Shown here: piece after piece, positions 1-64,000 of the stretch | Numbering within the stretch: position 1 is the first letter of the stretch | Layout of the letters: the number at the start of each line of letters is the position of its first letter | Assembly: GCF_022662195.1 (NCBI RefSeq) | Contig: NZ_JAKMCS010000007.1 | Coordinates: forward strand, 186,001 to 250,000 | Reading direction: 5' to 3' | Source: Aestuariivivens insulae | GTDB lineage: Bacteria; Bacteroidota; Bacteroidia; Flavobacteriales; Flavobacteriaceae | DNA length: 64,000 bases | Translations under genes and position numbers: made by a program | The notes under the pieces: model-generated | Told to the model about the DNA's origin: nothing | Databases searched by the model: none | The model's input: only the letters and a program-made list of their open reading frames with translations

Positions 1-1154
1 CGGTTGAAGCACAATCTAATTGGAAAAATGTATTGGACCGTGTTATAGACGGACAATTAGATGGTTCGCATATGTTGGCAGGTCAACCAATCGCTGCTGG
101 AGCCGGTTTTGGTAGACAGGCGCAATTGGTGACGCCTTTTTCCATGGACTTAAATGGTAATGGGATTACTGTATCTAATGACGTTTGGTCTAAAATGAAA
201 CCCAACGTCCCAGTAGGAGAAGATGGAAAACCAATACATCCTATTAAAGCTGATGCTTTAAAGCCGGTAATTAATGAGTATAAGAATTCCGGTAAGGCTT
301 TTAAAATGGGAATGGTATTTCCAGTTTCAACACATAACTACGAGATAAGATACTGGTTGGCCGCGGCCGGAGTACATCCGGGCATGTATACTTCTGAAAA
401 CGTACAAGGCCAGATAGATGCCGAAGTTTTATTATCGGTTACACCACCACCACAAATGCCAGCAACTCTTGAAGCAGGAACTATTTACGGCTACTGTGTA
501 GGGGAACCATGGAACCAGCAAGCTGTATTCAAAGGAATAGGTGTTCCAGTAACCACGAATTATGACATCTGGAAAAATAATCCTGAAAAAGTATTTGTAA
601 TGACCAAAAAGTTTGTGGAAGAGAACCCTAATACAGCAGTTGCTGTAACCAAAGCACTTATTAGAGCAGGAAAATGGTTGGATGAACCAGGAAACAGGGC
701 CGAAGCTGTTAAAATATTGTCCATGCCCCAGTATGTAGGAGCCGATGAGGTTGTGTTGGCAAATTCTATGACCGGTACCTTCGAATTTGAAAAAGGCGAC
801 AAGCGTGATATGCCCGACTTTAACGTGTTTTACAAATACAATGCTACATATCCTTTCTATTCCGATGGTATTTGGTTCCTAACGCAAATGCGTCGTTGGG
901 GACAAATTCCCGAATCAAAGCCTGCGGCTTGGTATGAAGAAACCATAAAAGACATATACAGACCTGATATTTGGAAGAAAGCAGCTAAACTTCTTGTCGA
1001 AGAAGGCCATATTCCAGCAGCAGACATACCTGAAACCGATGGCTACAAGCCTGCGACATCAGACTTTATAGATGGAAATGTCTATAACGCTAAAGATCCG
1101 ATAGGTTATATAAACAGTTTTAAAATAGGAAACAAAGACGAAGCTGTACAGTAA
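1..1154 (+). CDS. nrtA: Nitrate/nitrite-type ABC transporter substrate-binding protein (NrtA-like), 5' partial
   Basis: The reading frame is already open at base 3, so the N-terminus, including any signal peptide, lies outside the window; the first ATG-like codons inside are not the true start. The visible 384 residues resemble the C-terminal two thirds of NrtA/CmpA proteins, periplasmic or lipid-anchored binding proteins for nitrate, nitrite or bicarbonate. Typical stretches are [13 protein letters not shown] near the left edge, [18 protein letters not shown], and [19 protein letters not shown]. The permease follows 22 bases downstream and two ATPases after it, which supports an import operon. 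Nitrate versus another oxyanion cannot be decided from sequence alone, but the whole gene set fits nitrate assimilation. Confidence 0.9.
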
Positions 1155-1176
1155 CACTTAAAATAAAACATAAATT

Positions 1177-2283
1177 ATGAGGCAATCTATAACATTAGGA
1201 AAAGTTACCAAATTTGTAGGATTAGGGTTTTTAACAACGTTTAAGGACTTGTTTACCGGGAAGTTGGAAAAAGAAGATTTAAAAGGCTTCTTGAGAAAAA
1301 TAGTGGTGCCTATTGCTTCCGTATTCTTGTTTATTGGGCTGTGGCATATGGGGGCAAAATACCTGTATAACACAGAAGCAGAGTTTAAAATCCAAAAAGC
1401 TCTTACAGACCAAGGTCCAGAGGCTGCCGAAGCAATGCGTGAATGCATTGCTTCGGGAGACCTAAGTTGTAAACCAAACACGCTTCCATCTCCGGCTCAG
1501 GTATGGGAGTCTTATAAGTCTTTGTTAAAAGACCATCAAATTATTAGTGCCGATAAAGCTAACTTTATTGAAAAAACTGCCACATTAAACGAAAAACGTA
1601 TTGCAGCAGGTAAAGATCCCATTGTTTATACGGGACGACCTTCATTTGTAGATCAGATATTAAGGAGTTTAAAGACCGTGTTTGCAGGGTTCTTGTTGGC
1701 CTTACTAATTGCTGTGCCTTTGGGTATCTTTATAGGATTAAGTCCCACTTTAAAAAGTGCCTTCAACTGGTTTATTCAAATCTTTAAACCAGTATCACCA
1801 GTAGTATGGTATTTATTGGTGTTCATGATTGTAAAAACAATTTTGATAGATTCCAGTGACGATAGCTCTTTTACCATCTCGTTTATAAGTGTTGGCCTAT
1901 GCTCTATGTGGGCCACATTGGTAAACACTGCAATGGGGGTGTCTACGGTAGATAAAGATTATATCAATGTCGCCAAAGTATTAAAATTGGGAGCTTTTCA
2001 AAAAGTGTTTAAAGTAGTCTTGCCATCATCATTACCATTAATCTTTACGGGTTTAAAAATAACCTTGTCAGTGGCTTGGATGGTCTTAATTGCTATTGAA
2101 TTACTGGCGCAAAGTCCTGGGTTGGGATCATTTGTTTGGGAAGAGTTTCAAAATGGAGCAAACGACTCTAACGCAAAAATTATTGTAGCCATGTTCGTTA
2201 TTGGAATTATAGGTTTCCTATTGGATAGGTTAATGTTAACCATCCAAAATATGGTATCTTTTAATAAAACGGAAGCAATTTAA
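1177..2283 (+). CDS. nrtB: Nitrate ABC transporter permease (NrtB-like)
   Basis: This 368-residue inner-membrane protein belongs to the BPD_transp_1 permease family. A first hydrophobic helix lies near residues 40-55, followed by a soluble region of roughly 90 residues containing two cysteines ([12 protein letters not shown]), and then the core permease helices from about residue 155 onward. The region near residue 270 ([24 protein letters not shown]) is the EAA loop that docks on the ATPase. It would form the channel for the binding protein just upstream. The long insert between the first helix and the core is common in NrtB of Bacteroidota and Proteobacteria. The start ATG sits 22 bases after the previous stop. 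Confidence 0.9.
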
Positions 2284-2356
2284 GGTCGTGTCGAGTTGTC
2301 CGTATGCCAATTTTAGGCATGAACAACTAAGTAGATCAACAAAACAACAGAATGAA

Positions 2357-3214
2357 ATGGCATATTTAGAATTAAATAATATTTATAAGACTTACGGGCA
2401 AGGCGATGATGCTACCCAGGTACTTTCCAATATAAACCTATCTATAGAAGAGGGGGAGTTTGTGGCCATAGTTGGCTTTACCGGAAGCGGAAAAACAACA
2501 TTGGTGAACCTCATTAATGGTCTGCTGGAACCTACAAGTGGCGAAGTGTTGTTTAAAGGCGAACCGGTAAAGGGCACCAGTCACGAAAGAGGAGTGATTT
2601 TTCAAAATTACTCCCTATTGCCTTGGCTAACGGTTGGTCAAAATATATACATGGCAGTTAAGGAGGTGTTTCCGAAGAAAAGGAAGCAGGACTTAAAAGA
2701 GGTAGTAGACGATTATGTGGAGATGGTAGGCTTAACGCCGGCCATAAACAAAAGGCCCAAAGAACTTTCAGGAGGGATGCGCCAACGCGTAGCGGTAGCA
2801 AGAGCCTTGGCCATGCAACCAGAGATGATTATCATGGATGAGCCACTTGGTGCCTTAGATGCGCTTACCCGAGGAAATTTACAGGATGAAATCTTGAAGA
2901 TTTGGGAAAAGGATAGACGTACGGCGCTATTAATAACCAACGATGTAGATGAAGGAATCTATATGGCCGATCGTATTATTCCCTTGCGCCCAGGACCCAA
3001 TGCAACACTGGGGCCAGAGTTTAAAATAGATATCGAACGACCACGCGATAAAACAGAATTAAACGACAACCCTAACTTTAAGAAGACAAGAAACGCCATT
3101 ATAGAATATTTAATGGACATTGGGGATGCGCGTAAGGCCGAAGCTAAAGCTCCTATAAAACTACCAGATTTAGCACCTAAAAGTTTTGTAGACCAATTTG
3201 AATTTAAACTATAG
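2357..3214 (+). CDS. Nitrate ABC transporter ATP-binding protein (NrtC/NrtD type), first copy
   Basis: A 285-residue ABC ATPase. I chose the ATG at 2357 because homology starts at [14 protein letters not shown]; the GTG at 2288 would add 23 residues of unrelated sequence. Walker A is GFTGSGKTT, the signature is [14 protein letters not shown], and Walker B is [12 protein letters not shown]. The switch region reads [16 protein letters not shown], with Asn-Asp where most family members have His-Asp, so the switch histidine appears replaced by asparagine. It lacks the C-terminal binding-protein-like domain of cyanobacterial NrtC. It probably pairs with the next ATPase as a heterodimer, in which this subunit could hold the weaker ATP site. 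Confidence 0.88.
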
Positions 3215-3219
3215 CAATT

Positions 3220-4053
3220 ATGAGTACGACCCTTATAAAAAATAAAGAGGCAACAAACCTAACCGAAAATGGCCTTTTTGCACCATCTAAAGTCATGTTG
3301 GATTTAAACCGACTTAAGAAAGTATATCCAACGCCCAAAGGGGATTATGTTGTGCTGGAAGATTTAAACCTTCAGATTATGAAGGAGGAATTCGTGACCA
3401 TTATTGGGCACTCCGGTTGTGGCAAGACAACCATGCTATCCATGATTGCAGGCTTAAATGAAATTTCCGGAGGGAGTATTTCCGTTTTAGGGAAACATAT
3501 TAAGGGCCCTGGACCAGATAGAGGAGTTATATTTCAGGCACCCAGTTTAATGCCCTGGATGACATCGCTTCAAAATGTATTATTGGGCGTAAATCAGGTA
3601 TTTCCCCATGCGACTAAGGCACAACGAAACGATATAGCCAAATATTACTTGCAGAAAGTAGGTTTGGAAGACGCCTTTAATAAAAAAGCTTCAGAATTAT
3701 CGCAAGGTATGCAGCAGCGTGTTGGAATAGCACGAGCCTTTGCCATCAAACCCAAAGTGTTATTGCTAGACGAACCCTTTGGCATGTTGGACTCGCTAAC
3801 GAGAGGTGAGCTACAAGATATACTGATCGAAATATGGAACAAAGAAAAGATTACGGCCGTAATGATTACTCACGATGTGGATGAAGCCATATTTTTAGCC
3901 GATCGAGTAGTGATGATGACCAGTGGTCCCAAAGCAAAAATAGGTGATGTTTTAGAAATCGATTTTGAAAGACCACGAACCCGAAAAGCAGTACTGGAAC
4001 ACGACAATTATTATAAATATAGAAAGCACCTAATAGACTTTTTGGAGCATTGA
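3220..4053 (+). CDS. nrtD: Nitrate ABC transporter ATP-binding protein (NrtD type), second copy
   Basis: A 277-residue ABC ATPase starting 5 bases after the previous stop. Walker A is GHSGCGKTT, the signature is LSQGMQQRVGIARA, Walker B is VLLLDEPFGMLD, and the switch region is VMITHDVDEAIFLADR with the canonical histidine. It should energise import through the NrtB-like permease. The signature has Gln in place of the second Gly (LSQG rather than LSGG), which is seen in other nitrate/taurine-type ATPases. The region 4054-4158 after it carries no gene. Confidence 0.9.
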   Translation: MSTTLIKNKEATNLTENGLFAPSKVMLDLNRLKKVYPTPKGDYVVLEDLNLQIMKEEFVTIIGHSGCGKTTMLSMIAGLNEISGGSISVLGKHIKGPGPDRGVIFQAPSLMPWMTSLQNVLLGVNQVFPHATKAQRNDIAKYYLQKVGLEDAFNKKASELSQGMQQRVGIARAFAIKPKVLLLDEPFGMLDSLTRGELQDILIEIWNKEKITAVMITHDVDEAIFLADRVVMMTSGPKAKIGDVLEIDFERPRTRKAVLEHDNYYKYRKHLIDFLEH

Positions 4054-4158
4054 GTCTAAGCGATAAACAGACTCAAACATGAGTTTTGTCATATAAATGA
4101 AAAGAATAGGTATTTATATTTGCCAACAATTAACAATTAACAATTAACTGAATAACTG

Positions 4159-4303
4159 TAATCAGTCATAAAAAGAATTTCAACGTCAGGTCGAGCGCAG
4201 TCGAGACCTCATTATAAAAGCATTAAGTCAATGACCTCTCGACTTTAGTTTATCTTGAGCGACAGTCGAAAGGCTCGAGGTGACAATACTTTATGACTGA
4301 TTA
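4159..4303. repeat. Palindromic intergenic element (REP/MITE-like)
   Basis: The ends are perfect 14-base inverted repeats, TAATCAGTCATAAA at 4159-4172 and its complement at 4290-4303. Inside are GTCGAGCGCAGTCGAGACCT-like and GAGCGACAGTCGAAAGGCTCGAGGTGACA-like stretches of a type often scattered between genes in Flavobacteriaceae. The element encodes no protein. It lies between the transporter ATPase gene and the porin gene, so its transcript could fold into a long hairpin separating the two. A short direct repeat of TTAACAA precedes it at 4127-4147. Confidence 0.65.
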
Positions 4304-4361
4304 AGGATATTCAAAAACAATTAACTTTAAAAGTAAAAAACAAAAATTAAAATTAGAAAAC

Positions 4362-5639
4362 ATGAGAAAGCAATATCTATTAATAACACTATTAGCCTTA
4401 GTAGTTCAATTTGCTCAGGCACAATTTACCTTAGACGGCGAGTTAAGACCAAGAGCAGAATACCGTCATGGGTTTGGTAATCTAATTGCAGATGATGCAG
4501 ATGCTGGTTTTGGAATTTCAACCAGGGCACGTTTAAATGCGGGTTTTAAAACCGAAGCCTATCAATTTTACTTAAGTCTGCAGGATGTTATGGTGTGGGG
4601 GGAGAACCGACAAATCTTACCTTACGACCAAAACAACTCTTTTGCCATATTTCAAGCTTGGGCCCAATTAAACTTAGGCTCAGGATGGTCCACAAAATTA
4701 GGACGTCAGGTTATTTCCTATGACGATCAGCGTATTTTTGGCGGATTGGATTGGGCACAACAAGGCAGAAACCATGATGCCGCCTTATTAAAATACAGTA
4801 AGGGTAACTTTTTAATGGATGTTGGAGTGGCGTTCAGTCAGGATTATTCCAATCCAACAGGATTTCAGTCTGTTGGTACCGCTTATAATACCACAGGTTA
4901 CTTTACATACAAGACCATGCAATACCTATATTTAAAGCAAGCTTGGGATAAGTTTTCGGGAAGCTTGTTAGTATTGAATAATGGATTCCAGGATTTTGAT
5001 GGCGCCAATGCCCCAGATGGTGTAAGCAATTTACAGACCTTAGGGACACACTTAGAGTATAAAGCAGGAGCATTGGGCTTTGCAGCAAATGCCTTCCTTC
5101 AAACAGGTAAAAGACAGGGCGATGTAGATGTTAAGGGTGCCTATTTATTAGGATTGGACTTAAGTTATAAGGTATCGCCAAAAGTAGGATTGGGAGCCGG
5201 ATTGGAAATTATTAGCGGTAATGATGCCGATGCCGGGGAAACAGGAGCATTTTTCCCATTATATGGTACAAACCATAAATTTAACGGATTCATGGATTAC
5301 TTTTATGTGGGTAACCATGCCAACAGCGTTGGTCTTTTTGATGTGCACCTAAGTGCAAACTTTAAATTGGGAGAAAAGTCCAGCCTATTGGTTAAAGCGC
5401 TTAACTTTAGTGGAGAGCAAGAGTTGCCTAGTGGTGAAAAATCATTGGGAACCGAGATCGATTTAGTCTTTTCCCAAGCGTTTAATGGCTATGCTTTAAA
5501 ACTGGGCTATTCCCAGATGTTTGCTGCCGATGGTATGTACGAACTTAAAGGGATTACAGAAGATGCTGCGGCCAATGGACAAAGCTGGACCTGGGCCATG
5601 TTGGTTATAAAGCCTAAGTTTTTAAATACAGCAAAATAA
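4362..5639 (+). CDS. Alginate-export-family outer-membrane porin
   Basis: 425 residues with a signal peptide (MRKQYLLITLLALVVQFAQA, cleavage after AQA). The mature protein begins FTLDGELRPRAEYRHGFG and has alternating amphipathic strands with many Tyr, Phe and Asn, ending in a terminal strand, which fits the 18-strand alginate-export (AlgE-like) barrel family. In Bacteroidota this family is broader than alginate export. Its place directly after nitrate import genes and before a strong terminator suggests an outer-membrane channel for the same substrate; this role is inferred from context only. Confidence 0.8.
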   Translation: MRKQYLLITLLALVVQFAQAQFTLDGELRPRAEYRHGFGNLIADDADAGFGISTRARLNAGFKTEAYQFYLSLQDVMVWGENRQILPYDQNNSFAIFQAWAQLNLGSGWSTKLGRQVISYDDQRIFGGLDWAQQGRNHDAALLKYSKGNFLMDVGVAFSQDYSNPTGFQSVGTAYNTTGYFTYKTMQYLYLKQAWDKFSGSLLVLNNGFQDFDGANAPDGVSNLQTLGTHLEYKAGALGFAANAFLQTGKRQGDVDVKGAYLLGLDLSYKVSPKVGLGAGLEIISGNDADAGETGAFFPLYGTNHKFNGFMDYFYVGNHANSVGLFDVHLSANFKLGEKSSLLVKALNFSGEQELPSGEKSLGTEIDLVFSQAFNGYALKLGYSQMFAADGMYELKGITEDAAANGQSWTWAMLVIKPKFLNTAK

Positions 5640-5672
5640 TTTGATTATAGCTTATTTTAATATTTCAACTTT

Positions 5673-5736
5673 AAATCCCGCATTTGCGGGATTTTTTATT
5701 GGTAAAACCCTGTATAAATTAATATACAGGGCTTTT
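5673..5736 (+). terminator. Tandem rho-independent terminators
   Basis: The first hairpin (stem AAATCCCGC at 5673-5681 with GCGGGATTT at 5686-5694, followed by a T-run) ends the porin transcript. A second stem starts at CCCTGTATA (5708) and closes with its complement ending at 5731, followed by CTTTTTG. Both are downstream of the nitrate/porin cluster. The remaining bases to 6045 (about 300) show no coding potential. Confidence 0.85.
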
Positions 5737-6045
5737 TGAGTTAGTTTTATTCCCCTTTAAGGAACCAATTAATAGCAATTCAAATATATTGTAATCTATT
5801 GATTTACAACAGAACAGGATTAACGGGTTTCTATGTTATATTGATCGTAATGGGAAAAAGTATTAAAAAAGCTGCAAAGTTGGAGTGTTGGTTTGATAGT
5901 CCAAATATTTTAAATAGGCATTTCTTTTCAAAACCATTTGCCTAATCAATCAATAGGGTTCACTCGTTGCATAGTAAGGTTAACTAAGTGTAACTAGTAT
6001 GGCTTTAGGTTTAGTGGTAGTTTTAAGGAACAAAAATTATACATT

Positions 6046-6755
6046 ATGAAACCAACAATTAACATTTCAGTGAGTAAGCCGTGTTCCGAAACCTTCAGTC
6101 AATTTAAAACAACTCCTTCGGGTGGATTTTGTAAGGCCTGTCAAAAGGAGGTTATTGATTTTAGGAGCATGAGCGACCAACAACTAATCGATTTTTTTAA
6201 GAACAGGGAAGCAAATACCTGTGGCTATTTTAAAGCATCCCAATTGAAAGATTATCCCGAACCAATTCAGTATAACAAAACAAATACCAATAAGTATTTA
6301 AGAGCTGTTGGCTTTGCTTTGTTTTCAATGGTTTCATTGCATAACATACAGGCTCAGGTGCAGGAGACAAAGTTTGAAATTGTTGAACAAAACCATAACA
6401 CAAAGAAGGACCAAGACAAAACCATTGGCGCCCAACAACAGTTATTGACTGGAACTGTTTCAGATGAAACCGCACCACTACCGGGAGCTAATATCGTTTT
6501 AAAAAATACGACCATAGGAACCAGCACTAATTTTGATGGTGAATTTGAATTTCCCAGACCTTTGCAAAAAGGCGATTTTTAGTGGTTAGTTATTTGGGGT
6601 TTAAAACCCAGGAAATAGTTATTAAGGAAAATCAATTGACCTTAAACCTCAAGATGAAAGAAGATGCTACCATGTGCTTAATGGGAGAAGTAGAAGTCAA
6701 CGAAGTCTATAAGTCCAAACGCACCCTATGGCAAAAAATAAAAGGGATATTTTAA
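6046..6755 (+). pseudogene. Carboxypeptidase-regulatory-like membrane protein, frameshifted
   Basis: The first 178 codons (6046-6582) encode a Cys-rich N-terminal module (PCSETF then GGFCKACQKEVIDF, later CGYF) as found at the start of many Bacteroidota anchored proteins, one hydrophobic helix near residues 86-104, and the start of a CarboxypepD_reg-like beta sandwich (LLTGTVSDETAPLPGANIVL, then GTSTNFDGEF). A stop follows GDF. In the next frame the domain continues as LVVSYLGFKTQEIVIKEN and ends at 6755, one base before the next ATG. One missing T in the TTTTT run at about 6576-6581 would restore a single protein of about 236 residues. It may be a true mutation, a sequencing error or a phase-variable tract. 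Confidence 0.75.
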
Positions 6756-6756
6756 G

Positions 6757-7788
6757 ATGAAACATTACCTATATGCCTTTGTTTTTCTTGTAAGCCTTTT
6801 TGTGAAGGCCCAGCCATCGGACTTTAAGCATATTGATTTTAAAAAAGCCGATAGTATAGCACATGCACTGCATCATGCCAGTTTAAACAATTTACCTTTT
6901 TTAGCCCATAAATTAACAAGTAACCTAAATACCCAAGTAGAACAATTTAGGGCAATTCATACTTGGGTATGCGACAATATAGAAGCCGATCATTATTTTG
7001 GTGAGAAAACCATTAGAAAACGCAAAAAGTTTAAAAACGATAGTATAGCATTTGCCACCTGGAATAAGGAAGCCCTCACAGGACTATTTAAAAGATTATT
7101 GGAAGATAAAAAAACCATTTGCTCGGGCTATGCCTATATAATCAAAGAACTGTCATCGTTGGTGGGTATTACTTGCCAAGTTATAGATGGCTATAGCAGA
7201 ACCGTAAACACCAACCTTCATGAATTGGAAATACCCAATCACTCCTGGAATGCCGTAAAGCTGAATGATAAATGGTACTTGGTTGATGCCACCCTGGCCA
7301 GCGGTTTTTATTTTATTAATGAAGCCCAATTTGTAAAAGATTATAATGATGGTTATTTTTTGGCAGCACCGCAGCTTTTTGCAAAAAACCACTATCCACT
7401 TGATAAAGCATGGCTTTTAACAGATGATGGTACCCCAACCATCAACCAGTTTGTAGAAGGTCCTTTAATTTATGGAAAAACTTATAAGCACAACGTTATT
7501 CCCATGGCACCAAAAACAATGATAATCCAAGTTTTAACAGGTGAAGAAGTGGAGTTTAGTCTTAAAGTTACAGATAGGAATCAAATAGATACTATGGGCC
7601 TTATTGTAAGCAGTGGTTTTAAATATGATGCATTTAAAGCCTCAAAGACACATGATAACAACGGATTACTGAAATTTAACTACCGTTTCACTAAAAAAGG
7701 ACGTTACGATGTTCATATAAAAGTAGACAAAGATGTTGTGGCTTCCTATACAGTTGAAGTTGAAAAACCTAAAAAGGACTTGCTATAA
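6757..7788 (+). CDS. Secreted transglutaminase-like protein
   Basis: 343 residues with a signal peptide (ends FVKAQ). The transglutaminase-core triad is visible as Cys122 in KTICSGYAYI, His162 in NHSWNAVKL and Asp177 in WYLVDATL, the papain-like fold used by microbial transglutaminases and related peptidases. The C-terminal third is a beta-rich domain resembling the KyKyLin3-type extension of these proteins. The gene begins one base after the frameshifted gene upstream, so both were probably one operon. The substrate is unknown; cross-linking or cleavage of surface proteins or peptides is possible. Confidence 0.78.
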   Translation: MKHYLYAFVFLVSLFVKAQPSDFKHIDFKKADSIAHALHHASLNNLPFLAHKLTSNLNTQVEQFRAIHTWVCDNIEADHYFGEKTIRKRKKFKNDSIAFATWNKEALTGLFKRLLEDKKTICSGYAYIIKELSSLVGITCQVIDGYSRTVNTNLHELEIPNHSWNAVKLNDKWYLVDATLASGFYFINEAQFVKDYNDGYFLAAPQLFAKNHYPLDKAWLLTDDGTPTINQFVEGPLIYGKTYKHNVIPMAPKTMIIQVLTGEEVEFSLKVTDRNQIDTMGLIVSSGFKYDAFKASKTHDNNGLLKFNYRFTKKGRYDVHIKVDKDVVASYTVEVEKPKKDLL

Positions 7789-7924
7789 ACTTTTTAGAAA
7801 GGGTTGTCATGTCTCACCTGGTGCGACATCCCGTATCGGATTTGGTTCGCCTTACGTTTTGATGACTAAGGTGTTACACCGAGTTTATCGAAGTGCTATC
7901 GAAATCATTAGAATTAGAATAATC

Positions 7925-8483
7925 GGAAGGCATTGTGTTTGCCGTTTAATTTTAACTCTCCTCCTTTTAAAGGAGGAGTGGCTTCATCCCTATTCGAAGG
8001 GATGAAGACGAGGAGGTTTGTTGGGTTATTGTGGTTTGTTGATATTGTAATTAAAAGGAAAATTTTGGTTTAGGGTTAATTTGGGCTATTGACCCTTCCG
8101 TCTTTGATTTCTTTAATGAAATCAAATCCACCTTCCCTTTTAAAGGGAAGGCATTGTGCTTGTCGTTTAATTTTAAATCTCCTCCTTTTAAAGGAGGAGT
8201 GGCTTCATCCCTATTCGAAGGGATGAAGACGAGGAGGTTTGTTGGGTTATTGTGGTTTGTTGATATTGTAATTAAAAGGAAAATTTTGGTTTAGGGTTAA
8301 TTTGGGCTATTGACCCTTCCGTCTTTGATTTCTTTAATGAAATCAAATCCACCTTCCCTTTTAAAGGGAAGGCATTGTGTTTGCCGTTTAATTTTAACTC
8401 TCCTCCTTTTAAAGGAGGAGTGGCTTCATCCCTATTCGAAGGGATGAAGACGAGGAGGTTTGTTGGGTTATTGTGGTTTGTTG
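7925..8483. repeat. 221-bp tandem repeat, about 2.5 copies
   Basis: Copies begin at 7925, 8146 and 8367, each with GGAAGGCATTGTG, giving a period of exactly 221 bases; the third copy stops near 8483. Each unit contains several short palindromes: around CTCCTCCTTTTAAAGGAGGAG-like sequence, CATCCCTATTCGAAGGGATG, GATTTCTTTAATGAAATC, and CCTTCCCTTTTAAAGGGAAGG-like sequence. Copies are nearly identical, so amplification is recent. No convincing protein is encoded; the open frames here follow the repeat. It fills the 766-base gap between the transglutaminase-like gene and comM. Confidence 0.85.
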
Positions 8484-8554
8484 TTTGCATATCTACTAGA
8501 AAAATAAGATTAAATAAAATTACTTTTCTTACATTTAAACCATAAACCTACGTT

Positions 8555-10093
8555 ATGCTTAAAAAAGTTTATGGAAGTGCCGTGTTTGGAGTAGAGGCCA
8601 CCACGATTACCGTTGAGGTTAATGTCGATTCTGGTATTGGGTACCATTTGGTGGGCTTGCCAGATAATGCCATTAAAGAAAGTAACTACCGCATTGCAGC
8701 AGCCTTGCAGAACAACGGATATAAAATCCCAGGAAAGAAGATAACCATCAATATGGCGCCCGCCGATTTACGTAAGGAAGGCAGTGCCTACGACCTTACC
8801 CTGGCCGTTGGTATTTTGGCGGCGTCTAAACAAATAGGGGCCGAACACTTAGAGGATTATGTAATTATGGGCGAACTCTCGTTAGATGGTAGTCTACAGC
8901 CCATAAAGGGCGCGTTGCCCATTGCCATTAAGGCGAGGGAAGAGGGCTTTAAGTATTTTATTTTACCCAACCAAAATGCTAAAGAAGCCGCTATAGTTGA
9001 TAATATAACGGTCTACGGCGTCGATAATATCAAACAGGTTATAAATTATTTTGATAAGGGAGACCCATTGGAACAAACGGTTATAGACACCCGAGAAGAA
9101 TTTTATAAAAATTTGGAATTTCCAGAATACGATTTCGCCGATGTTAAGGGACAGGAAGGCATTAAACGTTGTATGGAAATAGCAGCAGCTGGCGGGCACA
9201 ACATTATTTTAATTGGCCCACCGGGCGCCGGAAAAACCATGTTGGCTAAGCGTTTGCCCAGTATTTTACCACCTATGACGCTTCACGAAGCCTTGGAAAC
9301 CACTAAGATACACTCGGTAGTAGGGCGTGTTAAGGCACATACGGGATTAATGGCACAGCGCCCGTTTAGGAGTCCACACCACACCATTAGCGATGTCGCC
9401 CTGGTTGGTGGTGGGGCCTTTCCGCAACCGGGAGAGATTTCATTATCGCATAACGGCGTGCTGTTTTTAGACGAATTGCCCGAATTTAAGCGCGGTGTAT
9501 TAGAGGTCTTGCGCCAGCCCTTGGAAGATCGGGAAGTGACCATTTCCAGGGCCAAGTTTACCGTAACCTATCCCTCGTCCTTTATGCTGGTGGCCAGTAT
9601 GAATCCCAGTCCGGGCGGGTATTTTAACGATCCCAATGCTCCAGTAACCTCAAGTCCGGCAGAGATGCAACGCTATTTAAGCAAAATTTCGGGGCCTTTA
9701 TTGGATAGGATAGACATTCATATAGAGGTCACACCAGTACCTTTTGAAAAGCTTTCCGATGACCGAAAGGGCGAAACCTCGGTAGACATTAGAAAACGGG
9801 TTACCGCAGCAAGGGAAATACAAAGCCAGCGGTTTGAAGATAGCGATACAGTACATTACAATGCACAAATGAATACCAAGCAAATACGTAAACATTGTGT
9901 TTTGGATGAAAATTCCAAGCAACTGCTAAAAACCGCTATGGAACGCTTGAATTTATCGGCTAGGGCCTACGATAGAATTTTAAAGGTGGCCCGTACCATT
10001 GCCGATCTAGAAGGTGCAGCAACCGTTAATGGCGCCCATATTAGTGAAGCCATCCAGTACCGTAGCCTGGATAGGGACGGTTGGTTGGGGTGA
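8555..10093 (+). CDS. comM: ComM/YifB-family Mg-chelatase-like AAA+ ATPase
   Basis: 512 residues, the normal length for the family. The N-terminal part (about 1-170) is the Lon-protease-like (ChlI) domain with [11 protein letters not shown]. The AAA+ core has Walker A GPPGAGKT at about 221-228 and Walker [11 protein letters not shown] near 302-311. The C-terminal Mg_chelatase_C region has [18 protein letters not shown] and ends SLDRDGWLG. In Vibrio and Haemophilus, ComM is a helicase that extends branch migration during natural transformation; a similar DNA role is assumed here. The gene's 3' end and downstream DNA are repeated in fragments over the next 8 kb. Confidence 0.92.
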
Positions 10094-10219
10094 TGTATCC
10101 CTTTGTTAAGAAGTTGTATAAACTTTGTTTGAATTTAGTATGGGGGTGCAGGATATTTATTATAAATTTAGGAGGTAAATACCATGCGAATAAACGCAAT
10201 TGGGTTTATTTGTTAGTTG
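10094..10219 (+). other. comM downstream segment, parent copy of the repeated boundary
   Basis: These 126 bases of non-coding DNA follow the comM stop. They contain the stretch GGATATTTATTATAAATTTA and end in a small hairpin, AATAAAC-GCAATTG-GGTTTATT, followed by TTGTTAGTT. The same order recurs after two of the comM fragments downstream (ending near 12400 and 14975), and its tail alone recurs at 18144-18176. Sequence similarity between copies ends just after TTAGTT, where a different gene follows each time. Confidence 0.7.
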
Positions 10220-10269
10220 CAGGTAATTACCAAGCAACATTCTGAACAATAAAATTAAACCATTCAAAA

Positions 10270-10842
10270 ATGAAACAAAAACCTTTAATACTTGTTCCTC
10301 TTGCGTTTAGCCTATTATTTTCTTCTTGCAATCAAGCAAAAAAAGAAAAAACAAACCAACCTAACACAGAAGAAATAACTTGGATAGAAGCAACGGATTC
10401 AATTTCTCACTTTGAATCATTAATATCTACTAACTATTTATATTATTTGAGGCATATGTCAATAGATTATGACAATTACGGAAGGGAAACTTGGAAATCT
10501 GTTGATACTCTAGAAAACAACAATTGGACAATGACCAGATACAGAAAAGGACAATGCAAGGAATCTACCGATTCATTGAAAACTGAATTTTGTATGGAAC
10601 ATCAAAAACATATAATTAATAAAAAAATAAATAAAGTCATAAAATTTATAGGTAATGGTTCTGGTTATTTTGCTAATATAGAATATGTATATGATGAGTT
10701 TGGAAAATTGATTGAATACAATGAGAATAATAACAAAATATATTATTTAAAATATGATGCCAAAAACCAATTAACTGAAATAGTAAAAACTGAAATTATG
10801 AACGGAATAAAAAGGAAAACAGGATTAATTAAATTCAAATAA
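10270..10842 (+). CDS. Hypothetical lipoprotein
   Basis: 190 residues beginning with a lipoprotein signal (LLFSSC, lipid Cys at residue 20). After a charged linker, the body has Tyr-rich segments (FANIEYVYDEFGKLIEYNEN, then YYLKYDAKNQLTEI) that resemble the YD-type short strands of sugar-binding or RHS-like beta repeats, but no family can be assigned with confidence. It is the first cargo gene after comM, lying between the parent comM tail and the first displaced fragment. It is very AT-rich compared with comM. Confidence 0.6.
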   Translation: MKQKPLILVPLAFSLLFSSCNQAKKEKTNQPNTEEITWIEATDSISHFESLISTNYLYYLRHMSIDYDNYGRETWKSVDTLENNNWTMTRYRKGQCKESTDSLKTEFCMEHQKHIINKKINKVIKFIGNGSGYFANIEYVYDEFGKLIEYNENNNKIYYLKYDAKNQLTEIVKTEIMNGIKRKTGLIKFK

Positions 10843-10849
10843 CTACCTA

Positions 10850-11035
10850 CAACACCGTGCCCTATAAAAAGCACTAGCCCAGTCCTTCAAAGTTAAAATT
10901 TATTCTTTTTAATGATCCGATATGCTTCGACTGGAAATCCTGTCGATTCCAAGCAACTCCTAAAAACCGTTATGGAACGCTTGAATTTATCGGCACGGGC
11001 CTACGATAGCATTTTAAAGGTGGCCCGTACCATTG
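10850..11035 (+). pseudogene. Trailer repeat plus displaced comM 3' fragment (copy A)
   Basis: Bases 10946-11035 match comM 9912-10001 over 90 bases with about five mismatches, and the encoded peptide [20 protein letters not shown] is recognisably ComM. The copy stops abruptly before IADLEG. Immediately upstream, 10850-10945 carries a trailer (CCTATAAAAAGCACTAGCCC, then TGCTTCGACTGGA) that also precedes comM copy C at 14572-14665. This is not a functional gene. Confidence 0.85.
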
Positions 11036-11209
11036 TATATTTTTCTATAAGTGGTGGGTATCTGTTTCAACATCTACTAAAATTTAATATATTATCTTTA
11101 GGATTAAAATATTGTTGAATAAAATAACTATTACTGTTATTATTGAATTATTGGAATAATGAAATATTTAACTAACTAATCACGATTTAAAACCAATATA
11201 AATCAAGTC

Positions 11210-12109
11210 ATGAAAATAAAAGTTATAATCTTACCTATGGCTTTCATTTTGATTTGGTCATGCAAGCCGTCAATTGAAAAAACTGTAGATTTAAACACAC
11301 AAGCATGGATTCACGGTTCAGAAAACTGTGAAGAAAATATTGACCCTCCAATTCAAATAGTTAAGTATAATAGTAATACATATATTTTACGCCAAAACAA
11401 GTGCATAAATTATGAAGCACCTTTTATGTTTCTGTTTTTTGGTGAAAACAAAGCTTTATTGATGGATACTGGTGCTACAGAAGATAGTGATATCTTCCCG
11501 CTTTATGATACGGTTAATGAAATTATTGATAATTGGTCTCAAAAGAATGGACATATTGAATTAGTTGTTGCGCATACCCATAAACATGGAGACCACTATG
11601 CTGGTGATGGACAATTCAAGGGAAAACCAAATACCACAGTAATTGGTCTTGAAGTAGCGGATGTAGAGAATTTTTTTAAAATTTCTAATTGGCCAGACCA
11701 AATTGTAGATTATAATTTAGGAAATCGAATAATAAAAATAATACCGATACCTGGACATCAAGCTTCTTCAATTGCGTTGTATGACACAACAACAAAAATT
11801 CTGTTGACTGGAGATACATTTTATCCTGGTAGATTGTATGTAAAGGATTGGAATGCTTTTAAACGGAGTATTGAACGGCTTGTAAAATTTACTAATGATA
11901 ATGAAATTTCAACGATTCTTGGGAATCATATTGAGATGACTCAAACTCCTGGAATTGATTACCCGGTTAAAACTATTTATCAACCAAAAGAACATCAGCT
12001 TCCATTAAATGTAATTCAATTGAATGAACTTTCAAATGCCCTTAAAAAATTGGGAGACAATCCCACAAGAGAAGTACATGATAGCTTTATAATATATCCT
12101 GTTGATTAA
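11210..12109 (+). CDS. Metallo-beta-lactamase-fold lipoprotein hydrolase
   Basis: 299 residues with a lipoprotein signal (LIWSC, Cys18). The zinc motif is HxHxDH at His124-Lys-His126-Gly-Asp128-His129 (in AHTHKHGDHYAGDG). Further metal ligands are likely in IPIPGHQASSIALYD (His), LLTGDTFYPG (Asp) and ILGNHIEMT (His). The family includes lactonases, thioesterases and phosphodiesterases, so the reaction is not fixed. It is anchored to a membrane, probably periplasmic. It sits between comM fragments A and B, and 90 bases separate fragment A's surroundings from its start. Confidence 0.82.
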   Translation: MKIKVIILPMAFILIWSCKPSIEKTVDLNTQAWIHGSENCEENIDPPIQIVKYNSNTYILRQNKCINYEAPFMFLFFGENKALLMDTGATEDSDIFPLYDTVNEIIDNWSQKNGHIELVVAHTHKHGDHYAGDGQFKGKPNTTVIGLEVADVENFFKISNWPDQIVDYNLGNRIIKIIPIPGHQASSIALYDTTTKILLTGDTFYPGRLYVKDWNAFKRSIERLVKFTNDNEISTILGNHIEMTQTPGIDYPVKTIYQPKEHQLPLNVIQLNELSNALKKLGDNPTREVHDSFIIYPVD

Positions 12110-12175
12110 AAAAGCTGATTTTAACAATGCCCAAAATCCATTGCCCATAAAATACGCGATACCCCCCACATTAAA

Positions 12176-12400
12176 TACTATTACAGATGTTGCATTAGTT
12201 GGTGGTGGCGCTTTTCCACAACCGGGAGAGATTTCATTATCGCATAACGCACATATTAGTAAGGCCATACAATACCGTAGCCTGGATAGGGACGGTTGGT
12301 TGGGGTGATGTACTATCCTTTGTTTGAATTTAGTATGGAGATACAGGATATTTATTATAAATTTAGGGAATAAACGCAATTACGTTTATTTATTAGTTAG
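12176..12400 (+). pseudogene. Displaced comM fragment with internal deletion (copy B)
   Basis: Bases 12176-12248 match comM near 9382-9452 (encoding [20 protein letters not shown]), then jump directly to the comM 3' end from 10034 ([17 protein letters not shown]), omitting about 580 bases. It continues through a shortened form of the comM downstream segment to the AATAAAC hairpin and TTAGTT near 12400. Divergence from the parent is moderate, with many changes in the first block. It is not translated as a useful protein. Confidence 0.85.
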
Positions 12401-12423
12401 GCATTATTAAAAAATACTGCGAT

Positions 12424-13440
12424 ATGAAGAAATTTATTGTTACTACACTTTTGGTTGTTGCATCGATTGTTATGGCATTCGGCCAGTTAACTAATAAACC
12501 TGCAGTTGATTTTTTGAAATCTCTAACGCAGGCCCAAAGGAACAAAACGCAAATGCCCTTCAATGACGGGTCTAGAATGCTCTGGCATTATTTTCCTAGT
12601 TCAATGTTTCAAAGAGCAGGAATTCAACTGAATGCACTGGATTCAAATCAGAAATCCAAATTAGAAGAACTTCTCAAGACTTTTCTATCAGAAACTGGAT
12701 ATATTAAAACGATGAAAATTATCGATTTAGAAAATGTCCTTTTGGAAATAAGTGGGGATTCAGTCATGAGGAATCCTGAAAATTATTTGGTAGCATTTTA
12801 TGGAAATCCTGAAAAGGACAGTTTATGGGCTTTCTCTTTTGAAGGACATCATATTTCCCTGAATTTTACAACCCATAAAGGAAAAGTTGAAATTGCTCCT
12901 CGATTTTTTGGAGCGAATCCAGCAAGAATTCTTTCTGGCCCAAGAGAAGGTGAGCGCACGCTTCAAAAGGAAGAAGATCTGGGTTTTGAATTGCTAAACT
13001 CATTATCTAAAGAACAAAGGGAACTGGCAATATTTCAGAAGAAACCATTTTCTGAAATTGTTACAGGGAATTCCACAAAAGTTGAACCTTTAAGCCCTGT
13101 AGGCATTATGTATGGCCAGTTAACAAAGAATCAACAGTTTATTTTTTTAAAACTTCTTGATGAATATCTATCAACCATACCCCCTAAACTGGCCGAAAAG
13201 CGAATGAATAGCATTAAGGATGAAGAAATAAATGAGGTAAGATTTGGATGGGCCGGAGCCACTGTCCTAGGGCAAGGTCACTATTACAGGATGCAAGGGA
13301 AATCTTTTTTGATTGAGTTTGATAATGTCCAGAACGAAGCCAATCACATCCATACCGTGTGGAGAGATTTTAATGGAGATTTTGGTAGGGATTTAATTAA
13401 AGAACATTATAAGAATTCTAATCATCACAAACATGAATGA
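12424..13440 (+). CDS. Secreted DUF3500 protein
   Basis: 338 residues with a signal peptide (MKKFIVTTLLVVASIVMAFG). The body matches what I know of the DUF3500 family: two related halves, SFEGHHISLNFT, a P-R-F-F-G-A-N-P segment, and near the C-terminus NEANHIHTVWRDFNGDFG. Conserved His, Asp and Arg residues in these motifs suggest a metal or ligand site, but no reaction is known. It lies directly after comM copy B and is followed by a spacer (13441-13562) carrying GTGCTAGCCCAG, related to the other trailers of this array. Confidence 0.8.
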   Translation: MKKFIVTTLLVVASIVMAFGQLTNKPAVDFLKSLTQAQRNKTQMPFNDGSRMLWHYFPSSMFQRAGIQLNALDSNQKSKLEELLKTFLSETGYIKTMKIIDLENVLLEISGDSVMRNPENYLVAFYGNPEKDSLWAFSFEGHHISLNFTTHKGKVEIAPRFFGANPARILSGPREGERTLQKEEDLGFELLNSLSKEQRELAIFQKKPFSEIVTGNSTKVEPLSPVGIMYGQLTKNQQFIFLKLLDEYLSTIPPKLAEKRMNSIKDEEINEVRFGWAGATVLGQGHYYRMQGKSFLIEFDNVQNEANHIHTVWRDFNGDFGRDLIKEHYKNSNHHKHE

Positions 13441-13562
13441 TAACAATGCGTAATAAAGTGTACTATGAAGGGTGCTAGCCCAGTTTTTATAAGGAAGGCT
13501 ACAAAATGGGATAGGCTACAACTTGTGTAAACTATGTCCCTTAACGAACATAAAAAAACAAT

Positions 13563-14588
13563 ATGAACAAGGCAATAAACATTCAGAAAAGTATAATAAT
13601 ATTTGGGATACCAATGTTAATTATCGGACTAATGGTATTAATCGCTAAATCATCAATGTTTATAAAAAATCCGAATGAATTATCAACAGGAATAACGTTT
13701 GACTTACTATTAACAGTTCCTTTTGTTTACTTCTTATTAATCAGGAAAACTAAAATTCCAAAAACAACTGTTGTTCCTTTTTTTATTTTAGGTTTAATCA
13801 TTTGCTCACTTATACTTCCTACAGAAAATCAATATTATCTAAACCTTTTTAAAACTTGGGTTTTTCCAATCGTGGAATTATCTATTCTCTCATTTGTAAT
13901 CTACAATGTTAGAAAAGGAATGAAATGTTACAAGTTAAACAAAACGGAATCGTTTGATTTTTTCACGACTTTAAAGAATACTTGCTACGAAATCCTTCCT
14001 AAAAGTTTTGTAATCCCTGTTGTTACAGAAATTGCAGTTTTTTATTATGGTTTCCTATTTTGGAGGAAAAGAAAATTAAAAGAAAATGAATTTTCCTATC
14101 ACAAAGACAGCGGAACAATATCTTTACTAATTGCAATCATATTCATAATAGCAATTGAGACATTAGTATTTCATGTGTTACTTACAAAATGGAGCAGTAT
14201 TGCTGCTTGGATTTTGACATTTTTAAGCATTTATTCTGGAATTCAAATTTTAGGTTTTTTAAAATCAATTTTAAAAAGACCAATATCAATAGAGAACGAC
14301 CGACTTTATCTACGATATGGAATTATGACGGAAACAACTATTGAATTAGAAGATATTGACACAATAGAAATTTCATCGAAAGATATAGACCTAAATAAAG
14401 AGACTCGAAAATTATCATTTTTGGGCGAATTGGAAGGGCATAATATTATAATCCACTTGAAAAAAGAAAACGAATTGATTGGACTTTATGGAATAAAAAG
14501 AAAATACAGGAATTTAGCATTATACATTGACGACAAAACCGAATTTAAAAATCGAATTAATAACGCCTTACAACAACGTGTCCTATAA
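13563..14588 (+). CDS. Multi-pass membrane protein of unknown function
   Basis: 341 residues. Hydrophobic helices are visible near residues 9-28, 38-58, 66-82, 94-113, 145-170, 184-205 and 211-232, followed by a C-terminal soluble domain of about 100 residues (from about 237) with alternating strands, PH-like in character (RPISIENDRLYLRYG, then LEDIDTIEIS). I do not recognise the family. The last codons, QQRVL and the stop, lie inside the trailer repeat shared with 10850-10945, so the original C-terminus may have been replaced by repeat sequence. Confidence 0.6.
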   Translation: MNKAINIQKSIIIFGIPMLIIGLMVLIAKSSMFIKNPNELSTGITFDLLLTVPFVYFLLIRKTKIPKTTVVPFFILGLIICSLILPTENQYYLNLFKTWVFPIVELSILSFVIYNVRKGMKCYKLNKTESFDFFTTLKNTCYEILPKSFVIPVVTEIAVFYYGFLFWRKRKLKENEFSYHKDSGTISLLIAIIFIIAIETLVFHVLLTKWSSIAAWILTFLSIYSGIQILGFLKSILKRPISIENDRLYLRYGIMTETTIELEDIDTIEISSKDIDLNKETRKLSFLGELEGHNIIIHLKKENELIGLYGIKRKYRNLALYIDDKTEFKNRINNALQQRVL

Positions 14589-14974
14589 AAAGCACTAGCC
14601 CAGTTCTTAAAAGTTAGTGCTTATCCTTTAATCATCCTAATTTGCTTCGACTGGATACCCTGTGGATTCCATGCAACTGTTAAAAACCGCTATGGAACGG
14701 TTGAATTTATCGGCCAGGGCCTACGAAAGCATTTTAAAGGAGGCCCATACCATTGCCGATTTAGAAGGCACTGCAACCGTATATGGAACCCATATTAGCG
14801 AAGCCATCCAATACCGTAACCTGGATAGGGAAGGCTGGTTGGGGTGATGTACTATCTTTTGTTAAGAAGTTTGATATACTTTGTTTAAATTCAGTATTGG
14901 ATGCAGGATATTTATTATAAATTTAAGAAATGAATATAATGCAAATAAACGCAATTGGGTTTATTTTTTAGTTG
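14572..14974 (+). pseudogene. Trailer repeat plus displaced comM 3' fragment with downstream segment (copy C)
   Basis: This is the longest copy. The trailer (14572-14665) shares CCTATAAAAAGCACTAGCCC and TGCTTCGACTGGA with copy A. Then 14666-14847 matches the last 182 bases of comM, encoding [20 protein letters not shown] and ending NLDREGWLG with the stop in register. The comM downstream segment follows, through the hairpin AATAAAC-GCAATTG-GGTTTATT to TTAGTT near 14974. Amino-acid changes relative to comM show it is not under the same constraint. Confidence 0.87.
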
Positions 14975-15029
14975 TGTTTAATGTGGACAAATAACATAAT
15001 TTGAATTATTAATTAACCAAGCTGAAAAT

Positions 15030-15605
15030 ATGAATAGTAAAACACGTTTAATAAAACACTTGATTTTGCTTTTAATCTTAATAAGTATTGGCGGATGTTC
15101 GAACAAGAAAACTGAATTCCAAGATTCTATTACGAATACAGCAGATGCTATGGGCTACCTTAGAGAATTAGAAGGAGAATGGATAGCTACACTTGAAGAC
15201 AACAATGACCTCTATGGCTTTGAATACATTCTAAGTGCAAGAGATAATGTAATTATTGAAAGGTTAAGAACTGATATACCAACAGAAATGTTAACGGTTT
15301 ATAACGTTGAACATAAAACATTAAAAGCTAGTCATTTCTGTCAATTACAAAATCAACCTAAGCTTATAGCTGTTAATTCTGGAGAAGGAGATATAAATCT
15401 ATTATGTACAGGAGAAGTAGGTAATACATTTAACCATGATGAATTTCATATGCACGGTTATCATATACTTAAAACTGATACAGGTTATAAAGTATGGATG
15501 GATATGTATGAAAATGGTAAAATAGTGATGAACAACAGATATGAATTATTTAGAGTTGATTCAGAACGAGGTCGAGAATTGACTAATTTGAAAGAAAAAC
15601 ACTAA
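15030..15605 (+). CDS. Hypothetical lipoprotein
   Basis: 191 residues with a lipoprotein signal (SIGGC, Cys23). The N-terminal half contains GYLRELEGEWIATLEDNNDL and YGFEYILSARDNVIIERLRT, like the small lipocalin-type or DUF1579-like beta barrels that start with an LxGxW motif, followed by strands holding His and Met (NHDEFHMHGYHI). This fits a small secreted barrel, but the assignment is tentative. It follows comM copy C by 55 bases and is another single cargo gene. Confidence 0.6.
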   Translation: MNSKTRLIKHLILLLILISIGGCSNKKTEFQDSITNTADAMGYLRELEGEWIATLEDNNDLYGFEYILSARDNVIIERLRTDIPTEMLTVYNVEHKTLKASHFCQLQNQPKLIAVNSGEGDINLLCTGEVGNTFNHDEFHMHGYHILKTDTGYKVWMDMYENGKIVMNNRYELFRVDSERGRELTNLKEKH

Positions 15606-15650
15606 ACACAACAATGCTATAAGTAATTGCTTGTTCTCCCCATGCCAACG

Positions 15651-15675
15651 CTCGTCTGTGACGAGTGCTTAACCA
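15651..15675. repeat. CGTCTGTGACG hairpin repeat, copy 1
   Basis: CTCGTCTGTGACGAG forms a short hairpin and is followed by TGCTTAACCA. The same core with changes recurs at 16621-16651 and 20790-20815, each time just after a cargo gene. The flanking 15606-15867 carries no other recognisable gene; it also contains AAAAAAGATTGCC, similar to the stem of the terminator at 16694. Confidence 0.6.
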
Positions 15676-15867
15676 GGAAATTAAAAAAGATTGCCAAAAA
15701 ATGAATTGACAATAGCATTTAAGATGGATTCGACTAGCCCTCGACAATGCTGTGGTAAATGTTAGAACCCACCCACAATTGCTATCGCCAGTTTTAAACC
15801 TAAAAAGCTATCTTTAATCTGTAACTAACAGTTATAAAGAAACACTAACCAATATTAAAAAGAATAT

Positions 15868-16557
15868 TTGAGACAATTCATAAACATAGTAGGAGGAATT
15901 GCATATGGGATCACACCAATTTTAGGAGCTTCCCTTTTTGGGCTTTTCATTTATGACGTGTTACCAAATTCAATTGGTATAGGAATAATTGGATTTTTAG
16001 GCATTCTATCCCTGTACTTAGGTTATTCCATTTTCAAAAAAATTCAAATTATTGGGCCATTTGAATTTATGGCAGCAAAGCATGCTACACCAGATCTAGA
16101 TAACTTAAAATTGAGCACAGATAGTTCAACTAAAGTAAGAATGCCAGAAGAATTTGTTGAACTAATCTCTGAAAAGCGCAATTTGTTTAAGGGTGGGGCA
16201 TTAAGACTTTATAATGATTGGTTCGGAAAACCTTACGACAATGTGCATTTAATTGAAAAAGGATTTTATGATAGTGAGACTAAAATTCTAACCCTCGAAT
16301 TAGACCAAGGAGAAAGGCTTGAAATTTATAATCCAATTCACATTAGAGAATCTTCTGCCTTTCTAAAAATTAAAAATGCAGATAGAATTAAATTAATTTG
16401 GTTCTATTATGGTAAACCACAAACAGAAGAAAACCAGTACTTTATCGACTATCATAAAACAAACAACAAGATAGAGACCAATACAAATGTAGATTGGTAC
16501 AAACCGGTGTTTGATGTCTCTTTGGGTAGTCCTGCACTAATGATTTATGGTAAATAA
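15868..16557 (+). CDS. Hypothetical protein with two N-terminal membrane helices
   Basis: 229 residues if the TTG at 15868 is the start; the frame has no earlier ATG that fits and the next ATG would remove the membrane helices. Residues 5-28 and 33-52 are hydrophobic and separated by a short turn. The remainder is soluble and mixed alpha/beta (ALRLYNDWFGKPYDNVH; LIWFYYGKPQTEENQYF). I do not recognise the family. It lies between two copies of the CGTCTGT hairpin. Confidence 0.55.
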   Translation: MRQFINIVGGIAYGITPILGASLFGLFIYDVLPNSIGIGIIGFLGILSLYLGYSIFKKIQIIGPFEFMAAKHATPDLDNLKLSTDSSTKVRMPEEFVELISEKRNLFKGGALRLYNDWFGKPYDNVHLIEKGFYDSETKILTLELDQGERLEIYNPIHIRESSAFLKIKNADRIKLIWFYYGKPQTEENQYFIDYHKTNNKIETNTNVDWYKPVFDVSLGSPALMIYGK

Positions 16558-16620
16558 AACGTTTAGCAACAGTGACTGTTATTTATTGCGCAATTTGTTG
16601 CTAAATTAATTTTTCCTTAG

Positions 16621-16730
16621 CTAGCACACGTCTGTAACGAGTGCTTAACCATATAGTAGTTTTGAAACCCCTTCGGTATAATCAAGAAAAAATAAAAAAG
16701 ATTGTCAAAAAAACAATGGACAATCTTTTT
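16621..16730. terminator. Hairpin repeat copy 2 and downstream terminator
   Basis: 16621-16651 holds the second CGTCTGT hairpin (AGCAC-ACGTCTGTAACGA-GTGCT). Downstream, AAAAAGATTGTC (about 16695-16706) pairs with GACAATCTTTTT (16719-16730), a good T-rich terminator usable in both directions. Just before this block, 16563-16606 has TTTAGCAACA facing TGTTGCTAAA. The rest up to 16890 shows no gene. Confidence 0.65.
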
Positions 16731-16890
16731 CTAGAAATCTAGTTGATTTTGGCTATACCATCCAACTTCTTTAACGAATTTCCTACACGTTGATCTTTTT
16801 TTGTTAACTTTAGTCAAATACTATGAAACCGTACACGAGACCACTGTGCTTCATTATGCCAAACACTAACCTATGATAAAATTTTAAGAC

Positions 16891-17586
16891 ATGTTGCTAA
16901 AAATGAATCAAATTATCACGGCATTTGTTTTTACAGGAATCTTGATTTCTTGTAATACATCCAACAAGACCAAAAAAACAACAGAGGAGTCCTCTGCTAA
17001 AGAGATTGTAACCGATAGTACATCAAATAAGCCCGCAAAGGAATTAGTGGCTATTGATACCGACGAAGCTTCAATAGCAACAGCTTTAATGGCTGCTCCC
17101 GAAGAAAGCAGGGCAGGATGTAAAGTTATAGGCTATAATATGGCAGGTGAATTTGTGACACTCAAAGAAGGAGATAACGAATTTATTGTTCTGGCAGATG
17201 ATCCAAACAGACCTGGATTTCATGCCGCATGTTACCACAAGGATATGGAACCTTTTATGGCTAGAGGACGGGAACTTAGGGCCATGGGAAAGAACGCGGT
17301 TGAAATCTTCGATATAAGAGAAGCAGAAGTAAAATCGGGCAAGTTGGCTATGGGAAAACCAGGATCAACACTACATATTTACTATGGGCCAGATGCATTG
17401 TATGACCCCCAAACGTCTAAAGTGAAAGGCGCCCAATACCGCTATGTCGTCTATTTACCATTCGCCACTTCTGAATCTACAGGGCTTCCGGAAAAACCAA
17501 TAAGTGCTAACCATCCTTGGATTATGAATCCTGGAACACATAGAGCACACATCATGATTTCACCTTTACCCGAAGAAAGCGAATAA
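16891..17586 (+). CDS. Hypothetical lipoprotein
   Basis: 231 residues from the ATG at 16891, or 227 from the ATG at 16903, which gives a more typical signal (MNQIITAFVFTGILISC). After a Ser/Thr/Lys-rich linker, a globular domain of about 160 residues begins near AAPEESRAGCKVIGYN. It holds conserved-looking motifs such as HAACYHKDMEPFMARGREL and MNPGTHRAHIMISP, with several His, Cys and Asp residues. I cannot name a family. It is the last intact cargo gene before the broken gene at 17651. Confidence 0.6.
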   Translation: MLLKMNQIITAFVFTGILISCNTSNKTKKTTEESSAKEIVTDSTSNKPAKELVAIDTDEASIATALMAAPEESRAGCKVIGYNMAGEFVTLKEGDNEFIVLADDPNRPGFHAACYHKDMEPFMARGRELRAMGKNAVEIFDIREAEVKSGKLAMGKPGSTLHIYYGPDALYDPQTSKVKGAQYRYVVYLPFATSESTGLPEKPISANHPWIMNPGTHRAHIMISPLPEESE

Positions 17587-17650
17587 ATTAAAATAGAAAC
17601 AAACACAACAACCCTTAGCCAAATGGTTAATAAACATTGAAAATAATATT

Positions 17651-18121
17651 ATGAATAAATGGAGTTTTAAATTAAATAGTGATCTTAAAGAGGTTAGTAA
17701 GACCATGAAGACAGCCCTTGGATCTGTTAATGGATTTGTGTTTAACATGAACTAGGATAAAAATAACTCAATAACATTTAAAATGCGTAAGCGAATTACC
17801 TACCCATTTTATTTGTTCTTTCATAACAGCATTGTGGTAAATGGAACATTATCCAAAACAGATATTGAAAATGAGACCAATATAGAAATTTATTTTAGGC
17901 AACACTTGTTGTGGAAATCAGTAATATTTTCATCAATGATTTCGGGATTGAGCATTCTAATTGCTGTAATTTCTGGAGTAGACTATAGTGGCCCTTTCAT
18001 GTTTTTAACTGGAACAACAATTTTAGCGATTGGAATTATATTATGGCTAACTATTTATCAAAAATATGAAAGAAACATTCAAGAATATAAAGCAATGTTT
18101 TCTAAAATATTAGAGATTTAA
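17651..18121 (+). pseudogene. Small membrane protein interrupted by an in-frame TAG
   Basis: An ATG at 17651 opens a frame encoding MNKWSFKLNSDLKEVSKTMK and ALGSVNGFVFNMN, which ends at a TAG at 17753-17755. The same frame continues without any shift as DKNNSITFKMRKRITYPFYL and runs to the stop at 18121, with two hydrophobic helices near the end. Together they would make one protein of about 156 residues. A single change in the TAG codon would restore it, so I treat it as a recently broken gene; an ATG at 17783 could still express the C-terminal 112 residues. Confidence 0.7.
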
Positions 18122-18143
18122 AAGGAAATACGTTTGCTAAAAT

Positions 18144-18176
18144 GGAAATAAACGCAATTTTGTTTATTTGTTAGTT
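18144..18176 (+). repeat. Orphan copy of the comM downstream hairpin (copy D)
   Basis: GGAAATAAACGCAATTTTGT followed by TTATTTGTTAGTT repeats the end of the comM downstream segment (AATAAAC hairpin then TTAGTT) without any comM coding sequence before it. It lies about 8 kb from the parent copy and marks the apparent right end of the comM-derived array. Confidence 0.7.
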
Positions 18177-18251
18177 ATAGGCAAGTTTCCCTTTAGCACT
18201 GCATCAGACAATTGACAATTTTAGTATCAAAATGGCTCAAATTAATAAGTT

Positions 18252-19400
18252 TTAACTTTTTATAAAATTATGCGGATAGTTTGGCATGCGATTCTGAAAA
18301 GTTAAGACAGATTCTTTTTTAATCACACCATCATCAATATTAATCGCCTTTTGTATTGTGCTACTTTTCACCCAAGCTTTAGGGCCTTCTATAATTGTTG
18401 GTAAGTGTACAATTAATGCTGCTGAAATTGACCTTGAAGCACTTTCCCATAAATAACTGGGTGTGTGATCTACTGCATAATAATCTATATTGTCGATATT
18501 GATCATTGGATTTTTAAAAGTTGTAGGCTTTGCAAAATAGAATCCCATACCTTCATCGCAACTAACATCTATGATAAGACATCCTGGTTTTAAAATCCCT
18601 TTCTCTTCTTCAGTCACAAAATTGATAGGATTATCTGTGTTTTGATAAACGCCATTAATTATTATCTCAGATTCACGAATTAAATCAGATAAAGGTTGCA
18701 CCCTGCCATCATGTTCCACAACAACTAACCTCGCTTCATTTTCTTCTCCTTCACGAATGCGAGCATAATGAACATCTAAAATTTCTTCACGAACTTCATG
18801 GTCAGGCCTTTGAATGCAAATCGTAATATCCCTGAAACCATGTGCTTTAAGAGCATAAATAGCTCCTCGACTAACAGCTCCAAAGCTAAAAATAATTACT
18901 TTACGCTGTTTACCATAATGACCATCAATACCCCTTAATTGCATTGCATGTAGAACAGCACAATAACCTGCCATTTCATTGTTCTTATAAAATGTATGTC
19001 TGCCTGCCTGACCATTTGGAGACCAAACAAACATATCTTCAAAGGCAATTAGTGTTAGTTTTCGATCAATTGCAGTTTGGGTAATGTCAACTTGCTGTGC
19101 GCAATGCGGATATCCCCAAATAAATCCTCCTTCACGTACCTCTTGCAAATCAGCTACCACAGGTTTAGAAATAATTACTGAGCCAATTTCAGCTAATAAT
19201 TCATGACGTGAAGCAACCCCTCCGGTTTGAGAAACAAAAAAATCGTCATTTAAACCAAAGGGTGCACCATATCCCTTTTCAAAAATTAATTGTTTCCTAA
19301 TATCTGCTGGAAGACGCGAAAGGTGATCTGGATGAATTGGTACACGTTTTTCATCTTCTTTTCTAGAAGTTCCAACAACCCCTAATGTTAATTTTTCCAT
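18252..19400 (-). CDS. Alanine dehydrogenase/PNT-family oxidoreductase, N5-(carboxyethyl)ornithine synthase-like
   Basis: 382 residues. The start MEKLTLGVVGTSRKEDEKRV and the motifs RVPIHPDHL, KPVVADLQEVREGGFIWGYP and FEDMFVW match the AlaDH/PNT N-terminal domain. The nucleotide-binding part holds KVIIFSFGAVSRGAIYALKA in place of the usual GxGxxG. Absence of a full AlaDH signature, together with CLIIDVSCDEGMGFYFAKPT, makes me favour the N5-(carboxyethyl)ornithine synthase or opine-like branch, which joins a keto acid to an amino acid using NAD(P)H. It is transcribed against its neighbours. Confidence 0.7.
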   Translation of the reverse strand: MEKLTLGVVGTSRKEDEKRVPIHPDHLSRLPADIRKQLIFEKGYGAPFGLNDDFFVSQTGGVASRHELLAEIGSVIISKPVVADLQEVREGGFIWGYPHCAQQVDITQTAIDRKLTLIAFEDMFVWSPNGQAGRHTFYKNNEMAGYCAVLHAMQLRGIDGHYGKQRKVIIFSFGAVSRGAIYALKAHGFRDITICIQRPDHEVREEILDVHYARIREGEENEARLVVVEHDGRVQPLSDLIRESEIIINGVYQNTDNPINFVTEEEKGILKPGCLIIDVSCDEGMGFYFAKPTTFKNPMINIDNIDYYAVDHTPSYLWESASRSISAALIVHLPTIIEGPKAWVKSSTIQKAINIDDGVIKKESVLTFQNRMPNYPHNFIKS

Positions 19401-19785
19401 AAGTTGTTTGCTGTTAATTTTGTATATAACAAATTAATGTAGGCCTAACTATAGGTAATTCAATGAGAAATCTTCTGCAGGAGTGAAAGATAAATTATTT
19501 AGCAGCTAAATCGAGTAATGACTGATTGAAATCAAAAATGGCATGACCAAATGTAAAGATACTCTTTTTTTCTATAGGATAATCGAATTAAAATTTTGAT
19601 ACTGAAATAGTAAATAAAAACCTAGTCTGTAACAAAAAGTAAAACCAAATAGCGGGTTTAAGTGCTTATTTAAATCTATGAAAATCTTAAAATTTACTAA
19701 ATTGCAAAATGGAAATGAGGTACAAGTTAAACAGCTACAAGCTTAATTTTAACCGTTATCTGGCATATGATAAATAACGAATAAA
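19401..19785. other. Intergenic region, no gene seen
   Basis: These 385 AT-rich bases separate two divergently transcribed genes and should hold both promoters. I see no convincing coding frame, tRNA or strong hairpin. The stretch TTTTAACCGTTATCTGGCA close to the right gene resembles the junction sequences that precede cargo genes elsewhere in this accessory region, but the likeness is weak. Confidence 0.4.
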
Positions 19786-20793
19786 ATGTATCACCCGAGA
19801 CTATATGGAGAATATTACGACATGGGCTTAAAGTATGGTAAACTACTGTATGAAAAAGCAAATTTCGTCATTCCAACAATCAGCAAACAAAAAATGGATT
19901 TTGGACTGGATTCCTATCAAAATTTAAAATCATTTTTCCCAGAAGTTATTGAAGAGATTGAAGGTTTTGCAAAAGGGATTAATGACAAACCTGAAAAGTT
20001 AGGTGCATTTTTATTGAGCCTAGGTGTTTTCAATCCAACTGGACAATGTAGCGTATTTGCTTTCAAAAATAGCAATGACACGATAATCGGGCGGAATTAC
20101 GATATGCTTTTCAATTTTAAAAAATTTACGGAAAGTAGTTTGATAGCACCAAAAAATAAATACTCGTACATAAGCCAATCAGACGTTTTTATAGGTCGTT
20201 CAGACGGAATTAACGAAAAAGGATTATCTGTTGCAATGTCGTTCGTCAATGGAACTGAAATCCAGACGGGAATTAGCTTCCATTTTATTGTAAGGAAAAT
20301 TTTAGAAGATTGTGAAAACACAAAACAAGCGATAGAATTAATTGAAAAAGCCAAAGTTTCAACTGCGAACAATTTTTTGATTGCAGACAAAACTGGAGAA
20401 ATCGTAGTTGTGGAATCCGCACCACAAAAAAGCAAGGTAAGACGACCTAAGGAAAATGAGCAGTTCATTTATATAACAAACGAATTTAAATTAGAGGAAA
20501 TGCAACGGTACGACCGTGGTGGAGTTGAATGGAGTAAAAGTACGGAAAGGTATAACGGACTGAAAAACAATTTAAAGTCCGTTGAGCAAATGGATTTAGA
20601 AAAAGCCAAAGAGATTCTTTCGGACAAGTGTGTGTGTTTGAATTTAAAGAAAGAAAAATTTGGTACAATTTGGTCAGTAGTCGCAAATTTGAACGATTTG
20701 AAGATTGAACGAGCGGAAACAAAACCGACAGTAAGGAATTATAAATTAGAAACTAGACTTGATTGGTGGATGAAAAAAAACGCCCCCAGCTAG
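19786..20793 (+). CDS. C45-family autoproteolytic acyltransferase/hydrolase
   Basis: 335 residues with no signal peptide. The catalytic segment is NPTGQCSVFAF with Cys88 as the expected N-terminal nucleophile after self-cleavage, followed by IIGRNYDMLFNF and GINEKGLSVAMSFVNG, typical of the acyl-CoA:6-aminopenicillanate acyltransferase-like (C45) and related choloylglycine-hydrolase-like Ntn enzymes. NNFLIADKTGEIVVVE is another family landmark. These enzymes hydrolyse or transfer linear amides; the substrate is unknown. Its 3' end touches the third CGTCTGT hairpin. Confidence 0.8.
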   Translation: MYHPRLYGEYYDMGLKYGKLLYEKANFVIPTISKQKMDFGLDSYQNLKSFFPEVIEEIEGFAKGINDKPEKLGAFLLSLGVFNPTGQCSVFAFKNSNDTIIGRNYDMLFNFKKFTESSLIAPKNKYSYISQSDVFIGRSDGINEKGLSVAMSFVNGTEIQTGISFHFIVRKILEDCENTKQAIELIEKAKVSTANNFLIADKTGEIVVVESAPQKSKVRRPKENEQFIYITNEFKLEEMQRYDRGGVEWSKSTERYNGLKNNLKSVEQMDLEKAKEILSDKCVCLNLKKEKFGTIWSVVANLNDLKIERAETKPTVRNYKLETRLDWWMKKNAPS

Positions 20794-20815
20794 CACTTGT
20801 CTGTGATGCGTGCTA
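20790..20815. repeat. CTGTCTGTGA-type hairpin repeat, copy 3
   Basis: TAGCACTTGTCTGTGATGCGTGCTA folds as AGCAC facing GTGCT and shares GTCTGTGA with the copies at 15651 and 16621. It overlaps the final codons of the C45-family gene, so the end of that protein is encoded in repeat sequence. The remaining bases to 21047 show no gene. Confidence 0.55.
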
Positions 20816-21047
20816 CAATAGCAAAGTCGTTGAAAATGCAATAGGTTTTACCTAAGATGAATTTTATCTCTACCAAAGCTTTGTAGACGTGTCGCACTCA
20901 AAAAAAGTAATTAATTTATACAATGAAATAAGATTACATTTATCTTTAGACTACAAAACACCTAGCATGGTATATAAATTAACAGGGTAAATCAATTTTA
21001 ACTTGTGGTCATCCTTTAGGACGAGACATAATTTCCTAATTTCAAAA

Positions 21048-22724
21048 ATGGGACAAGACTTGAAAAATATGTTTTTGTTGGTAACCTGTTTGGCTTTTCA
21101 AACGGTTATTGGTCAAGATACCAAACTAACATTAAATATATACGATGAATCTTCCTTAGTTCCAGCTAGGGTCGAAATCAAGGATGCCATGGACAATTAC
21201 TTTATTGCCGAGAACACCTTACTTTTTGGTGGTGACTGTAGCAATAGCGAGGAACCTACCAAGCTTACAAATCTAAAAACGACACTAGGCTCATTTAAAA
21301 AAGTAATTGAAAACCCTTATACGCGAACAACCCAATTTTATTCAACAGGAGAATCCGTCATCAAGTTGGGACAGGGAACATATTATATAAGCATTCAGAA
21401 GGGGCTTGAATACAAGGTTTTTCGAGACACAATCACTTTGAACGCCAATGCAGATTTAACCTATGAAGCATATTTGAAGCGATGGATTAACATGCCCCAA
21501 GAAAACTGGTATGGAGCCGATGATCATTTACATATTCCTAGGCCTGTGCCAGAGATAGACCCTTACATCCTCCAATTAATTCAGGCGGAAGATATTCATG
21601 TGGGGAATCTTTTGCAGATTGGTAAAGCCGAGATATTTGAGCATTCGCCACAATATGCATTCGGTTTAAAAGGAGATTACCAAAAAGGAAATTTTATTAT
21701 AGCGTCTGGTCAGGAGAACCCACGAACCCATTTCTTGGGACATGCAATTTCACTTGGAATCAACAAACCGATTCATAATCCTGAAAAATATCTCATCTAT
21801 CGCTATATATGGGAAGAAGTAAAGCGACAAGGAGGACTAAATGGGTTTGCTCATGGAAATGAGCGAGAATCGTATATTCTTTCCGCACACAAAGGAGTGA
21901 GCTTGCTGCTTCCAGATGACCTAATGCATTTTATTGAAGTCATGGCGTTTAATCGTCATGAATATAGTTTGTGGTACGACATACTCAACCTTGGGTTCAA
22001 AGTAGCGCCAACCGCTGGTACTGATTTTCCTTGTGGGGACAACTTACCTGGACATGAACGTTTTTACACTAAAGTTGAAGGGTCATTTAATTATAATAAT
22101 TGGCTAGAAGGTATTCGAAAAGGGCGAACATTTGTTACAGTTGGACCTATGGTTGAGTTCGAGATTGATAATCAACCTATAGGAAGTGAACTCGAACGAA
22201 AAGCTGGAGATTTAATTAAAATAAAAGGAAAGGTACATTTAGACCCAGAGCAAGATGATTTAAACTTTATTGAAATTGTTCAAAACGGAGATGTTATTTT
22301 TAGAATAAACGATGTTTCTGGCAAAGGATTGGTAAATTTTGAATTTACCCATACTTTACAAACAACGTCCTGGATTGCAGTTCGAGGAATTGGAGACAGA
22401 AAACTTGAAACCTTATTCCAAGAAAGGGGAGAATATACAATTGCTTCAATCAGTCCCAAGAGTCCGTTTCATACGGCTCCTATCTACATGGTCATCCAAA
22501 ATGAATCTAATCCAAAAACAAAACACGTTGCCCAATCATGGTTAGATCGATTAAATAATATGGAAATTATGTTAGCAGAAAAGAATCTTAATATTTTGGC
22601 CCAACATATTCAAGAACCCAATTGGGATAATGTGCCCAAGGAAATATTAATAAATAATAGAGACGAATTGTTAAAGGAAATCTTCGAAGCAAAAGAATTC
22701 TTCAGCAACTTAATAAAAGATTAA
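21048..22724 (+). CDS. CehA/McbA-type PHP-domain metallohydrolase, secreted
   Basis: 558 residues from the ATG at 21048, chosen because it places a signal peptide (MFLLVTCLAFQTVIG) at the N-terminus; the earlier start at 21003 would bury it. Residues near 150 read NWYGADDHLHIPRP, the PHP metal motif HxH in variant form, followed later by GFAHGNE, PTAGTDFPCGDN and RKGRTFVTVGP, which are landmarks of the CehA/McbA family. Members hydrolyse esters or phosphoesters with metals. It directly precedes a TonB-dependent receptor, suggesting joint use of one imported compound. Confidence 0.78.
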   Translation: MGQDLKNMFLLVTCLAFQTVIGQDTKLTLNIYDESSLVPARVEIKDAMDNYFIAENTLLFGGDCSNSEEPTKLTNLKTTLGSFKKVIENPYTRTTQFYSTGESVIKLGQGTYYISIQKGLEYKVFRDTITLNANADLTYEAYLKRWINMPQENWYGADDHLHIPRPVPEIDPYILQLIQAEDIHVGNLLQIGKAEIFEHSPQYAFGLKGDYQKGNFIIASGQENPRTHFLGHAISLGINKPIHNPEKYLIYRYIWEEVKRQGGLNGFAHGNERESYILSAHKGVSLLLPDDLMHFIEVMAFNRHEYSLWYDILNLGFKVAPTAGTDFPCGDNLPGHERFYTKVEGSFNYNNWLEGIRKGRTFVTVGPMVEFEIDNQPIGSELERKAGDLIKIKGKVHLDPEQDDLNFIEIVQNGDVIFRINDVSGKGLVNFEFTHTLQTTSWIAVRGIGDRKLETLFQERGEYTIASISPKSPFHTAPIYMVIQNESNPKTKHVAQSWLDRLNNMEIMLAEKNLNILAQHIQEPNWDNVPKEILINNRDELLKEIFEAKEFFSNLIKD

Positions 22725-22935
22725 TTATGTGCGTTATAGATCGATAATTAAGAAGCAGGGTAAACAGCTGCCAACCATTTTGTTACGTCTTCCAACAAAA
22801 AGCGCATTAATGCATTTGGACTGCAAATTATCCGTTCTCCAGTTACAGAACAGCACTAATGAATTTGATTGTTTCTTTCCCAGATCGGCTTTTGTAAGAA
22901 CTATTTTATTAAAATTGCTAGCTGTTAAATATAAT

Positions 22936-25221
22936 ATGAAAAGAATATTGTTTTTGTGGGGTGTTTTGTTAAGTTGTTCTGCTTTTTCACAGCATGATGT
23001 AATGGGTTCAGTAATAGACGCTACAACAAATGTTGAAATTGTAAATGCTAAAATATTGGATGTTTTTTCTAAAAATGAAACCTTTAGTAATAGTCTGGGG
23101 CAGTTTTCTATAAAGACCCAAGGCCAATTAGAAATATCAGTAGAAGGTTATATAACCAAAACCATAATAGTAAGCAAAGACGGGAAACTTGTAATCGCTC
23201 TGAGTCCTTCCATTAATGAGTTGGAAGAAGTATTCATTAATGGATTAACCATACCGGTAAAGCAAAAATATGCAATCGATAATATATCACTAATAAGTAA
23301 AGAAGATTTAGATAGGGGAAACGGAATGGAATTGCGCCCAATTTTGAATAGGGTCTCGGGGGTGCATATGCAAACAGGGGCCTTGAATACAAATAAAATA
23401 ACTATAAGGGGTATTGGTGCCAGGAGTTTATTTGGGACTTCAAATATCAGGGCTTACTTTGGTGACATTCCCCTAACGGACGGGAATGGAGAATCCGCAA
23501 TAGAAGATTTAGAGCTTGGTAGTGTCTCCCGCATCGAAATTCACAAAGGGCCATCATCTAGTACCTATGGAGTAGGTTTGGGAGGGACTATTTTATTATT
23601 GCCCGAATATGCCGATTACACGTCAAAAAAGGTTACAGTGTCCTCTGTCATTGGTAGCTATGGTCTAAGAAGGTTTGTAGCTAAAGCATCAGTTGGTGGG
23701 AAAAAGTCTGCTACAAATATTATTTATGGTAATAGCCATTCCAATGGCTATAGAATGAATAACGAATATAATAGATATAATATAACCGTGACCTCTAACA
23801 TTTATGGAGGGGAAAAAGATAAATTTTCAATACTTGGTAGTTATGTTAATTTAAAATCCGGAATTCCAAGTTCATTAAACCAAGACCGTTTTGACAATAA
23901 TCCGAGGCAGGCTGCTTTTACATGGGGCAGGTCTAAAGGTTATGAAGATGTGGATTATGGAATTATGGGGGTGACTTGGAAACATTATTACAATAACAAT
24001 TTATCTCAACAAACAAGTGTGTTTTCTTCATTAAGGGGAAATTATGAGCCAAGGCCTTTTAATATTTTAAAAGAGAGCTCAAATAGCTTTGGAATTAGAA
24101 GTAGGGTATTAGGTGTTTTTAAGGTATTGGAAAAGGAGTTGAACTGGACTTTTGGGAGTGAATTATTCTTTGACAACTATAATGCAAAAACTTTTGAGAA
24201 CCTTTATCAAGACTATCCGGAAGGGACAGGAAGTGTGAAAGGAGACCAGCTTTCTAATTTAGATGAAGACCGGAATTATTACAACTTTTTTGTTGAGGCC
24301 AATTTTAGGGCTAATGAAAAATTGAAGTTCAATATGGGGGTGAACTTAAACAGAACTTTGTTTAAAATAAAGGATCGGTTCTTAAGTGATGGTGAAGATA
24401 GCTCTGGGCGCTATAATTTTAAGTTTATAATCTCTCCTAAGATTGGGTTTAATTATCTTTTAAACCCAAACGTGGTTATGTTTGGTAACATTTCCCATGG
24501 GTTTTCCACGCCTACAACATCCGAAACATTATTGCCCGAAGGAACGTTCAATCCTAATATTAAACCAGAAATAGGTTGGAATTATGAAATAGGTACGCGA
24601 CTCAACTTATTGGACAATAAGTTCAAGGCATCCCTGTCTGTTTATACCCTTAAGGTTAAAGATTTGCTGGTTTCCAGAAGGACGACCGAAGACAACTTTT
24701 TTGCAATAAATGCAGGTAAGACAAACCATAATGGTATTGAGACCGAGATCAATTATACCATTCTTGGAACTGACCAAATAAAGTTTATAACTACCCTGAA
24801 TGCAACGTTAAACACATTTAAATTTAAAGAATTTGTAGATTTTGAAGATGATTACTCAGGAAACCGTTTAACAGGTGCACCTTCACATGTTATCAATTTT
24901 GGGATGGATTTAGTTTCTGATACAGGGGTTTACGGCAACATTAATTTTCAGGGTGTAGGTAAAATACCCGCAAATGACGCGAATACTGTATTTGGTAATA
25001 GTTATGAAATATTATTTGGTAAAATTGGGTTTAAAAATAATATAGGAAAGAATTTTTCTTATGATTTGTTTTTGGGAATGAACAATATCCTAAACACCAA
25101 ATATGCTTCTCAACTTCAAGTTAATGCCACTGGTTTTGGAGGTAGTATGCCAAGATATTTTTATCCCGGACTTCCGTTTAATGTCTACGGCGGAATTAAC
25201 TTTACTTATAGTATCTTTTAA
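22936..25221 (+). CDS. TonB-dependent receptor with carboxypeptidase-regulatory-like domain
   Basis: 761 residues from the ATG at 22936, which begins a clean signal peptide (MKRILFLWGVLLSCSAFSQ); the frame is open upstream but encodes no recognisable sequence. Residues about 20-95 are a CarboxypepD_reg-like domain, then a plug (RVSGVHMQTGALNTNKITIR; FGDIPLTDGNGESAIEDLEL; IEIHKGPSSSTYGVGLGG), then a 22-strand-type barrel ending in PGLPFNVYGGINFTYSIF. No SusD partner is adjacent, so it belongs to the stand-alone receptors that import siderophores, cofactors or small glycans. The substrate is unknown. Confidence 0.9.
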   Translation: MKRILFLWGVLLSCSAFSQHDVMGSVIDATTNVEIVNAKILDVFSKNETFSNSLGQFSIKTQGQLEISVEGYITKTIIVSKDGKLVIALSPSINELEEVFINGLTIPVKQKYAIDNISLISKEDLDRGNGMELRPILNRVSGVHMQTGALNTNKITIRGIGARSLFGTSNIRAYFGDIPLTDGNGESAIEDLELGSVSRIEIHKGPSSSTYGVGLGGTILLLPEYADYTSKKVTVSSVIGSYGLRRFVAKASVGGKKSATNIIYGNSHSNGYRMNNEYNRYNITVTSNIYGGEKDKFSILGSYVNLKSGIPSSLNQDRFDNNPRQAAFTWGRSKGYEDVDYGIMGVTWKHYYNNNLSQQTSVFSSLRGNYEPRPFNILKESSNSFGIRSRVLGVFKVLEKELNWTFGSELFFDNYNAKTFENLYQDYPEGTGSVKGDQLSNLDEDRNYYNFFVEANFRANEKLKFNMGVNLNRTLFKIKDRFLSDGEDSSGRYNFKFIISPKIGFNYLLNPNVVMFGNISHGFSTPTTSETLLPEGTFNPNIKPEIGWNYEIGTRLNLLDNKFKASLSVYTLKVKDLLVSRRTTEDNFFAINAGKTNHNGIETEINYTILGTDQIKFITTLNATLNTFKFKEFVDFEDDYSGNRLTGAPSHVINFGMDLVSDTGVYGNINFQGVGKIPANDANTVFGNSYEILFGKIGFKNNIGKNFSYDLFLGMNNILNTKYASQLQVNATGFGGSMPRYFYPGLPFNVYGGINFTYSIF

Positions 25222-25279
25222 TTACAATAAAAATATTTGAATAGATTAGAAGTACAGAGCTTCAGTACAATAAAAAAAT

Positions 25280-25324
25280 AAAAAGTCTATCAAACCTAAA
25301 AAATTGGTTTAATAGACTTTTTTA
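25280..25324. terminator. Bidirectional terminator between convergent genes
   Basis: AAAAAGTCTAT followed by CAAACC pairs with GGTTTAATAGACTTTTTT across a short A-rich loop. It lies between the receptor gene and the convergent sugar dehydrogenase gene, with T-runs on both strands, so it can end both transcripts. Confidence 0.85.
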
Positions 25325-25338
25325 ATAATGCATATCGA

Positions 25339-26796
25339 TTAATTGTCAATAGGGACCAATTTAAAGATTCCACCGGTCCAATTTTTGGAGGCTTCAACAG
25401 CAATGTATATAAAGCCATCATTACCAATTTTTACATTTCTTAACCGCCCTATATTTTTTAAAAGAATTTCTTCTTCCCCCGTTATTTTATTGTTCAATAT
25501 CTTGGTACGGTTTAGATACCTAAAACGCAAGGATCCGGTAAGAACATCCCCTTCCCATTTCTTATAATTATCGCCTGAAACAAAGGCAATACCACTTGGA
25601 GCTATGGAGGGAGTCCAATAGATTTCGGGCTGTTCCATTCCCTCTTTCTTTGTAATATTGCTAATAGGCTTGCCATTGTAATTGATACCATATGTTATAA
25701 CTGGCCAACCATAGTTTTTGCCTTTTCTAATAATGTTTATTTCATCCCCTCCTCTAGGGCCATGCTCATTTACCCATATTTCCCCTGTTGAAGGGTTCAA
25801 TGTCATACCTTGGGGGTTTCGGTGTCCGTAAGAATAAATAGATGGAATGGCACCTTGTTGATTAACAAATGGATTATCTTGGGGAATGCTACCATCATCA
25901 TTTATCCGATGGATTTTCCCTAAAAAGTTATTTAAACTTTGTGGGTTTTCTTTTTCGTTACCGCGATCTCCAACAGAAATGTACAATTTCCCGTCATTCC
26001 CGAACTGTAGCCTTGAACCATAATGATGCCTTCTTTTAGAGAAGGGCAATGCTACAAATATGTTGTCTTGATTGGTCAGGCCGTTGCCAACAAGTTCGGC
26101 TTTCATAACTGCTGTGGTGGCCAAAGTGTTATTGTCTGTTTTCTTGGGCATTGCATAAGAAAGGTAAATAATGTGATTGTCTTTAAAGTTGGAGTGCAAT
26201 GCAATGTCCAGCAGTCCCCCTTGACCTTCGGCGACTACTTCCGGAACTCCATCAATAGATTGGAGCTTTTGGTTTGAAGTTAATTTATAGAGTTTTCCCG
26301 ATCGTTCAGTAATTAGCATTTCACCATTGGGAAGAAAGGCCATGCCCCATGGGATTTTAATGTCCTTGGCTATGGTGTCCAATCGAACCTTTTGTGACCC
26401 TGAATCGAAAATGTTCGATTTTATCTCGACATCTTTTAGGTCAAACTTATTATTGTTTTCAATGCCCTGAAGAATAAAATCTGCAAGTTCCCTGATGTTC
26501 TCTTCCGAAAATGTAGCTTTAAAGCCTGGCATGCCCAAATCTGCGTATCCGTTACTTATGGATGCCATTAAACTGTCCTTGGTATTTCCGTATTTCCATT
26601 TTCTATCGACAAAAGTCTCTACCTTTTCCCCATGACATCCCGAACATATATTGCTAAAGGTAGCTTTAGCGAAGCTATATTTCTTTTGTGTCTGTTCATC
26701 CTGGGTTTGTTGTCTGTCTTTTTTTTGAGTATGGCAACTTGACAACGAGAATAAAATAAAAAGAAGGGAAATTAAACTGTAGTGCGTTTTATTCAT
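25339..26796 (-). CDS. PQQ-type sugar dehydrogenase (glucose/sorbosone family) with N-terminal cytochrome c, lipoprotein
   Basis: 485 residues. Lipoprotein signal (LFSLSSC, Cys21), then a class I cytochrome c domain with Cys51-Ser-Gly-Cys54-His55 and a likely distal Met in LGMPGFKATF. From about residue 135 the six-bladed GSDH propeller follows: IPWGMAFLPNGEMLITERSG, EGQGGLLDIALH, HHYGSRLQFGNDGKLYISVG, YGHRNPQGMTLNP and WVNEHGPRGGDEIN. Such enzymes oxidise aldose sugars with pyrroloquinoline quinone and pass electrons to the fused haem. Calcium and PQQ ligands look intact by eye. Confidence 0.88.
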   Translation of the reverse strand: MNKTHYSLISLLFILFSLSSCHTQKKDRQQTQDEQTQKKYSFAKATFSNICSGCHGEKVETFVDRKWKYGNTKDSLMASISNGYADLGMPGFKATFSEENIRELADFILQGIENNNKFDLKDVEIKSNIFDSGSQKVRLDTIAKDIKIPWGMAFLPNGEMLITERSGKLYKLTSNQKLQSIDGVPEVVAEGQGGLLDIALHSNFKDNHIIYLSYAMPKKTDNNTLATTAVMKAELVGNGLTNQDNIFVALPFSKRRHHYGSRLQFGNDGKLYISVGDRGNEKENPQSLNNFLGKIHRINDDGSIPQDNPFVNQQGAIPSIYSYGHRNPQGMTLNPSTGEIWVNEHGPRGGDEINIIRKGKNYGWPVITYGINYNGKPISNITKKEGMEQPEIYWTPSIAPSGIAFVSGDNYKKWEGDVLTGSLRFRYLNRTKILNNKITGEEEILLKNIGRLRNVKIGNDGFIYIAVEASKNWTGGIFKLVPIDN

Positions 26797-27087
26797 AATT
26801 TAAGCTTTGCTTTTTAATGGTAAATAAAAGATAGGATAATTTATTAAACGAAAATATAAACAATTTTAGTTTGAGTTGATAAGATATGTTACAAATATTA
26901 TCGATTACGTATCCTTTAGGATTCCATTAGGCTTTAATTCCCAAAAATTGTATCAAGCTCTGATACATTTTCAACCTGAAACTTTAACGGGTTAAGTTTC
27001 TTAAAGTTAATAAGTTAAAGGCTTATTAATTGGTTGTGCCTCCTTTATTTCGTACTTTAGGGAGATTAATAATAAATTTCAATAGTC

Positions 27088-27408
27088 ATGAGAATGTTAG
27101 TAACTGTAACTTGCCCTATTGAACCCTTCAATACTTTGGTTAGAAATGGTACAGCAGGAGAAATCATTGGCCGTGTGGTTGATGATATTAAGCCGGAAAG
27201 TATTTATTTTACCGAATTAGATGGTCATCGTGGTGCTGTTATGGTGGTAGATGTTGCCGATCCTTCGGGCATCCCCGCAATTGCAGAACCTTGGTTTTTG
27301 AATTTTGAAGCTGTTTGCGAATTCAGAATCGCCATGACAACAGAAGATTTAATGAAATCGAACCTCACGCAACTTGCAGAAAAGTGGCAAACGGTCCAGA
27401 TGAACTAA
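27088..27408 (+). CDS. Small conserved protein (DUF3303-like)
   Basis: 106 residues with no signal or membrane segment. The sequence MRMLVTVTCPIEPFNTLVRN, then TELDGHRGAVMVVDVADPSG and AEPWFLNFEAVCEFRIAMT, resembles a small ferredoxin-like alpha/beta family often labelled DUF3303 or, without good reason, pantothenate synthetase. A dimeric alpha-beta barrel is likely. The gene stands alone between a divergent gene and a terminator. The 291 bases upstream (26797-27087) hold both divergent promoters and no gene. Confidence 0.65.
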   Translation: MRMLVTVTCPIEPFNTLVRNGTAGEIIGRVVDDIKPESIYFTELDGHRGAVMVVDVADPSGIPAIAEPWFLNFEAVCEFRIAMTTEDLMKSNLTQLAEKWQTVQMN

Positions 27409-27426
27409 AAGCGTTTATTAATCTTT

Positions 27427-27462
27427 AAAAACCACCTAATTAAAAATTATGGTGGTTTTTTT
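27427..27462 (+). terminator. Rho-independent terminator
   Basis: AAAACCACC pairs with GGTGGTTTT across TAATTAAAAATTAT and is followed by TTTT. It ends the transcript of the small DUF3303-like gene. Confidence 0.85.
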
Positions 27463-27715
27463 ATGCCGTTGATTTAATGAGAATTGTTTTTATTATAAAC
27501 AGTGATAAAAATTCTTATGTATTTAATGGTATAATCTAGAATTATACAAAGGTGTTTTGATGGATGTCTACTGCCTTGGATAAATTATTGGTTAAAATTG
27601 CTTATTAAATAACTAAGTGATAGGTAATCAGTATATAGTATCGAAGATATTGTTTTTTCATGGTTAAAAAAGTATTGGTGTTTATCATGATAATGTTTGA
27701 ATTGAACCCTATGGT

Positions 27716-27876
27716 AATCTATTTTGGCTCATTTATTTAAGATAAAATATAATGTTGTAAAAATCACCTGTTTAAAAGGGAGTAGTAATGTAATGCTATA
27801 TGGTTATAATCTTAATGAAGATGTACTAAAGAAGGAGGATAAAGAAGGACAAAAAGCAAAAAACTATAGAGGTTAA
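27716..27876 (+). pseudogene. Possible 3' fragment of an unknown gene
   Basis: Between the terminator and the next gene lies about 470 bases without an intact gene. One frame stays open from about 27716 to a TAA at 27874 and encodes a protein-like tail (VVKITCLKGSSNVMLYGYNL, then a Lys/Glu-rich end). It has no plausible start of normal length and I cannot name it. It may be the tail of a gene lost by deletion, perhaps related to the truncated carbohydrate-binding gene next to it. Confidence 0.3.
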
Positions 27877-27929
27877 AATTTAAATTTTATCTTTCAATTA
27901 TTTATTTATTATAAGACAAAAGCTATCAA

Positions 27930-28304
27930 ATGAACACATTAAATAAACTATTTGTTACCATACTATTATGTTTCTTTGCAATTTTAAATGCGCAGCAAAG
28001 TTCATGGTATCAATTGAATATATCTGATCTGGACTTGAGAAAAGTTGAGCAACCCTGGTGGACAGCTCAAAGGAACAAAGCCATTAATGGGGAAACAATT
28101 AGGATTGCTGGAGAAAATTACCGTTCCGGTATAGGCACCATATCCAGAAGTAAAATATTTGTTTTCTTGGATGGTAAATCCGATCGTTTTACGGCCTTGG
28201 TAGGCATTCAGGATAAGCAAGAGCTAAGAGGAGAATTAAAGTTTAATGCCCTTGGTGATGGGAACAAGTTGTATTATCGGGAAGATGGAAAAGGAAAGCC
28301 CTAG
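27930..28304 (+). pseudogene. Truncated secreted NPCBM-domain protein
   Basis: 124 residues with a signal peptide (ends AILNAQ). The body reads WYQLNISDLDLRKVEQPWWT, then NKAINGETIRIAGENYRSGI and GTISRSKIFVFLDGKSDRFT, which matches the NPCBM/NEW2 carbohydrate-binding jelly roll usually attached to large glycoside hydrolases. The domain normally runs about 145 residues and is followed by a catalytic part; here it ends early at GKGKP. I think this is the 5' end of a broken enzyme gene, though a short secreted form is possible. Confidence 0.6.
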
Positions 28305-28401
28305 GGATATAAGCTAGCTTTGAATGCTTAGTGTCTATTTTTTTCAATTTTGAAAAATTAAAACTTATCTTGGCTTATATTTTGAATTCAATTTTAAACC
28401 A

Positions 28402-29517
28402 ATGAACAAGTTTTTATTTATCCCATTATTAGCATTAACACTAAGCTGTAATACCTCTAAAAAAGAAAAAGAAGTAAAAGAAGAAATTCCAAAAATTGAA
28501 ATCGCAGAGCGACCTGAACTTAATTTAGAACAGGCTAATCGTTTAGCCGAGTTGCCCCTACATTGTATCAATACCGAATATCCAAATAAATTATCGCAAA
28601 CCATTGGAAGCGATACCGATTTATTGCCACCACGTACCTTGCACCCGGCATTCCACGGTTGTTTCGATTGGCATTCCGCGGTACACGGGCATTGGAGTTT
28701 GGTAAGTCTGTTAAAACAATTTCCTAATATTGATAATGCAGACGCTATAAAACAACGCTTGCTAAATAACATATCCAAAGAAAACATAGAAGCCGAAGTG
28801 GCCTATTTCCATGGCAAGCACAACAAGTCGTATGAGCGTACATACGGTTGGGCATGGTTGTTAAAACTAGCTGAAACATTGCATACATGGGATGATGATA
28901 CAGCCCGAGTTTTGGAGTCTAATTTACAGCCTTTAACCAACTTGATTGTTGGAAAGTATATTGAGTTTTTACCCAAGTTAAATTATCCACTCCGTGTAGG
29001 AACCCATACCAATACAGCATTTGGCCTGTCATTTGCTTACGATTATGCCGAAACAGTAAATCATGAAGCACTTAAAACGGCCATAACGGAACGCGCAAAA
29101 TATTTCTTTTTAAACGATAGCAATTGCCCAATGGGTTGGGAGCCTAGTGGAACCGATTTTTTATCACCATGTCTCGAAGAAGCCGCATTAATGAAAAGGC
29201 TTTTGCCAAAAGAAGAATTTAATCTGTGGTTAAACCATTTTTTACCACAGTTAAACAATAAAAACTACACACTGGAAGTTGGTTTGGTTTCCGACAGAAC
29301 CGATGGTCATTTGGTACATTTAGACGGGGTTAACTTCTCCCGTGCTTGGAGTTTGTACAAAATAGCAGAAGGCTTACCGGAATATGACCACTTAAAGAAC
29401 ATTGCCAATCACCACATTAATTATTCATTGCCCAGTATTTTTGGAGATGGTTATGAAGGCGGACATTGGTTGGGTAGCTTTGCTATTTATGCCCTCAATG
29501 CTGTTTCAAAGGATTAA
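28402..29517 (+). CDS. DUF2891 family lipoprotein
   Basis: 371 residues with a lipoprotein signal (LALTLSC, Cys16) and a Lys/Glu-rich linker. The DUF2891 core starts near LEQANRLAELPLHCINTEYP and has RTLHPAFHGCFDWHSAVHGH, VGTHTNTAFGLSFAYDYA, GWEPSGTDFLSPCLEEA and HLDGVNFSRAWSLY. The repeated helices and buried His, Trp and Asp residues suggest an (alpha/alpha)6-barrel like those of glycan-active enzymes, but no activity is established for the family. The gene stands alone with its own promoter region. Confidence 0.82.
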   Translation: MNKFLFIPLLALTLSCNTSKKEKEVKEEIPKIEIAERPELNLEQANRLAELPLHCINTEYPNKLSQTIGSDTDLLPPRTLHPAFHGCFDWHSAVHGHWSLVSLLKQFPNIDNADAIKQRLLNNISKENIEAEVAYFHGKHNKSYERTYGWAWLLKLAETLHTWDDDTARVLESNLQPLTNLIVGKYIEFLPKLNYPLRVGTHTNTAFGLSFAYDYAETVNHEALKTAITERAKYFFLNDSNCPMGWEPSGTDFLSPCLEEAALMKRLLPKEEFNLWLNHFLPQLNNKNYTLEVGLVSDRTDGHLVHLDGVNFSRAWSLYKIAEGLPEYDHLKNIANHHINYSLPSIFGDGYEGGHWLGSFAIYALNAVSKD

Positions 29518-29618
29518 GGTTTAAATTGTTAATTTCTGTTAAAGAATTATTAATTCATTAAGTTTATGTGTAATTAGTTATAGTTTTGAAAATTTATAAC
29601 AAATTAGATACCTAAAAA

Positions 29619-32600
29619 ATGAAATTATCATATAAGTTACTAGTAGCCTTTTGTACTTTGGTTGCTACTGAAACTATAGCGCAATCCCCTTTAATCAATT
29701 ATCCAGCCGTTAGTCCAAATGGGCAATCCATAGCCTTTAATTTTCAAGGCGATATCTGGACGGCAGATATAGATGGACAAAACCCAAGAAGGATAACGAT
29801 ACATGAAGCGTATGACACTAAGCCTATATGGAGTAAAGATGGGGCATCCATAGCCTTTCAAAGTAATCGTTATGGGAATAACAATATTTATTTGGTTTCA
29901 GCTAATGGTGGTTTTCCCAAGCGTTTAACATACCATTCTGCTTCAGATGGTTTAACCGATTATACAAACAATGGCGATATCCTTTTTTCTACCCGTAGGG
30001 ATTTTGCTCAAGTAGAAAGGGAACCAGAAATATATATAGTTGCTGATAAAGGAGGAACACCACATCGCTTTATGGATGCTTTGGGCTTTGATGCTAAATT
30101 GTCCCCAAATGGCAAGTATGTCGTTTTTGTTAAAGGAAGTTGTAGGTTGGAAAGGGAAGCCTATCAAGGGCCGGCCAATAGGGATTTGTGGTTATATAAT
30201 ATAGAAGCTGATACGTATACCCAACTTACCAAATACGAGGGTAATGATTTCTACCCACAGTGGGGCGATGACCATACCATCTATTTTCAGTCGTCTAGAA
30301 GTGGTAGGTATAATGTTCATAAAATAACACTTGATAATGAGAAAAAAGTACAGGAGATTACCCCAATAAGCGACTTTAAGGATATGGGCATCTTTTCATT
30401 TCAAATTAGTAGCAATGGAAAGGATTTAATTATGACCAAAGGAAACCAAGTATTTCATATAAATGCTTTCACTAAAAAACAGGTAAAAGTTAATATTAGT
30501 ATCGCTTCAGACTATAGATTCGATCCAATAAGCCATAAAACTTACAGTAGCGATATTGATGAAATAGCAATTTCGCCCAATGGAAAATACAGCACCTTAA
30601 CCATACGAGGAGAACTGTTTGTTAGAACTACGGATAAGGATAATAAACGAACGGTTAATCTTTCCAATTCACCTTATAGGGATAGGAATGCCAGTTGGTT
30701 GAATGACAGTACTGTAGTTTTTATTTCGGATAGGGATGGACAAAACGATTTATATTTAGTAGCATCTGATGATAAAAATGAGTCTAATCTGTATAAAACC
30801 TTAAAACATAAGGTGGTAAGATTAACCAAAACCAAAGAAAAAGAAAGTAATTTGGTTGTTTCCCCCGATGCAAAGTCTATAGCGTTTGTGCGGGGAAATG
30901 GCAAGCTAATTGTCGCAAACATAGATGGCAAAGGAAAACTATCAAATGAAAAAACCTTACTGGATGGATGGGCCAAACCTGGAAATGTGTCTTGGTCTCC
31001 AGATTCCAAATGGTTAGCTTATAGTTTAAGTGATTTAGATTTTAACAGTGAAATCTATATTCATAAAGCAAATAATGCATTGAAGCCAGTTAATGTTTCA
31101 ATGCACCCAAAGCAAGATAGAAACCCCGTTTGGAGTCCAGATGGAAAAAAATTAATGTTCTCATCTAATAGGAACAATAACGATTATGACGTATGGTTTA
31201 CTTGGTTGACCAAAGCAGATTGGGAGAAAACACCTCAGGATTGGGAAGAGGAAGAAAGAGATGAACCAAAAGCAAAATCGAAAAAGGACAAAAAGGAAAA
31301 TGGAGATAAAGAGGATGGTAAGGATAAAGAAGATGAGGTAGATCCCGTTATAATCGATTTTCAGGATATTCATGAACGTCAGGTGCAGGTCACATCAATG
31401 GTAGGAGGTGAGTTTGGACAGGTGTTTTCAAAAGACAGTAAAACCATTTACTATACTACTGGGAATAGAGCTAGGGGCAATGCCGAGGTTGATTCAGATT
31501 TATACAAAATAAAATGGGATGGAAAAGACAAAAAGGCTATAACTTCAGGTAATTCCAAACCGTCCAATGTTACGGTCGATAGTAAATTTTCAAAACTATT
31601 TATAACGAAACAAGGTAGCCTTTCCAGTATAGATTTATCTTCAGATAAATTAGAGTCTTTACCAATAACAGCTAAGCTAGATATTAATTACGATGAAGAA
31701 TCAAAACAAATATTTAATGAAGCTTGGCAAGCCATTAATGATGGTTTTTACGATCCAGATTTTCACGGTAAAAACTGGAGTGAATTAAGAAAGAAATACG
31801 AACCCTTGGCTTTGGGAGCATCAACGCGAACAGATTTTCAAAATATGTTCAACTGGATGCTTGGTCAAATTAACGCAAGCCATATGGGGCTATATCGTAT
31901 AGAAAAGCGGGAGCAATTGCAAAAAGAAACCACGGGATTGATGGGTGTAGAGCTGAAACCTACCAATACAGGATCGCTTAAAGTGGTATCTGTAGTAAAT
32001 GGTATGCCTGGAGATAGAACAGCAAGTAAATTACTTGTTGGGGACATTATAACTTCTGTAAATGGCACCAAACTTTCAAAATCGTTGAATGTATTTAGTT
32101 TATTGGAAGGAACATCAAACGAGAAAATATATTTGGAAATAGAAAGAGGGAAAACTTCAACAGAAGTTGTTATAAGGCCAGCAAGTAGCAATCGTGTTGA
32201 AAATTATAAAGCTTGGGTAAAGGAACGAAAAGCGTTAACGGACAAATATTCTAATGGTAGGTTGGGCTATATTCATATTCAAGGGATGAACTGGACAAGC
32301 TTTGAGCATTTTGAACGTGAGCTAACCGCAGCAGGGTTAGGAAAGGAAGGCATTGTAATTGATGTGCGGTTTAATGGCGGCGGTTGGACTACAGATTATT
32401 TAATGGCAGTCCTTAATGTTAAGCAACATGCTTATACAGTTCCACGAGGAGCGGCTAAAAATTTAAAAGCGGAACATAAAAAGTTTATGAACCATTACCC
32501 ATTTAGTGAACGTTTGCCTTTGGCTTCATGGACCAAGCCTTCTATAGCACTTTGTAATCAGAATAGTTATTCCAACGCCGAAATTTTTTCACATGCATAT

Positions 32601-32858
32601 AAAGCCCTAGGTATAGGAACATTGGTGGGCGTACCAACATTTGGAGCGGTTATTTCAACGGGAGGTACTGGTTTAATGGATGGCTCTTATGTAAGAATGC
32701 CTTTTAGGGGATGGTATGTTAAAAAGACACAATCCAATATGGAATTAGGTCCAGCAGTACCAGATATTATAGTCTATAATAACCCAGATGATAAAGCTAA
32801 GCATAAAGACACCCAGCTAAAAAGAGCCGTGGATGAATTACTTAGTCAATTACAATAA
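29619..32858 (+). CDS. Tricorn-like S41 family serine protease
   Basis: 1079 residues with a signal peptide. Two blocks of WD40-like PD40 blades come first (PAVSPNGQSIAFNFQGDIWT; KPIWSKDGASIAFQSNRYGN; NPVWSPDGKKLMFSSNRNNN). A very Lys/Glu/Asp-rich linker lies at about 545-575. It is followed by the C1 helical part (YDEESKQIFNEAWQAINDGF), a PDZ domain (GLMGVELKPT, GDIITSVNGTKL) and the S41 domain, with RLGYIHIQGMNW and nucleophile Ser985 in NSYSNAEIFS. Tricorn homologues degrade peptides processively; this one would act in the periplasm. Confidence 0.9.
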   Translation: MKLSYKLLVAFCTLVATETIAQSPLINYPAVSPNGQSIAFNFQGDIWTADIDGQNPRRITIHEAYDTKPIWSKDGASIAFQSNRYGNNNIYLVSANGGFPKRLTYHSASDGLTDYTNNGDILFSTRRDFAQVEREPEIYIVADKGGTPHRFMDALGFDAKLSPNGKYVVFVKGSCRLEREAYQGPANRDLWLYNIEADTYTQLTKYEGNDFYPQWGDDHTIYFQSSRSGRYNVHKITLDNEKKVQEITPISDFKDMGIFSFQISSNGKDLIMTKGNQVFHINAFTKKQVKVNISIASDYRFDPISHKTYSSDIDEIAISPNGKYSTLTIRGELFVRTTDKDNKRTVNLSNSPYRDRNASWLNDSTVVFISDRDGQNDLYLVASDDKNESNLYKTLKHKVVRLTKTKEKESNLVVSPDAKSIAFVRGNGKLIVANIDGKGKLSNEKTLLDGWAKPGNVSWSPDSKWLAYSLSDLDFNSEIYIHKANNALKPVNVSMHPKQDRNPVWSPDGKKLMFSSNRNNNDYDVWFTWLTKADWEKTPQDWEEEERDEPKAKSKKDKKENGDKEDGKDKEDEVDPVIIDFQDIHERQVQVTSMVGGEFGQVFSKDSKTIYYTTGNRARGNAEVDSDLYKIKWDGKDKKAITSGNSKPSNVTVDSKFSKLFITKQGSLSSIDLSSDKLESLPITAKLDINYDEESKQIFNEAWQAINDGFYDPDFHGKNWSELRKKYEPLALGASTRTDFQNMFNWMLGQINASHMGLYRIEKREQLQKETTGLMGVELKPTNTGSLKVVSVVNGMPGDRTASKLLVGDIITSVNGTKLSKSLNVFSLLEGTSNEKIYLEIERGKTSTEVVIRPASSNRVENYKAWVKERKALTDKYSNGRLGYIHIQGMNWTSFEHFERELTAAGLGKEGIVIDVRFNGGGWTTDYLMAVLNVKQHAYTVPRGAAKNLKAEHKKFMNHYPFSERLPLASWTKPSIALCNQNSYSNAEIFSHAYKALGIGTLVGVPTFGAVISTGGTGLMDGSYVRMPFRGWYVKKTQSNMELGPAVPDIIVYNNPDDKAKHKDTQLKRAVDELLSQLQ

Positions 32859-32873
32859 AAGCTTTATAGTTTA

Positions 32874-34103
32874 TTGAAGACTCTATTTAAAAATATTGGT
32901 CCTGGACCATTGGTTGCCGCTGCATTCATAGGCCCGGGAACGGTAACCGTTTGTACACTTGCCGGAGTAGGTTTTGGGTATGCCTTGCTTTGGGCAATGG
33001 TCGTATCTACTTTAGTGACTATTCTTTTGCAGGAAATGTCAGCCCGACTGGGTATTGTGTCACAAAAAGGCCTATCTGAGATTATACGTTTGGAAATTAA
33101 AAACCCCATACTCAAAGGGTTGGCTATACTGCTCACCCTATCGGCAATAGTGATTGGAAATGCAGCTTACGAAGCAGGAAACATAACAGGAGGAGTTCTG
33201 GGCTTGGAAACTATTTTGGGCAATCACAGTTTTAGTATAGGGGTGTTTTCATTTAATCTATTAAGCCTATTGGTTGGGGGCATTGCCTTTGTTTTATTGT
33301 ATATGGGTAACTATAAGGTATTGGAAAAGGCATTAATTTCTTTGGTTATATTAATGAGTATGGCATTTCTGCTTTCTGCTATTATAACCAAACCTAATAT
33401 GTTAAATGTGCTAGAAGGCGCGTTTTTGCCTAAATCCCCAAATGACAGTTTATTAACGGTAATAGGCTTAATTGGCACGACGGTAGTACCCTATAATTTG
33501 TTTTTGCACGCCGCTTTAGTTAAGGAAAAATGGCAAAAGGCAGATGATTTAAAGTATGCCAGAAAAGATACGGTCATTGCGGTGGTTCTTGGTGGCATGG
33601 TATCCATGTGCGTTATTGTTTCAGCGGCTTCTATAGAATCTTCTGAAGTAAGTAATGCTGTCGATTTGGCAAAAGGATTGGAGCCTGTATTTGGTAGTAT
33701 GGCCAAATATGTTTTGGCCATCGGGTTATTTGCAGCCGGAATAACCAGTGCCATAACAGCACCATTGGCAGCAGCCTATGTAACAAGTGGTTGTTTAGGA
33801 TGGGGAACTAATATGCGTTCCAAGACATTTAGAGGGGTTTGGATGGTTATCTTGATTATGGGCGTTTGTTTTTCATCGTTAAACATAAAAGCCATAACCA
33901 TTATTAAATTTGCCCAAGTTACCAATGGCATGTTGTTGCCTATTATTGTTGGAATTTTGTTGTGGGTGATGAACAAACAAGGTGTTTTGGGTATTCATAA
34001 AAATAATACTTGGCAAAATCTTCTAGGATTCATTATATTAGTTTTAAGTATAATGTTGTCTTTAGCGTCATTTAACAAAGTGTTTCAGTTAAATTTGTTA
34101 TAA
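32874..34103 (+). CDS. Nramp-like transporter of the 5-oxoprolinase operon, lacking the metal-site motifs
   Basis: 409 residues, about 11 transmembrane helices, TTG start. The overall sequence is Nramp/MntH-like, but the helix-1 motif reads GPGTVTVCTLAG where metal-transporting Nramps have Asp-Pro-Gly-Asn, and helix 6 reads VPYNLFLHAAL where they have Met-Pro-His-Asn. Both metal-liganding elements are therefore changed. It is followed at 25 bases by pxpABC, so I infer that it carries an organic substrate such as 5-oxoproline, or another cation, rather than manganese. It starts 15 bases after the protease gene upstream. Confidence 0.8.
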   Translation: MKTLFKNIGPGPLVAAAFIGPGTVTVCTLAGVGFGYALLWAMVVSTLVTILLQEMSARLGIVSQKGLSEIIRLEIKNPILKGLAILLTLSAIVIGNAAYEAGNITGGVLGLETILGNHSFSIGVFSFNLLSLLVGGIAFVLLYMGNYKVLEKALISLVILMSMAFLLSAIITKPNMLNVLEGAFLPKSPNDSLLTVIGLIGTTVVPYNLFLHAALVKEKWQKADDLKYARKDTVIAVVLGGMVSMCVIVSAASIESSEVSNAVDLAKGLEPVFGSMAKYVLAIGLFAAGITSAITAPLAAAYVTSGCLGWGTNMRSKTFRGVWMVILIMGVCFSSLNIKAITIIKFAQVTNGMLLPIIVGILLWVMNKQGVLGIHKNNTWQNLLGFIILVLSIMLSLASFNKVFQLNLL

Positions 34104-34128
34104 TGGCTTTGGCCAAGAATTGTAAATC

Positions 34129-34869
34129 ATGAGTAGCTTAATTATAGATATTAATGCCGATGTAGGAGAGGGTATAGGTAATGAAGCCGAGTTAATGCCA
34201 TTTATTTCTTCCTGTAATATTGCCTGTGGCGGTCATGCGGGGGATGATGAAACGATGAAATCGGTTATAGAATTGGCTAAAGCCCATGGTGTGAAGATAG
34301 GGGCACATCCATCGTTTCCAGATAAGGAGAATTTTGGTCGGGTAGCTATAGATATGCCCTATACCGCTTTGTTTAAATCACTTGAAGAACAAACCTGTCG
34401 ATTAATACATCATCTCGATAACGCACGATTGAGTTTGCATCATATTAAACCCCATGGGGCCTTATATAATAAAGCAGCAAAAGATAAAAACATTGCTATG
34501 GTAATTGTTGAGCTTTTGAAAAGTTTTGCCATTCCGGTGTATTTATATGTGCCTTATAAATCGGTTATTGCAGATATAGCTGTGAAAAATCATATACCTA
34601 TAATTTATGAAGCCTTTGCAGATAGAAATTATAATGCCGATTTAAGTTTGGTTTCCAGAACTGCACCCAATGCCTTAATAGAAGAAGCAGATGCCTTATT
34701 TAATCATGTTTATTGTATGGTAGATGAAAAAAAGGTGAAAACTATAAATGGAAAACAAATACCTATACAGGCCCATACGTTTTGTATACATGGCGATAAT
34801 CCAGAGGCAATCCACTTATTGAAAAATTTGCGAAGCCGATTGGCCGATAACCAGATTCAAGTTCTGTAA
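34129..34869 (+). CDS. pxpA: 5-oxoprolinase subunit A (LamB/YcsF family)
   Basis: 246 residues, the usual length. Family landmarks are IDINADVGEGIGNEAELMPF, SCNIACGGHAGDDETMK, GAHPSFPDKENFGR and HHIKPHGALYNKA, then EAFADRNYNADLSLVSR and FCIHGDNPEA. PxpA, with PxpB and PxpC, hydrolyses 5-oxo-L-proline (pyroglutamate) to glutamate using ATP, removing a damage product of glutamine. The stop codon overlaps the next ATG by one base (TAATG), showing translational coupling with pxpB. Confidence 0.93.
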   Translation: MSSLIIDINADVGEGIGNEAELMPFISSCNIACGGHAGDDETMKSVIELAKAHGVKIGAHPSFPDKENFGRVAIDMPYTALFKSLEEQTCRLIHHLDNARLSLHHIKPHGALYNKAAKDKNIAMVIVELLKSFAIPVYLYVPYKSVIADIAVKNHIPIIYEAFADRNYNADLSLVSRTAPNALIEEADALFNHVYCMVDEKKVKTINGKQIPIQAHTFCIHGDNPEAIHLLKNLRSRLADNQIQVL

Positions 34870-35600
34870 TGCCGTTTAAACTATCATACAAGCGTTTTGG
34901 AGAACAAGCCATACTTGTAGAATGGCCAAAGCACATAGATGAGGATATTCTTAGCGACTTATTGTTATTCAAAAAAAAACTAACAACACATTATGAGGGG
35001 GCAGCAGTACAGATAAATCATGCCTACAACTCCATATTGATTGATTATGAACGTGTAAATTTTAGGTTTGGTGACGAGGTAGCAGCTTTAAAGCAAGTCT
35101 ATAAAACAAACGTAACAGAAAGTAGGCTAGCACATAACCTATGGAAGATTCCTGTTTGCTACAATAAGGTATTTGGTATTGATTTGGAGGCGCTATCAGA
35201 AGTGAAAAATATTACTGAGGAAGAGATTATCCAACGTCACACAAAAGTTACTTATACGGTTTATTTTATAGGCTTTTTACCCGGGTTTTTATATCTGGGC
35301 GGTTTGGAAGAAACGCTTCACATGCCCAGAAAGGCTACACCACGATTACAAATTGAAAAAGGTGCGGTGGCCATAGGAGGGAACCAAACGGGGGTTTACC
35401 CAAATGCAAGTCCGGGAGGCTGGCATATTATCGGGAATTCACCCATTAATTTTTTTGATATTACAAAAGATTGTCCCTGTTTTGCTAAGGCAGGAGATCG
35501 TATTCAGTTTGTTCCTGTAGACTTAAAGGTGTATGAGGGTATTAAAGCCTTGGTTGATGCTGGGGTTTATCAATTGGAAAGTGAGGTGCTACATGGTTAA
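34869..35600 (+). CDS. pxpB: 5-oxoprolinase subunit B
   Basis: 243 residues of the allophanate-hydrolase subunit 1 / KipI family. Visible motifs are RFGEQAILVEWP, KIPVCYNKVFGIDLEAL and FIGFLPGFLYLGGL, then PRLQIEKGAVAIGGNQTGVY and SPGGWHIIGNSP. It forms a complex with PxpC. KipI/KipA of Bacillus were first described as kinase regulators, but with pxpA adjacent the 5-oxoprolinase role is clear. The end overlaps pxpC by 8 bases. Confidence 0.93.
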   Translation: MPFKLSYKRFGEQAILVEWPKHIDEDILSDLLLFKKKLTTHYEGAAVQINHAYNSILIDYERVNFRFGDEVAALKQVYKTNVTESRLAHNLWKIPVCYNKVFGIDLEALSEVKNITEEEIIQRHTKVTYTVYFIGFLPGFLYLGGLEETLHMPRKATPRLQIEKGAVAIGGNQTGVYPNASPGGWHIIGNSPINFFDITKDCPCFAKAGDRIQFVPVDLKVYEGIKALVDAGVYQLESEVLHG

Positions 35601-36444
35601 AGTATTACAGCCCGGGTTTTATTCTTCCATTCAAGATTTAGGTCGGTATGGTTATCAAAACTATGGTGTGCCACTTTCGGGGGTAATGGATCGTTATGCC
35701 AGTACTATAGCAAATACCTTACTGGGGAATACAAGTGACAGCCCGGTATTGGAAATAACAATGGCAGGCCCGATATTGGAGTTTTGCACGTCAACGCTTA
35801 TTTGTATTTCAGGAGCCAATATGGAGCCAGCATTAAACAAAACACCAATACAGAATAACAAAGCTTTAGAGGTGAAAAGAGGGGATGTATTAAGCTTCGG
35901 TAAGCTTAACTGCGGATTTCGAGCTTATTTAGCAGTACTTGGAGGCTTTCAAACGGCTTCTGTTATGGGGAGTTTTAGTATGTATCAAGGCATTACAAAT
36001 CAAATTTCTATAGGTAAAGGTGATGAGCTCACCATACATTCAATACCATCACCAGCTAAAAAGCGACATGCAGTAATGCGGGTTAATAATGACTATTTAA
36101 AAGCGAATAGCCTTGGTGTTTTTAAAGGACCTGAATTCGATTTGCTTTCAGAAGAGCAACAAAAAGCACTATGGTCTACAACCTTTACGGTATCTAAGTA
36201 CAATAACCGAATGGCCTATCAGTTAGAAGAACCTCTTGAAAATACGTTGGCCCCCATAATAACATCACTAGTGCTTCCAGGAACAGTGCAATTAACACCT
36301 TCGGGACAATTGATCATTCTTATGCGCGATTGCCAAACTACCGGAGGTTATCCTAGGATTTTGCAATTAAAAGCATCGGCTATTGATGTTTTAAGTCAGA
36401 AGTTTGCAGGTAATAGTATTAATTTCAAGCTCAGAAATATTTAG
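35593..36444 (+). CDS. pxpC: 5-oxoprolinase subunit C (biotin-dependent carboxyltransferase-like)
   Basis: 283 residues from the ATG at 35593. The frame is open 60 bases further upstream inside pxpB, but homology begins at MVKVLQPGFYSSIQDLGRYG. Other family motifs are GVPLSGVMDRYASTIANTLL, SPVLEITMAGP and YLAVLGGFQ, then VLPGTVQLTPSGQLIILMRD and TGGYPRILQL. Together with PxpA and PxpB it completes the ATP-dependent 5-oxoprolinase. The 8-base overlap with pxpB indicates coupled translation. Confidence 0.93.
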   Translation: MVKVLQPGFYSSIQDLGRYGYQNYGVPLSGVMDRYASTIANTLLGNTSDSPVLEITMAGPILEFCTSTLICISGANMEPALNKTPIQNNKALEVKRGDVLSFGKLNCGFRAYLAVLGGFQTASVMGSFSMYQGITNQISIGKGDELTIHSIPSPAKKRHAVMRVNNDYLKANSLGVFKGPEFDLLSEEQQKALWSTTFTVSKYNNRMAYQLEEPLENTLAPIITSLVLPGTVQLTPSGQLIILMRDCQTTGGYPRILQLKASAIDVLSQKFAGNSINFKLRNI

Positions 36445-36505
36445 GAAAAGTTTAAGAACCAAATTCTCTTGGAAATTGTATTTTCAGCTCTCAAAATAAG
36501 CGTTT

Positions 36506-37246
36506 ATGAAAAGAATGAGTTGTGCATTACTTTTAGTGCTGTTAGCCTTGGCGTGCAAGCATAACGAACTAACCAATGCCAATGCTATGGTGAATAAGTC
36601 GATTGAAGTTTCTGGTGGGGCACGTTTTAAACAGGCCATCATAGATTTTGATTTTCGGGATAGACATTACAAGGCAATTCGAAATAAAGGCTATTATGAA
36701 TTAATGCGTACTACAATACAAGAACAGGATACCATTGTTGACACCTTAAATAGCCATGGCGAGTTTTCCAGGTTTATAAATCAGGAAGAAGTAGTGTTGC
36801 ACGATACCATTGCTGCTAAATATATATCGTCGGTAAATGCTGTGCATTATTTTTCTGTGTTGCCCTATGGATTAAACGATGCCGCAGTAAATAAATTCTA
36901 CTTAGGGAAAGCAAAGGTTAAAAATTCAGAATATTATAAAATCAAGGTCACTTTTGATGAAGAAGGCGGAGGTGAGGATTATGATGATGTTTTTGTGTAC
37001 TGGATAAATACAGAGACCTACAAAGCCGATTATTTGGCATATTCTTATGCGGAATCTGACGGAACAGGCTATCGTTTCCGTGAAGCTTATAACGAACGCT
37101 ATGTTGAAGGTATTCGGTTTGTAGATTATAACAATTATAAGCCCAGAACCAATACAGTTAAAGTTGAGAATTTAGACCGTTTGTTTAAGCAAGGCGAATT
37201 AAAACTACTTTCCAAAATAGAACTTAAGGGTATCTCTGTGAATTAA
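36506..37246 (+). CDS. DUF6503-like lipoprotein
   Basis: 246 residues with a lipoprotein signal (LLALAC, Cys17). The mature part begins with a helix (NAMVNKSIEVSGGARFKQAI), then long antiparallel strands (DFDFRDRHYKAIRN; YYELMRTTIQEQDT) and DDVFVYWINTETYKADYLAY, YRFREAYNERYVEGIRFVDY. This fits the Bacteroidota DUF6503 family, which resembles LolA/LppX-type half barrels that hold lipids. Function is unknown. It follows pxpC by 61 bases and may be read through, and it meets the minus-strand GNAT gene with no gap. Confidence 0.65.
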   Translation: MKRMSCALLLVLLALACKHNELTNANAMVNKSIEVSGGARFKQAIIDFDFRDRHYKAIRNKGYYELMRTTIQEQDTIVDTLNSHGEFSRFINQEEVVLHDTIAAKYISSVNAVHYFSVLPYGLNDAAVNKFYLGKAKVKNSEYYKIKVTFDEEGGGEDYDDVFVYWINTETYKADYLAYSYAESDGTGYRFREAYNERYVEGIRFVDYNNYKPRTNTVKVENLDRLFKQGELKLLSKIELKGISVN

Positions 37247-37786
37247 TCAAAGAAACTTGCGCATAATTAACATGCCACGTAATGGCTTGTGTATCAGGTT
37301 GAAGTCTAGGGTTAAGGAACTTATAGCTTTAAACCCTTGTTTTTTATAAAAGTGAAGTGCTTGGGCTTGGGTGTCCATAGCTTTTAGCCAAACTAATTCG
37401 CTGTCGTTTTTAAGGGCTTGCTTCTCGATCCACGCTAATAATTGCATTCCTATTCCTTTGCCTTGGGTTTTCTCACCCAGGTATATGCGATGAATGTAAG
37501 TGGCAGGTTTTTCAGGAAATTCATGTAATGGTTTGTTGTGAACAATTCTTATGATACCAACCTCCTTCAAATGGTATAAAACAAAATAATATTCAGCATT
37601 TTTATCTGTTAATTCTTTTTGAAGGTTATCCATACTAAAAGAGTGATCGAGATACCAATCTGTATTTTCGTTTATCCAAAGATGCTTATAGGCAGGAGGG
37701 TAAATATGTTGCATTAACGACATCAATTTTTGATGATCATTAGTTGTAATGCGTTTCAATTGAATACTGTCTGAAATGTGGATCAT
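37247..37786 (-). CDS. GNAT family N-acetyltransferase
   Basis: 179 residues. The acetyl-CoA-binding loop is visible as IYLGEKTQGKGIGMQLLAWI (motif QGKGIG), followed by LVWLKAMDTQAQALHFYKKQ and GFKAISSLTLDF, typical of motif B. The substrate is not predictable. It is the third gene of a minus-strand group, 6 bases after deoD, so it is probably cotranscribed with deoC and deoD. Its 3' end abuts that of the plus-strand lipoprotein gene. Confidence 0.85.
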   Translation of the reverse strand: MIHISDSIQLKRITTNDHQKLMSLMQHIYPPAYKHLWINENTDWYLDHSFSMDNLQKELTDKNAEYYFVLYHLKEVGIIRIVHNKPLHEFPEKPATYIHRIYLGEKTQGKGIGMQLLAWIEKQALKNDSELVWLKAMDTQAQALHFYKKQGFKAISSLTLDFNLIHKPLRGMLIMRKFL

Positions 37787-37792
37787 AGCATA

Positions 37793-38491
37793 TCAAGCTA
37801 ACTCTAAAGCGATTTCTATCATTCCTTTAAAAGTGGTTTCACGTGCTTTACTGGTGGTGCGCTCCCCAGTTACCAAAGAATCGGATATGGTGAGTATAGA
37901 TAGGGCGTTTACCCGATGCTTGGCCGCAACGGTGTATAATCCTGCGGTTTCCATTTCAACACAAAGTACACCAAACTTAGACCATTTTTTATAGGACTCG
38001 AAGTCATCGGCATAAAACTCATCCGAAGTAAAGACATTTCCTGCTTTAATGTCTATATTTTTACTTTTGGCCGTATCAACAGCTTTTTGAAAAAGTTCAA
38101 AGTTGGCGGTAGGGGCATAGTCTGCACCACCAAAGCGTAATTCGTTTACGCCCGAATTGGATGAGGCCGCCATAGCCAAAACAATATCCCTAATTTTAAT
38201 ATGTTCTTGGTATGATCCAGCGCTACCAACCCGAATTAAGTTTTTAACACCATACTCTGTAATAAGTTCGTGTGCATAAATAGAAATAGAAGGGACGCCC
38301 ATACCTGTGCCCATAACAGAAACCTGTTTGCCATTGTAGATGCCTGTAAAGCCTAACATGCCTCTTATTTTGTTAAAACAAACTGGGTTTTCAAAAAAAG
38401 TTTCAGCAATCCATTTGGCTCTTAAGGGGTCTCCCGGAAGTAAAATGGTCTCTGCAATATCCCCTTTTTTAGCTTCAATGTGAACACTCAT
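37793..38491 (-). CDS. deoD: Purine-nucleoside phosphorylase, DeoD type
   Basis: 232 residues. Diagnostic stretches are [51 protein letters not shown] and [18 protein letters not shown], ending [12 protein letters not shown]. The hexameric enzyme cleaves purine (deoxy)ribonucleosides with phosphate to give the base and (deoxy)ribose 1-phosphate. deoC lies 3 bases upstream on the same strand, so products pass to deoxyribose-phosphate aldolase after mutase action. Confidence 0.94.
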
Positions 38492-38494
38492 CGT

Positions 38495-39163
38495 TTAATA
38501 ATTCTTGTTTGAAGGTTTATCTGTAATAATTGCAATTCCAGAGGATGTACCCAAGCGCTCAACACCTAGTTTAATATATTTTAAAGCAGTTTGGGCATCT
38601 CTAATACCGCCTGAAGCTTTAATTTTAGTTCTGCTAGACCCAACAACATTTTTCATTATCTGTACATCTTCTATTCTAGCACCTCCTGGTCCAAACCCTG
38701 TTGATGTTTTTATAAAGTCGGCACCACACTGTATAGCCAATTCACTGGCTTTTATAATTTCCAATTCTTCAAGGTAACAGGTTTCTAGAATTACTTTTAA
38801 AACGCTTTTGTGCATGATACGTTTAACCGCTTCAATATCTTTCCAAACACCATCAAAATCCTTACTTTTCAATAGACCAACATTTATGACCATATCAATT
38901 TCATCAGCACCATCTTCAATAGCTTTTTTGGCTTCGTAAACTTTGGCTTTGGTAGACATGGCTCCAAGTGGAAATCCTACAACGCTACAAATCTTTATAT
39001 TACTGTTATTAAGTTGTGCTTTAGCCAATTTAACATAACAACTGTTTACGCAAACCGCATAGAACTTGTAACGTTTGGCTTCCTCGCATAGCTCCACAAT
39101 GTCCTGTGCTGTTGCTGTTGCCTTTAAAAGCGTATGGTCTATATAGCTATTGAGCTGTATCAA
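38495..39163 (-). CDS. deoC: Deoxyribose-phosphate aldolase
   Basis: 222 residues. The three catalytic residues of the class I aldolase are present: Asp90 in GADEIDMVINVG, the Schiff-base lysine Lys152 in ADFIKTSTGFG, and Lys182 in TKIKASGGIRD. A phosphate-binding GTSSG follows. The enzyme cleaves 2-deoxyribose 5-phosphate to acetaldehyde and glyceraldehyde 3-phosphate. It is the first gene of the deoC-deoD-GNAT group. Confidence 0.94.
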   Translation of the reverse strand: MIQLNSYIDHTLLKATATAQDIVELCEEAKRYKFYAVCVNSCYVKLAKAQLNNSNIKICSVVGFPLGAMSTKAKVYEAKKAIEDGADEIDMVINVGLLKSKDFDGVWKDIEAVKRIMHKSVLKVILETCYLEELEIIKASELAIQCGADFIKTSTGFGPGGARIEDVQIMKNVVGSSRTKIKASGGIRDAQTALKYIKLGVERLGTSSGIAIITDKPSNKNY

Positions 39164-39327
39164 ATACTTTAAATTTGAAATTATACTAATGTTTTTTAAT
39201 AGGTGAACTACCCAAAGGTATTAACAATTATTTAAATTTACTAGTTAAGGGCGAAGAAGAAATATTACTTTTACAGATGGTTTTTATGGCAAATGGTAAG
39301 CTCATTGCCTTTGCAGGGGTTTAGTCA

Positions 39328-39368
39328 TAAAAAAACCGATCCATATAGCGTAATATTGAATCGGTTTT
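39328..39368 (-). terminator. Terminator after the deoC paralog
   Basis: On the minus strand an ACCGATTCAA-type arm pairs with its complement and is followed by a run of T; on the plus strand this appears as AAAAAACCGAT facing ATCGGTTTT. It lies just downstream of the second deoC-like gene and separates it from deoC. Confidence 0.8.
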
Positions 39369-39409
39369 GTGGAATTGTAATATAAAAAATAAGAGGATGT
39401 ATTTAGTAG

Positions 39410-40060
39410 CTATAATTGCGCTAAATCATCAACCTTTAATAGACTTGATGTGTCTACTCTATGAGCACCTATTTCTAGGTATTTTTTTGCAGTTTCTAAA
39501 CTATTAATGCCTCCAGACGCAATAATTTTAATTCGGTTTTTAACCGTCTTTCTTATCATTTTAATACAGGTTAATGTAGCGCCGCTTTTGGTAAATCCGC
39601 TTGAGGTTTTTATGTACTCTATATTAGAGTCCAAACAAATCTCACAAGCTTTAATAATTTCATTTTTGTTAAGCTCAGAGACTTCCAGGACAACCTTTAA
39701 AGGGGTTTTGCCTATGGCCATTTTTACATCGGTAATGTCTTTTAGTACCGAAACATAATTTTTGCTTTTAAGGTAGCCTAAATTCATGACCATATCAATT
39801 TCATCAGCGCCATCTTCAATGGCTTTTTTGGCTTCGTAAACTTTGGCTTCGGTAGACATAGCACCAAGAGGAAATCCAACTACGGTACATATTTTTACAT
39901 TGGTGTTGCCCAATAGTTGTTTGGCTAAAGCGACATAGGAGCTGTTAATACAGACACTGTTTAATTGATTGTCTTTTGCATCATGGCAAAAATCAATAAT
40001 TTCCCGTTCGGTAGTTGTAGATTTTAAAAGTGAATAATCGATGTGTTTAAATATATTCAT
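39410..40060 (-). CDS. Divergent DeoC paralog lacking the second active-site lysine
   Basis: 216 residues from MNIFKHIDYSLLKSTTTE; a start 33 bases earlier is possible but has no homology. It resembles deoC throughout, with Asp89 and the Schiff-base lysine (Lys151 in EYIKTSSGF) kept, but the region equal to TKIKASGG reads IKIIASGG, so the proton-relay lysine is isoleucine at position 180. Part of the gene (about 39788-39885) is nearly identical in DNA to deoC, which points to duplication or gene conversion. It may have an altered aldolase activity or be regulatory. Confidence 0.85.
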   Translation of the reverse strand: MNIFKHIDYSLLKSTTTEREIIDFCHDAKDNQLNSVCINSSYVALAKQLLGNTNVKICTVVGFPLGAMSTEAKVYEAKKAIEDGADEIDMVMNLGYLKSKNYVSVLKDITDVKMAIGKTPLKVVLEVSELNKNEIIKACEICLDSNIEYIKTSSGFTKSGATLTCIKMIRKTVKNRIKIIASGGINSLETAKKYLEIGAHRVDTSSLLKVDDLAQL

Positions 40061-40093
40061 TGCTATTAAGTAGGTTTTATGTTTATTACACAT

Positions 40094-40437
40094 GAAAATG
40101 ATAAATAAACAGTTTAACGATATTAGAGGGAGATGTAGAGCTTGGGGCTTTACGTTTTGGCTAATTTAAAAAAACAGTGTATAGAAACAATAGTTGGTAG
40201 TATGCCGTTTGTCGATTATTTTTTTGGAAAACGCTTAACTTGTTTGTTTTCAAATTATTGCACTTAATCAAAGTTATGTGTATTTCATCGAAAATATTAA
40301 TTTGTTCGTCGATAAAAACAAAAAGCAACGCTCATCTAAAGTACGATTTACGTTGCTTTTTAACCTGCCTGACGGTAGGCAGGACTAACCAACCAATTAA
40401 TTAATAGACTTATTTGTGTCTATTTTGTTACAATTTT
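40094..40437. other. Intergenic region with clpB terminator
   Basis: No gene is visible in these 344 bases. At 40319-40361 AAAAAGCAACG pairs with CGTTGCTTTTT across a 20-base loop, with T-runs on both strands; it can end clpB transcripts. At 40364-40383 the stretch CCTGCCTGACGGTAGGCAGG is a second short hairpin. Confidence 0.75.
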
Positions 40438-43044
40438 TTAAAGTTTTTCTGTTATTAAGTCACTTTGATTTCTAAAAACAAGCTGATTATCAAAGGCATC
40501 CAGTAAAATAATACTATCGGTGGTTACTTTGCCAGCTAAAATTTCTCGACTAAGTGCATTTAGAACTTCTTTTTGTATTACCCGTTTTACAGGTCTTGCA
40601 CCATATTCTGGATTGTAACCTTTATCAGCCAGATAAGCAATAGCTTCGGGTGTTGCATCGAAAGTAATGCCTTGTTGACCAATCGTTTTACTAAGTTCTT
40701 TAAGCTGTAGTTCAACAATATCTATAATGTTTGCTTTGGTTAATGGGGTAAACATGATAATATCATCTATACGATTTAAAAACTCTGGCCTTACACTTTG
40801 TTTTAACAAACCTAAAACATCAACTTTAGCCGACTCGATAGCCGATTCAATATCCTTTGTAGCTTCAAAACGCTCTTGTATTAAATGACTGCCAATGTTG
40901 GAGGTCATAATAATAATGGTGTTTTTAAAATCTGCTACGCGGCCTTTGTTATCGGTTAAATGGCCTTCATCCAATACCTGTAACAGGATGTTGAATGTAT
41001 CGGGATGTGCTTTTTCAATTTCATCCAATAACACTACAGAATAAGGCTTACGCCTTACGGCTTCAGTAAGTTGTCCGCCTTCATCATAGCCTACATAACC
41101 AGGAGGTGCTCCAACCAATCGACTAACGGCATGGCGTTCTTGGTATTCGCTCATGTCTATTCGGGTCATAGCATTTTCGTCATCAAAAAGGTATTCTGCC
41201 AATGCTTTGGCCAATTCGGTCTTACCAACTCCTGTGGTACCTAAAAAAAGGAACGTCCCAATGGGTTTTTTGGGGTTTTGCAATCCGGCACGACTTCTGC
41301 GCACGGCATCACTTACCGCTTCAATAGCTTCTTCCTGGCCTACAACACGTTTGTGTAACTCGTCTTCTAGCTTCAATAGTTTATCACGTTCACTTTGTAG
41401 CATTTTTGTTACTGGAATACCCGTCCATTTGGCAACCACTTCGGCAATGTCATCATAGGTGACTTCTTCTTTAATTAAAGAGTTTTCAGATTGTTCTTGC
41501 AGTTGCTTTTGAAAAGTTTCCAATTGCTCTTGCGCTTCTTTAATTTTTCCGTAGCGCAATTCGGCTACTTTTCCATAATTGCCTTCACGTTCGGCCTTTT
41601 CTGCTTCTAACTTAAAGTTTTCAATATCCTGCTTGGTATTTTGAATATTGTCTACCACTTCTTTTTCACTCTTCCATTTGGCATTTATTTCGTTTCGCTG
41701 TTCTTTAAAATTAGCCAAATCGGAACGCAATGACTTTAACTTGGCCTCATCTTTTTCACGTTTAATGGCCTCGATTTCAATTTCCAATTGCATTATTTTT
41801 CGATCCAGAACATCTAGTTCTTCTGGTTTGGAATTGATTTCCATTCGTAATTTTGAAGCCGCTTCATCCATTAAGTCGATAGCCTTATCTGGTAAAAATC
41901 TATTGGTAATATAGCGTTGTGATAATTCTACAGCTCCAATAATAGCCTCGTCTTTAATACGTACTTTATGGTGTGTTTCGTATTTTTCCTTAATACCGCG
42001 TAAAATAGAAATGGCGCTTTCGGTATCAGGTTCATCGACCATTACTTTTTGAAACCGACGTTCTAAGGCTTTATCCTTTTCAAAATATTTTTGATACTCA
42101 TCTAATGTCGTGGCCCCTATGGCCCTAAGTTCACCTCGCGCTAAAGCGGGTTTTAAGATGTTGGCTGCATCCATAGCACCTTGTCCGCCACCAGCACCTA
42201 CTAGGGTGTGTATTTCATCGATAAAGAGAACAATATCCCCTTCGCTGGTAGTCACCTCTTTGATTACCGCTTTTAAACGTTCTTCAAACTCACCTTTGTA
42301 TTTGGCTCCAGCAATGAGTGCGCCCATATCTAAGGCAAATATTTGTTTTTCCTTTAAATTTTCTGGAATATCACCATCTATAATTCTGTGGGCTAAGCCT
42401 TCGGCTATTGCTGTTTTACCTGTACCGGGTTCACCTACTAAAATGGGGTTGTTCTTGGTACGGCGTGATAAGATTTGAAGAATCCTTCTAATTTCCTCAT
42501 CACGACCAATTACGGGGTCCAATTTTCCGTCTTTGGCCAATTGGTTTAAATTCTTGGCATATTTATTTAACGAATTATAGGTGTCTTCCTGGCTTTGGGA
42601 GGTTACACGGTCGCCTTGGCGTAGCTCACTAATACTGGCATTTAGGCCTTTTTCGGTAACGCCTTGGTCTTTTAGCATTTGGGCTATTTTGCTATTCGAT
42701 TTAAAAATGGCCAAGATGAGATGCTCAACGGATACATAATCATCTTTCATTTTTTTTGCGATAATAGAGGCTTCATTCAATGTCTTTCCTGCTTCACGGG
42801 ATAACATCAATTCTCCTCCAGACACTTTAGAAAAACTTTCCAATTGTTTGTCTAATGCCAGTTGGAGTATGTTAATATTAACATTTAGTTTTTTTAATAT
42901 GAAGGGGAGTACGCTTTCGTCTACTTCAAAAATACCTTTAAAGAGGTGTTCGTTTTCTATTTGTTGATGCTCAAAGCCTTGTGCAATTTGTTGTGCTTGC
43001 TGTATGGCTTCTTGCGATTTTATGGTGAAATTATTTAAGTTCAT
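40438..43044 (-). CDS. clpB: ATP-dependent chaperone ClpB
   Basis: 868 residues from [20 protein letters not shown]; the frame is open a further 78 bases upstream, without homology. It has an N domain, NBD1 with Walker [10 protein letters not shown] and the sensor [10 protein letters not shown], the long coiled-coil M domain ([20 protein letters not shown]), and NBD2 with [22 protein letters not shown] and [13 protein letters not shown]. The hexamer pulls proteins out of aggregates together with DnaK. Palindromes just upstream at 43116-43162 may control it. Confidence 0.95.
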
Positions 43045-43115
43045 AATATAAATTTTTAGTTTCTTTATAGCGAATATTTCAATAACCTTACCAGTAGTGT
43101 TAGTGATAGAAATTA

Positions 43116-43162
43116 CAGACAAAATGTCTGCTAACTATTGATTATTTCTGACTTTTGGTCAG
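43116..43162. promoter_or_regulatory. Two palindromes in the clpB / YtxJ-gene divergent promoter region
   Basis: CAGACAAAATGTCTG (43116-43130) and CTGACTTTTGGTCAG (43148-43162) are 15-base palindromes of the same form (5-base arms, 5-base centre), with centres 32 bases apart. They lie in the 182 bases between the clpB start and the divergent redox gene. This is consistent with a heat-shock or redox operator or an alternative promoter; which of the two genes they control is not determined. Confidence 0.45.
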
Positions 43163-43226
43163 TTTGTAAGGTTTTGAGAAGTAGTCGACTTAATTCATTA
43201 TGAATCATATAACCTACATTTAATTT

Positions 43227-43628
43227 ATGGGATTTTTAAATAAATATTTTGGCTCTTCTATAGGTGCAATAACCGAAAAGAAAGACAGCCCGCTGCCTTG
43301 GATACCATTAATTGGGGCTGAGCAATTAAGCGACATTGTTGCTAAGTCTAAAATAAGGCCTCAAGTTATTTTTAAGCACTCAACACGCTGTGGTATAAGT
43401 AGCATGGTGATGAATCAGTTTGTCGATGCTTATAATGTCAAGGAAGATGCTTTAGATTTATACTATTTGGATCTTATAAGTTATCGGGAGCTATCAAACG
43501 AAGTAGCCAACAAGTTTCAAGTTGTTCACGAATCTCCCCAACTTTTAGTTGTTGTAGATGGCGCAGTTGTTGATCATGAATCGCATGGACAAATTCTTGA
43601 GCTTGATTTTGGTAGGTTTGTTGAATAG
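43227..43628 (+). CDS. ytxJ: YtxJ-like bacillithiol-system redox protein
   Basis: 133 residues with a thioredoxin-like fold and a single active-site cysteine, Cys55, in FKHSTRCGISSMVMNQF, followed by DLYYLDLISYRELSNEVANK and HESPQLLVVVDG, where a cis-proline stands before the strand. This monothiol arrangement matches YtxJ (DUF2847), thought to reduce protein-bacillithiol mixed disulfides. It is divergently transcribed from clpB and may share its stress regulation. Confidence 0.82.
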   Translation: MGFLNKYFGSSIGAITEKKDSPLPWIPLIGAEQLSDIVAKSKIRPQVIFKHSTRCGISSMVMNQFVDAYNVKEDALDLYYLDLISYRELSNEVANKFQVVHESPQLLVVVDGAVVDHESHGQILELDFGRFVE

Positions 43629-43696
43629 CAATCCGCGACAGGTTTTTGTGTTTTATTCTGAAGAAAATACTTATATTTAAAAAAAATATCAAAAAT

Positions 43697-45475
43697 ATGA
43701 AGCGCACAATCGTCCCTTGTTTAGTATTAATGTGTCTATTATTGGCATGTAAAAAAGAAGTTAAAGAAGAAATAAACCCCATTCACGATAAGTTTGCAGA
43801 TTTGTTAAAAAACTACAGTGAGGAGGGCTATGTTTTAGATCCCACCAAGGCTACTAGTGCAGGGGATAACCGTTTTAATGACCAATTTCCTAATTATTTA
43901 TCTAAGGAGTATAAAGCTAAAAAGAAAGCCTATTACGAAAAATTTAAAACCGCTTTAGACGACTTTCCAGATTCGCTATTAACCGACACTGAGCAAATGA
44001 GCAAAGCGGTGTTAAATTGGGATTGCAACATCAATTTAGAGGCTTTATCATTTTCAAAAGATTTAATGCCAATAGACCAGATGTGGTCGAAAAACTTAGA
44101 TTTTAATCAGTTTGCAAGCGGTACCAATGCGCAACCCTTTAAGACGGTAGAAGACTATCAAACTTGGTTAAAGCGTGTAGATGCCTATTTGGTTTGGTTG
44201 AAAGCGGCCAAGGAGAACATGAAAAAAGGGATGGCTACAGGTTATGTGTTGCCCAAATCATTAATTGTAAAGGTAATTCCACAATTTGAAGGTCTGGCTA
44301 CTGGTGCAATTGAAGATAATTTATACTACGCGCCAATTAAGCTTATGCCCGAAACGTTTACAGATGAAGATAGGGCTATGTTGGCACAGGCTTATGCCAG
44401 TATGGTATCCGATAAAATTATGCCTGCCCATAAGGAAATGGCGGATTTTTTAAAGAACGATTATTTAGCAGCAGGAAGAACCACAAGTGGTATTGCCGAT
44501 ACGCCTCTTGGAAAAGCCTATTACGACCATCAAATAAAAAAGTACACTACAACAAATATGACAGCCGATGAAATACACCAATTAGGTTTAAATGAGGTGA
44601 AGCGTATTCGTAGTGAGATGGAAGCCATTAAGGAGAAAGTAGGGTTTGAGGGCGATTTAAATGCTTTTTTTGAGCATGTAAGAACCAATAAAGAGTTGAT
44701 GCCATTTACTGAGCGTTCCCAAGTTATTGCGTTTTATGATAGTATTCATGAGGTCATGAAACCACAAATCGATAAGCTTTTTGGGAAACAACCAAAAACA
44801 CCATTCGAAGTGAGAAGGACAGAGCCCTTTAGGGAAAAATCGGCTGCTGCAAATTATAATAGAGGCTCATTGGATGGTACACGACCAGGGATATTTTTTA
44901 CACCTATTCCAGATGTTACCAAATATAATGTTTTTGATAAAGAAGATTTGTTTTTGCACGAAGCCATTCCTGGGCATCATTTCCAAATTTCATTAGCTCA
45001 GGAAAACGAACAATTGCCAGACTTTAGAAAAACATTATGGTATAGTGCTTATGGCGAAGGCTGGGCTTTATATACAGAATCAATGGGAGAGGAACTGGGA
45101 TTGTATAAGGACCCGTATCAATATTTTGGGATGTTAAGTTCTGAAATCCATCGCGCCATCCGTTTGGTTGTTGATACAGGATTGCATGCAAAAGGATGGA
45201 CCAGGGAACAGGCTATTCAATATTCATTGGAAAATGAAGCAGAATCTGAAGATGATATTACCAGCGAGATTGAGCGGTATATGGCAAATCCAGGCCAGGC
45301 ACTATCCTATAAAATAGGTCAATTAAAGATTAGGGAACTTCGGGCAAGGGCAACTCAAGCTTTGGGTGATAAATTCGATATTCGGGAATTCCATAACCAG
45401 ATTTTGGAAACAGGTTGTATACCCTTGCAGCTTTTGGAACAAAAGATTGATGCTTGGATAGCGGCCAACAAATAG
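43697..45475 (+). CDS. DUF885 family lipoprotein, putative metallopeptidase
   Basis: 592 residues from MKRTIVPCLVLMCLLLAC, giving a lipobox with Cys18; the open frame upstream adds 17 unlikely residues. The DUF885 zinc motif is HEAIPGHHFQ, followed by YSAYGEGWALYTESMGEELG, where the glutamate is the expected third ligand, and YLANPGQALSY-like MANPGQALSYKIG. DUF885 proteins are soluble or anchored peptidases of unknown specificity, about 580 residues long. The gene starts 68 bases after the YtxJ-like gene. Confidence 0.85.
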   Translation: MKRTIVPCLVLMCLLLACKKEVKEEINPIHDKFADLLKNYSEEGYVLDPTKATSAGDNRFNDQFPNYLSKEYKAKKKAYYEKFKTALDDFPDSLLTDTEQMSKAVLNWDCNINLEALSFSKDLMPIDQMWSKNLDFNQFASGTNAQPFKTVEDYQTWLKRVDAYLVWLKAAKENMKKGMATGYVLPKSLIVKVIPQFEGLATGAIEDNLYYAPIKLMPETFTDEDRAMLAQAYASMVSDKIMPAHKEMADFLKNDYLAAGRTTSGIADTPLGKAYYDHQIKKYTTTNMTADEIHQLGLNEVKRIRSEMEAIKEKVGFEGDLNAFFEHVRTNKELMPFTERSQVIAFYDSIHEVMKPQIDKLFGKQPKTPFEVRRTEPFREKSAAANYNRGSLDGTRPGIFFTPIPDVTKYNVFDKEDLFLHEAIPGHHFQISLAQENEQLPDFRKTLWYSAYGEGWALYTESMGEELGLYKDPYQYFGMLSSEIHRAIRLVVDTGLHAKGWTREQAIQYSLENEAESEDDITSEIERYMANPGQALSYKIGQLKIRELRARATQALGDKFDIREFHNQILETGCIPLQLLEQKIDAWIAANK

Positions 45476-45494
45476 TTTATAACTCAAAACATTT

Positions 45495-45881
45495 ATGTCT
45501 GAAACGAATTATTTGTTTGTTTACGGCACATTGTTAAACAAGGCAAATAACGACATGTCCCAATTTTTAGGACAACATGCAATGCTTGTTGGTAAAGGCT
45601 ATTTTTATGGTGAACTGTATTTGGTTGATTGGTATCCTGGTGCAGTTAAAAGTAAGCAGGCTACCGATAAAGTTTATGGCACAATTTATAAGATTTCTGA
45701 AGCTAATCTTGTTTTTAAAGTTCTGGACGATTACGAAGGAGTTCAGGAGGGCTTGTATGACCGTGTTCTTATGGATGTTTTTATAGATGCTGATACTGTT
45801 TTGAACTGTTGGGTGTATTTGTATAGCCAACCGACTTCAAACTTAAAAAGGATAGATTCAGGTGATTTTTTTAAACTATAG
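45495..45881 (+). CDS. Gamma-glutamylcyclotransferase-like protein (AIG2 family)
   Basis: 128 residues. The N-terminal YLFVYGTLL is the substrate-loop signature, followed by GELYLVDWYPGAVKS, KVYGTIYKI and VLDDYEGVQEGLYDR, where the Glu in DDYEG is the expected catalytic acid. These enzymes cyclise gamma-glutamyl amines or peptides and release 5-oxoproline. This is of interest because the same window carries pxpABC, which consumes 5-oxoproline, though the two loci are 9 kb apart. Confidence 0.82.
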   Translation: MSETNYLFVYGTLLNKANNDMSQFLGQHAMLVGKGYFYGELYLVDWYPGAVKSKQATDKVYGTIYKISEANLVFKVLDDYEGVQEGLYDRVLMDVFIDADTVLNCWVYLYSQPTSNLKRIDSGDFFKL

Positions 45882-45892
45882 CTAAATCCAGG

Positions 45893-46465
45893 TTAAAAAT
45901 TTTTGAAGACCGTGCTTTTAATATCACCCCATTCCTCTTTTAAAATGCCATAACAACAGGTGCTGCGCTTAAAGCCATCGCGCATTAAGGTATCTTGTCT
46001 TAAAATGCCTTCTAACGAAGCCCCTAATTTCTCTACGGCTTTTCTAGAGCGGATATTGCGATCGTCTATTCGGAATTCAACTTTATCAAAAAGTAAAGTT
46101 TCGAAGGCGTATTGCAACATTAAAAACTTCATGTGCTTGTTAAGGCCTGTGCCTTGAAACGCGCGTCCAATCCATGTCCAGCCAATATGCAATACTTTGT
46201 TATGCCAGCTTATATGTCCAAATCGGGTACATCCAGCATAAGCCCCCTTTTGTTTGTCGTATACAATAAACGGAATGGCAGTTTTGTGGTAGAGACCATC
46301 AACAGCAACTTGTACATAAGCCTTAAGGGCTTTGGGAGTGTCTATTTTACTGGGAGAAAACTGAACTAAATGTTCTTCTTGGGCAATAGCTTCTATATGG
46401 TGATAATTGTTCAGGCCTAAGGGAGAAAGCCTTACGTAATCGTTTTCTAGAGTAGGCGCTAACAT
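45893..46465 (-). CDS. GNAT acetyltransferase of the RimJ/RimL type
   Basis: 190 residues. It starts LENDYVRLSPLGLNNYHHIE and has IGWTWIGRAFQGTGLNKHMK, KVEFRIDDRNIRSRKAVEKL and GASLEGILRQDTLMRDGFKR, the pattern of RimJ/RimL-like enzymes that acetylate protein N-termini or small molecules. It is convergent with the cyclotransferase gene (11-base gap) and divergent from the menaquinone group. Confidence 0.85.
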   Translation of the reverse strand: MLAPTLENDYVRLSPLGLNNYHHIEAIAQEEHLVQFSPSKIDTPKALKAYVQVAVDGLYHKTAIPFIVYDKQKGAYAGCTRFGHISWHNKVLHIGWTWIGRAFQGTGLNKHMKFLMLQYAFETLLFDKVEFRIDDRNIRSRKAVEKLGASLEGILRQDTLMRDGFKRSTCCYGILKEEWGDIKSTVFKNF

Positions 46466-46647
46466 ACTATTTAGTATTACAGGTTAATACAAATATAAAT
46501 TAGTTTGAACATATTACGATGTAGTATGTCGTATTTTGTATTTTTACGCCATATACCAAACTCGTTTAGACTTTCTGAATTTAAGAGAATATTAGAAGTT
46601 TTCAGCAAATTGATAAAGCCTAAAGAGTTCAATTATTATCATTTTAA

Positions 46648-47073
46648 ATGCAATTATCTAAAGAAGCGGTTATACAACAAACCAATGCCATTTGTAAAAA
46701 TACGTTGATGGAAACCTTGGGTATCGAGGTTGTAGATTATGGCGATAATTTTTTAACAGCACGAATGCCCGTTACTCCAAGAGTACACCAGCCCGATGGG
46801 GTATTACATGGCGGTGCAACAGTAGCATTGGCAGAAAGTGTGGGGAGTTTTGCTAGTAATATTTTTACAGATTTAGAAAAGTATTTTGTGCGTGGTATTG
46901 AAATATCGGCCAACCATTTAAAAAGTGTAAAGGGAGGGTTTGTTTATGCAAAAGCGACTTTTGTTCATAAAGGAAAAACAACGCAGTTGCTCGACATTCG
47001 TGTTACCGATGAAAGTGATAATTTAATTTCATTATGTAAGTTAACCACCATTTCGCTTCCTAGAACCAAATAA
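46648..47073 (+). CDS. menI: Hotdog-fold thioesterase, probable 1,4-dihydroxy-2-naphthoyl-CoA thioesterase
   Basis: 141 residues of the PaaI/YdiI-like hotdog family. The active-site stretch is HQPDGVLHGGATVALAESVG, with the helix-start glutamate, followed by RGIEISANHLKSVKGGFVYA. Its stop codon overlaps the start of menF (TAATG), so translation is coupled, and this context makes DHNA-CoA hydrolysis in menaquinone synthesis the most likely role. Confidence 0.8.
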   Translation: MQLSKEAVIQQTNAICKNTLMETLGIEVVDYGDNFLTARMPVTPRVHQPDGVLHGGATVALAESVGSFASNIFTDLEKYFVRGIEISANHLKSVKGGFVYAKATFVHKGKTTQLLDIRVTDESDNLISLCKLTTISLPRTK

Positions 47074-48197
47074 TGACAACAGCCTTTTTTTTTAATCGTT
47101 TGAATGGACATTTCAAGGCCAAACTTCCGTTTGTTGCTTATAGAAAGCCTAATGAAACGACAATTAATTCATTTTTACAGAATACAGACGAATTACTGTT
47201 TGCTAAAGATTTTACAGAAAAAGGCTTTGTGTTTTCCCCATTTGATGCCATCGATAAAACGGTATTAATGCCATGGGGTGCATGTGAAGCATTAGCACTT
47301 GAAAATTTTGATATTGCCTTAGATGGTACGGGAAACACACAACCTCATGGAAATATAGATGAAGCTACTAAGCAACAACATATTGCACTTGTAAAACGGG
47401 GGGTAGATGAAATTGAAAAAGGTAATCTTAAGAAAGTTGTTCTGTCCCGTAAAGAAGAACAAGAACTAACACATACAGATCCTTTTTTAATTTTCACAAG
47501 GTTATTGAACAAGTATAGTAAAGGTTTTGTCTACTGTTGGTACCATCCACAAGTGGGATTGTGGCTAGGAGCTACTCCAGAAACCCTTATTAAAATTGAA
47601 GGCCACCGATTTTCAGTTATGGCCTTAGCAGGGACCCAGCAATACAATGGCACCGAAGATGTTGTATGGCAACCTAAGGAAATTGAGGAACAGCAGTATG
47701 TAACCGATTTTATCACCGATAATATTAAGGCAGCGGTAGAAAACATTACAATTTCAGAAGTAGAAACCGTAAAATCTGGTAATTTGTTGCATCTAAAGTC
47801 AACCATAGCAGGGCGTATAGATATAAAAAGTACCAACCTTATGCAATTATTGGAGCAATTGCATCCCACACCCGCAGTTTGTGGTGTGCCTAAGCAAGAA
47901 GCCAAAGCGTTTATTACTGCTAATGAAAATTATAACCGGGAGTTTTATACAGGGTTTTTAGGAGAATTAAATTTTGAAACCTCTAGGCAACCCAGAACGG
48001 GTAAACGTAATATAGAACATAGGGCCTATACAATTCCTAAGCATAGTACCCAACTTTATGTAAACCTACGTTGTATGCAGTTAAAGGGCAAAGCGGCAAT
48101 TATTTATGTAGGGGGCGGTATTACAAAGTTATCCAATCCAGAAAGCGAATGGGAGGAAACAGTGTCAAAATCCATGGTAATAAAAACTGTTTTATAG
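47073..48197 (+). CDS. menF: Isochorismate synthase
   Basis: 374 residues of the chorismate-binding family. Landmarks are LKKVVLSRKEEQEL, YCWYHPQVGLWLGATPETLI, FSVMALAGTQQYNGTEDVVW and LHPTPAVCGVPKQEAKAFIT, then YGG-like AAIIYVGGGITKLSNPESEW. It converts chorismate to isochorismate, the first committed step of menaquinone synthesis. The gene lies between the thioesterase gene and menD. Confidence 0.92.
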   Translation: MTTAFFFNRLNGHFKAKLPFVAYRKPNETTINSFLQNTDELLFAKDFTEKGFVFSPFDAIDKTVLMPWGACEALALENFDIALDGTGNTQPHGNIDEATKQQHIALVKRGVDEIEKGNLKKVVLSRKEEQELTHTDPFLIFTRLLNKYSKGFVYCWYHPQVGLWLGATPETLIKIEGHRFSVMALAGTQQYNGTEDVVWQPKEIEEQQYVTDFITDNIKAAVENITISEVETVKSGNLLHLKSTIAGRIDIKSTNLMQLLEQLHPTPAVCGVPKQEAKAFITANENYNREFYTGFLGELNFETSRQPRTGKRNIEHRAYTIPKHSTQLYVNLRCMQLKGKAAIIYVGGGITKLSNPESEWEETVSKSMVIKTVL

Positions 48198-48245
48198 GCC
48201 AGTTTTTATACCTATTTCTTATTTTTACGCATAGATTTAAAGTAA

Positions 48246-50006
48246 ATGATGTATCCTAAAATCCCACTGGCACAAACGGTGGTCCAGCTCTGTAAGGCAA
48301 AGCAGATAAAACATATCATAATCTCTCCCGGTAGTAGAAATGCACCATTAACCATAGGGTTTACTAACGACAATTTTTTTAAGTGCTACAGTATAGTAGA
48401 TGAACGTTGTGCAGCTTTTTTTGCTTTAGGTATAGCACAGCAGTTACAAGAGCCAACGGCAGTGGTATGCACTTCTGGTAGTGCCCTGTTAAACTATTAT
48501 CCGGCTGTTTCCGAAGCCTATTACAGTAAGATTCCCTTAATCGTTATTTCAGCCGATAGACCAGAGCATTTAATAGGGATAGGTGATGGGCAAACCATTA
48601 ACCAAAAGCATGTTTTTGAAAATCATATTTTGTTTTCGGCAAATTTAAAACTCGATTTAAAAGAAGAAAGCAATGTTCCTGTTACTGGGGACCTGCCCAT
48701 TATAAAGAACTTGGAGAATAAGTTTGAACGGTTTTTAGGATTACAAAAAGACATTCAAAGTTTTAATGCAGAGGCTATCAATACGGCGATAAATTTAGCC
48801 ATGAAAAAGAGCGGGCCTATCCACATTAACGTACCTTTTGATGAGCCGCTCTATGAAACCACAGATAAACTTTTGATCATTCCAGAGGCAATTAATGAAC
48901 CTTCTGAACCAAGCCTGATAGACTATGCTGTGATTATGTCTTGTGTGGACGATTGGCATACGGCCAAACGGAAACTGATTTTGGTAGGGTGTAATACTCC
49001 CAATTCCATTGAGCAAAAGTGGTTGGATAAGTTGTCTGAAGATGAAAGTGTTATGGTGATGACCGAAACCACATCCAATTTACACCATTCAAGTTTTTTC
49101 CCAAGTATCGACCAGGTTATCGCACCGTTGGATGAGGAAGAAAAGCAACAATTACAGCCCGATATCCTGCTCACTTTTGGTGGGTTGATTGTTTCTAAAA
49201 AGATAAAGGCTTTATTGCGGTCCTACAAGCCCAAACAGCATTGGCATATCGATACAGAAGGAGCTAACGATACGTTTTTCTGTTTAAATAAGCATATCGT
49301 TGCTACACCCAATGACTTTTTTGAAACTTTTTTGTCCAAAATTGCACATGGTGAAAAAAGCAGTTATAAGAATAACTGGACATTAATAAAACAAGAAAGA
49401 CTCCGTAAGCACCAGCTATATGTAGACCAGATACCGTTTTGTGATTTTAAGGTGTTTGATATTTTGGTAAAATCCTTGCCCAACAATAGTATTTTGCAAT
49501 CGGGAAACAGCTCTGCCATTCGTTATTTACAGTTGTTCAATCTTAATAAGACTGTAGAGGTGTATTGTAACCGTGGTACCAGTGGTATCGATGGAAGTAC
49601 ATCAACCGCTATAGGATGTGCATCAGTCACATCAAAACAAACCGTTTTTATTACAGGAGATTTAAGCTTCTTTTACGATAGTAACGCATTATGGAATAAT
49701 TACATTCCTAAAAACTTCAGAATAATAGTTATTAATAATCAGGGAGGAGGGATTTTTAGAATTTTACCGGGTAATAAAGATAGCGAAACCTTCGATAATT
49801 ATTTTGAAACCACCCATAACCTAAATGCCAAGCATCTTTGTAGGATGTATGGTTTAGAATATGAAAGTGTGTCTAATGAAAATGATTTAAAACAGAAGCT
49901 AACAACCTTCTATTCCAATGGAATGGCACCCAAATTATTGGAAGTTTTTACTCCAAGACTTGTTAATGATAAAATACTGTTGGATTATTTTGACTTTATA
50001 AAATAA
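48246..50006 (+). CDS. menD: SEPHCHC synthase MenD
   Basis: 586 residues, thiamine-diphosphate-dependent. The start MMYPKIPLAQTVVQLCKAKQ is followed by HIIISPGSRNAPLTIGFTND, VDERCAAFFALGIAQ and VCTSGSALLNYYPAVSEAYY, then QSGNSSAIRYLQLF, NRGTSGIDGSTSTAIGCA and IVINNQGGGIFRIL. It joins 2-oxoglutarate and isochorismate. A second ATG at 48249 is equally possible as the start. The gene is 48 bases after menF. Confidence 0.94.
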   Translation: MMYPKIPLAQTVVQLCKAKQIKHIIISPGSRNAPLTIGFTNDNFFKCYSIVDERCAAFFALGIAQQLQEPTAVVCTSGSALLNYYPAVSEAYYSKIPLIVISADRPEHLIGIGDGQTINQKHVFENHILFSANLKLDLKEESNVPVTGDLPIIKNLENKFERFLGLQKDIQSFNAEAINTAINLAMKKSGPIHINVPFDEPLYETTDKLLIIPEAINEPSEPSLIDYAVIMSCVDDWHTAKRKLILVGCNTPNSIEQKWLDKLSEDESVMVMTETTSNLHHSSFFPSIDQVIAPLDEEEKQQLQPDILLTFGGLIVSKKIKALLRSYKPKQHWHIDTEGANDTFFCLNKHIVATPNDFFETFLSKIAHGEKSSYKNNWTLIKQERLRKHQLYVDQIPFCDFKVFDILVKSLPNNSILQSGNSSAIRYLQLFNLNKTVEVYCNRGTSGIDGSTSTAIGCASVTSKQTVFITGDLSFFYDSNALWNNYIPKNFRIIVINNQGGGIFRILPGNKDSETFDNYFETTHNLNAKHLCRMYGLEYESVSNENDLKQKLTTFYSNGMAPKLLEVFTPRLVNDKILLDYFDFIK

Positions 50007-50063
50007 GTTTGGATTAGTTATATTTATCGCTATTGAAAAATAATTTAATAAAATAATTTTAGG

Positions 50064-50402
50064 ATGAACCAAAGAGAAGCCCTTATTGTAAAATATGCCG
50101 CCGATTTAAAAGAAAAGTTTGATGTTGAAGCCGATATGGAACTATTGACCAATGTTGCTATAGGTTTGGGACCATCAATTTATAATCCAGATTCGTCAAC
50201 AGTTTCCAGCTCAGATGAATCAGAATTGGAGCGGGTTAAAAACAATTTCTTAATTAAAAAGTTGGGCTTGAGCGATACTCCTGAGCTCGATGTTGCCATT
50301 ACAATAATTATGGAACAATATGGTAAAACCAATAGAACAAAGTATAGGGCAGTGGTTTATTATTTATTGACCAAACACTTTGGAAAAGAATCTGTTTATT
50401 AA
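50064..50402 (+). CDS. DUF2853 family protein
   Basis: 112 residues, all-helical and acidic in the N-terminal half (MNQREALIVKYAADLKEKFD), then LLTNVAIGLGPSIYNPDSST, a Ser-rich acidic segment and LGLSDTPELDVAITIIMEQY, GKTNRTKYRAVVYYLLTKHF. This matches the compact DUF2853 fold. Function is unknown. It is 58 bases after menD. Confidence 0.8.
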   Translation: MNQREALIVKYAADLKEKFDVEADMELLTNVAIGLGPSIYNPDSSTVSSSDESELERVKNNFLIKKLGLSDTPELDVAITIIMEQYGKTNRTKYRAVVYYLLTKHFGKESVY

Positions 50403-50445
50403 TAGGAGTTCAATAGATAAATGATATAACTCTATCTAAATACAT

Positions 50446-50453
50446 TACCTTTG
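50446..50453 (+). promoter_or_regulatory. TAnnTTTG promoter element immediately before the start codon
   Basis: TACCTTTG at 50446-50453 matches the Bacteroidota -7 consensus TAnnTTTG. Only four bases (CGGC) separate it from the ATG at 50458. Transcription would then begin at or just before the start codon, giving a leaderless or nearly leaderless mRNA. No good -33 TTTG is visible at the normal distance. Confidence 0.55.
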
Positions 50454-50457
50454 CGGC

Positions 50458-51288
50458 ATGATAAAATTAGGTCAATATAATACATTAGAAATTTTAAGGG
50501 AGGCAGAGCAAGGGGTGTACCTTGCCGATGAAGAAGGAGATGAGGTGTTGTTGCCCAATCGTTATGTTCCAGAGGCTTTTAAGATTTGGGATAAGATTGA
50601 GGTTTTTGTGTATTTAGATAATGAAGAGCGCCCTGTTGCAACTACAGACAGACCATACATTATAAAGGATGATTTTGCTTTATTACGCTGTAATGAAGTG
50701 ACCCAATTCGGAGCGTTTTTAGATTGGGGCTTGGTTAAGGAATTATTTTGTCCGTTTAAGGAACAAGTGTTTAAAATGAAACCGGGAGGCTGGTATTTGG
50801 TGCATTGTTATTTAGACGACAAAACCAATAGGTTGGTAGCATCGAGCAAGACCAACAGGTTTTTGGACAATAAGAAGCTTACTGTTAATCAGTTTGATAA
50901 AGTCGATTTAATAGCTTCGCACCCGTCGGATATAGGTTGGAACGTGATAGTGAACAAGAAACACCTTGGCTTAATATTTAAGGATAGTATATTTGAAGAT
51001 ATTAATGTAGGCGATAAGTTAGAGGGGATTGTTAAAAAAATACGTCCGGGTAATAAATTAGATATCTCTTTAGGTCAAGTAGGGTATAGAAGTATTGAAC
51101 CCAATGCAGACCGTATTATGCAAGAGTTAAAGGACAATAGTGGTTATCTAAACCTGACTGATAAGTCCAACCCCGAAGCCATTAAGGAAATACTCCAAAT
51201 GAGTAAAAAGAATTTTAAAAAAGCAATTGGCACGCTATATAAAAAGCGCTTGATAGAAATTAAACCAGACGGCATTTATTTAGTTTAA
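50458..51288 (+). CDS. cvfB: CvfB-like S1-domain RNA-binding protein
   Basis: 276 residues with three S1-like domains (first: YNTLEILREAEQGVYLADEE; second: TQFGAFLDWGLVKELFCPFK; third: IGWNVIVNKKHLGLIFKDSI and VGDKLEGIVKKIRPGNKLDI) and a C-terminal winged helix (SKKNFKKAIGTLYKKRLIEI). This is the architecture of CvfB/YitL, a virulence and RNA-binding regulator in firmicutes with homologues across Bacteroidota. The next gene, mnmE, begins 5 bases later, so both are likely cotranscribed. Confidence 0.85.
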   Translation: MIKLGQYNTLEILREAEQGVYLADEEGDEVLLPNRYVPEAFKIWDKIEVFVYLDNEERPVATTDRPYIIKDDFALLRCNEVTQFGAFLDWGLVKELFCPFKEQVFKMKPGGWYLVHCYLDDKTNRLVASSKTNRFLDNKKLTVNQFDKVDLIASHPSDIGWNVIVNKKHLGLIFKDSIFEDINVGDKLEGIVKKIRPGNKLDISLGQVGYRSIEPNADRIMQELKDNSGYLNLTDKSNPEAIKEILQMSKKNFKKAIGTLYKKRLIEIKPDGIYLV

Positions 51289-51293
51289 ATCTG

Positions 51294-52706
51294 ATGATTA
51301 ATCAAGATACCATAGTGGCTTTAGCAACGCCCTCGGGAATGGGGGCAATAGCAGTAATTCGATTATCTGGCATGGATGCCATAAAGCTAGCTGAAGCCAA
51401 TTTTAAATCGGTTTCAGGTAAGAAGTTAAGCCAGCAAGCAACGCATACCATACATTTAGGGCATATTGTTGATGGGGTCAAAACTGTAGATGAAGTATTG
51501 GTATCGGTATTTAAAAATCCAAATTCGTATACAGGAGAAGATGTGGTCGAAATCTCTTGTCACGGTTCAAGTTATATTCAACAGGAAATCATTCAATTAT
51601 TGCTTCGGAAAGGAGCCAGAATGGCGCAAGCTGGAGAGTTCACGCTTCGTGCATTTTTAAATGGAAAAATGGACTTAAGCCAAGCTGAAGCAGTAGCCGA
51701 TTTGATTTCAAGCGATAATGAAGCTTCGCATCAAATAGCCATGCAACAGATGCGTGGTGGGTTTTCTTCAGAAATAGCTAAACTGCGTGAAGAGTTATTG
51801 AACTTTGCATCGCTTATAGAATTGGAACTCGATTTTGCAGAGGAAGATGTAGAGTTTGCAGACCGTAGTCAGTTTAAAGACTTAATAGAACGCATTACCT
51901 TTGTCTTAAAGCGGTTAATAGACTCGTTCGCGGTGGGAAATGTGATAAAGCAGGGTATTCCGGTAGCTATTGTGGGTGAACCTAATGTGGGGAAATCTAC
52001 TTTATTGAATGCGCTTTTAAATGAAGAACGGGCTATTGTTTCAGACATTGCCGGAACCACTAGAGATACCATTGAAGATGAAATTACCATAGGGGGGATT
52101 GGTTTTCGGTTTATAGATACTGCAGGTATTCGAGATACTAAAGACGTGGTGGAAGGCCTTGGGATAAAAAAAACGTTTGAGAAAATTGAACAGGCCCAAG
52201 TGGTTATCTACCTTTTTGAAGCAGATGTTATGTCTAGAGATAAGCAAAAGTCCCAATTGATTACTGTAGAGATTGAAAAGATAAAAAATAAACACCCGCA
52301 AAAGCCTTTAGTGGTCATTGCCAATAAAATAGACAAACTTTCGGAAGTCCAAAGACAAGATTTGGAGGACACTCTAAGTGCTGTTGAGGGGTCTCAAAGT
52401 ATGTTGCTGTCTGCCAAAACAAAGGAGGGAGTAGAAGCCCTTAAAAGTACATTATTGAGTTATGTAAATACGGGTGCTTTAAAAAATAACGATACTATTG
52501 TAACCAACTCTAGGCATTACGATGCTCTATTAAAAGCCTTTGAAGAGATTAATAAAGTAAAGCACGGATTGGAAACAGGGCTTTCGGGAGATTTACTGGC
52601 TATAGATATCCGGCAAGCCTTATACCACTTTGGCGAGATTACAGGGCAAGTTACCAACGATGAGTTGCTGGGGAATATATTTGCTAATTTCTGCATCGGC
52701 AAATAG
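51294..52706 (+). CDS. mnmE: tRNA uridine-5-carboxymethylaminomethyl GTPase MnmE
   Basis: 470 residues. The N-terminal folate-binding domain starts DTIVALATPSGMGAIAVIRL and holds YTGEDVVEISCHGS. The G domain has G1 GEPNVGKST (about 228-236), G3 DTAGIRDT and G4 NKID. The C-terminus carries the catalytic Cys in IFANFCIGK. With MnmG it modifies wobble uridines of tRNAs. The 3' end of mnmE is a known integration site for genomic islands in other phyla (SGI1 family), and accessory genes start right after it here too. Confidence 0.95.
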   Translation: MINQDTIVALATPSGMGAIAVIRLSGMDAIKLAEANFKSVSGKKLSQQATHTIHLGHIVDGVKTVDEVLVSVFKNPNSYTGEDVVEISCHGSSYIQQEIIQLLLRKGARMAQAGEFTLRAFLNGKMDLSQAEAVADLISSDNEASHQIAMQQMRGGFSSEIAKLREELLNFASLIELELDFAEEDVEFADRSQFKDLIERITFVLKRLIDSFAVGNVIKQGIPVAIVGEPNVGKSTLLNALLNEERAIVSDIAGTTRDTIEDEITIGGIGFRFIDTAGIRDTKDVVEGLGIKKTFEKIEQAQVVIYLFEADVMSRDKQKSQLITVEIEKIKNKHPQKPLVVIANKIDKLSEVQRQDLEDTLSAVEGSQSMLLSAKTKEGVEALKSTLLSYVNTGALKNNDTIVTNSRHYDALLKAFEEINKVKHGLETGLSGDLLAIDIRQALYHFGEITGQVTNDELLGNIFANFCIGK

Positions 52707-52867
52707 ACAGTAATTTTATTTGATTTCATTTGGTGTTAAATAACTGTAAATCAAATAATTGTTAATAACTTCTAAGGGCTTATTTTCTGTTAATATACCT
52801 ATTTTCGTACATTTATTGTATCTCATGTGTGTCTCAAAAATGACGAGACACAAAAATTTGTGTCCCA

Positions 52868-52960
52868 ATGATAAAAGCCCATCTACGAAAGAAAAAATTA
52901 AAAACAGGAAAGCTTAGTTTATACATTGAGTATTATAAAGGTATCCAAACCTTGCCTTAG
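52868..52960 (+). pseudogene. N-terminal stub of a tyrosine recombinase
   Basis: An ATG at 52868 opens 30 codons encoding MIKAHLRKKKLKTGKLSLYI followed by EYYKGIQTLP and a TAG. This is what the arm-DNA-binding start of Bacteroidota tyrosine recombinases looks like. The catalytic part is missing, so it is a remnant. It lies 161 bases after mnmE, where an island integrase would be expected. The region just before it has GTGTCTC facing GAGACAC (52830-52853 approx.), a short inverted repeat. Confidence 0.6.
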
Positions 52961-52971
52961 AGTTTTTAAAG

Positions 52972-53901
52972 TTAAAAAGGAAATAATTTCAATCTACCTT
53001 CAAAAATATTAAAATACTTTTCTTTCATTTCATCTGAAAGAAAAGAAATGTCAATTAAGGCTTTCCATTTAGGAATTGTATTTTGCATTTGCTTTAAAAT
53101 TGTATCTAATGCTTTGTCGCTCAATTGTAAGCGTTCTTTAGCGTAATAATCGATAAAATCAGTTGTTTTGAGATTGCTTTTTTTTCCCTTTAAGGTTAAT
53201 GCAATTTCTTCTTCAGGGTTTTTAATGACAATGCTAGAATTTAAAAAATCGTATACTGGAGCTAATGTTGTTTTCCCATTTTTTGTAATTAGTGAAAAGT
53301 TTTTCAAATGCATATCTTCATTACCTGTGACAAAACAAAAAAGGATCCGCTTGAAAAAATCAGCCCTTTCTATAGCGGGAAATGAGCAAAATTCGTCAAT
53401 AACTGGTATTAGTTTTTCCATTGTAAAGCGATACTTGGTATCTCTTGTATTACCTGTTAATTGCGCAAAATCTTCAGTTGCATATTTTTTGCCTTTTCCG
53501 TAACGGTCAAATCGTTTTATAAAATAAGATAGACTGCCATCTTTTCCGTAGACCATACCATGAAAAGGAACTTCCAAGCCAAAGGTAGAAGCCATTCGCA
53601 TTGTTAAATCTTCATTTTCTGGTAGTTGAGGGAATAAATCATTTTGAGGTTTTATAATGTATGTTCCAAATTGATCTACAATTTTAAACTCCTGGTCAAC
53701 TACAGAAATGGAAGCACTCAATTTAGGCTGAACACCTTGAATAGATATTTTTTTTGCTCTATTGGCAGCTTCTCGTCTAAGTTCGGCTGCTGTAAAGGGT
53801 AAATCATTCAAATACGTCAATTTAGGAGCTATCTTGCGAAGTCCTTTTTCACTGTATTTTTTGTTACCACATAGTTCGTATGTAATAGGGCATCTATTCA
53901 T
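52972..53901 (-). CDS. hipT: HipT-like serine/threonine kinase toxin of a HipBST module
   Basis: 309 residues: the HipA kinase core without the N-terminal subdomain, which is encoded separately upstream. The glycine-rich loop is ISIQGVQPK with Ser53, the ATP-binding lysine is Lys84 in YIIKP, the catalytic segment is TGNEDMHLKNF with Asp196, and the metal site is PVYDFLNS with Asp218. The start MNRCPITYEL is also typical. E. coli HipT phosphorylates tryptophanyl-tRNA synthetase; the target here is unknown. The gene overlaps the HipS-like gene by 8 bases. Confidence 0.88.
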   Translation of the reverse strand: MNRCPITYELCGNKKYSEKGLRKIAPKLTYLNDLPFTAAELRREAANRAKKISIQGVQPKLSASISVVDQEFKIVDQFGTYIIKPQNDLFPQLPENEDLTMRMASTFGLEVPFHGMVYGKDGSLSYFIKRFDRYGKGKKYATEDFAQLTGNTRDTKYRFTMEKLIPVIDEFCSFPAIERADFFKRILFCFVTGNEDMHLKNFSLITKNGKTTLAPVYDFLNSSIVIKNPEEEIALTLKGKKSNLKTTDFIDYYAKERLQLSDKALDTILKQMQNTIPKWKALIDISFLSDEMKEKYFNIFEGRLKLFPF

Positions 53902-54208
53902 TGTCTAATAATTTGACTGTTACAGCGCCTACTAAATCGCTTCCAGTAGCAATTAACTGAGAAAAATAATCGTTTTTATCTATTTTGGCAATCTTTAATA
54001 AACCTTCTAACATAACGCCTTCAGGTAATAAACCTTCAAAAAAAGGAGGAAATGAGTTATAGCCATATGTTTTATGGTTAGTAGGCATGGTTAAGGAAAT
54101 AGCTGCACCATCATAATTATCATCATATTCAAAAGTATATTCGCTAGGGGAGACCTCAGTTAACACCCCAGCTCTATGTCCATGTACCATGACAACCGCT
54201 TTTCTCAT
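53894..54208 (-). CDS. hipS: HipS-like protein (detached HipA N-terminal subdomain)
   Basis: 104 residues matching only the N-subdomain 1 of HipA: VMVHGHRAGVLTEVSPSEYT, AAISLTMPT, FPPFFEGLLPEGVMLEGLLK and TGSDLVGAVTVKLL. In HipBST systems this small protein is the antitoxin that blocks HipT, while HipB is the DNA-binding partner. The gene starts 8 bases after the HipB-like gene and overlaps the kinase gene by 8 bases, so the three are coupled. Confidence 0.85.
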   Translation of the reverse strand: MRKAVVMVHGHRAGVLTEVSPSEYTFEYDDNYDGAAISLTMPTNHKTYGYNSFPPFFEGLLPEGVMLEGLLKIAKIDKNDYFSQLIATGSDLVGAVTVKLLDNE

Positions 54209-54216
54209 TGTTATAA

Positions 54217-54426
54217 TTATTTAGTCAATGGGCTTTTAAATTCTACTTTAATATTCAAAACTTCGAGCACGGCTAAAAGGTTACTCCAACGAACCGTTTC
54301 TTTATTTTTTTCAATATCAAAAACGGTTGTTTTCCCTATTCCTGCTATGTTTGCTAATTCAAGCTGTGTGAGTCCTGCTTCTTTACGATGGGCTTTTATT
54401 AAAGCACCTAAATCTAAATTATTCAT
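54217..54426 (-). CDS. hipB: HipB-like XRE-family DNA-binding protein
   Basis: 69 residues, essentially one helix-turn-helix domain: LGALIKAHRKEAGLTQLELA, NIAGIGKTTVFDIEKNKETV and WSNLLAVLEVLNIKVEFKSP. It is the first gene of the minus-strand module and should repress it together with its partners, using the repeated operators immediately upstream at 54430-54588. Confidence 0.88.
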   Translation of the reverse strand: MNNLDLGALIKAHRKEAGLTQLELANIAGIGKTTVFDIEKNKETVRWSNLLAVLEVLNIKVEFKSPLTK

Positions 54427-54429
54427 TTT

Positions 54430-54588
54430 TACCGTTTAAGCAGTAAATATAGTTGTTTTTGGAATCAAAAAGGATAATAACATAGAAAACTTTTTAAATT
54501 CACCGTTATAGCGGTAAAAAAAGAGGTTTGAATCATATCATTTGATAAAATAATGTTACATGGGTTAAAATTACTGATATAGCGGTAA
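54430..54588 (-). promoter_or_regulatory. Three operator-like repeats upstream of hipB, spaced exactly 71 bp
   Basis: TACCGTTTAAGCAGTAA (54430-54446), CACCGTTATAGCGGTAA (54501-54517) and TACTGATATAGCGGTAA (54572-54588) share the form aCCGtTaTAGCgGTAA, an imperfect palindrome with ACCG and CGGT arms. The start-to-start distances are 71 and 71 bases. The first nearly touches the hipB start codon. They are probable binding sites of the HipB-like protein; the equal spacing could allow looped or cooperative binding. Confidence 0.75.
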
Positions 54589-54706
54589 AAATGGAAGGTG
54601 TGGATATTCTATTATGAATGGATTAATTAGACAATTTACGAAATACATATGTAGAATAATTTGGTATGTCATATGACCACGTAATTTGATACTAAAATTT
54701 TAGTAT

Positions 54707-54779
54707 GAGCCGATTAATTTTGTTAATCGGCTCAATATTTTATGTATTTTTGAGCCAATTATGTAATTTAATCGACTCA
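54707..54779 (+). promoter_or_regulatory. Fic promoter enclosed by two palindromic operators
   Basis: The first palindrome is perfect, GAGCCGATTAA (54707-54717) facing TTAATCGGCTC (54723-54733); its 5-base loop is TTTTG, a candidate -33 element. TATTTTTG at 54745-54752 matches the TAnnTTTG -7 element, 22 bases further on. The second, imperfect palindrome, TGAGCCAATTA facing TTAATCGACTCA (54751-54779), runs from the end of the -7 element to the first base of the start codon. A protein binding both sites would block the promoter. Confidence 0.65.
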
Positions 54780-55885
54780 TGAAGTATAATTGGCAACAAA
54801 AAGATTGGACAAAATTTAGCTACGATATAAATAGGCTGGAAGAACGATTATATGCTTTTGCTGAAAAGTCTGGGCTTATAAGTGGTATTCTAAAAGCGAT
54901 GCCTAAAGAAGCCCATGTGCAAACAACGATTGATATTTTGGTTGCTGAAGCTATTAAAACTTCGGAGATAGAAGGGGAGTATTTAAGTAGAAAAGATGTT
55001 ACATCTTCCATAAGAAACAATTTGGGGATTAATATCAAAGAGGAACAGGTTAAGGATAAAGAAGCCAAAGGGATGGCAAATCTCATAACAGATGTTCAAA
55101 ATAGTTATGCCGCTGTTCTAACCCAAGAAAAGTTATTCGATTGGCATAAAATGATATTCCCTTATGCAAAGAATATTAGGGTTGGTGGATGGCGTACTCA
55201 TAAAGAACCCATGCAAGTTGTATCAGGGAGAATTGATAAGCCAACAGTACATTTTGAAGCACCACCATCTGAAAGAGTACCTATGGAAATGAATAATTTT
55301 ATTGATTGGTTTAACAAAACATCTCCCTATGGAAATGCCCCTATTAAGTATGCTCCGATACGATCGGCCATTTCACATTTATATTTTGAAACAATACACC
55401 CTTTTGAAGACGGAAATGGTAGAGTTGGTAGAGCCATAGCCGAAAAAGCATTGTCGCAAACCGTAGGTTCCCCACTTTTGTTAAGTCTTTCTGTTGCAAT
55501 TGAAGCAAAGAAAAAAGATTATTATGAAGCTTTAAAGGAGGGGCAGAGTAGTAATGAAATTACGGCTTGGTTAGAATATTTTATTGATGTGATATTACAG
55601 GCACAAGACAATTCGGAAGCGTTGATTGATTTTACATTAAAAAAGACAAAACTATTTGATGTTTATCAAGAAAGATTCAATGATAGGCAGTTAAAAGCTG
55701 TTAAGCGTATGCTACAGGAAGGTCCAGGCGGTTTTGAGGGTGGTATGACGGCCAAAAAGTATATGCGTATTACCCAAACATCAAAAGCCACTGCTACTAG
55801 AGATTTGCAGAAGTTATCAGAGTTAGGCATCTTTGAAGTTAAAGGTGATGGGCGCAGTACATCTTATTATATCAAGTTTGTCTAA
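54779..55885 (+). CDS. Fic family AMPylase-type protein with N-terminal inhibitory motif
   Basis: 368 residues. The N-terminal DUF4172-like region (MKYNWQQKDWTKFSYDINRL) contains the inhibitory helix motif TSEIEG at residues 61-66, form [S/T]xxxE[G/N], so this is a class II Fic protein that restrains itself. The Fic core has HPFEDGNGRVGR at 207-218. The C-terminus (from about residue 300) is a winged helix (MTAKKYMRITQTSKATATRD). Fic enzymes transfer AMP from ATP onto protein hydroxyls; the target is unknown. The winged helix is the likely ligand of the flanking palindromes. Confidence 0.88.
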   Translation: MKYNWQQKDWTKFSYDINRLEERLYAFAEKSGLISGILKAMPKEAHVQTTIDILVAEAIKTSEIEGEYLSRKDVTSSIRNNLGINIKEEQVKDKEAKGMANLITDVQNSYAAVLTQEKLFDWHKMIFPYAKNIRVGGWRTHKEPMQVVSGRIDKPTVHFEAPPSERVPMEMNNFIDWFNKTSPYGNAPIKYAPIRSAISHLYFETIHPFEDGNGRVGRAIAEKALSQTVGSPLLLSLSVAIEAKKKDYYEALKEGQSSNEITAWLEYFIDVILQAQDNSEALIDFTLKKTKLFDVYQERFNDRQLKAVKRMLQEGPGGFEGGMTAKKYMRITQTSKATATRDLQKLSELGIFEVKGDGRSTSYYIKFV

Positions 55886-55901
55886 TTTTACAAGAGATTA
55901 A

Positions 55902-56195
55902 TTTCATAAAAATTTCCATTCTGAAAAGGGTACAGTGCAAGTCACCGAACAAGTTACCCTCCAAGTCACCCCCCAAGTCACCCCTCAAGTCAAAAATCTA
56001 TTGAAAGTTGTTACAGAGGAGCATAATAGACAGGAATTACAGGAATTGCTCAATTTGTCAGATAGAAAATATTTCAGGGAAAATTACTTACAACCAGCAC
56101 TTGATGCAGAATTAATAGAAATGACCATTCCTGACAAGCCTAAAAGCAGTAAGCAAAAATATAGGTTAACTGAAAAGGGAAAACAAATTAAATAA
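55902..56195 (+). pseudogene. C-terminal fragment with VTxQ repeats and winged helix
   Basis: The frame is open from 55902, with a GTG at 55935 as the only plausible start, and encodes QVTEQVTLQVTPQVTPQVKN followed by LLKVV and a winged-helix segment (LNLSDRKYFRENYLQPALDA; KYRLTEKGKQIK). Such QVTxQVTxQV linkers plus winged helix form the C-terminal tail of many Bacteroidota AlbA_2/ATPase-type or Fic-type regulators. The preceding Fic gene already has its own ending, so this is most likely the tail of another, lost gene. A short expressed protein is not excluded. Confidence 0.55.
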
Positions 56196-56687
56196 ACTTT
56201 GTGTTAGTTCAATATATTTTGGCTTTAGAACGATTTATTGGTCAGAAAATTAAAAAGATATTAACAGCCCTAAAAAACAGATTGAAAATTTGTCTCTCGT
56301 TTGTACCTCGAGGCCAGTGACCACCCATGAATCAAGCAAAGTTACATATTGTGTCGTAAATAGATTACATTAAGGATTTTAAGTATTGATTAAAGACATA
56401 TTAATTCTAAATGTTTACGGAGAGTCAATTTAAATAATAGGATTAAAATAACAATATTTCAATTAAAAGGCGTTTCTTTGTATGGTATTAGCAACATTAT
56501 TATTAAGTAAAGATTTTTTTATTCCTTCCTAGTTTTTTATTGCTAACACATACTTTGATGTATTTCTATACTGCTCGTTACTATTAATATTTCAACTTGT
56601 AAGTAGGTCATAGCACATTACAGTAAATCATGTTAAACATTTAAAAGGCTTAGTTAATAGACGTTGCCTTTTATTAAACTATATTAT
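56196..56687. other. Intergenic region before the bS21 operon
   Basis: No convincing gene is visible in these 492 bases. At 56643-56672 AAAAGGC faces GCCTTTT across a 16-base loop, ending 15 bases before the ATG of the ribosomal protein gene. It could be a terminator-like attenuator or a protein-binding leader. There is no Shine-Dalgarno sequence before that ATG. The right edge of the mnmE-adjacent islet probably lies in this stretch, but I found no direct repeat of the mnmE end. Confidence 0.5.
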
Positions 56688-56882
56688 ATGCTTATTATAA
56701 AAGTAACTACAGGAGAAAATATTGAACGAGCTTTAAAGCGCTATAAACAAAAAGTAAGAAAGACAAAACAGTTAAGAGTGTTGAAAGGGAATCAGCATTT
56801 TACTAAAAAATCACTTAAAAGAAGAGAGGAAATAGCCAAAGCTAGATATAAAGAAGACTACGAACGATCAAAAGAAATATAA
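56688..56882 (+). CDS. rpsU: Divergent bS21 ribosomal protein paralog
   Basis: 64 residues from MLIIKVTTGENIERALKRYK; an earlier in-frame start at 56664 adds eight hydrophobic residues without homology. The length and the GENIERALKRYK start, then KKSLKRREEIAKARYKEDYE, are bS21. From memory the usual Flavobacteria protein begins MLIIPIKEGENID and has a TMRQLRARQ segment, while this one has TKQLRVLKGNQHF and many more lysines, so it looks like a second, variant copy. In Bacteroidota bS21 helps hide the 16S anti-Shine-Dalgarno end. The next gene starts 6 bases downstream. Confidence 0.85.
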   Translation: MLIIKVTTGENIERALKRYKQKVRKTKQLRVLKGNQHFTKKSLKRREEIAKARYKEDYERSKEI

Positions 56883-56888
56883 ATTATT

Positions 56889-57626
56889 ATGACCGATTTG
56901 CATTTAGCAGTATTAATCGATGGAGATAATGTACCTTCCGCTTATGTTAAGGAATTACTTGAGGAAATTGCTAAATATGGCAATCCAACAGTAAAGCGAA
57001 TTTATGGCGATTGGACAAACCCCAGTTTGGTTAAGTGGAAAAAGGTGCTGCTTGAAAATGCCATAACGCCCATTCAGCAGTATGGATATACCACAGGCAA
57101 GAATGCAACCGATTCGGCAATGATAATTGATGCTATGGATATTTTGTACTCAGAAAAGGTAAAAGGGTTTTGTTTGGTATCCAGTGATAGTGATTTTACA
57201 AAGCTTGCCACAAGGCTTAGAGAAGCAGGGATGATTGTTTATGGTATAGGTGAAAAGAAAACCCCCAATCCCTTTATCGTGGCATGCGATAAGTTTATTT
57301 ATCTTGAAATTTTAAAAAAGGAAGCCGAGCAAGATGATTCAACTTCCTTAAAAACTAAACCACCCAAACCCAAGGTAGATAAGATTACACCTGCAGTTGT
57401 TAATTTAATCAAATCGACCATTTCTGACTTAGAAGACGACGAAGGTTGGGCGTTTTTAGGAGAAGTAGGCACATTAATTCAAAAGAAGCAACCAAATTTC
57501 GACCCAAGGAATTATGGTTATCAAAAGCTTACCCCATTAATTAAATCAATTGACAATATTGAAATTGAACCGCGAAAAAACCCAAACAATAAGCAAAAGC
57601 TTATCTACGTCAAAATAGTTCAATAA
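56889..57626 (+). CDS. NYN-domain putative RNase with C-terminal OST-HTH/LOTUS domain
   Basis: 245 residues, no signal peptide. The NYN (PIN-like, LabA/DUF88) domain fills about 1-145: VLIDGDNVPSAYVKELLEEI with Asp11 and Asp13, then KNATDSAMIIDAMDILYSEK with Asp75, and CLVSSDSDFTKLATRLREAG with Asp100 and Asp102, forming the acidic metal site of RNases. A Lys/Pro-rich linker follows and then an OST-HTH-like RNA-binding domain (about 165-243; LGEVGTLIQKKQPNFDPRNY, GYQKLTPLIKSI). It lies between the bS21 and sigma genes with gaps of 6 and 11 bases, so it belongs to the same operon. Confidence 0.88.
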   Translation: MTDLHLAVLIDGDNVPSAYVKELLEEIAKYGNPTVKRIYGDWTNPSLVKWKKVLLENAITPIQQYGYTTGKNATDSAMIIDAMDILYSEKVKGFCLVSSDSDFTKLATRLREAGMIVYGIGEKKTPNPFIVACDKFIYLEILKKEAEQDDSTSLKTKPPKPKVDKITPAVVNLIKSTISDLEDDEGWAFLGEVGTLIQKKQPNFDPRNYGYQKLTPLIKSIDNIEIEPRKNPNNKQKLIYVKIVQ

Positions 57627-57637
57627 CACTTACTTGA

Positions 57638-58501
57638 ATGAGACCGCTCCAAATAATTGGCCAAATAACCGATAGAAATGATCTATCGGTTAGTAAATAT
57701 CTCAGCGATATTAACAAAATTAATTTGGTATCGTTAGAAAGAGAGGTCGAGTTAGCTATACAAATTAAAAAAGGAAACCAACAAGCTCTTAATGAGTTAA
57801 TTAATGCCAATCTTAGATTTGTTGTGTCTGTAGCAAAGCAATATCAAAATAGGGGCATGTCTCTTTCAGATTTAATAAATGAAGGCAATTTGGGATTGCT
57901 TAAAGCGGCTACAAAATTTGATGAAACACGTGGATTTAAGTTTATTTCCTATGCTGTTTGGTGGATAAGGCAAGGGATAGTACAATCGCTTTCTCAAAAT
58001 TCAAGAACAGTGAGGCTTCCCCTTAACAAGATTGGTCTGTTGAGCAAAATAAAAAAGGCGGAGGTTTGTTTTGAACAAAAGCATTATCGGGAGCCGACCG
58101 TAGATGAAATTTCTGAAATCATTGATGTTTCCAATGATGAAATTGAACTTTGTATAAAAAGTTCTGGTTATTGTGCTTCCATGGATGCGCCTTTATCTGA
58201 AGATTCGAACCTTAATATGCATAATGTTATTAAAGCTGAGAATTTTCCAACTCCAGATGCCGTTCTGTTTTTAGATTCGCTCCAGTGCGATTTGGATGCC
58301 GTTTTGAATTCGCTATCCGAAAGAGAGTCAGAGATCATCAAGCTCTACTATGGTATTGGTACAGAATCTGCAATGAATTTGGTAGAAATAGCAGAATTAT
58401 TTGGAATAACTAGAGAGCGGGTTAGACAAATAAAAGAATTAGCCATTTTAAAAATTAAAGATTCAAATAAGTCCCAAATATTATTAAAGTATTTAGGCTA
58501 A
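57638..58501 (+). CDS. Divergent RpoD-like sigma-70 factor
   Basis: 287 residues, the same size as the primary sigma factor of Flavobacteria. Region 1.2 reads SVSKYLSDINKINLVSLERE, region 2 has NLRFVVSVAKQYQNRGMSLS, DLINEGNLGLLKAATKFDET and FKFISYAVWWIRQGIVQSL, region 3 follows RLPLNKIG, and region 4 ends ELFGITRERVRQIKELAILK. From memory the housekeeping RpoD differs at many positions (for example WWIRQSILQALAEQSR), so this looks like a group-2-type paralog that could read related TAnnTTTG promoters. It is the last gene of the bS21-NYN-sigma operon. Confidence 0.85.
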   Translation: MRPLQIIGQITDRNDLSVSKYLSDINKINLVSLEREVELAIQIKKGNQQALNELINANLRFVVSVAKQYQNRGMSLSDLINEGNLGLLKAATKFDETRGFKFISYAVWWIRQGIVQSLSQNSRTVRLPLNKIGLLSKIKKAEVCFEQKHYREPTVDEISEIIDVSNDEIELCIKSSGYCASMDAPLSEDSNLNMHNVIKAENFPTPDAVLFLDSLQCDLDAVLNSLSERESEIIKLYYGIGTESAMNLVEIAELFGITRERVRQIKELAILKIKDSNKSQILLKYLG

Positions 58502-58843
58502 AAGGTTTATTGGGATTCCTTGGGAGTATAATTTGTGTTTTATAGATTATCAGTTAAGTTTCTTCTATAGTATACATTACGGCCATTTTAAAAGTAGTAA
58601 ATGTATAGCTATATAAATATCCAAACCCTTATAAATTAAATCAACTAGATATAAGTTTGGCCATGCAAGATCTCATATCCAAAATATTTTTTATGTAACT
58701 TATTAATACGTAATTAATTAGAATTTGTTGCTTGTTTATTTTGAAAGAATAATCTTCTTCAAAACATAAAAAAACAGATTAAATGCTAAAAATGTCGACA
58801 AAATGTATTATGTTTGTTGCGAAGTGTTATTAAAATTTACGAT

Positions 58844-59290
58844 ATGCAAACAAAAATTATTTTTTTTACGATATGTTTTTTTATGGCAACTGGTGTTGGT
58901 TTTGCCCAAAAGAATAAAGGGGAAAAGAGTATAATTAGTGAAGGCGTTGCAATAAAAAAATATCATAATAAACCAGAGTTAGAGCGTATGCCAAAGGGGC
59001 AATTGTTAGGCCTTTATGTGGAACGTATTGAAAGTTTGGTGAAATTATTACCATACATTGCTTTTGCTACTAAACCAGGAGTGACCATGTCTACATTAGG
59101 TATTCCAAGTGATAAAGATAATAGCAAAAGTTTAGAAGAACAATTCGAGGCTACCGATAAGTTTTTAGAAGCTAATTCTGAATTTCAAAAACGTATATTA
59201 CCTTATTCAGATACAGATGATTTGGTTTCTGCTATCCTATTTTACGAAGAAACCTTAAAAATGTTACATGAATATTCAGAGTATCATTAA
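58844..59290 (+). CDS. Hypothetical secreted protein
   Basis: 148 residues from MQTKIIFFTICFFMATGVGF, a signal peptide ending FAQ; an upstream TTG-type start would spoil it. The mature protein is helical (MPKGQLLGLYVERIESLVKL; SLEEQFEATDKFLEANSEFQ; SAILFYEETLKMLHEYSEYH) with no cysteine. I do not recognise a family. TATGTTTG at 58809-58816 is a fair -7 element about 28 bases before the ATG. The 342 bases between the sigma gene and this one hold no other gene. Confidence 0.65.
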   Translation: MQTKIIFFTICFFMATGVGFAQKNKGEKSIISEGVAIKKYHNKPELERMPKGQLLGLYVERIESLVKLLPYIAFATKPGVTMSTLGIPSDKDNSKSLEEQFEATDKFLEANSEFQKRILPYSDTDDLVSAILFYEETLKMLHEYSEYH

Positions 59291-59430
59291 GTAGGGTACT
59301 TTCAATTATAAGTAAACTAATTAAAGCTGGTGCTAACGCATTGGCTTTTATATTTTAAAAACTGCCTATATGGGCCACCATGATTTTAACATAATTTTAA
59401 GAAATTTAATCTGTTGTTATTTTAATCGAT

Positions 59431-59529
59431 AAAAACATGCATTACGTCGATTAATCGAACATGTTTTTTTGTAAAAGATGCATTTTGTCGTAAAAATTTG
59501 CATTACATGGATATTTTTTACTATGTTTG
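59431..59529 (+). promoter_or_regulatory. Hairpin and promoter before the beta-helix gene
   Basis: AAAAACATG (59431-59439) faces CATGTTTTT (59460-59468), with the palindrome TCGATTAATCGA inside the loop and a T-run after it; it may end the preceding transcript. TTTG at 59497-59500 and TATGTTTG at 59522-59529 form a -33/-7 pair separated by 21 bases, 39 bases before the ATG at 59569, so this is a good candidate promoter. Confidence 0.5.
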
Positions 59530-59568
59530 GCTATAAATAATAATTAATTGTATCTAAAGCTTTTTGCC

Positions 59569-60891
59569 ATGAAAAAATCTACCGGAATAATCTTATTGTT
59601 TCTACTAACAATTGGGAATATCTCTGCACAGCAAGAAAAGGGAATAGTAGGTATAGATAATTGGTTGAATAATTGGACCCAGTTTAGGCCAAATCAAGAA
59701 TACTACGGTGAACCAACACAAATTTTAACAGGTAATATAACCGAAGACACCAAATTATATAAACGGTACACGTACTTATTGTTAGGAAGTGTATTTGTGG
59801 TTAACAATGCCACATTAACTATAGAACCTGGCACTGTAATAATAGGTGATTTTAAAACTAATGGATCTTTAACCATTTCTAAAGGAGCTAAAATTATTGC
59901 CGACGGTTTAGAGACAGACCCTATAGTATTTACTTCAGGAAAAAGCGTTAAGCGCGCAGGAGATTGGGGTGGAATTATGATTCTTGGAGATGGGCCTACC
60001 AATAAATTTGGTAACGGGTCTATTGCTGCTTTTCATGAACAACTGGAATCCAATAATTATATAAATACAAATTATGGAGGCGAAAACCTAGAAGGAGATT
60101 CTGGTATACTACGTTATGTGAGAATTGAATATGCCGGCAAAAGAACCAAGGCCGCTGGATATTATAATGGGTTGTTGCTTGCAGGGGTGGGAAATAAAAC
60201 CCAAGTAAGTAACGTTATGGTGAGCTTTGCAGCTGGAGATGCTTTTAAAGTTTTGGGAGGCGAACTAAAATTAGAACAGGTAATATCTTATAAGGCTAAT
60301 GGAAATGATTTTAAATTTAGTTATGGAACACAATGCGAGTTGACTAATTCGCTTGCTATTCGTTCACCCTATATATCTAGTGTAGAAGGATCAAGAAGTG
60401 TTCAGGTAATGTCTTATGAAGAACAAGGAGAAGTTGATATGTCCAAAAAAGGAACCAATGTAACAGCTACCAATTTAACCTTACTAAACGATAGTGAAGA
60501 TTTAGCATCCGATATTAAGATGGGATTGGTTAGAGAAGGTGTTTATGTAGGGCATAATGCTTCTTTGGATATGAAAAAAACGGTGATATCTGGTTTTAAC
60601 CCTGCTGTTATTTTTGAAAATAAGATTGCTATAAATCAAGAAAATTTAGAAAAGATTCAATTTTCTGAAATGTATTTCAATAATTGTAACGGAAATATTT
60701 TTGTTGAGAACAATTCAAATAACGACGACTTAGAAAACTGGTATGGCAACAGTGCATTCTTTAATGTGTATTCCAAGGGACCCAATGGAGAAACGTTTAT
60801 TGATATAAATAATGCAAGACGTCCAGATTACAGATTGAAAATAAACAAAATAATAGCCACAAATAACGACCCAGATCTAATAGATGATTAA
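59569..60891 (+). CDS. Secreted beta-helix-like surface protein
   Basis: 440 residues from MKKSTGIILLFLLTIGNISA, a signal peptide; the open frame upstream adds seven residues. The sequence YLLLGSVFVVNNATLTIEPG, TVIIGDFKTNGSLTISKGAK, DPIVFTSGKSVKRAGDWGGI and SGILRYVRIEYAGKRTKAAG is typical of Bacteroidota parallel beta-helix proteins, in which stacked turns repeat T-I-x-P-G and D-W-G-G-I. No T9SS sorting domain is seen at the C-terminus, which ends with Asp-Leu-Ile-Asp-Asp. It lies just before the T9SS-sorted protein and its PorP/SprF partner. Confidence 0.75.
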   Translation: MKKSTGIILLFLLTIGNISAQQEKGIVGIDNWLNNWTQFRPNQEYYGEPTQILTGNITEDTKLYKRYTYLLLGSVFVVNNATLTIEPGTVIIGDFKTNGSLTISKGAKIIADGLETDPIVFTSGKSVKRAGDWGGIMILGDGPTNKFGNGSIAAFHEQLESNNYINTNYGGENLEGDSGILRYVRIEYAGKRTKAAGYYNGLLLAGVGNKTQVSNVMVSFAAGDAFKVLGGELKLEQVISYKANGNDFKFSYGTQCELTNSLAIRSPYISSVEGSRSVQVMSYEEQGEVDMSKKGTNVTATNLTLLNDSEDLASDIKMGLVREGVYVGHNASLDMKKTVISGFNPAVIFENKIAINQENLEKIQFSEMYFNNCNGNIFVENNSNNDDLENWYGNSAFFNVYSKGPNGETFIDINNARRPDYRLKINKIIATNNDPDLIDD

Positions 60892-61046
60892 AGAGCGCTC
60901 TCTTTATCATTTTAACCTAACAACCATACTAGATATATGAAACTCCCTGGATAAAACAAAGAAACCTTATTGTCTCAGTTAATTATTGCTCAAAAAAGAT
61001 TGGGCAATAATTGTTTGCTTTGTCTAAACCACTAACAACATAACAC

Positions 61047-62486
61047 ATGCGAAATTATATAAACATCCTAATAGTTGTTGTTTTGGCAGTTAGCCTGACA
61101 TCACCTGTAGATGCACAAGTCGTAATTAGTAAGCCAAATTTAGGGTTTAGCCAAGCATGTGCCAGTGAGTCATTTAACACGTATAACGTAACTTTTTCTT
61201 TTTCACCCGAGGGCGATTTAACAGCAAGTAATCAATTTATAATAGAGCTTTCAGACGAGACTGGAGATTTTACAAGCGCTACAGTAATTTATACTTCAAC
61301 AGCTGGTAGTGTAACAACTTCGCCGGCAACCTTAACGTTTTCGTTTCCAACTACGGTAGCGGGAGAAGCTTATAAGTTAAGGGTAAAGAGTACCTCGCCA
61401 GCGGCCAGTAGTACGCCGTCCGATGCCTTTCCGGCATATTACAAAGCACAGGATGAGCCATTTACCATCAATAATTTAGTGGCAACGGGTGCGTATTGCC
61501 CAGGAGGGAGTTATTTGTTAACGATAGATAACCCTGGTGAACCTTCAAACAATTCACCTTTACAATATCCATCATTAACTTTTAATTGGTATAAGGGAAC
61601 CGATCCTTCAAACTCTGTGTTTGTGGCATCAGGAGAGAGTTTGGTGGTAACCGAATCTGGGACATATTATGTAGAGACCAACTACGGTTCTTGTACTTCA
61701 AATTCATATTCCAATAGAGTTACCGTAAACGAATCCGGATCTGGATCGTCTTCAGAAATTGCTTCCAGTTTAGGAAACCCGTATTGTTCCGGAGACGGGC
61801 CAACAACATTGACCGCTATTTCTGGCCAAAGCTATAAATGGTTTAAGAATGGTGAAGAAATAACAGGGGCAACCAGTCAAATGTATCAAACCAACGAATC
61901 GGCTACTTATTCTGTTCAAGTCGATTTAGGGGATTGTACAGATACTGCTTCCATAGACCTTAATGCAGAGGGGTTTAACAGTGATATCGATGTTCCAGAA
62001 ACCAATTACATGAATGATGGGGAAACATTGATTGCGACTGTTACAACAGATGCCATAAGTCCAACCTTTCAATGGTATAGAAATGATACCTTAATAACTG
62101 GAGCATCCACCAATACTTATGAAGCGACACAATTAGGGAATTACAAAGTGGTAGTGTCCCAAACAGGAGGGTGTATAACTTCAATAGAACACCTTTTTGC
62201 TCTTGTCGATGCTTTTCCTGCAGTAGATAAAATTCCAAACCTGGTTAGTCCTAATGGTGATGGTGATAACGATACTTGGATTATCCCCCAAGCCTATGTT
62301 AGTGGAACAAATACACAAGTTGTTATTTATAATGCCCAAGGTAAAATTGTATTTCAAACTAATGATTACCTAAATGATTGGCCGCAAAATCAGCCAAATT
62401 TTAGTGCTATAAATCCTGTTTACTACTATGTAATCACTCCGGCAAATAATAATATTAAAAAAGGGTCAATAACGATAATAAAATAA
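61047..62486 (+). CDS. Secreted adhesin-like protein with type B T9SS sorting domain
   Basis: 479 residues with a signal peptide ending VDAQ. Several Ig/PKD-like beta domains follow, with cysteine pairs and the repeated pattern of YKWFKNGEEITGATSQMYQT and FQWYRNDTLITGASTNTYEA. The C-terminal 90 residues are the gliding-motility-associated (CHU_C) domain: IPNLVSPNGDGDNDTWIIPQ, VVIYNAQGKIVFQTNDYLND and VYYYVITPANNNIKKGSITI. Type B domains need a SprF-like partner for secretion; such a gene begins one base after the stop. Confidence 0.9.
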   Translation: MRNYINILIVVVLAVSLTSPVDAQVVISKPNLGFSQACASESFNTYNVTFSFSPEGDLTASNQFIIELSDETGDFTSATVIYTSTAGSVTTSPATLTFSFPTTVAGEAYKLRVKSTSPAASSTPSDAFPAYYKAQDEPFTINNLVATGAYCPGGSYLLTIDNPGEPSNNSPLQYPSLTFNWYKGTDPSNSVFVASGESLVVTESGTYYVETNYGSCTSNSYSNRVTVNESGSGSSSEIASSLGNPYCSGDGPTTLTAISGQSYKWFKNGEEITGATSQMYQTNESATYSVQVDLGDCTDTASIDLNAEGFNSDIDVPETNYMNDGETLIATVTTDAISPTFQWYRNDTLITGASTNTYEATQLGNYKVVVSQTGGCITSIEHLFALVDAFPAVDKIPNLVSPNGDGDNDTWIIPQAYVSGTNTQVVIYNAQGKIVFQTNDYLNDWPQNQPNFSAINPVYYYVITPANNNIKKGSITIIK

Positions 62487-62487
62487 T

Positions 62488-64000
62488 ATGGTGAAACAGC
62501 TTCTTTTGTATATCGTTTTATTTGCTTGTATACAGCAATTCAATGCACAAGAAGATGGTGTGGTAGCCCTAGATTTGCCCATTAGAAATGGTTTAAGATT
62601 CAATAGATATGCCATAAATCCAACCTTTAGTTTTGTTAGGGAACAAAATAAATATATAAGTTTTACCAATAAAAGACAGTGGGTTCAGTTTGACAATGCG
62701 CCACAAACCAATCTGTTCAGTTATTCAGGAAGATTTAGGGAAAACATTGGGGCAGGTATAGGTCTGTTTCAACAAGATTATGGGGTGTTGACTACTTTTG
62801 GCGGCATACTCAACTTTGCTTATAATGCTGTTTTAAATAGAGATAATAACCTTACATTCGGTATAAATTTAGGGTTTTACCAAAGTGGTATAAACGATGG
62901 TAAAGTAGTAACTAACTTTCCAGATTCCTCATTGGATAACATTCCTACTAATTCAGTAATGACAATAAACCCAGGAATCAACTATGGTACGGCGTTTTTC
63001 GATTTCGGACTTTCAGTAAACAATTTGGTGGCTTATAATTTTAAGACCTCTAAAATGCTCGAAGAGAATCCAGAGCAAAGTGTTCAGGCCCATGCCATGT
63101 ATACGGGGTATATGAATTCTCGAGGTTTTTTTGATCAGAGTAAGTTTTCAACATTAATCAGATCAGAATTCAAAAAAAATAACACCATATTTTCTGGAAT
63201 TGTCATGTTAGCCGTCCCTAAAGGCATATGGGCACAAGCAGCTTACAATACACTTTATGGGGTGTCTGCTGGGATTGGACTCAATCTTACAAAAGAAATT
63301 GCTTTAGAATATAATTACGAACAAGCCATTGGTGACTTATCTGGTTTCGGAAATTCCCATGAAATAACGATAGCCTATAAATTCAAAAAGTCGTATAGAT
63401 ACAATTACGCCGATGATGATGACGAAGAAGCATTGATTATGCCTTCCAATCGATCAAAAGGAATTGCAGCTAGGCGTAAAGCGGCCAGTAACAGTAATAG
63501 GCCAAGAGTGGTAAGGAAACCTAGAACAGTTAAGGAGAATAATAAAATAGCTGAAGCGACTAATAACGAGCAGAAAGCACAAACCCAAAAAGAAGAACAA
63601 GAACGTCTCGAAGCTGAAAAAGCCACAAAATTACAGGCCGAACAAGAAGCTGCTAAGTTAGCAGAAGAAGCTAGGAAAAAGGTAGAAGCCGAAGCAAAAT
63701 TAAAGGCTGAAGCTGCAGCTAAATTGAAAGCAGAACAGCAGGCACAAGCGAAATTAGCAGAAGAAACCAGATTAAAAGACGAAAGGGAAAGACAGGCTAA
63801 GATAGCCGAGGAACAACGTCTTAAGGCTGAAGCTGCGGCGAAATTGAAAGCAGAACAGGTGGCCCAAGCAAAATTGGCAGAAGAAAATAGGCTAAAAGTT
63901 GAAAGAGAAAGACAGGCTAAATTGGCCGAAGAACAACGTCTTAAGGCTGAAGCTGCCGCTAAGTTAAAGGCCGAGCAGGAAGCCCAAGCGAGGTTAGCAG
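62488..64000 (+). CDS. PorP/SprF family T9SS outer-membrane protein with coiled-coil extension, 3' partial
   Basis: Starts at the ATG at 62488 (MVKQLLLYIVLFACIQQFNA, signal peptide) and is still open at the window end after 504 codons. Residues about 25-305 form a barrel of the PorP/SprF type (NRYAINPTFSFVREQNKYIS; SGRFRENIGAGIGLFQQDYG; IALEYNYEQAIGDLSGFGNS). From about residue 340 a charged Ala/Lys/Glu/Gln coiled coil follows, with repeats of 40 residues (KAEAAAKLKAEQ) encoded by 120-base repeats beginning at 63703, 63823 and 63943. PorP/SprF proteins normally end near 300-330 residues. It pairs with the T9SS protein upstream. Confidence 0.88.
   Translation, partial: MVKQLLLYIVLFACIQQFNAQEDGVVALDLPIRNGLRFNRYAINPTFSFVREQNKYISFTNKRQWVQFDNAPQTNLFSYSGRFRENIGAGIGLFQQDYGVLTTFGGILNFAYNAVLNRDNNLTFGINLGFYQSGINDGKVVTNFPDSSLDNIPTNSVMTINPGINYGTAFFDFGLSVNNLVAYNFKTSKMLEENPEQSVQAHAMYTGYMNSRGFFDQSKFSTLIRSEFKKNNTIFSGIVMLAVPKGIWAQAAYNTLYGVSAGIGLNLTKEIALEYNYEQAIGDLSGFGNSHEITIAYKFKKSYRYNYADDDDEEALIMPSNRSKGIAARRKAASNSNRPRVVRKPRTVKENNKIAEATNNEQKAQTQKEEQERLEAEKATKLQAEQEAAKLAEEARKKVEAEAKLKAEAAAKLKAEQQAQAKLAEETRLKDERERQAKIAEEQRLKAEAAAKLKAEQVAQAKLAEENRLKVERERQAKLAEEQRLKAEAAAKLKAEQEAQARLA

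Follow-up and report, generated by a model that had tools for sequence, protein, structure and literature searches.

An operon of a bS21 paralog, an NYN/OST-HTH protein and an RpoD-like sigma factor in Aestuariivivens insulae: a possible instance of a Flavobacteriaceae module reprogramming gene expression

In the window (the whole 64,000-nucleotide stretch of Aestuariivivens insulae DNA that was analyzed), positions 56688-58501 encode a paralog of ribosomal protein bS21, an NYN/OST-HTH protein and an RpoD-family sigma factor, all collinear on the + strand with gaps of 6 bases (rpsU2/NYN) and 11 bases (NYN/rpoD2). Pairing of bS21 and sigma paralogs recurs among relatives far beyond this operon. 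We tentatively propose, at a little under an even chance, that the operon is an instance of a Flavobacteriaceae sigma-bS21 module that reprograms expression at two levels, most likely in the cold or in slowed growth; the sigma factor, bS21 and NYN protein may function jointly as one switch. The features are:

56461..56646, + strand: leader/promoter region, 72% identical by blastn to the Aestuariivivens marinum region upstream of csp (L194:5553-5742)
56472..56480, + strand: promoter-like box GTTTCTTTG, from alignment, common to the csp-rpsU2 loci of relatives (TTNCTTTG)
56643..56675, + strand: leader hairpin with a T-rich 3′ side, directly before rpsU2 (fold and comparison with relatives)
56688..56882, + strand: rpsU2, bS21 paralog, 64 aa, clade T (Pfam PF01165, tree)
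56889..57626, + strand: NYN (PIN-like RNase fold) and OST-HTH/LOTUS RNA-binding protein, 245 aa (Pfam PF01936, PF12872)
57638..58501, + strand: rpoD2, RpoD-family sigma paralog, 287 aa, fast-evolving clade III (Pfam, trees)

The gene content and gaps given by an earlier, sequence-only reading agree with the ORF coordinates and Pfam matches; its operon start at 56643 has no start codon and is the first base of the leader hairpin. We set the start of rpsU2 at the ATG at 56688 because the resulting 64 aa are the usual family length, the ORF finder’s TTG at 56664 giving 72 aa. Profile scores over the cut-offs (Ribosomal_S21, PF01165, 48.1 bits against 27 for the 72-aa reading; TIGR00030, 39.8 bits against 28.95) and this usual length place the rpsU2 product in the bS21 family, and it aligns to residues 1-60 of 7jil_z. 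The middle protein has the domain order of its family, NYN (135 bits) then OST-HTH (70 bits), is the sole match within its own genome, and from these domains is likely an RNase; its gene is a remnant in a genome of the same genus (G187). In the rpoD2 product, sigma70 regions 1.2, 2, 3 and 4 all score over their Pfam cut-offs. The RpoD equivalog model TIGR02393, run on this product alone, gave 222.2 bits against a cut-off of 354, so that by profile score it is an RpoD-like paralog and not the primary sigma factor. The genome (99.97% complete) also encodes a canonical bS21 on contig C12 and a canonical RpoD on contig C11; the window’s genes are not its only copies, as the earlier reading had needed, and at 47% (bS21) and 53% (sigma) identity to those copies they were fairly called divergent. 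Values of dN/dS were 0-0.19 where measurable, indicating purifying selection. Toxin-type genes (HipA/Fic) adjoin the operon in the window.

The gene order had been likened to the macromolecular synthesis operon of Proteobacteria, which we take to be rpsU-dnaG-rpoD. Both have a bS21 gene first, an RpoD-family sigma gene last, one strand and one middle gene, but the window carries paralogs and an NYN protein where the proteobacterial operon has housekeeping copies and a primase. The analogy is thus superficial, and we rejected homology: canonical rpsU, dnaG and rpoD are not together in this genome, rpsU and rpoD lying on different contigs.

The order rpsU2-NYN-rpoD2 recurs in Aestuariivivens, Mangrovimonas, Flagellimonas, Croceivirga and Muricauda, so that the co-occurrence expected among relatives was found. 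At least two bS21 genes are present in 120 of 299 Flavobacteriaceae genomes, against 6 of 238 genomes from the rest of the class. Sixty places were taken among the matches listed, by bS21 similarity and from genomes with at least two bS21 genes; 58 were paralogs and two canonical. A sigma gene lies within 1.5 kb of 30 of these 58 paralog loci and is absent from that distance in the remaining 28. A named-genome set that overlaps the first gave 25 of 69. None of 22 canonical rpsU genes, in regions with only about 1 kb of flank per side, had a sigma gene within 1.5 kb, nor did any of 33 canonical-type loci when the sets were combined. Regions chosen by sigma position were left out of these linkage counts and included in the Shine-Dalgarno (SD) counts below. 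At the level of whole genomes, an extra bS21 and an extra sigma factor are weakly associated (odds ratio 2.0, p 0.004); in 86 genomes the extra sigma comes with no additional bS21. A literature search, whose coverage excluded preprints and most subscription journals, found no publication describing a bS21-sigma pair in Bacteroidota.

Trees of both paralogs, which had been suggested as a check, each resolve three clades that largely match. The bS21 tree is built on 64 columns, its bootstrap has not stabilized, the value for all of clade E is only 88/0, and it leaves out the genome’s own canonical bS21 (L001); its canonical side takes in two R24 rows (L221, L233) and a phage row (L317). In the first sigma tree L066, L067, L087, L124, L155 and L158 were left unplaced among the three clades, and four of its six clade II rows had no bS21 gene within about 2 kb; in the second, L066 joins clade III and L124 clade I. 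That second tree was built without one empty row and the very long rows L075, L162, L158 and L067; its outgroup row L371 is mistranslated and to be disregarded, and L375 stands apart.

Upstream of the operon, an 87-nt stretch with the leader hairpin folds at -11.9 kcal/mol, at the position where, in relatives, a terminator-like hairpin separates csp from rpsU2. The promoter-like box is present in eight of nine alignment rows (the exception is L068). TTNCTTTG is found in all seven distinct csp-first loci, in two of 13 rpsU2-first loci (the window and L071) and in 2/65 sigma-less rpsU2 loci, and in none of 36 sigma-first or 32 canonical rpsU loci. The window’s promoter region is of this type rather than of the modified kind described below, and so are those of L072 and L073, where the 14-16 kb examined contain no sigma gene; both points count against the module. 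An alternative is that the operon is a cold-shock translation operon of the csp-rpsU type, in which extra bS21 and RNA-handling proteins aid initiation in the cold, the choice of mRNA is unchanged, and the sigma factor is a neighbor that helps expression. The terminator-like hairpins fit this account, as does the presence, at most 1.5 kb away, of a cold-shock gene at 9 of the 58 paralog loci among the matches listed, against 0 of 22 canonical loci (about 1 kb flanks); two of the csp proteins were confirmed as PF00313, and L075 has a DEAD-box helicase along with two csp genes. There are also precedents from other phyla in the cold operons cspA-rpsU of Sinorhizobium meliloti and rbpA-rpsU of Anabaena, each described in the part consulted of PMC4424878 as pairing a bS21 gene with a cold-induced gene for an RNA-binding protein; that part names no sigma factor or NYN protein. 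However, the window’s operon has no csp gene, although A. marinum and others do, and no csp was seen at pairs of the rpoD2-rpsU2 type within the stretches examined. A dosage role would, moreover, need neither the R/K24 change described below nor a dedicated sigma factor, and we consider this account unlikely, though the best of the alternatives.

Most rpoD2-rpsU2 pairs lie in one synteny block, with DUF2797-GH3-clpX-clpP-tig on one side, and in ten examined genomes rpsU2 is kept at that site without a sigma gene (L106, L107, L109, L111, L114-L116, L118, L121, L122). Both observations would suit adjacency without joint function, the rpoD and rpsU duplicates being carried in a conserved site and neighbors by inheritance. 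We judge this improbable, since pairs are found outside this block too, arranged in five or more gene orders (rpsU-NYN-rpoD, NYN-rpsU-rpoD, rpsU-rpoD, rpoD-rpsU, NYN-rpoD-rpsU), the bS21 and sigma clades largely match, and promoter type varies with sigma presence. Among 36 sigma-first loci, 24 have a modified -7 box, none a canonical one and 12 none assigned, whereas 13 related sigma-less loci have canonical -7 only in six cases, modified only in one, both in one and none in five. The motif was defined after inspection and its loci share ancestry; the sigma-less sample takes in 13 of 65 rpsU2 loci, of which ten lie at the E site, L108 adjoins DUF2797 only, and L248 and L273 were included on the kinship of their bS21 alone. 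This contrast, seen in branches other than that of the window’s operon, is the sole and indirect indication that the sigma factor may act on the pair.

We found no sign of a large regulon of the alternative promoter. The pattern TTWGGATTT-N13..15-TANNTTRT is not enriched, with 29 matches in 26 linked-sigma genomes, of which six are the promoter of the operon itself, compared with 27 matches in 27 genomes where a single RpoD-type sigma was detected; the reversed pattern gave 42 in the former 26. Of five matches inspected, three have the motif within a coding ORF or at its beginning on one strand; at L400 (G060) it extends into the start codon of the Phe-tRNA synthetase gene (PF01409), and at L390 it was not found again. 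The modified promoter resembles motif SM5 (TAnnTTGY) of Flavobacterium psychrophilum, which according to the part consulted of PMC9723704 has one primary sigma, sigma54 and seven ECF sigmas, so another sigma factor may read it.

The bS21 paralogs have a diagnostic residue change, R or K at position 24; the window’s copy has R24 in place of the D24 of the canonical protein and no SD in the 30 nt before the gene. With canonical and paralog classes assigned by residue 24, an extended SD (match of at least 7 bases) precedes 22 of 22 canonical rpsU genes and 0 of 66 paralogs in one set; exceptions in the named set are an absent SD in 6 of 11 canonical-type (D/N/E24) genes and a present one in 1 of 69 R/K24 genes (L203). 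Canonical rpsU of Flavobacterium johnsoniae is autoregulated via bS21-free ribosomes and its SD, according to the portion consulted of PMC9976891, where Bacteroidota are not among the lineages listed as having additional bS21 genes. The canonical rpsU genes of the genomes studied here have the same extended SD; the paralog, in contrast, has none and would thus stand outside the autoregulatory loop. That portion also describes Tyr54 as stacking on A1534 and redirecting the 16S tail. Tyr54 is retained in the window’s paralog, in 81 of 82 bS21 genes examined and in 64 of 66 paralogs of a wider set. This retention weakens the earlier proposal that a swapped bS21 alters SD-based mRNA choice, in which the spare protein opens the anti-SD and ribosomes turn to SD-bearing messages. 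Such a switch does occur in F. johnsoniae when bS21 or its C-terminal part is missing (PMC9976891, as consulted), but rpsU is there said to be typically the only gene of Flavobacteriales with an exceptionally strong SD, and we find the proposal very hard to credit. The part of PMC9578407 consulted, which mentions the macromolecular synthesis operon, describes several bS21 forms per cell in Francisella, where losing one alters the proteome, but reports no dedicated sigma factor.

Least probable of all is a phage-related relic or counter-phage device, with a spare bS21 derived from, or competing with, phage-borne bS21: the fetched phage genes do lack D24 and an SD of at least 7 bases and 15 of the 16 in the tree group with the paralogs (a placement favored by search patterns made from paralogs), and toxin-type genes adjoin the operon, but none of 80 phage bS21 loci has a sigma, NYN or csp gene nearby, the toxin-type genes are absent from the same site in A. 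marinum, and many paralogs sit among chromosomal core genes. Nor does comparison with PADLOC models point to a defence system: bS21 and NYN match none of them and the rpoD2 product matches MzaA only in part (223.5 bits, cut-off 800). A plasmid or phage source is likewise unsupported, the RpoD-like matches in 140 plasmid records and the NYN relatives in eight phage records all being less than 60% identical.

Under the sigma-bS21 module that we favor, the leader or a neighboring cold-shock gene would switch the operon on, perhaps in the cold, in slowed growth or under stress. The spare sigma factor, with a somewhat changed -7 preference, would guide RNA polymerase to the operon that encodes it and perhaps to further targets. 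The rpsU2 message, having no SD, would be translated by ordinary bS21-bearing ribosomes, and the spare bS21, because it keeps Tyr54, could occupy the place of bS21 in ribosomes and keep the anti-SD hidden. Since bS21-free ribosomes translate canonical rpsU best, via its extended SD, filling that place would lower the synthesis of canonical bS21, and the spare protein might take over the 30S pool with no separate repressor; the NYN/LOTUS protein would remove selected RNAs. Counting against the module are the lack of enrichment of its promoter motif, the paralog loci with no sigma gene nearby, the weak genome-level association, the absence of csp from the window’s operon, the sigma gene broken in A. 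marinum and the NYN remnant of G187. In its fullest form this becomes a self-contained second program, in which the shifted -7 sigma drives its own operon, its own bS21 takes the 30S pool through the SD autoregulation of canonical rpsU, and the sets of transcribed and translated messages both change; we regard this form as possible but doubtful.

Whether ribosomes that differ in composition select different messages is a long-standing question. The Flavobacteriaceae would offer natural, gene-swappable cases, with a second bS21 that has a diagnostic residue change, lies outside the SD loop and is often beside its own sigma gene; the SD contrast between canonical gene and paralog predicts a simple takeover mechanism. 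The flavobacterium Dokdonia likewise has a second RpoD, its promoter described as unknown in the part consulted of PMC3587595, which gives no link to bS21, and the modified promoter would be a candidate for this class of sigma factor. If the operon is one switch, the messages made and the ribosomes that read them could change together.

The window carries three collinear genes separated by gaps of 6 and 11 bases, just as a sequence-only reading of this stretch had proposed:

56688-56882, bS21 paralog (rpsU2), collinear with the next two genes
56889-57626, NYN/OST-HTH protein, collinear
57638-58501, RpoD-family sigma paralog (rpoD2), collinear

The window covers positions 186001-250000 of contig C31 in a genome of 4.23 Mb, assembled in 33 contigs and 99.97% complete. 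The separate canonical rpsU and rpoD that the reading asked to confirm are present in it: a second bS21 gene, with the extended Shine-Dalgarno (SD) sequence AGAGAGGAGGT in front, lies on contig C12 and a second RpoD gene on contig C11. The bS21 and sigma paralogs are 47% and 53% identical to these copies, and the NYN protein has a single match in the genome. Because the canonical RpoD of relatives is 97-100% identical to the genome's own copy (best ~155 matches listed), compared with 53% for the variant, the variant sigma is a paralog and not the product of lineage drift.

The three-gene order was also expected in relatives, and we found it in several named genera and further genomes: Aestuariivivens marinum (with a broken sigma gene), Mangrovimonas aestuarii (on the same contig as genome G083), Croceivirga lutea and two Croceivirga MAGs, Muricauda sp. 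CP2A, Flagellimonas olearia, F. algicola and F. flava, with rpsU-NYN-rpoD also in genomes G131 and G196. Stops and a frame change break up the A. marinum sigma gene (L194:6997-7808); the bS21 and NYN genes there are open. G187, of the same genus, retains an NYN remnant between bS21 and sigma (L068:9977-10105) and a full NYN gene ~6 kb away. The NYN gene is present in 144 of 299 genomes of the family, called Flavobacteriaceae here; bS21 and sigma flank it in three of the 30 NYN loci examined, our own genome included, and among named genomes both NYN and sigma lie within 1.5 kb of bS21 at 9 of 80 loci.

The operon belongs to a broader pattern that recurs. Two or three bS21 genes occur in 120 of 299 family genomes, and a different query found two or more in 6 of 238 genomes from other families of the class. 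Similarity to bS21 retrieved 58 paralog rpsU loci, with a sigma paralog inside 1.5 kb at 30, an NYN gene at 7 and a cold-shock gene at 9; none of these was near canonical rpsU in 22 loci, 20 of them with only ~1 kb of flank. The orders seen were rpsU-NYN-rpoD, NYN-rpsU-rpoD, rpsU-rpoD, csp-rpsU-X-X-csp-rpoD, rpoD-rpsU and NYN-rpoD-rpsU. Many rpoD-rpsU pairs occupy one common chromosomal site, flanked on one side by genes for a Vut_1-type transporter and a large protein that matches no Pfam family, and on the other by DUF2797, GH3, clpX, clpP and tig. The triad of G124 adjoins this same DUF2797-GH3-clpX-clpP-tig block, suggesting that rearrangement links the forms. G082, G083 and G131 each have three bS21 and three RpoD-type sigma genes, made up of the canonical set and two additional pairs. 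Per genome, with kinship ignored, an extra bS21 is weakly associated with an extra sigma (odds ratio 2.0, p 0.004) and more strongly with NYN (odds ratio 3.4, p 6e-7). In G048 the sole bS21 detected (locus L155) is of the sigma-linked paralog type; the canonical copy may be absent from the genome or only from its assembly.

In a bS21 tree of 156 rows, a branch with 99/93 support sets 36 rows, mainly canonical, apart from the other 120, which are paralogs and phage genes. The main groups of paralogs are three: group T (23 rows, the window's bS21 included, 99/96), group M (32 rows, 99/81) and group E (41 rows, weak as a whole at 88/0). Three sigma clades mirror these groups, with six linked sigmas left unplaced: clade III holds the sigmas of T-type loci (6 rows, 84/84), clade I those of E-type loci (23 rows, 97/94), and clade II (6 rows, 100/100) includes those of M-type loci L152 and L156, its other four rows having no bS21 nearby. 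When RpoD of other families is added, canonical Flavobacteriaceae RpoD clusters with it (22 rows, 80/97), the bS21-linked sigmas fall outside that cluster, and clade III with L066 forms one side of a 99/96 branch. The trees are compatible with an early duplication of the two genes and joint inheritance since then, with the caveat that several deep forks are unsettled and that long branches meet.

With unsaturated dS only, dN/dS is 0.02-0.19 for sigma pairs (the top value is unreliable, as it involves the broken A. marinum gene), 0-0.17 for bS21 and 0.03-0.04 for NYN; in the four intact pairs, the nonsynonymous rate of sigma is roughly two- to sixfold that of NYN. The 12 sigma sequences compared share region 2.3-2.4 (FDETRGFKFISYAVWW) and the beginning of the 4.2 helix; clade-specific changes fall just after that beginning and at the C-terminal end of region 4.

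At 30 of 32 canonical rpsU loci a TAnnTTTG box stands within 300 nt. Loci in which a cold-shock gene (csp) comes first have TTNCTTTG in 7/7 distinct cases and TAnnTTTG in none; L068, where rpsU starts with GTG and the exact box is absent, stands outside this set. The window has GTTTCTTTG at 56472, inside a region 72% identical to the A. marinum csp leader. Sigma-first loci have a -33 box (TTWGGATTT, TTAGGTTTT or TTTGCTTTT) and, 19 bases after it, TAnnWTRT in place of TAnnTTTG; by rule, 24 of 36 have the modified box, none the canonical one, and 12 are unassigned. Among 13 related rpsU2 loci without a sigma gene, six have only the canonical box, one only the modified, one both and five neither. 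The p of 1e-5 for this contrast is descriptive, since the loci are related by descent and the rule was drawn up with the data in view. The contrast suggests that rpoD2 may read its own promoter. A genome search with the strict motif gave no enrichment: 29 matches in 26 linked-sigma genomes (six being the operon's own promoter), 27 in 27 genomes where a single RpoD-type sigma was detected; a reversed-pattern control gave 42 in the same 26. A similar motif, SM5 (TAnnTTGY), is found in F. psychrophilum, a species with one primary sigma (PMC9723704).

The window's leader also contains a pyrimidine-rich stretch (~56520-56535, TTCCTTCCTAG) resembling the 16S anti-SD itself; such stretches recur in the leaders of L194, L195 and L068, with ACTCCTTYCTAT in L194 and L068.

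The idea that a swapped bS21 changes which mRNAs are initiated is weakened by the retention of Tyr54 described below. In the GTDB-derived set, an anti-SD-complement match of at least 7 bases precedes all 22 rpsU genes of canonical type (residue 24 being D or T) and 0/66 paralogs (R or K), 15 of which have a 5-6 base match; in the named set such a match precedes 1 of 69 paralog-type genes and is missing from 6 of 11 canonical-type ones. Tyr54, the residue stacking on A1534 and redirecting the tail of the 16S rRNA (PMC9976891), is kept in 81/82 bS21 genes (the window's paralog among them), in 64/66 paralogs of a wider set and in 67/80 phage genes, so the variant bS21 probably still hides the anti-SD. 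Since bS21-free ribosomes start faster on rpsU mRNA (PMC9976891), an SD-independent paralog filling the bS21 site would, we infer, lower synthesis of its canonical rival. The 80 phage genes (L274-L353, IMG/VR), found with search patterns derived from the paralogs, lack D24 and an SD of at least 7 bases, like the chromosomal paralogs.

A csp gene lies directly 5′ of rpsU2 in eight compared loci (A. marinum, Mangrovimonas, Robertkochia (G190), G187, G124, G220, G027 and G082), and two of the encoded proteins were confirmed as PF00313. The G082 row (L075) reads csp, bS21, two ORFs (one presumably cupin-like), csp, sigma, DEAD-box helicase, so that sigma has the helicase and both csp genes beside it. 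The csp-rpsU2 gap holds a hairpin in 7/8 loci, followed by five or more T in six, and none in L068; read-through into rpsU2 may therefore be controlled there. CspA-type proteins can act as antiterminators. No csp gene occurs in the window, where a weaker hairpin (56643-56675) lies at the position of the relatives' terminator-like hairpin; the genome's two csp genes are both elsewhere. The order in relatives is like that of the cold operons cspA-rpsU of S. meliloti and rbpA-rpsU of Anabaena, which pair bS21 with a cold gene (PMC4424878).

Between mnmE and the module, at 52972-56195, lie minus-strand genes for HipA_C, the HipA N-terminal part (Couple_hipA) and an HTH protein, together with a DUF4172-Fic gene and, as an ORF of its own, a Fic-like C-terminal part. 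In A. marinum mnmE and the csp leader are only ~95 bases apart, so these HipA/Fic genes look inserted.

Our search, with preprints and most subscription journals outside it, found no paper on bS21-sigma pairing in Bacteroidota; a second RpoD is described in Dokdonia, its promoter unknown (PMC3587595). According to PMC2848206, the neighbourhoods of bacterial NYN+OST-HTH genes show no conserved association with other RNA-processing systems already known, so the NYN link to rpsU, csp and rpoD adds to that picture. For the proposal that the three genes form one programmable switch, the operon and the recurrent bS21-sigma pairing stand, but their joint function is something we infer. The best account is of a module in which sigma and bS21 would together reprogram expression, linked perhaps to stress or cold.
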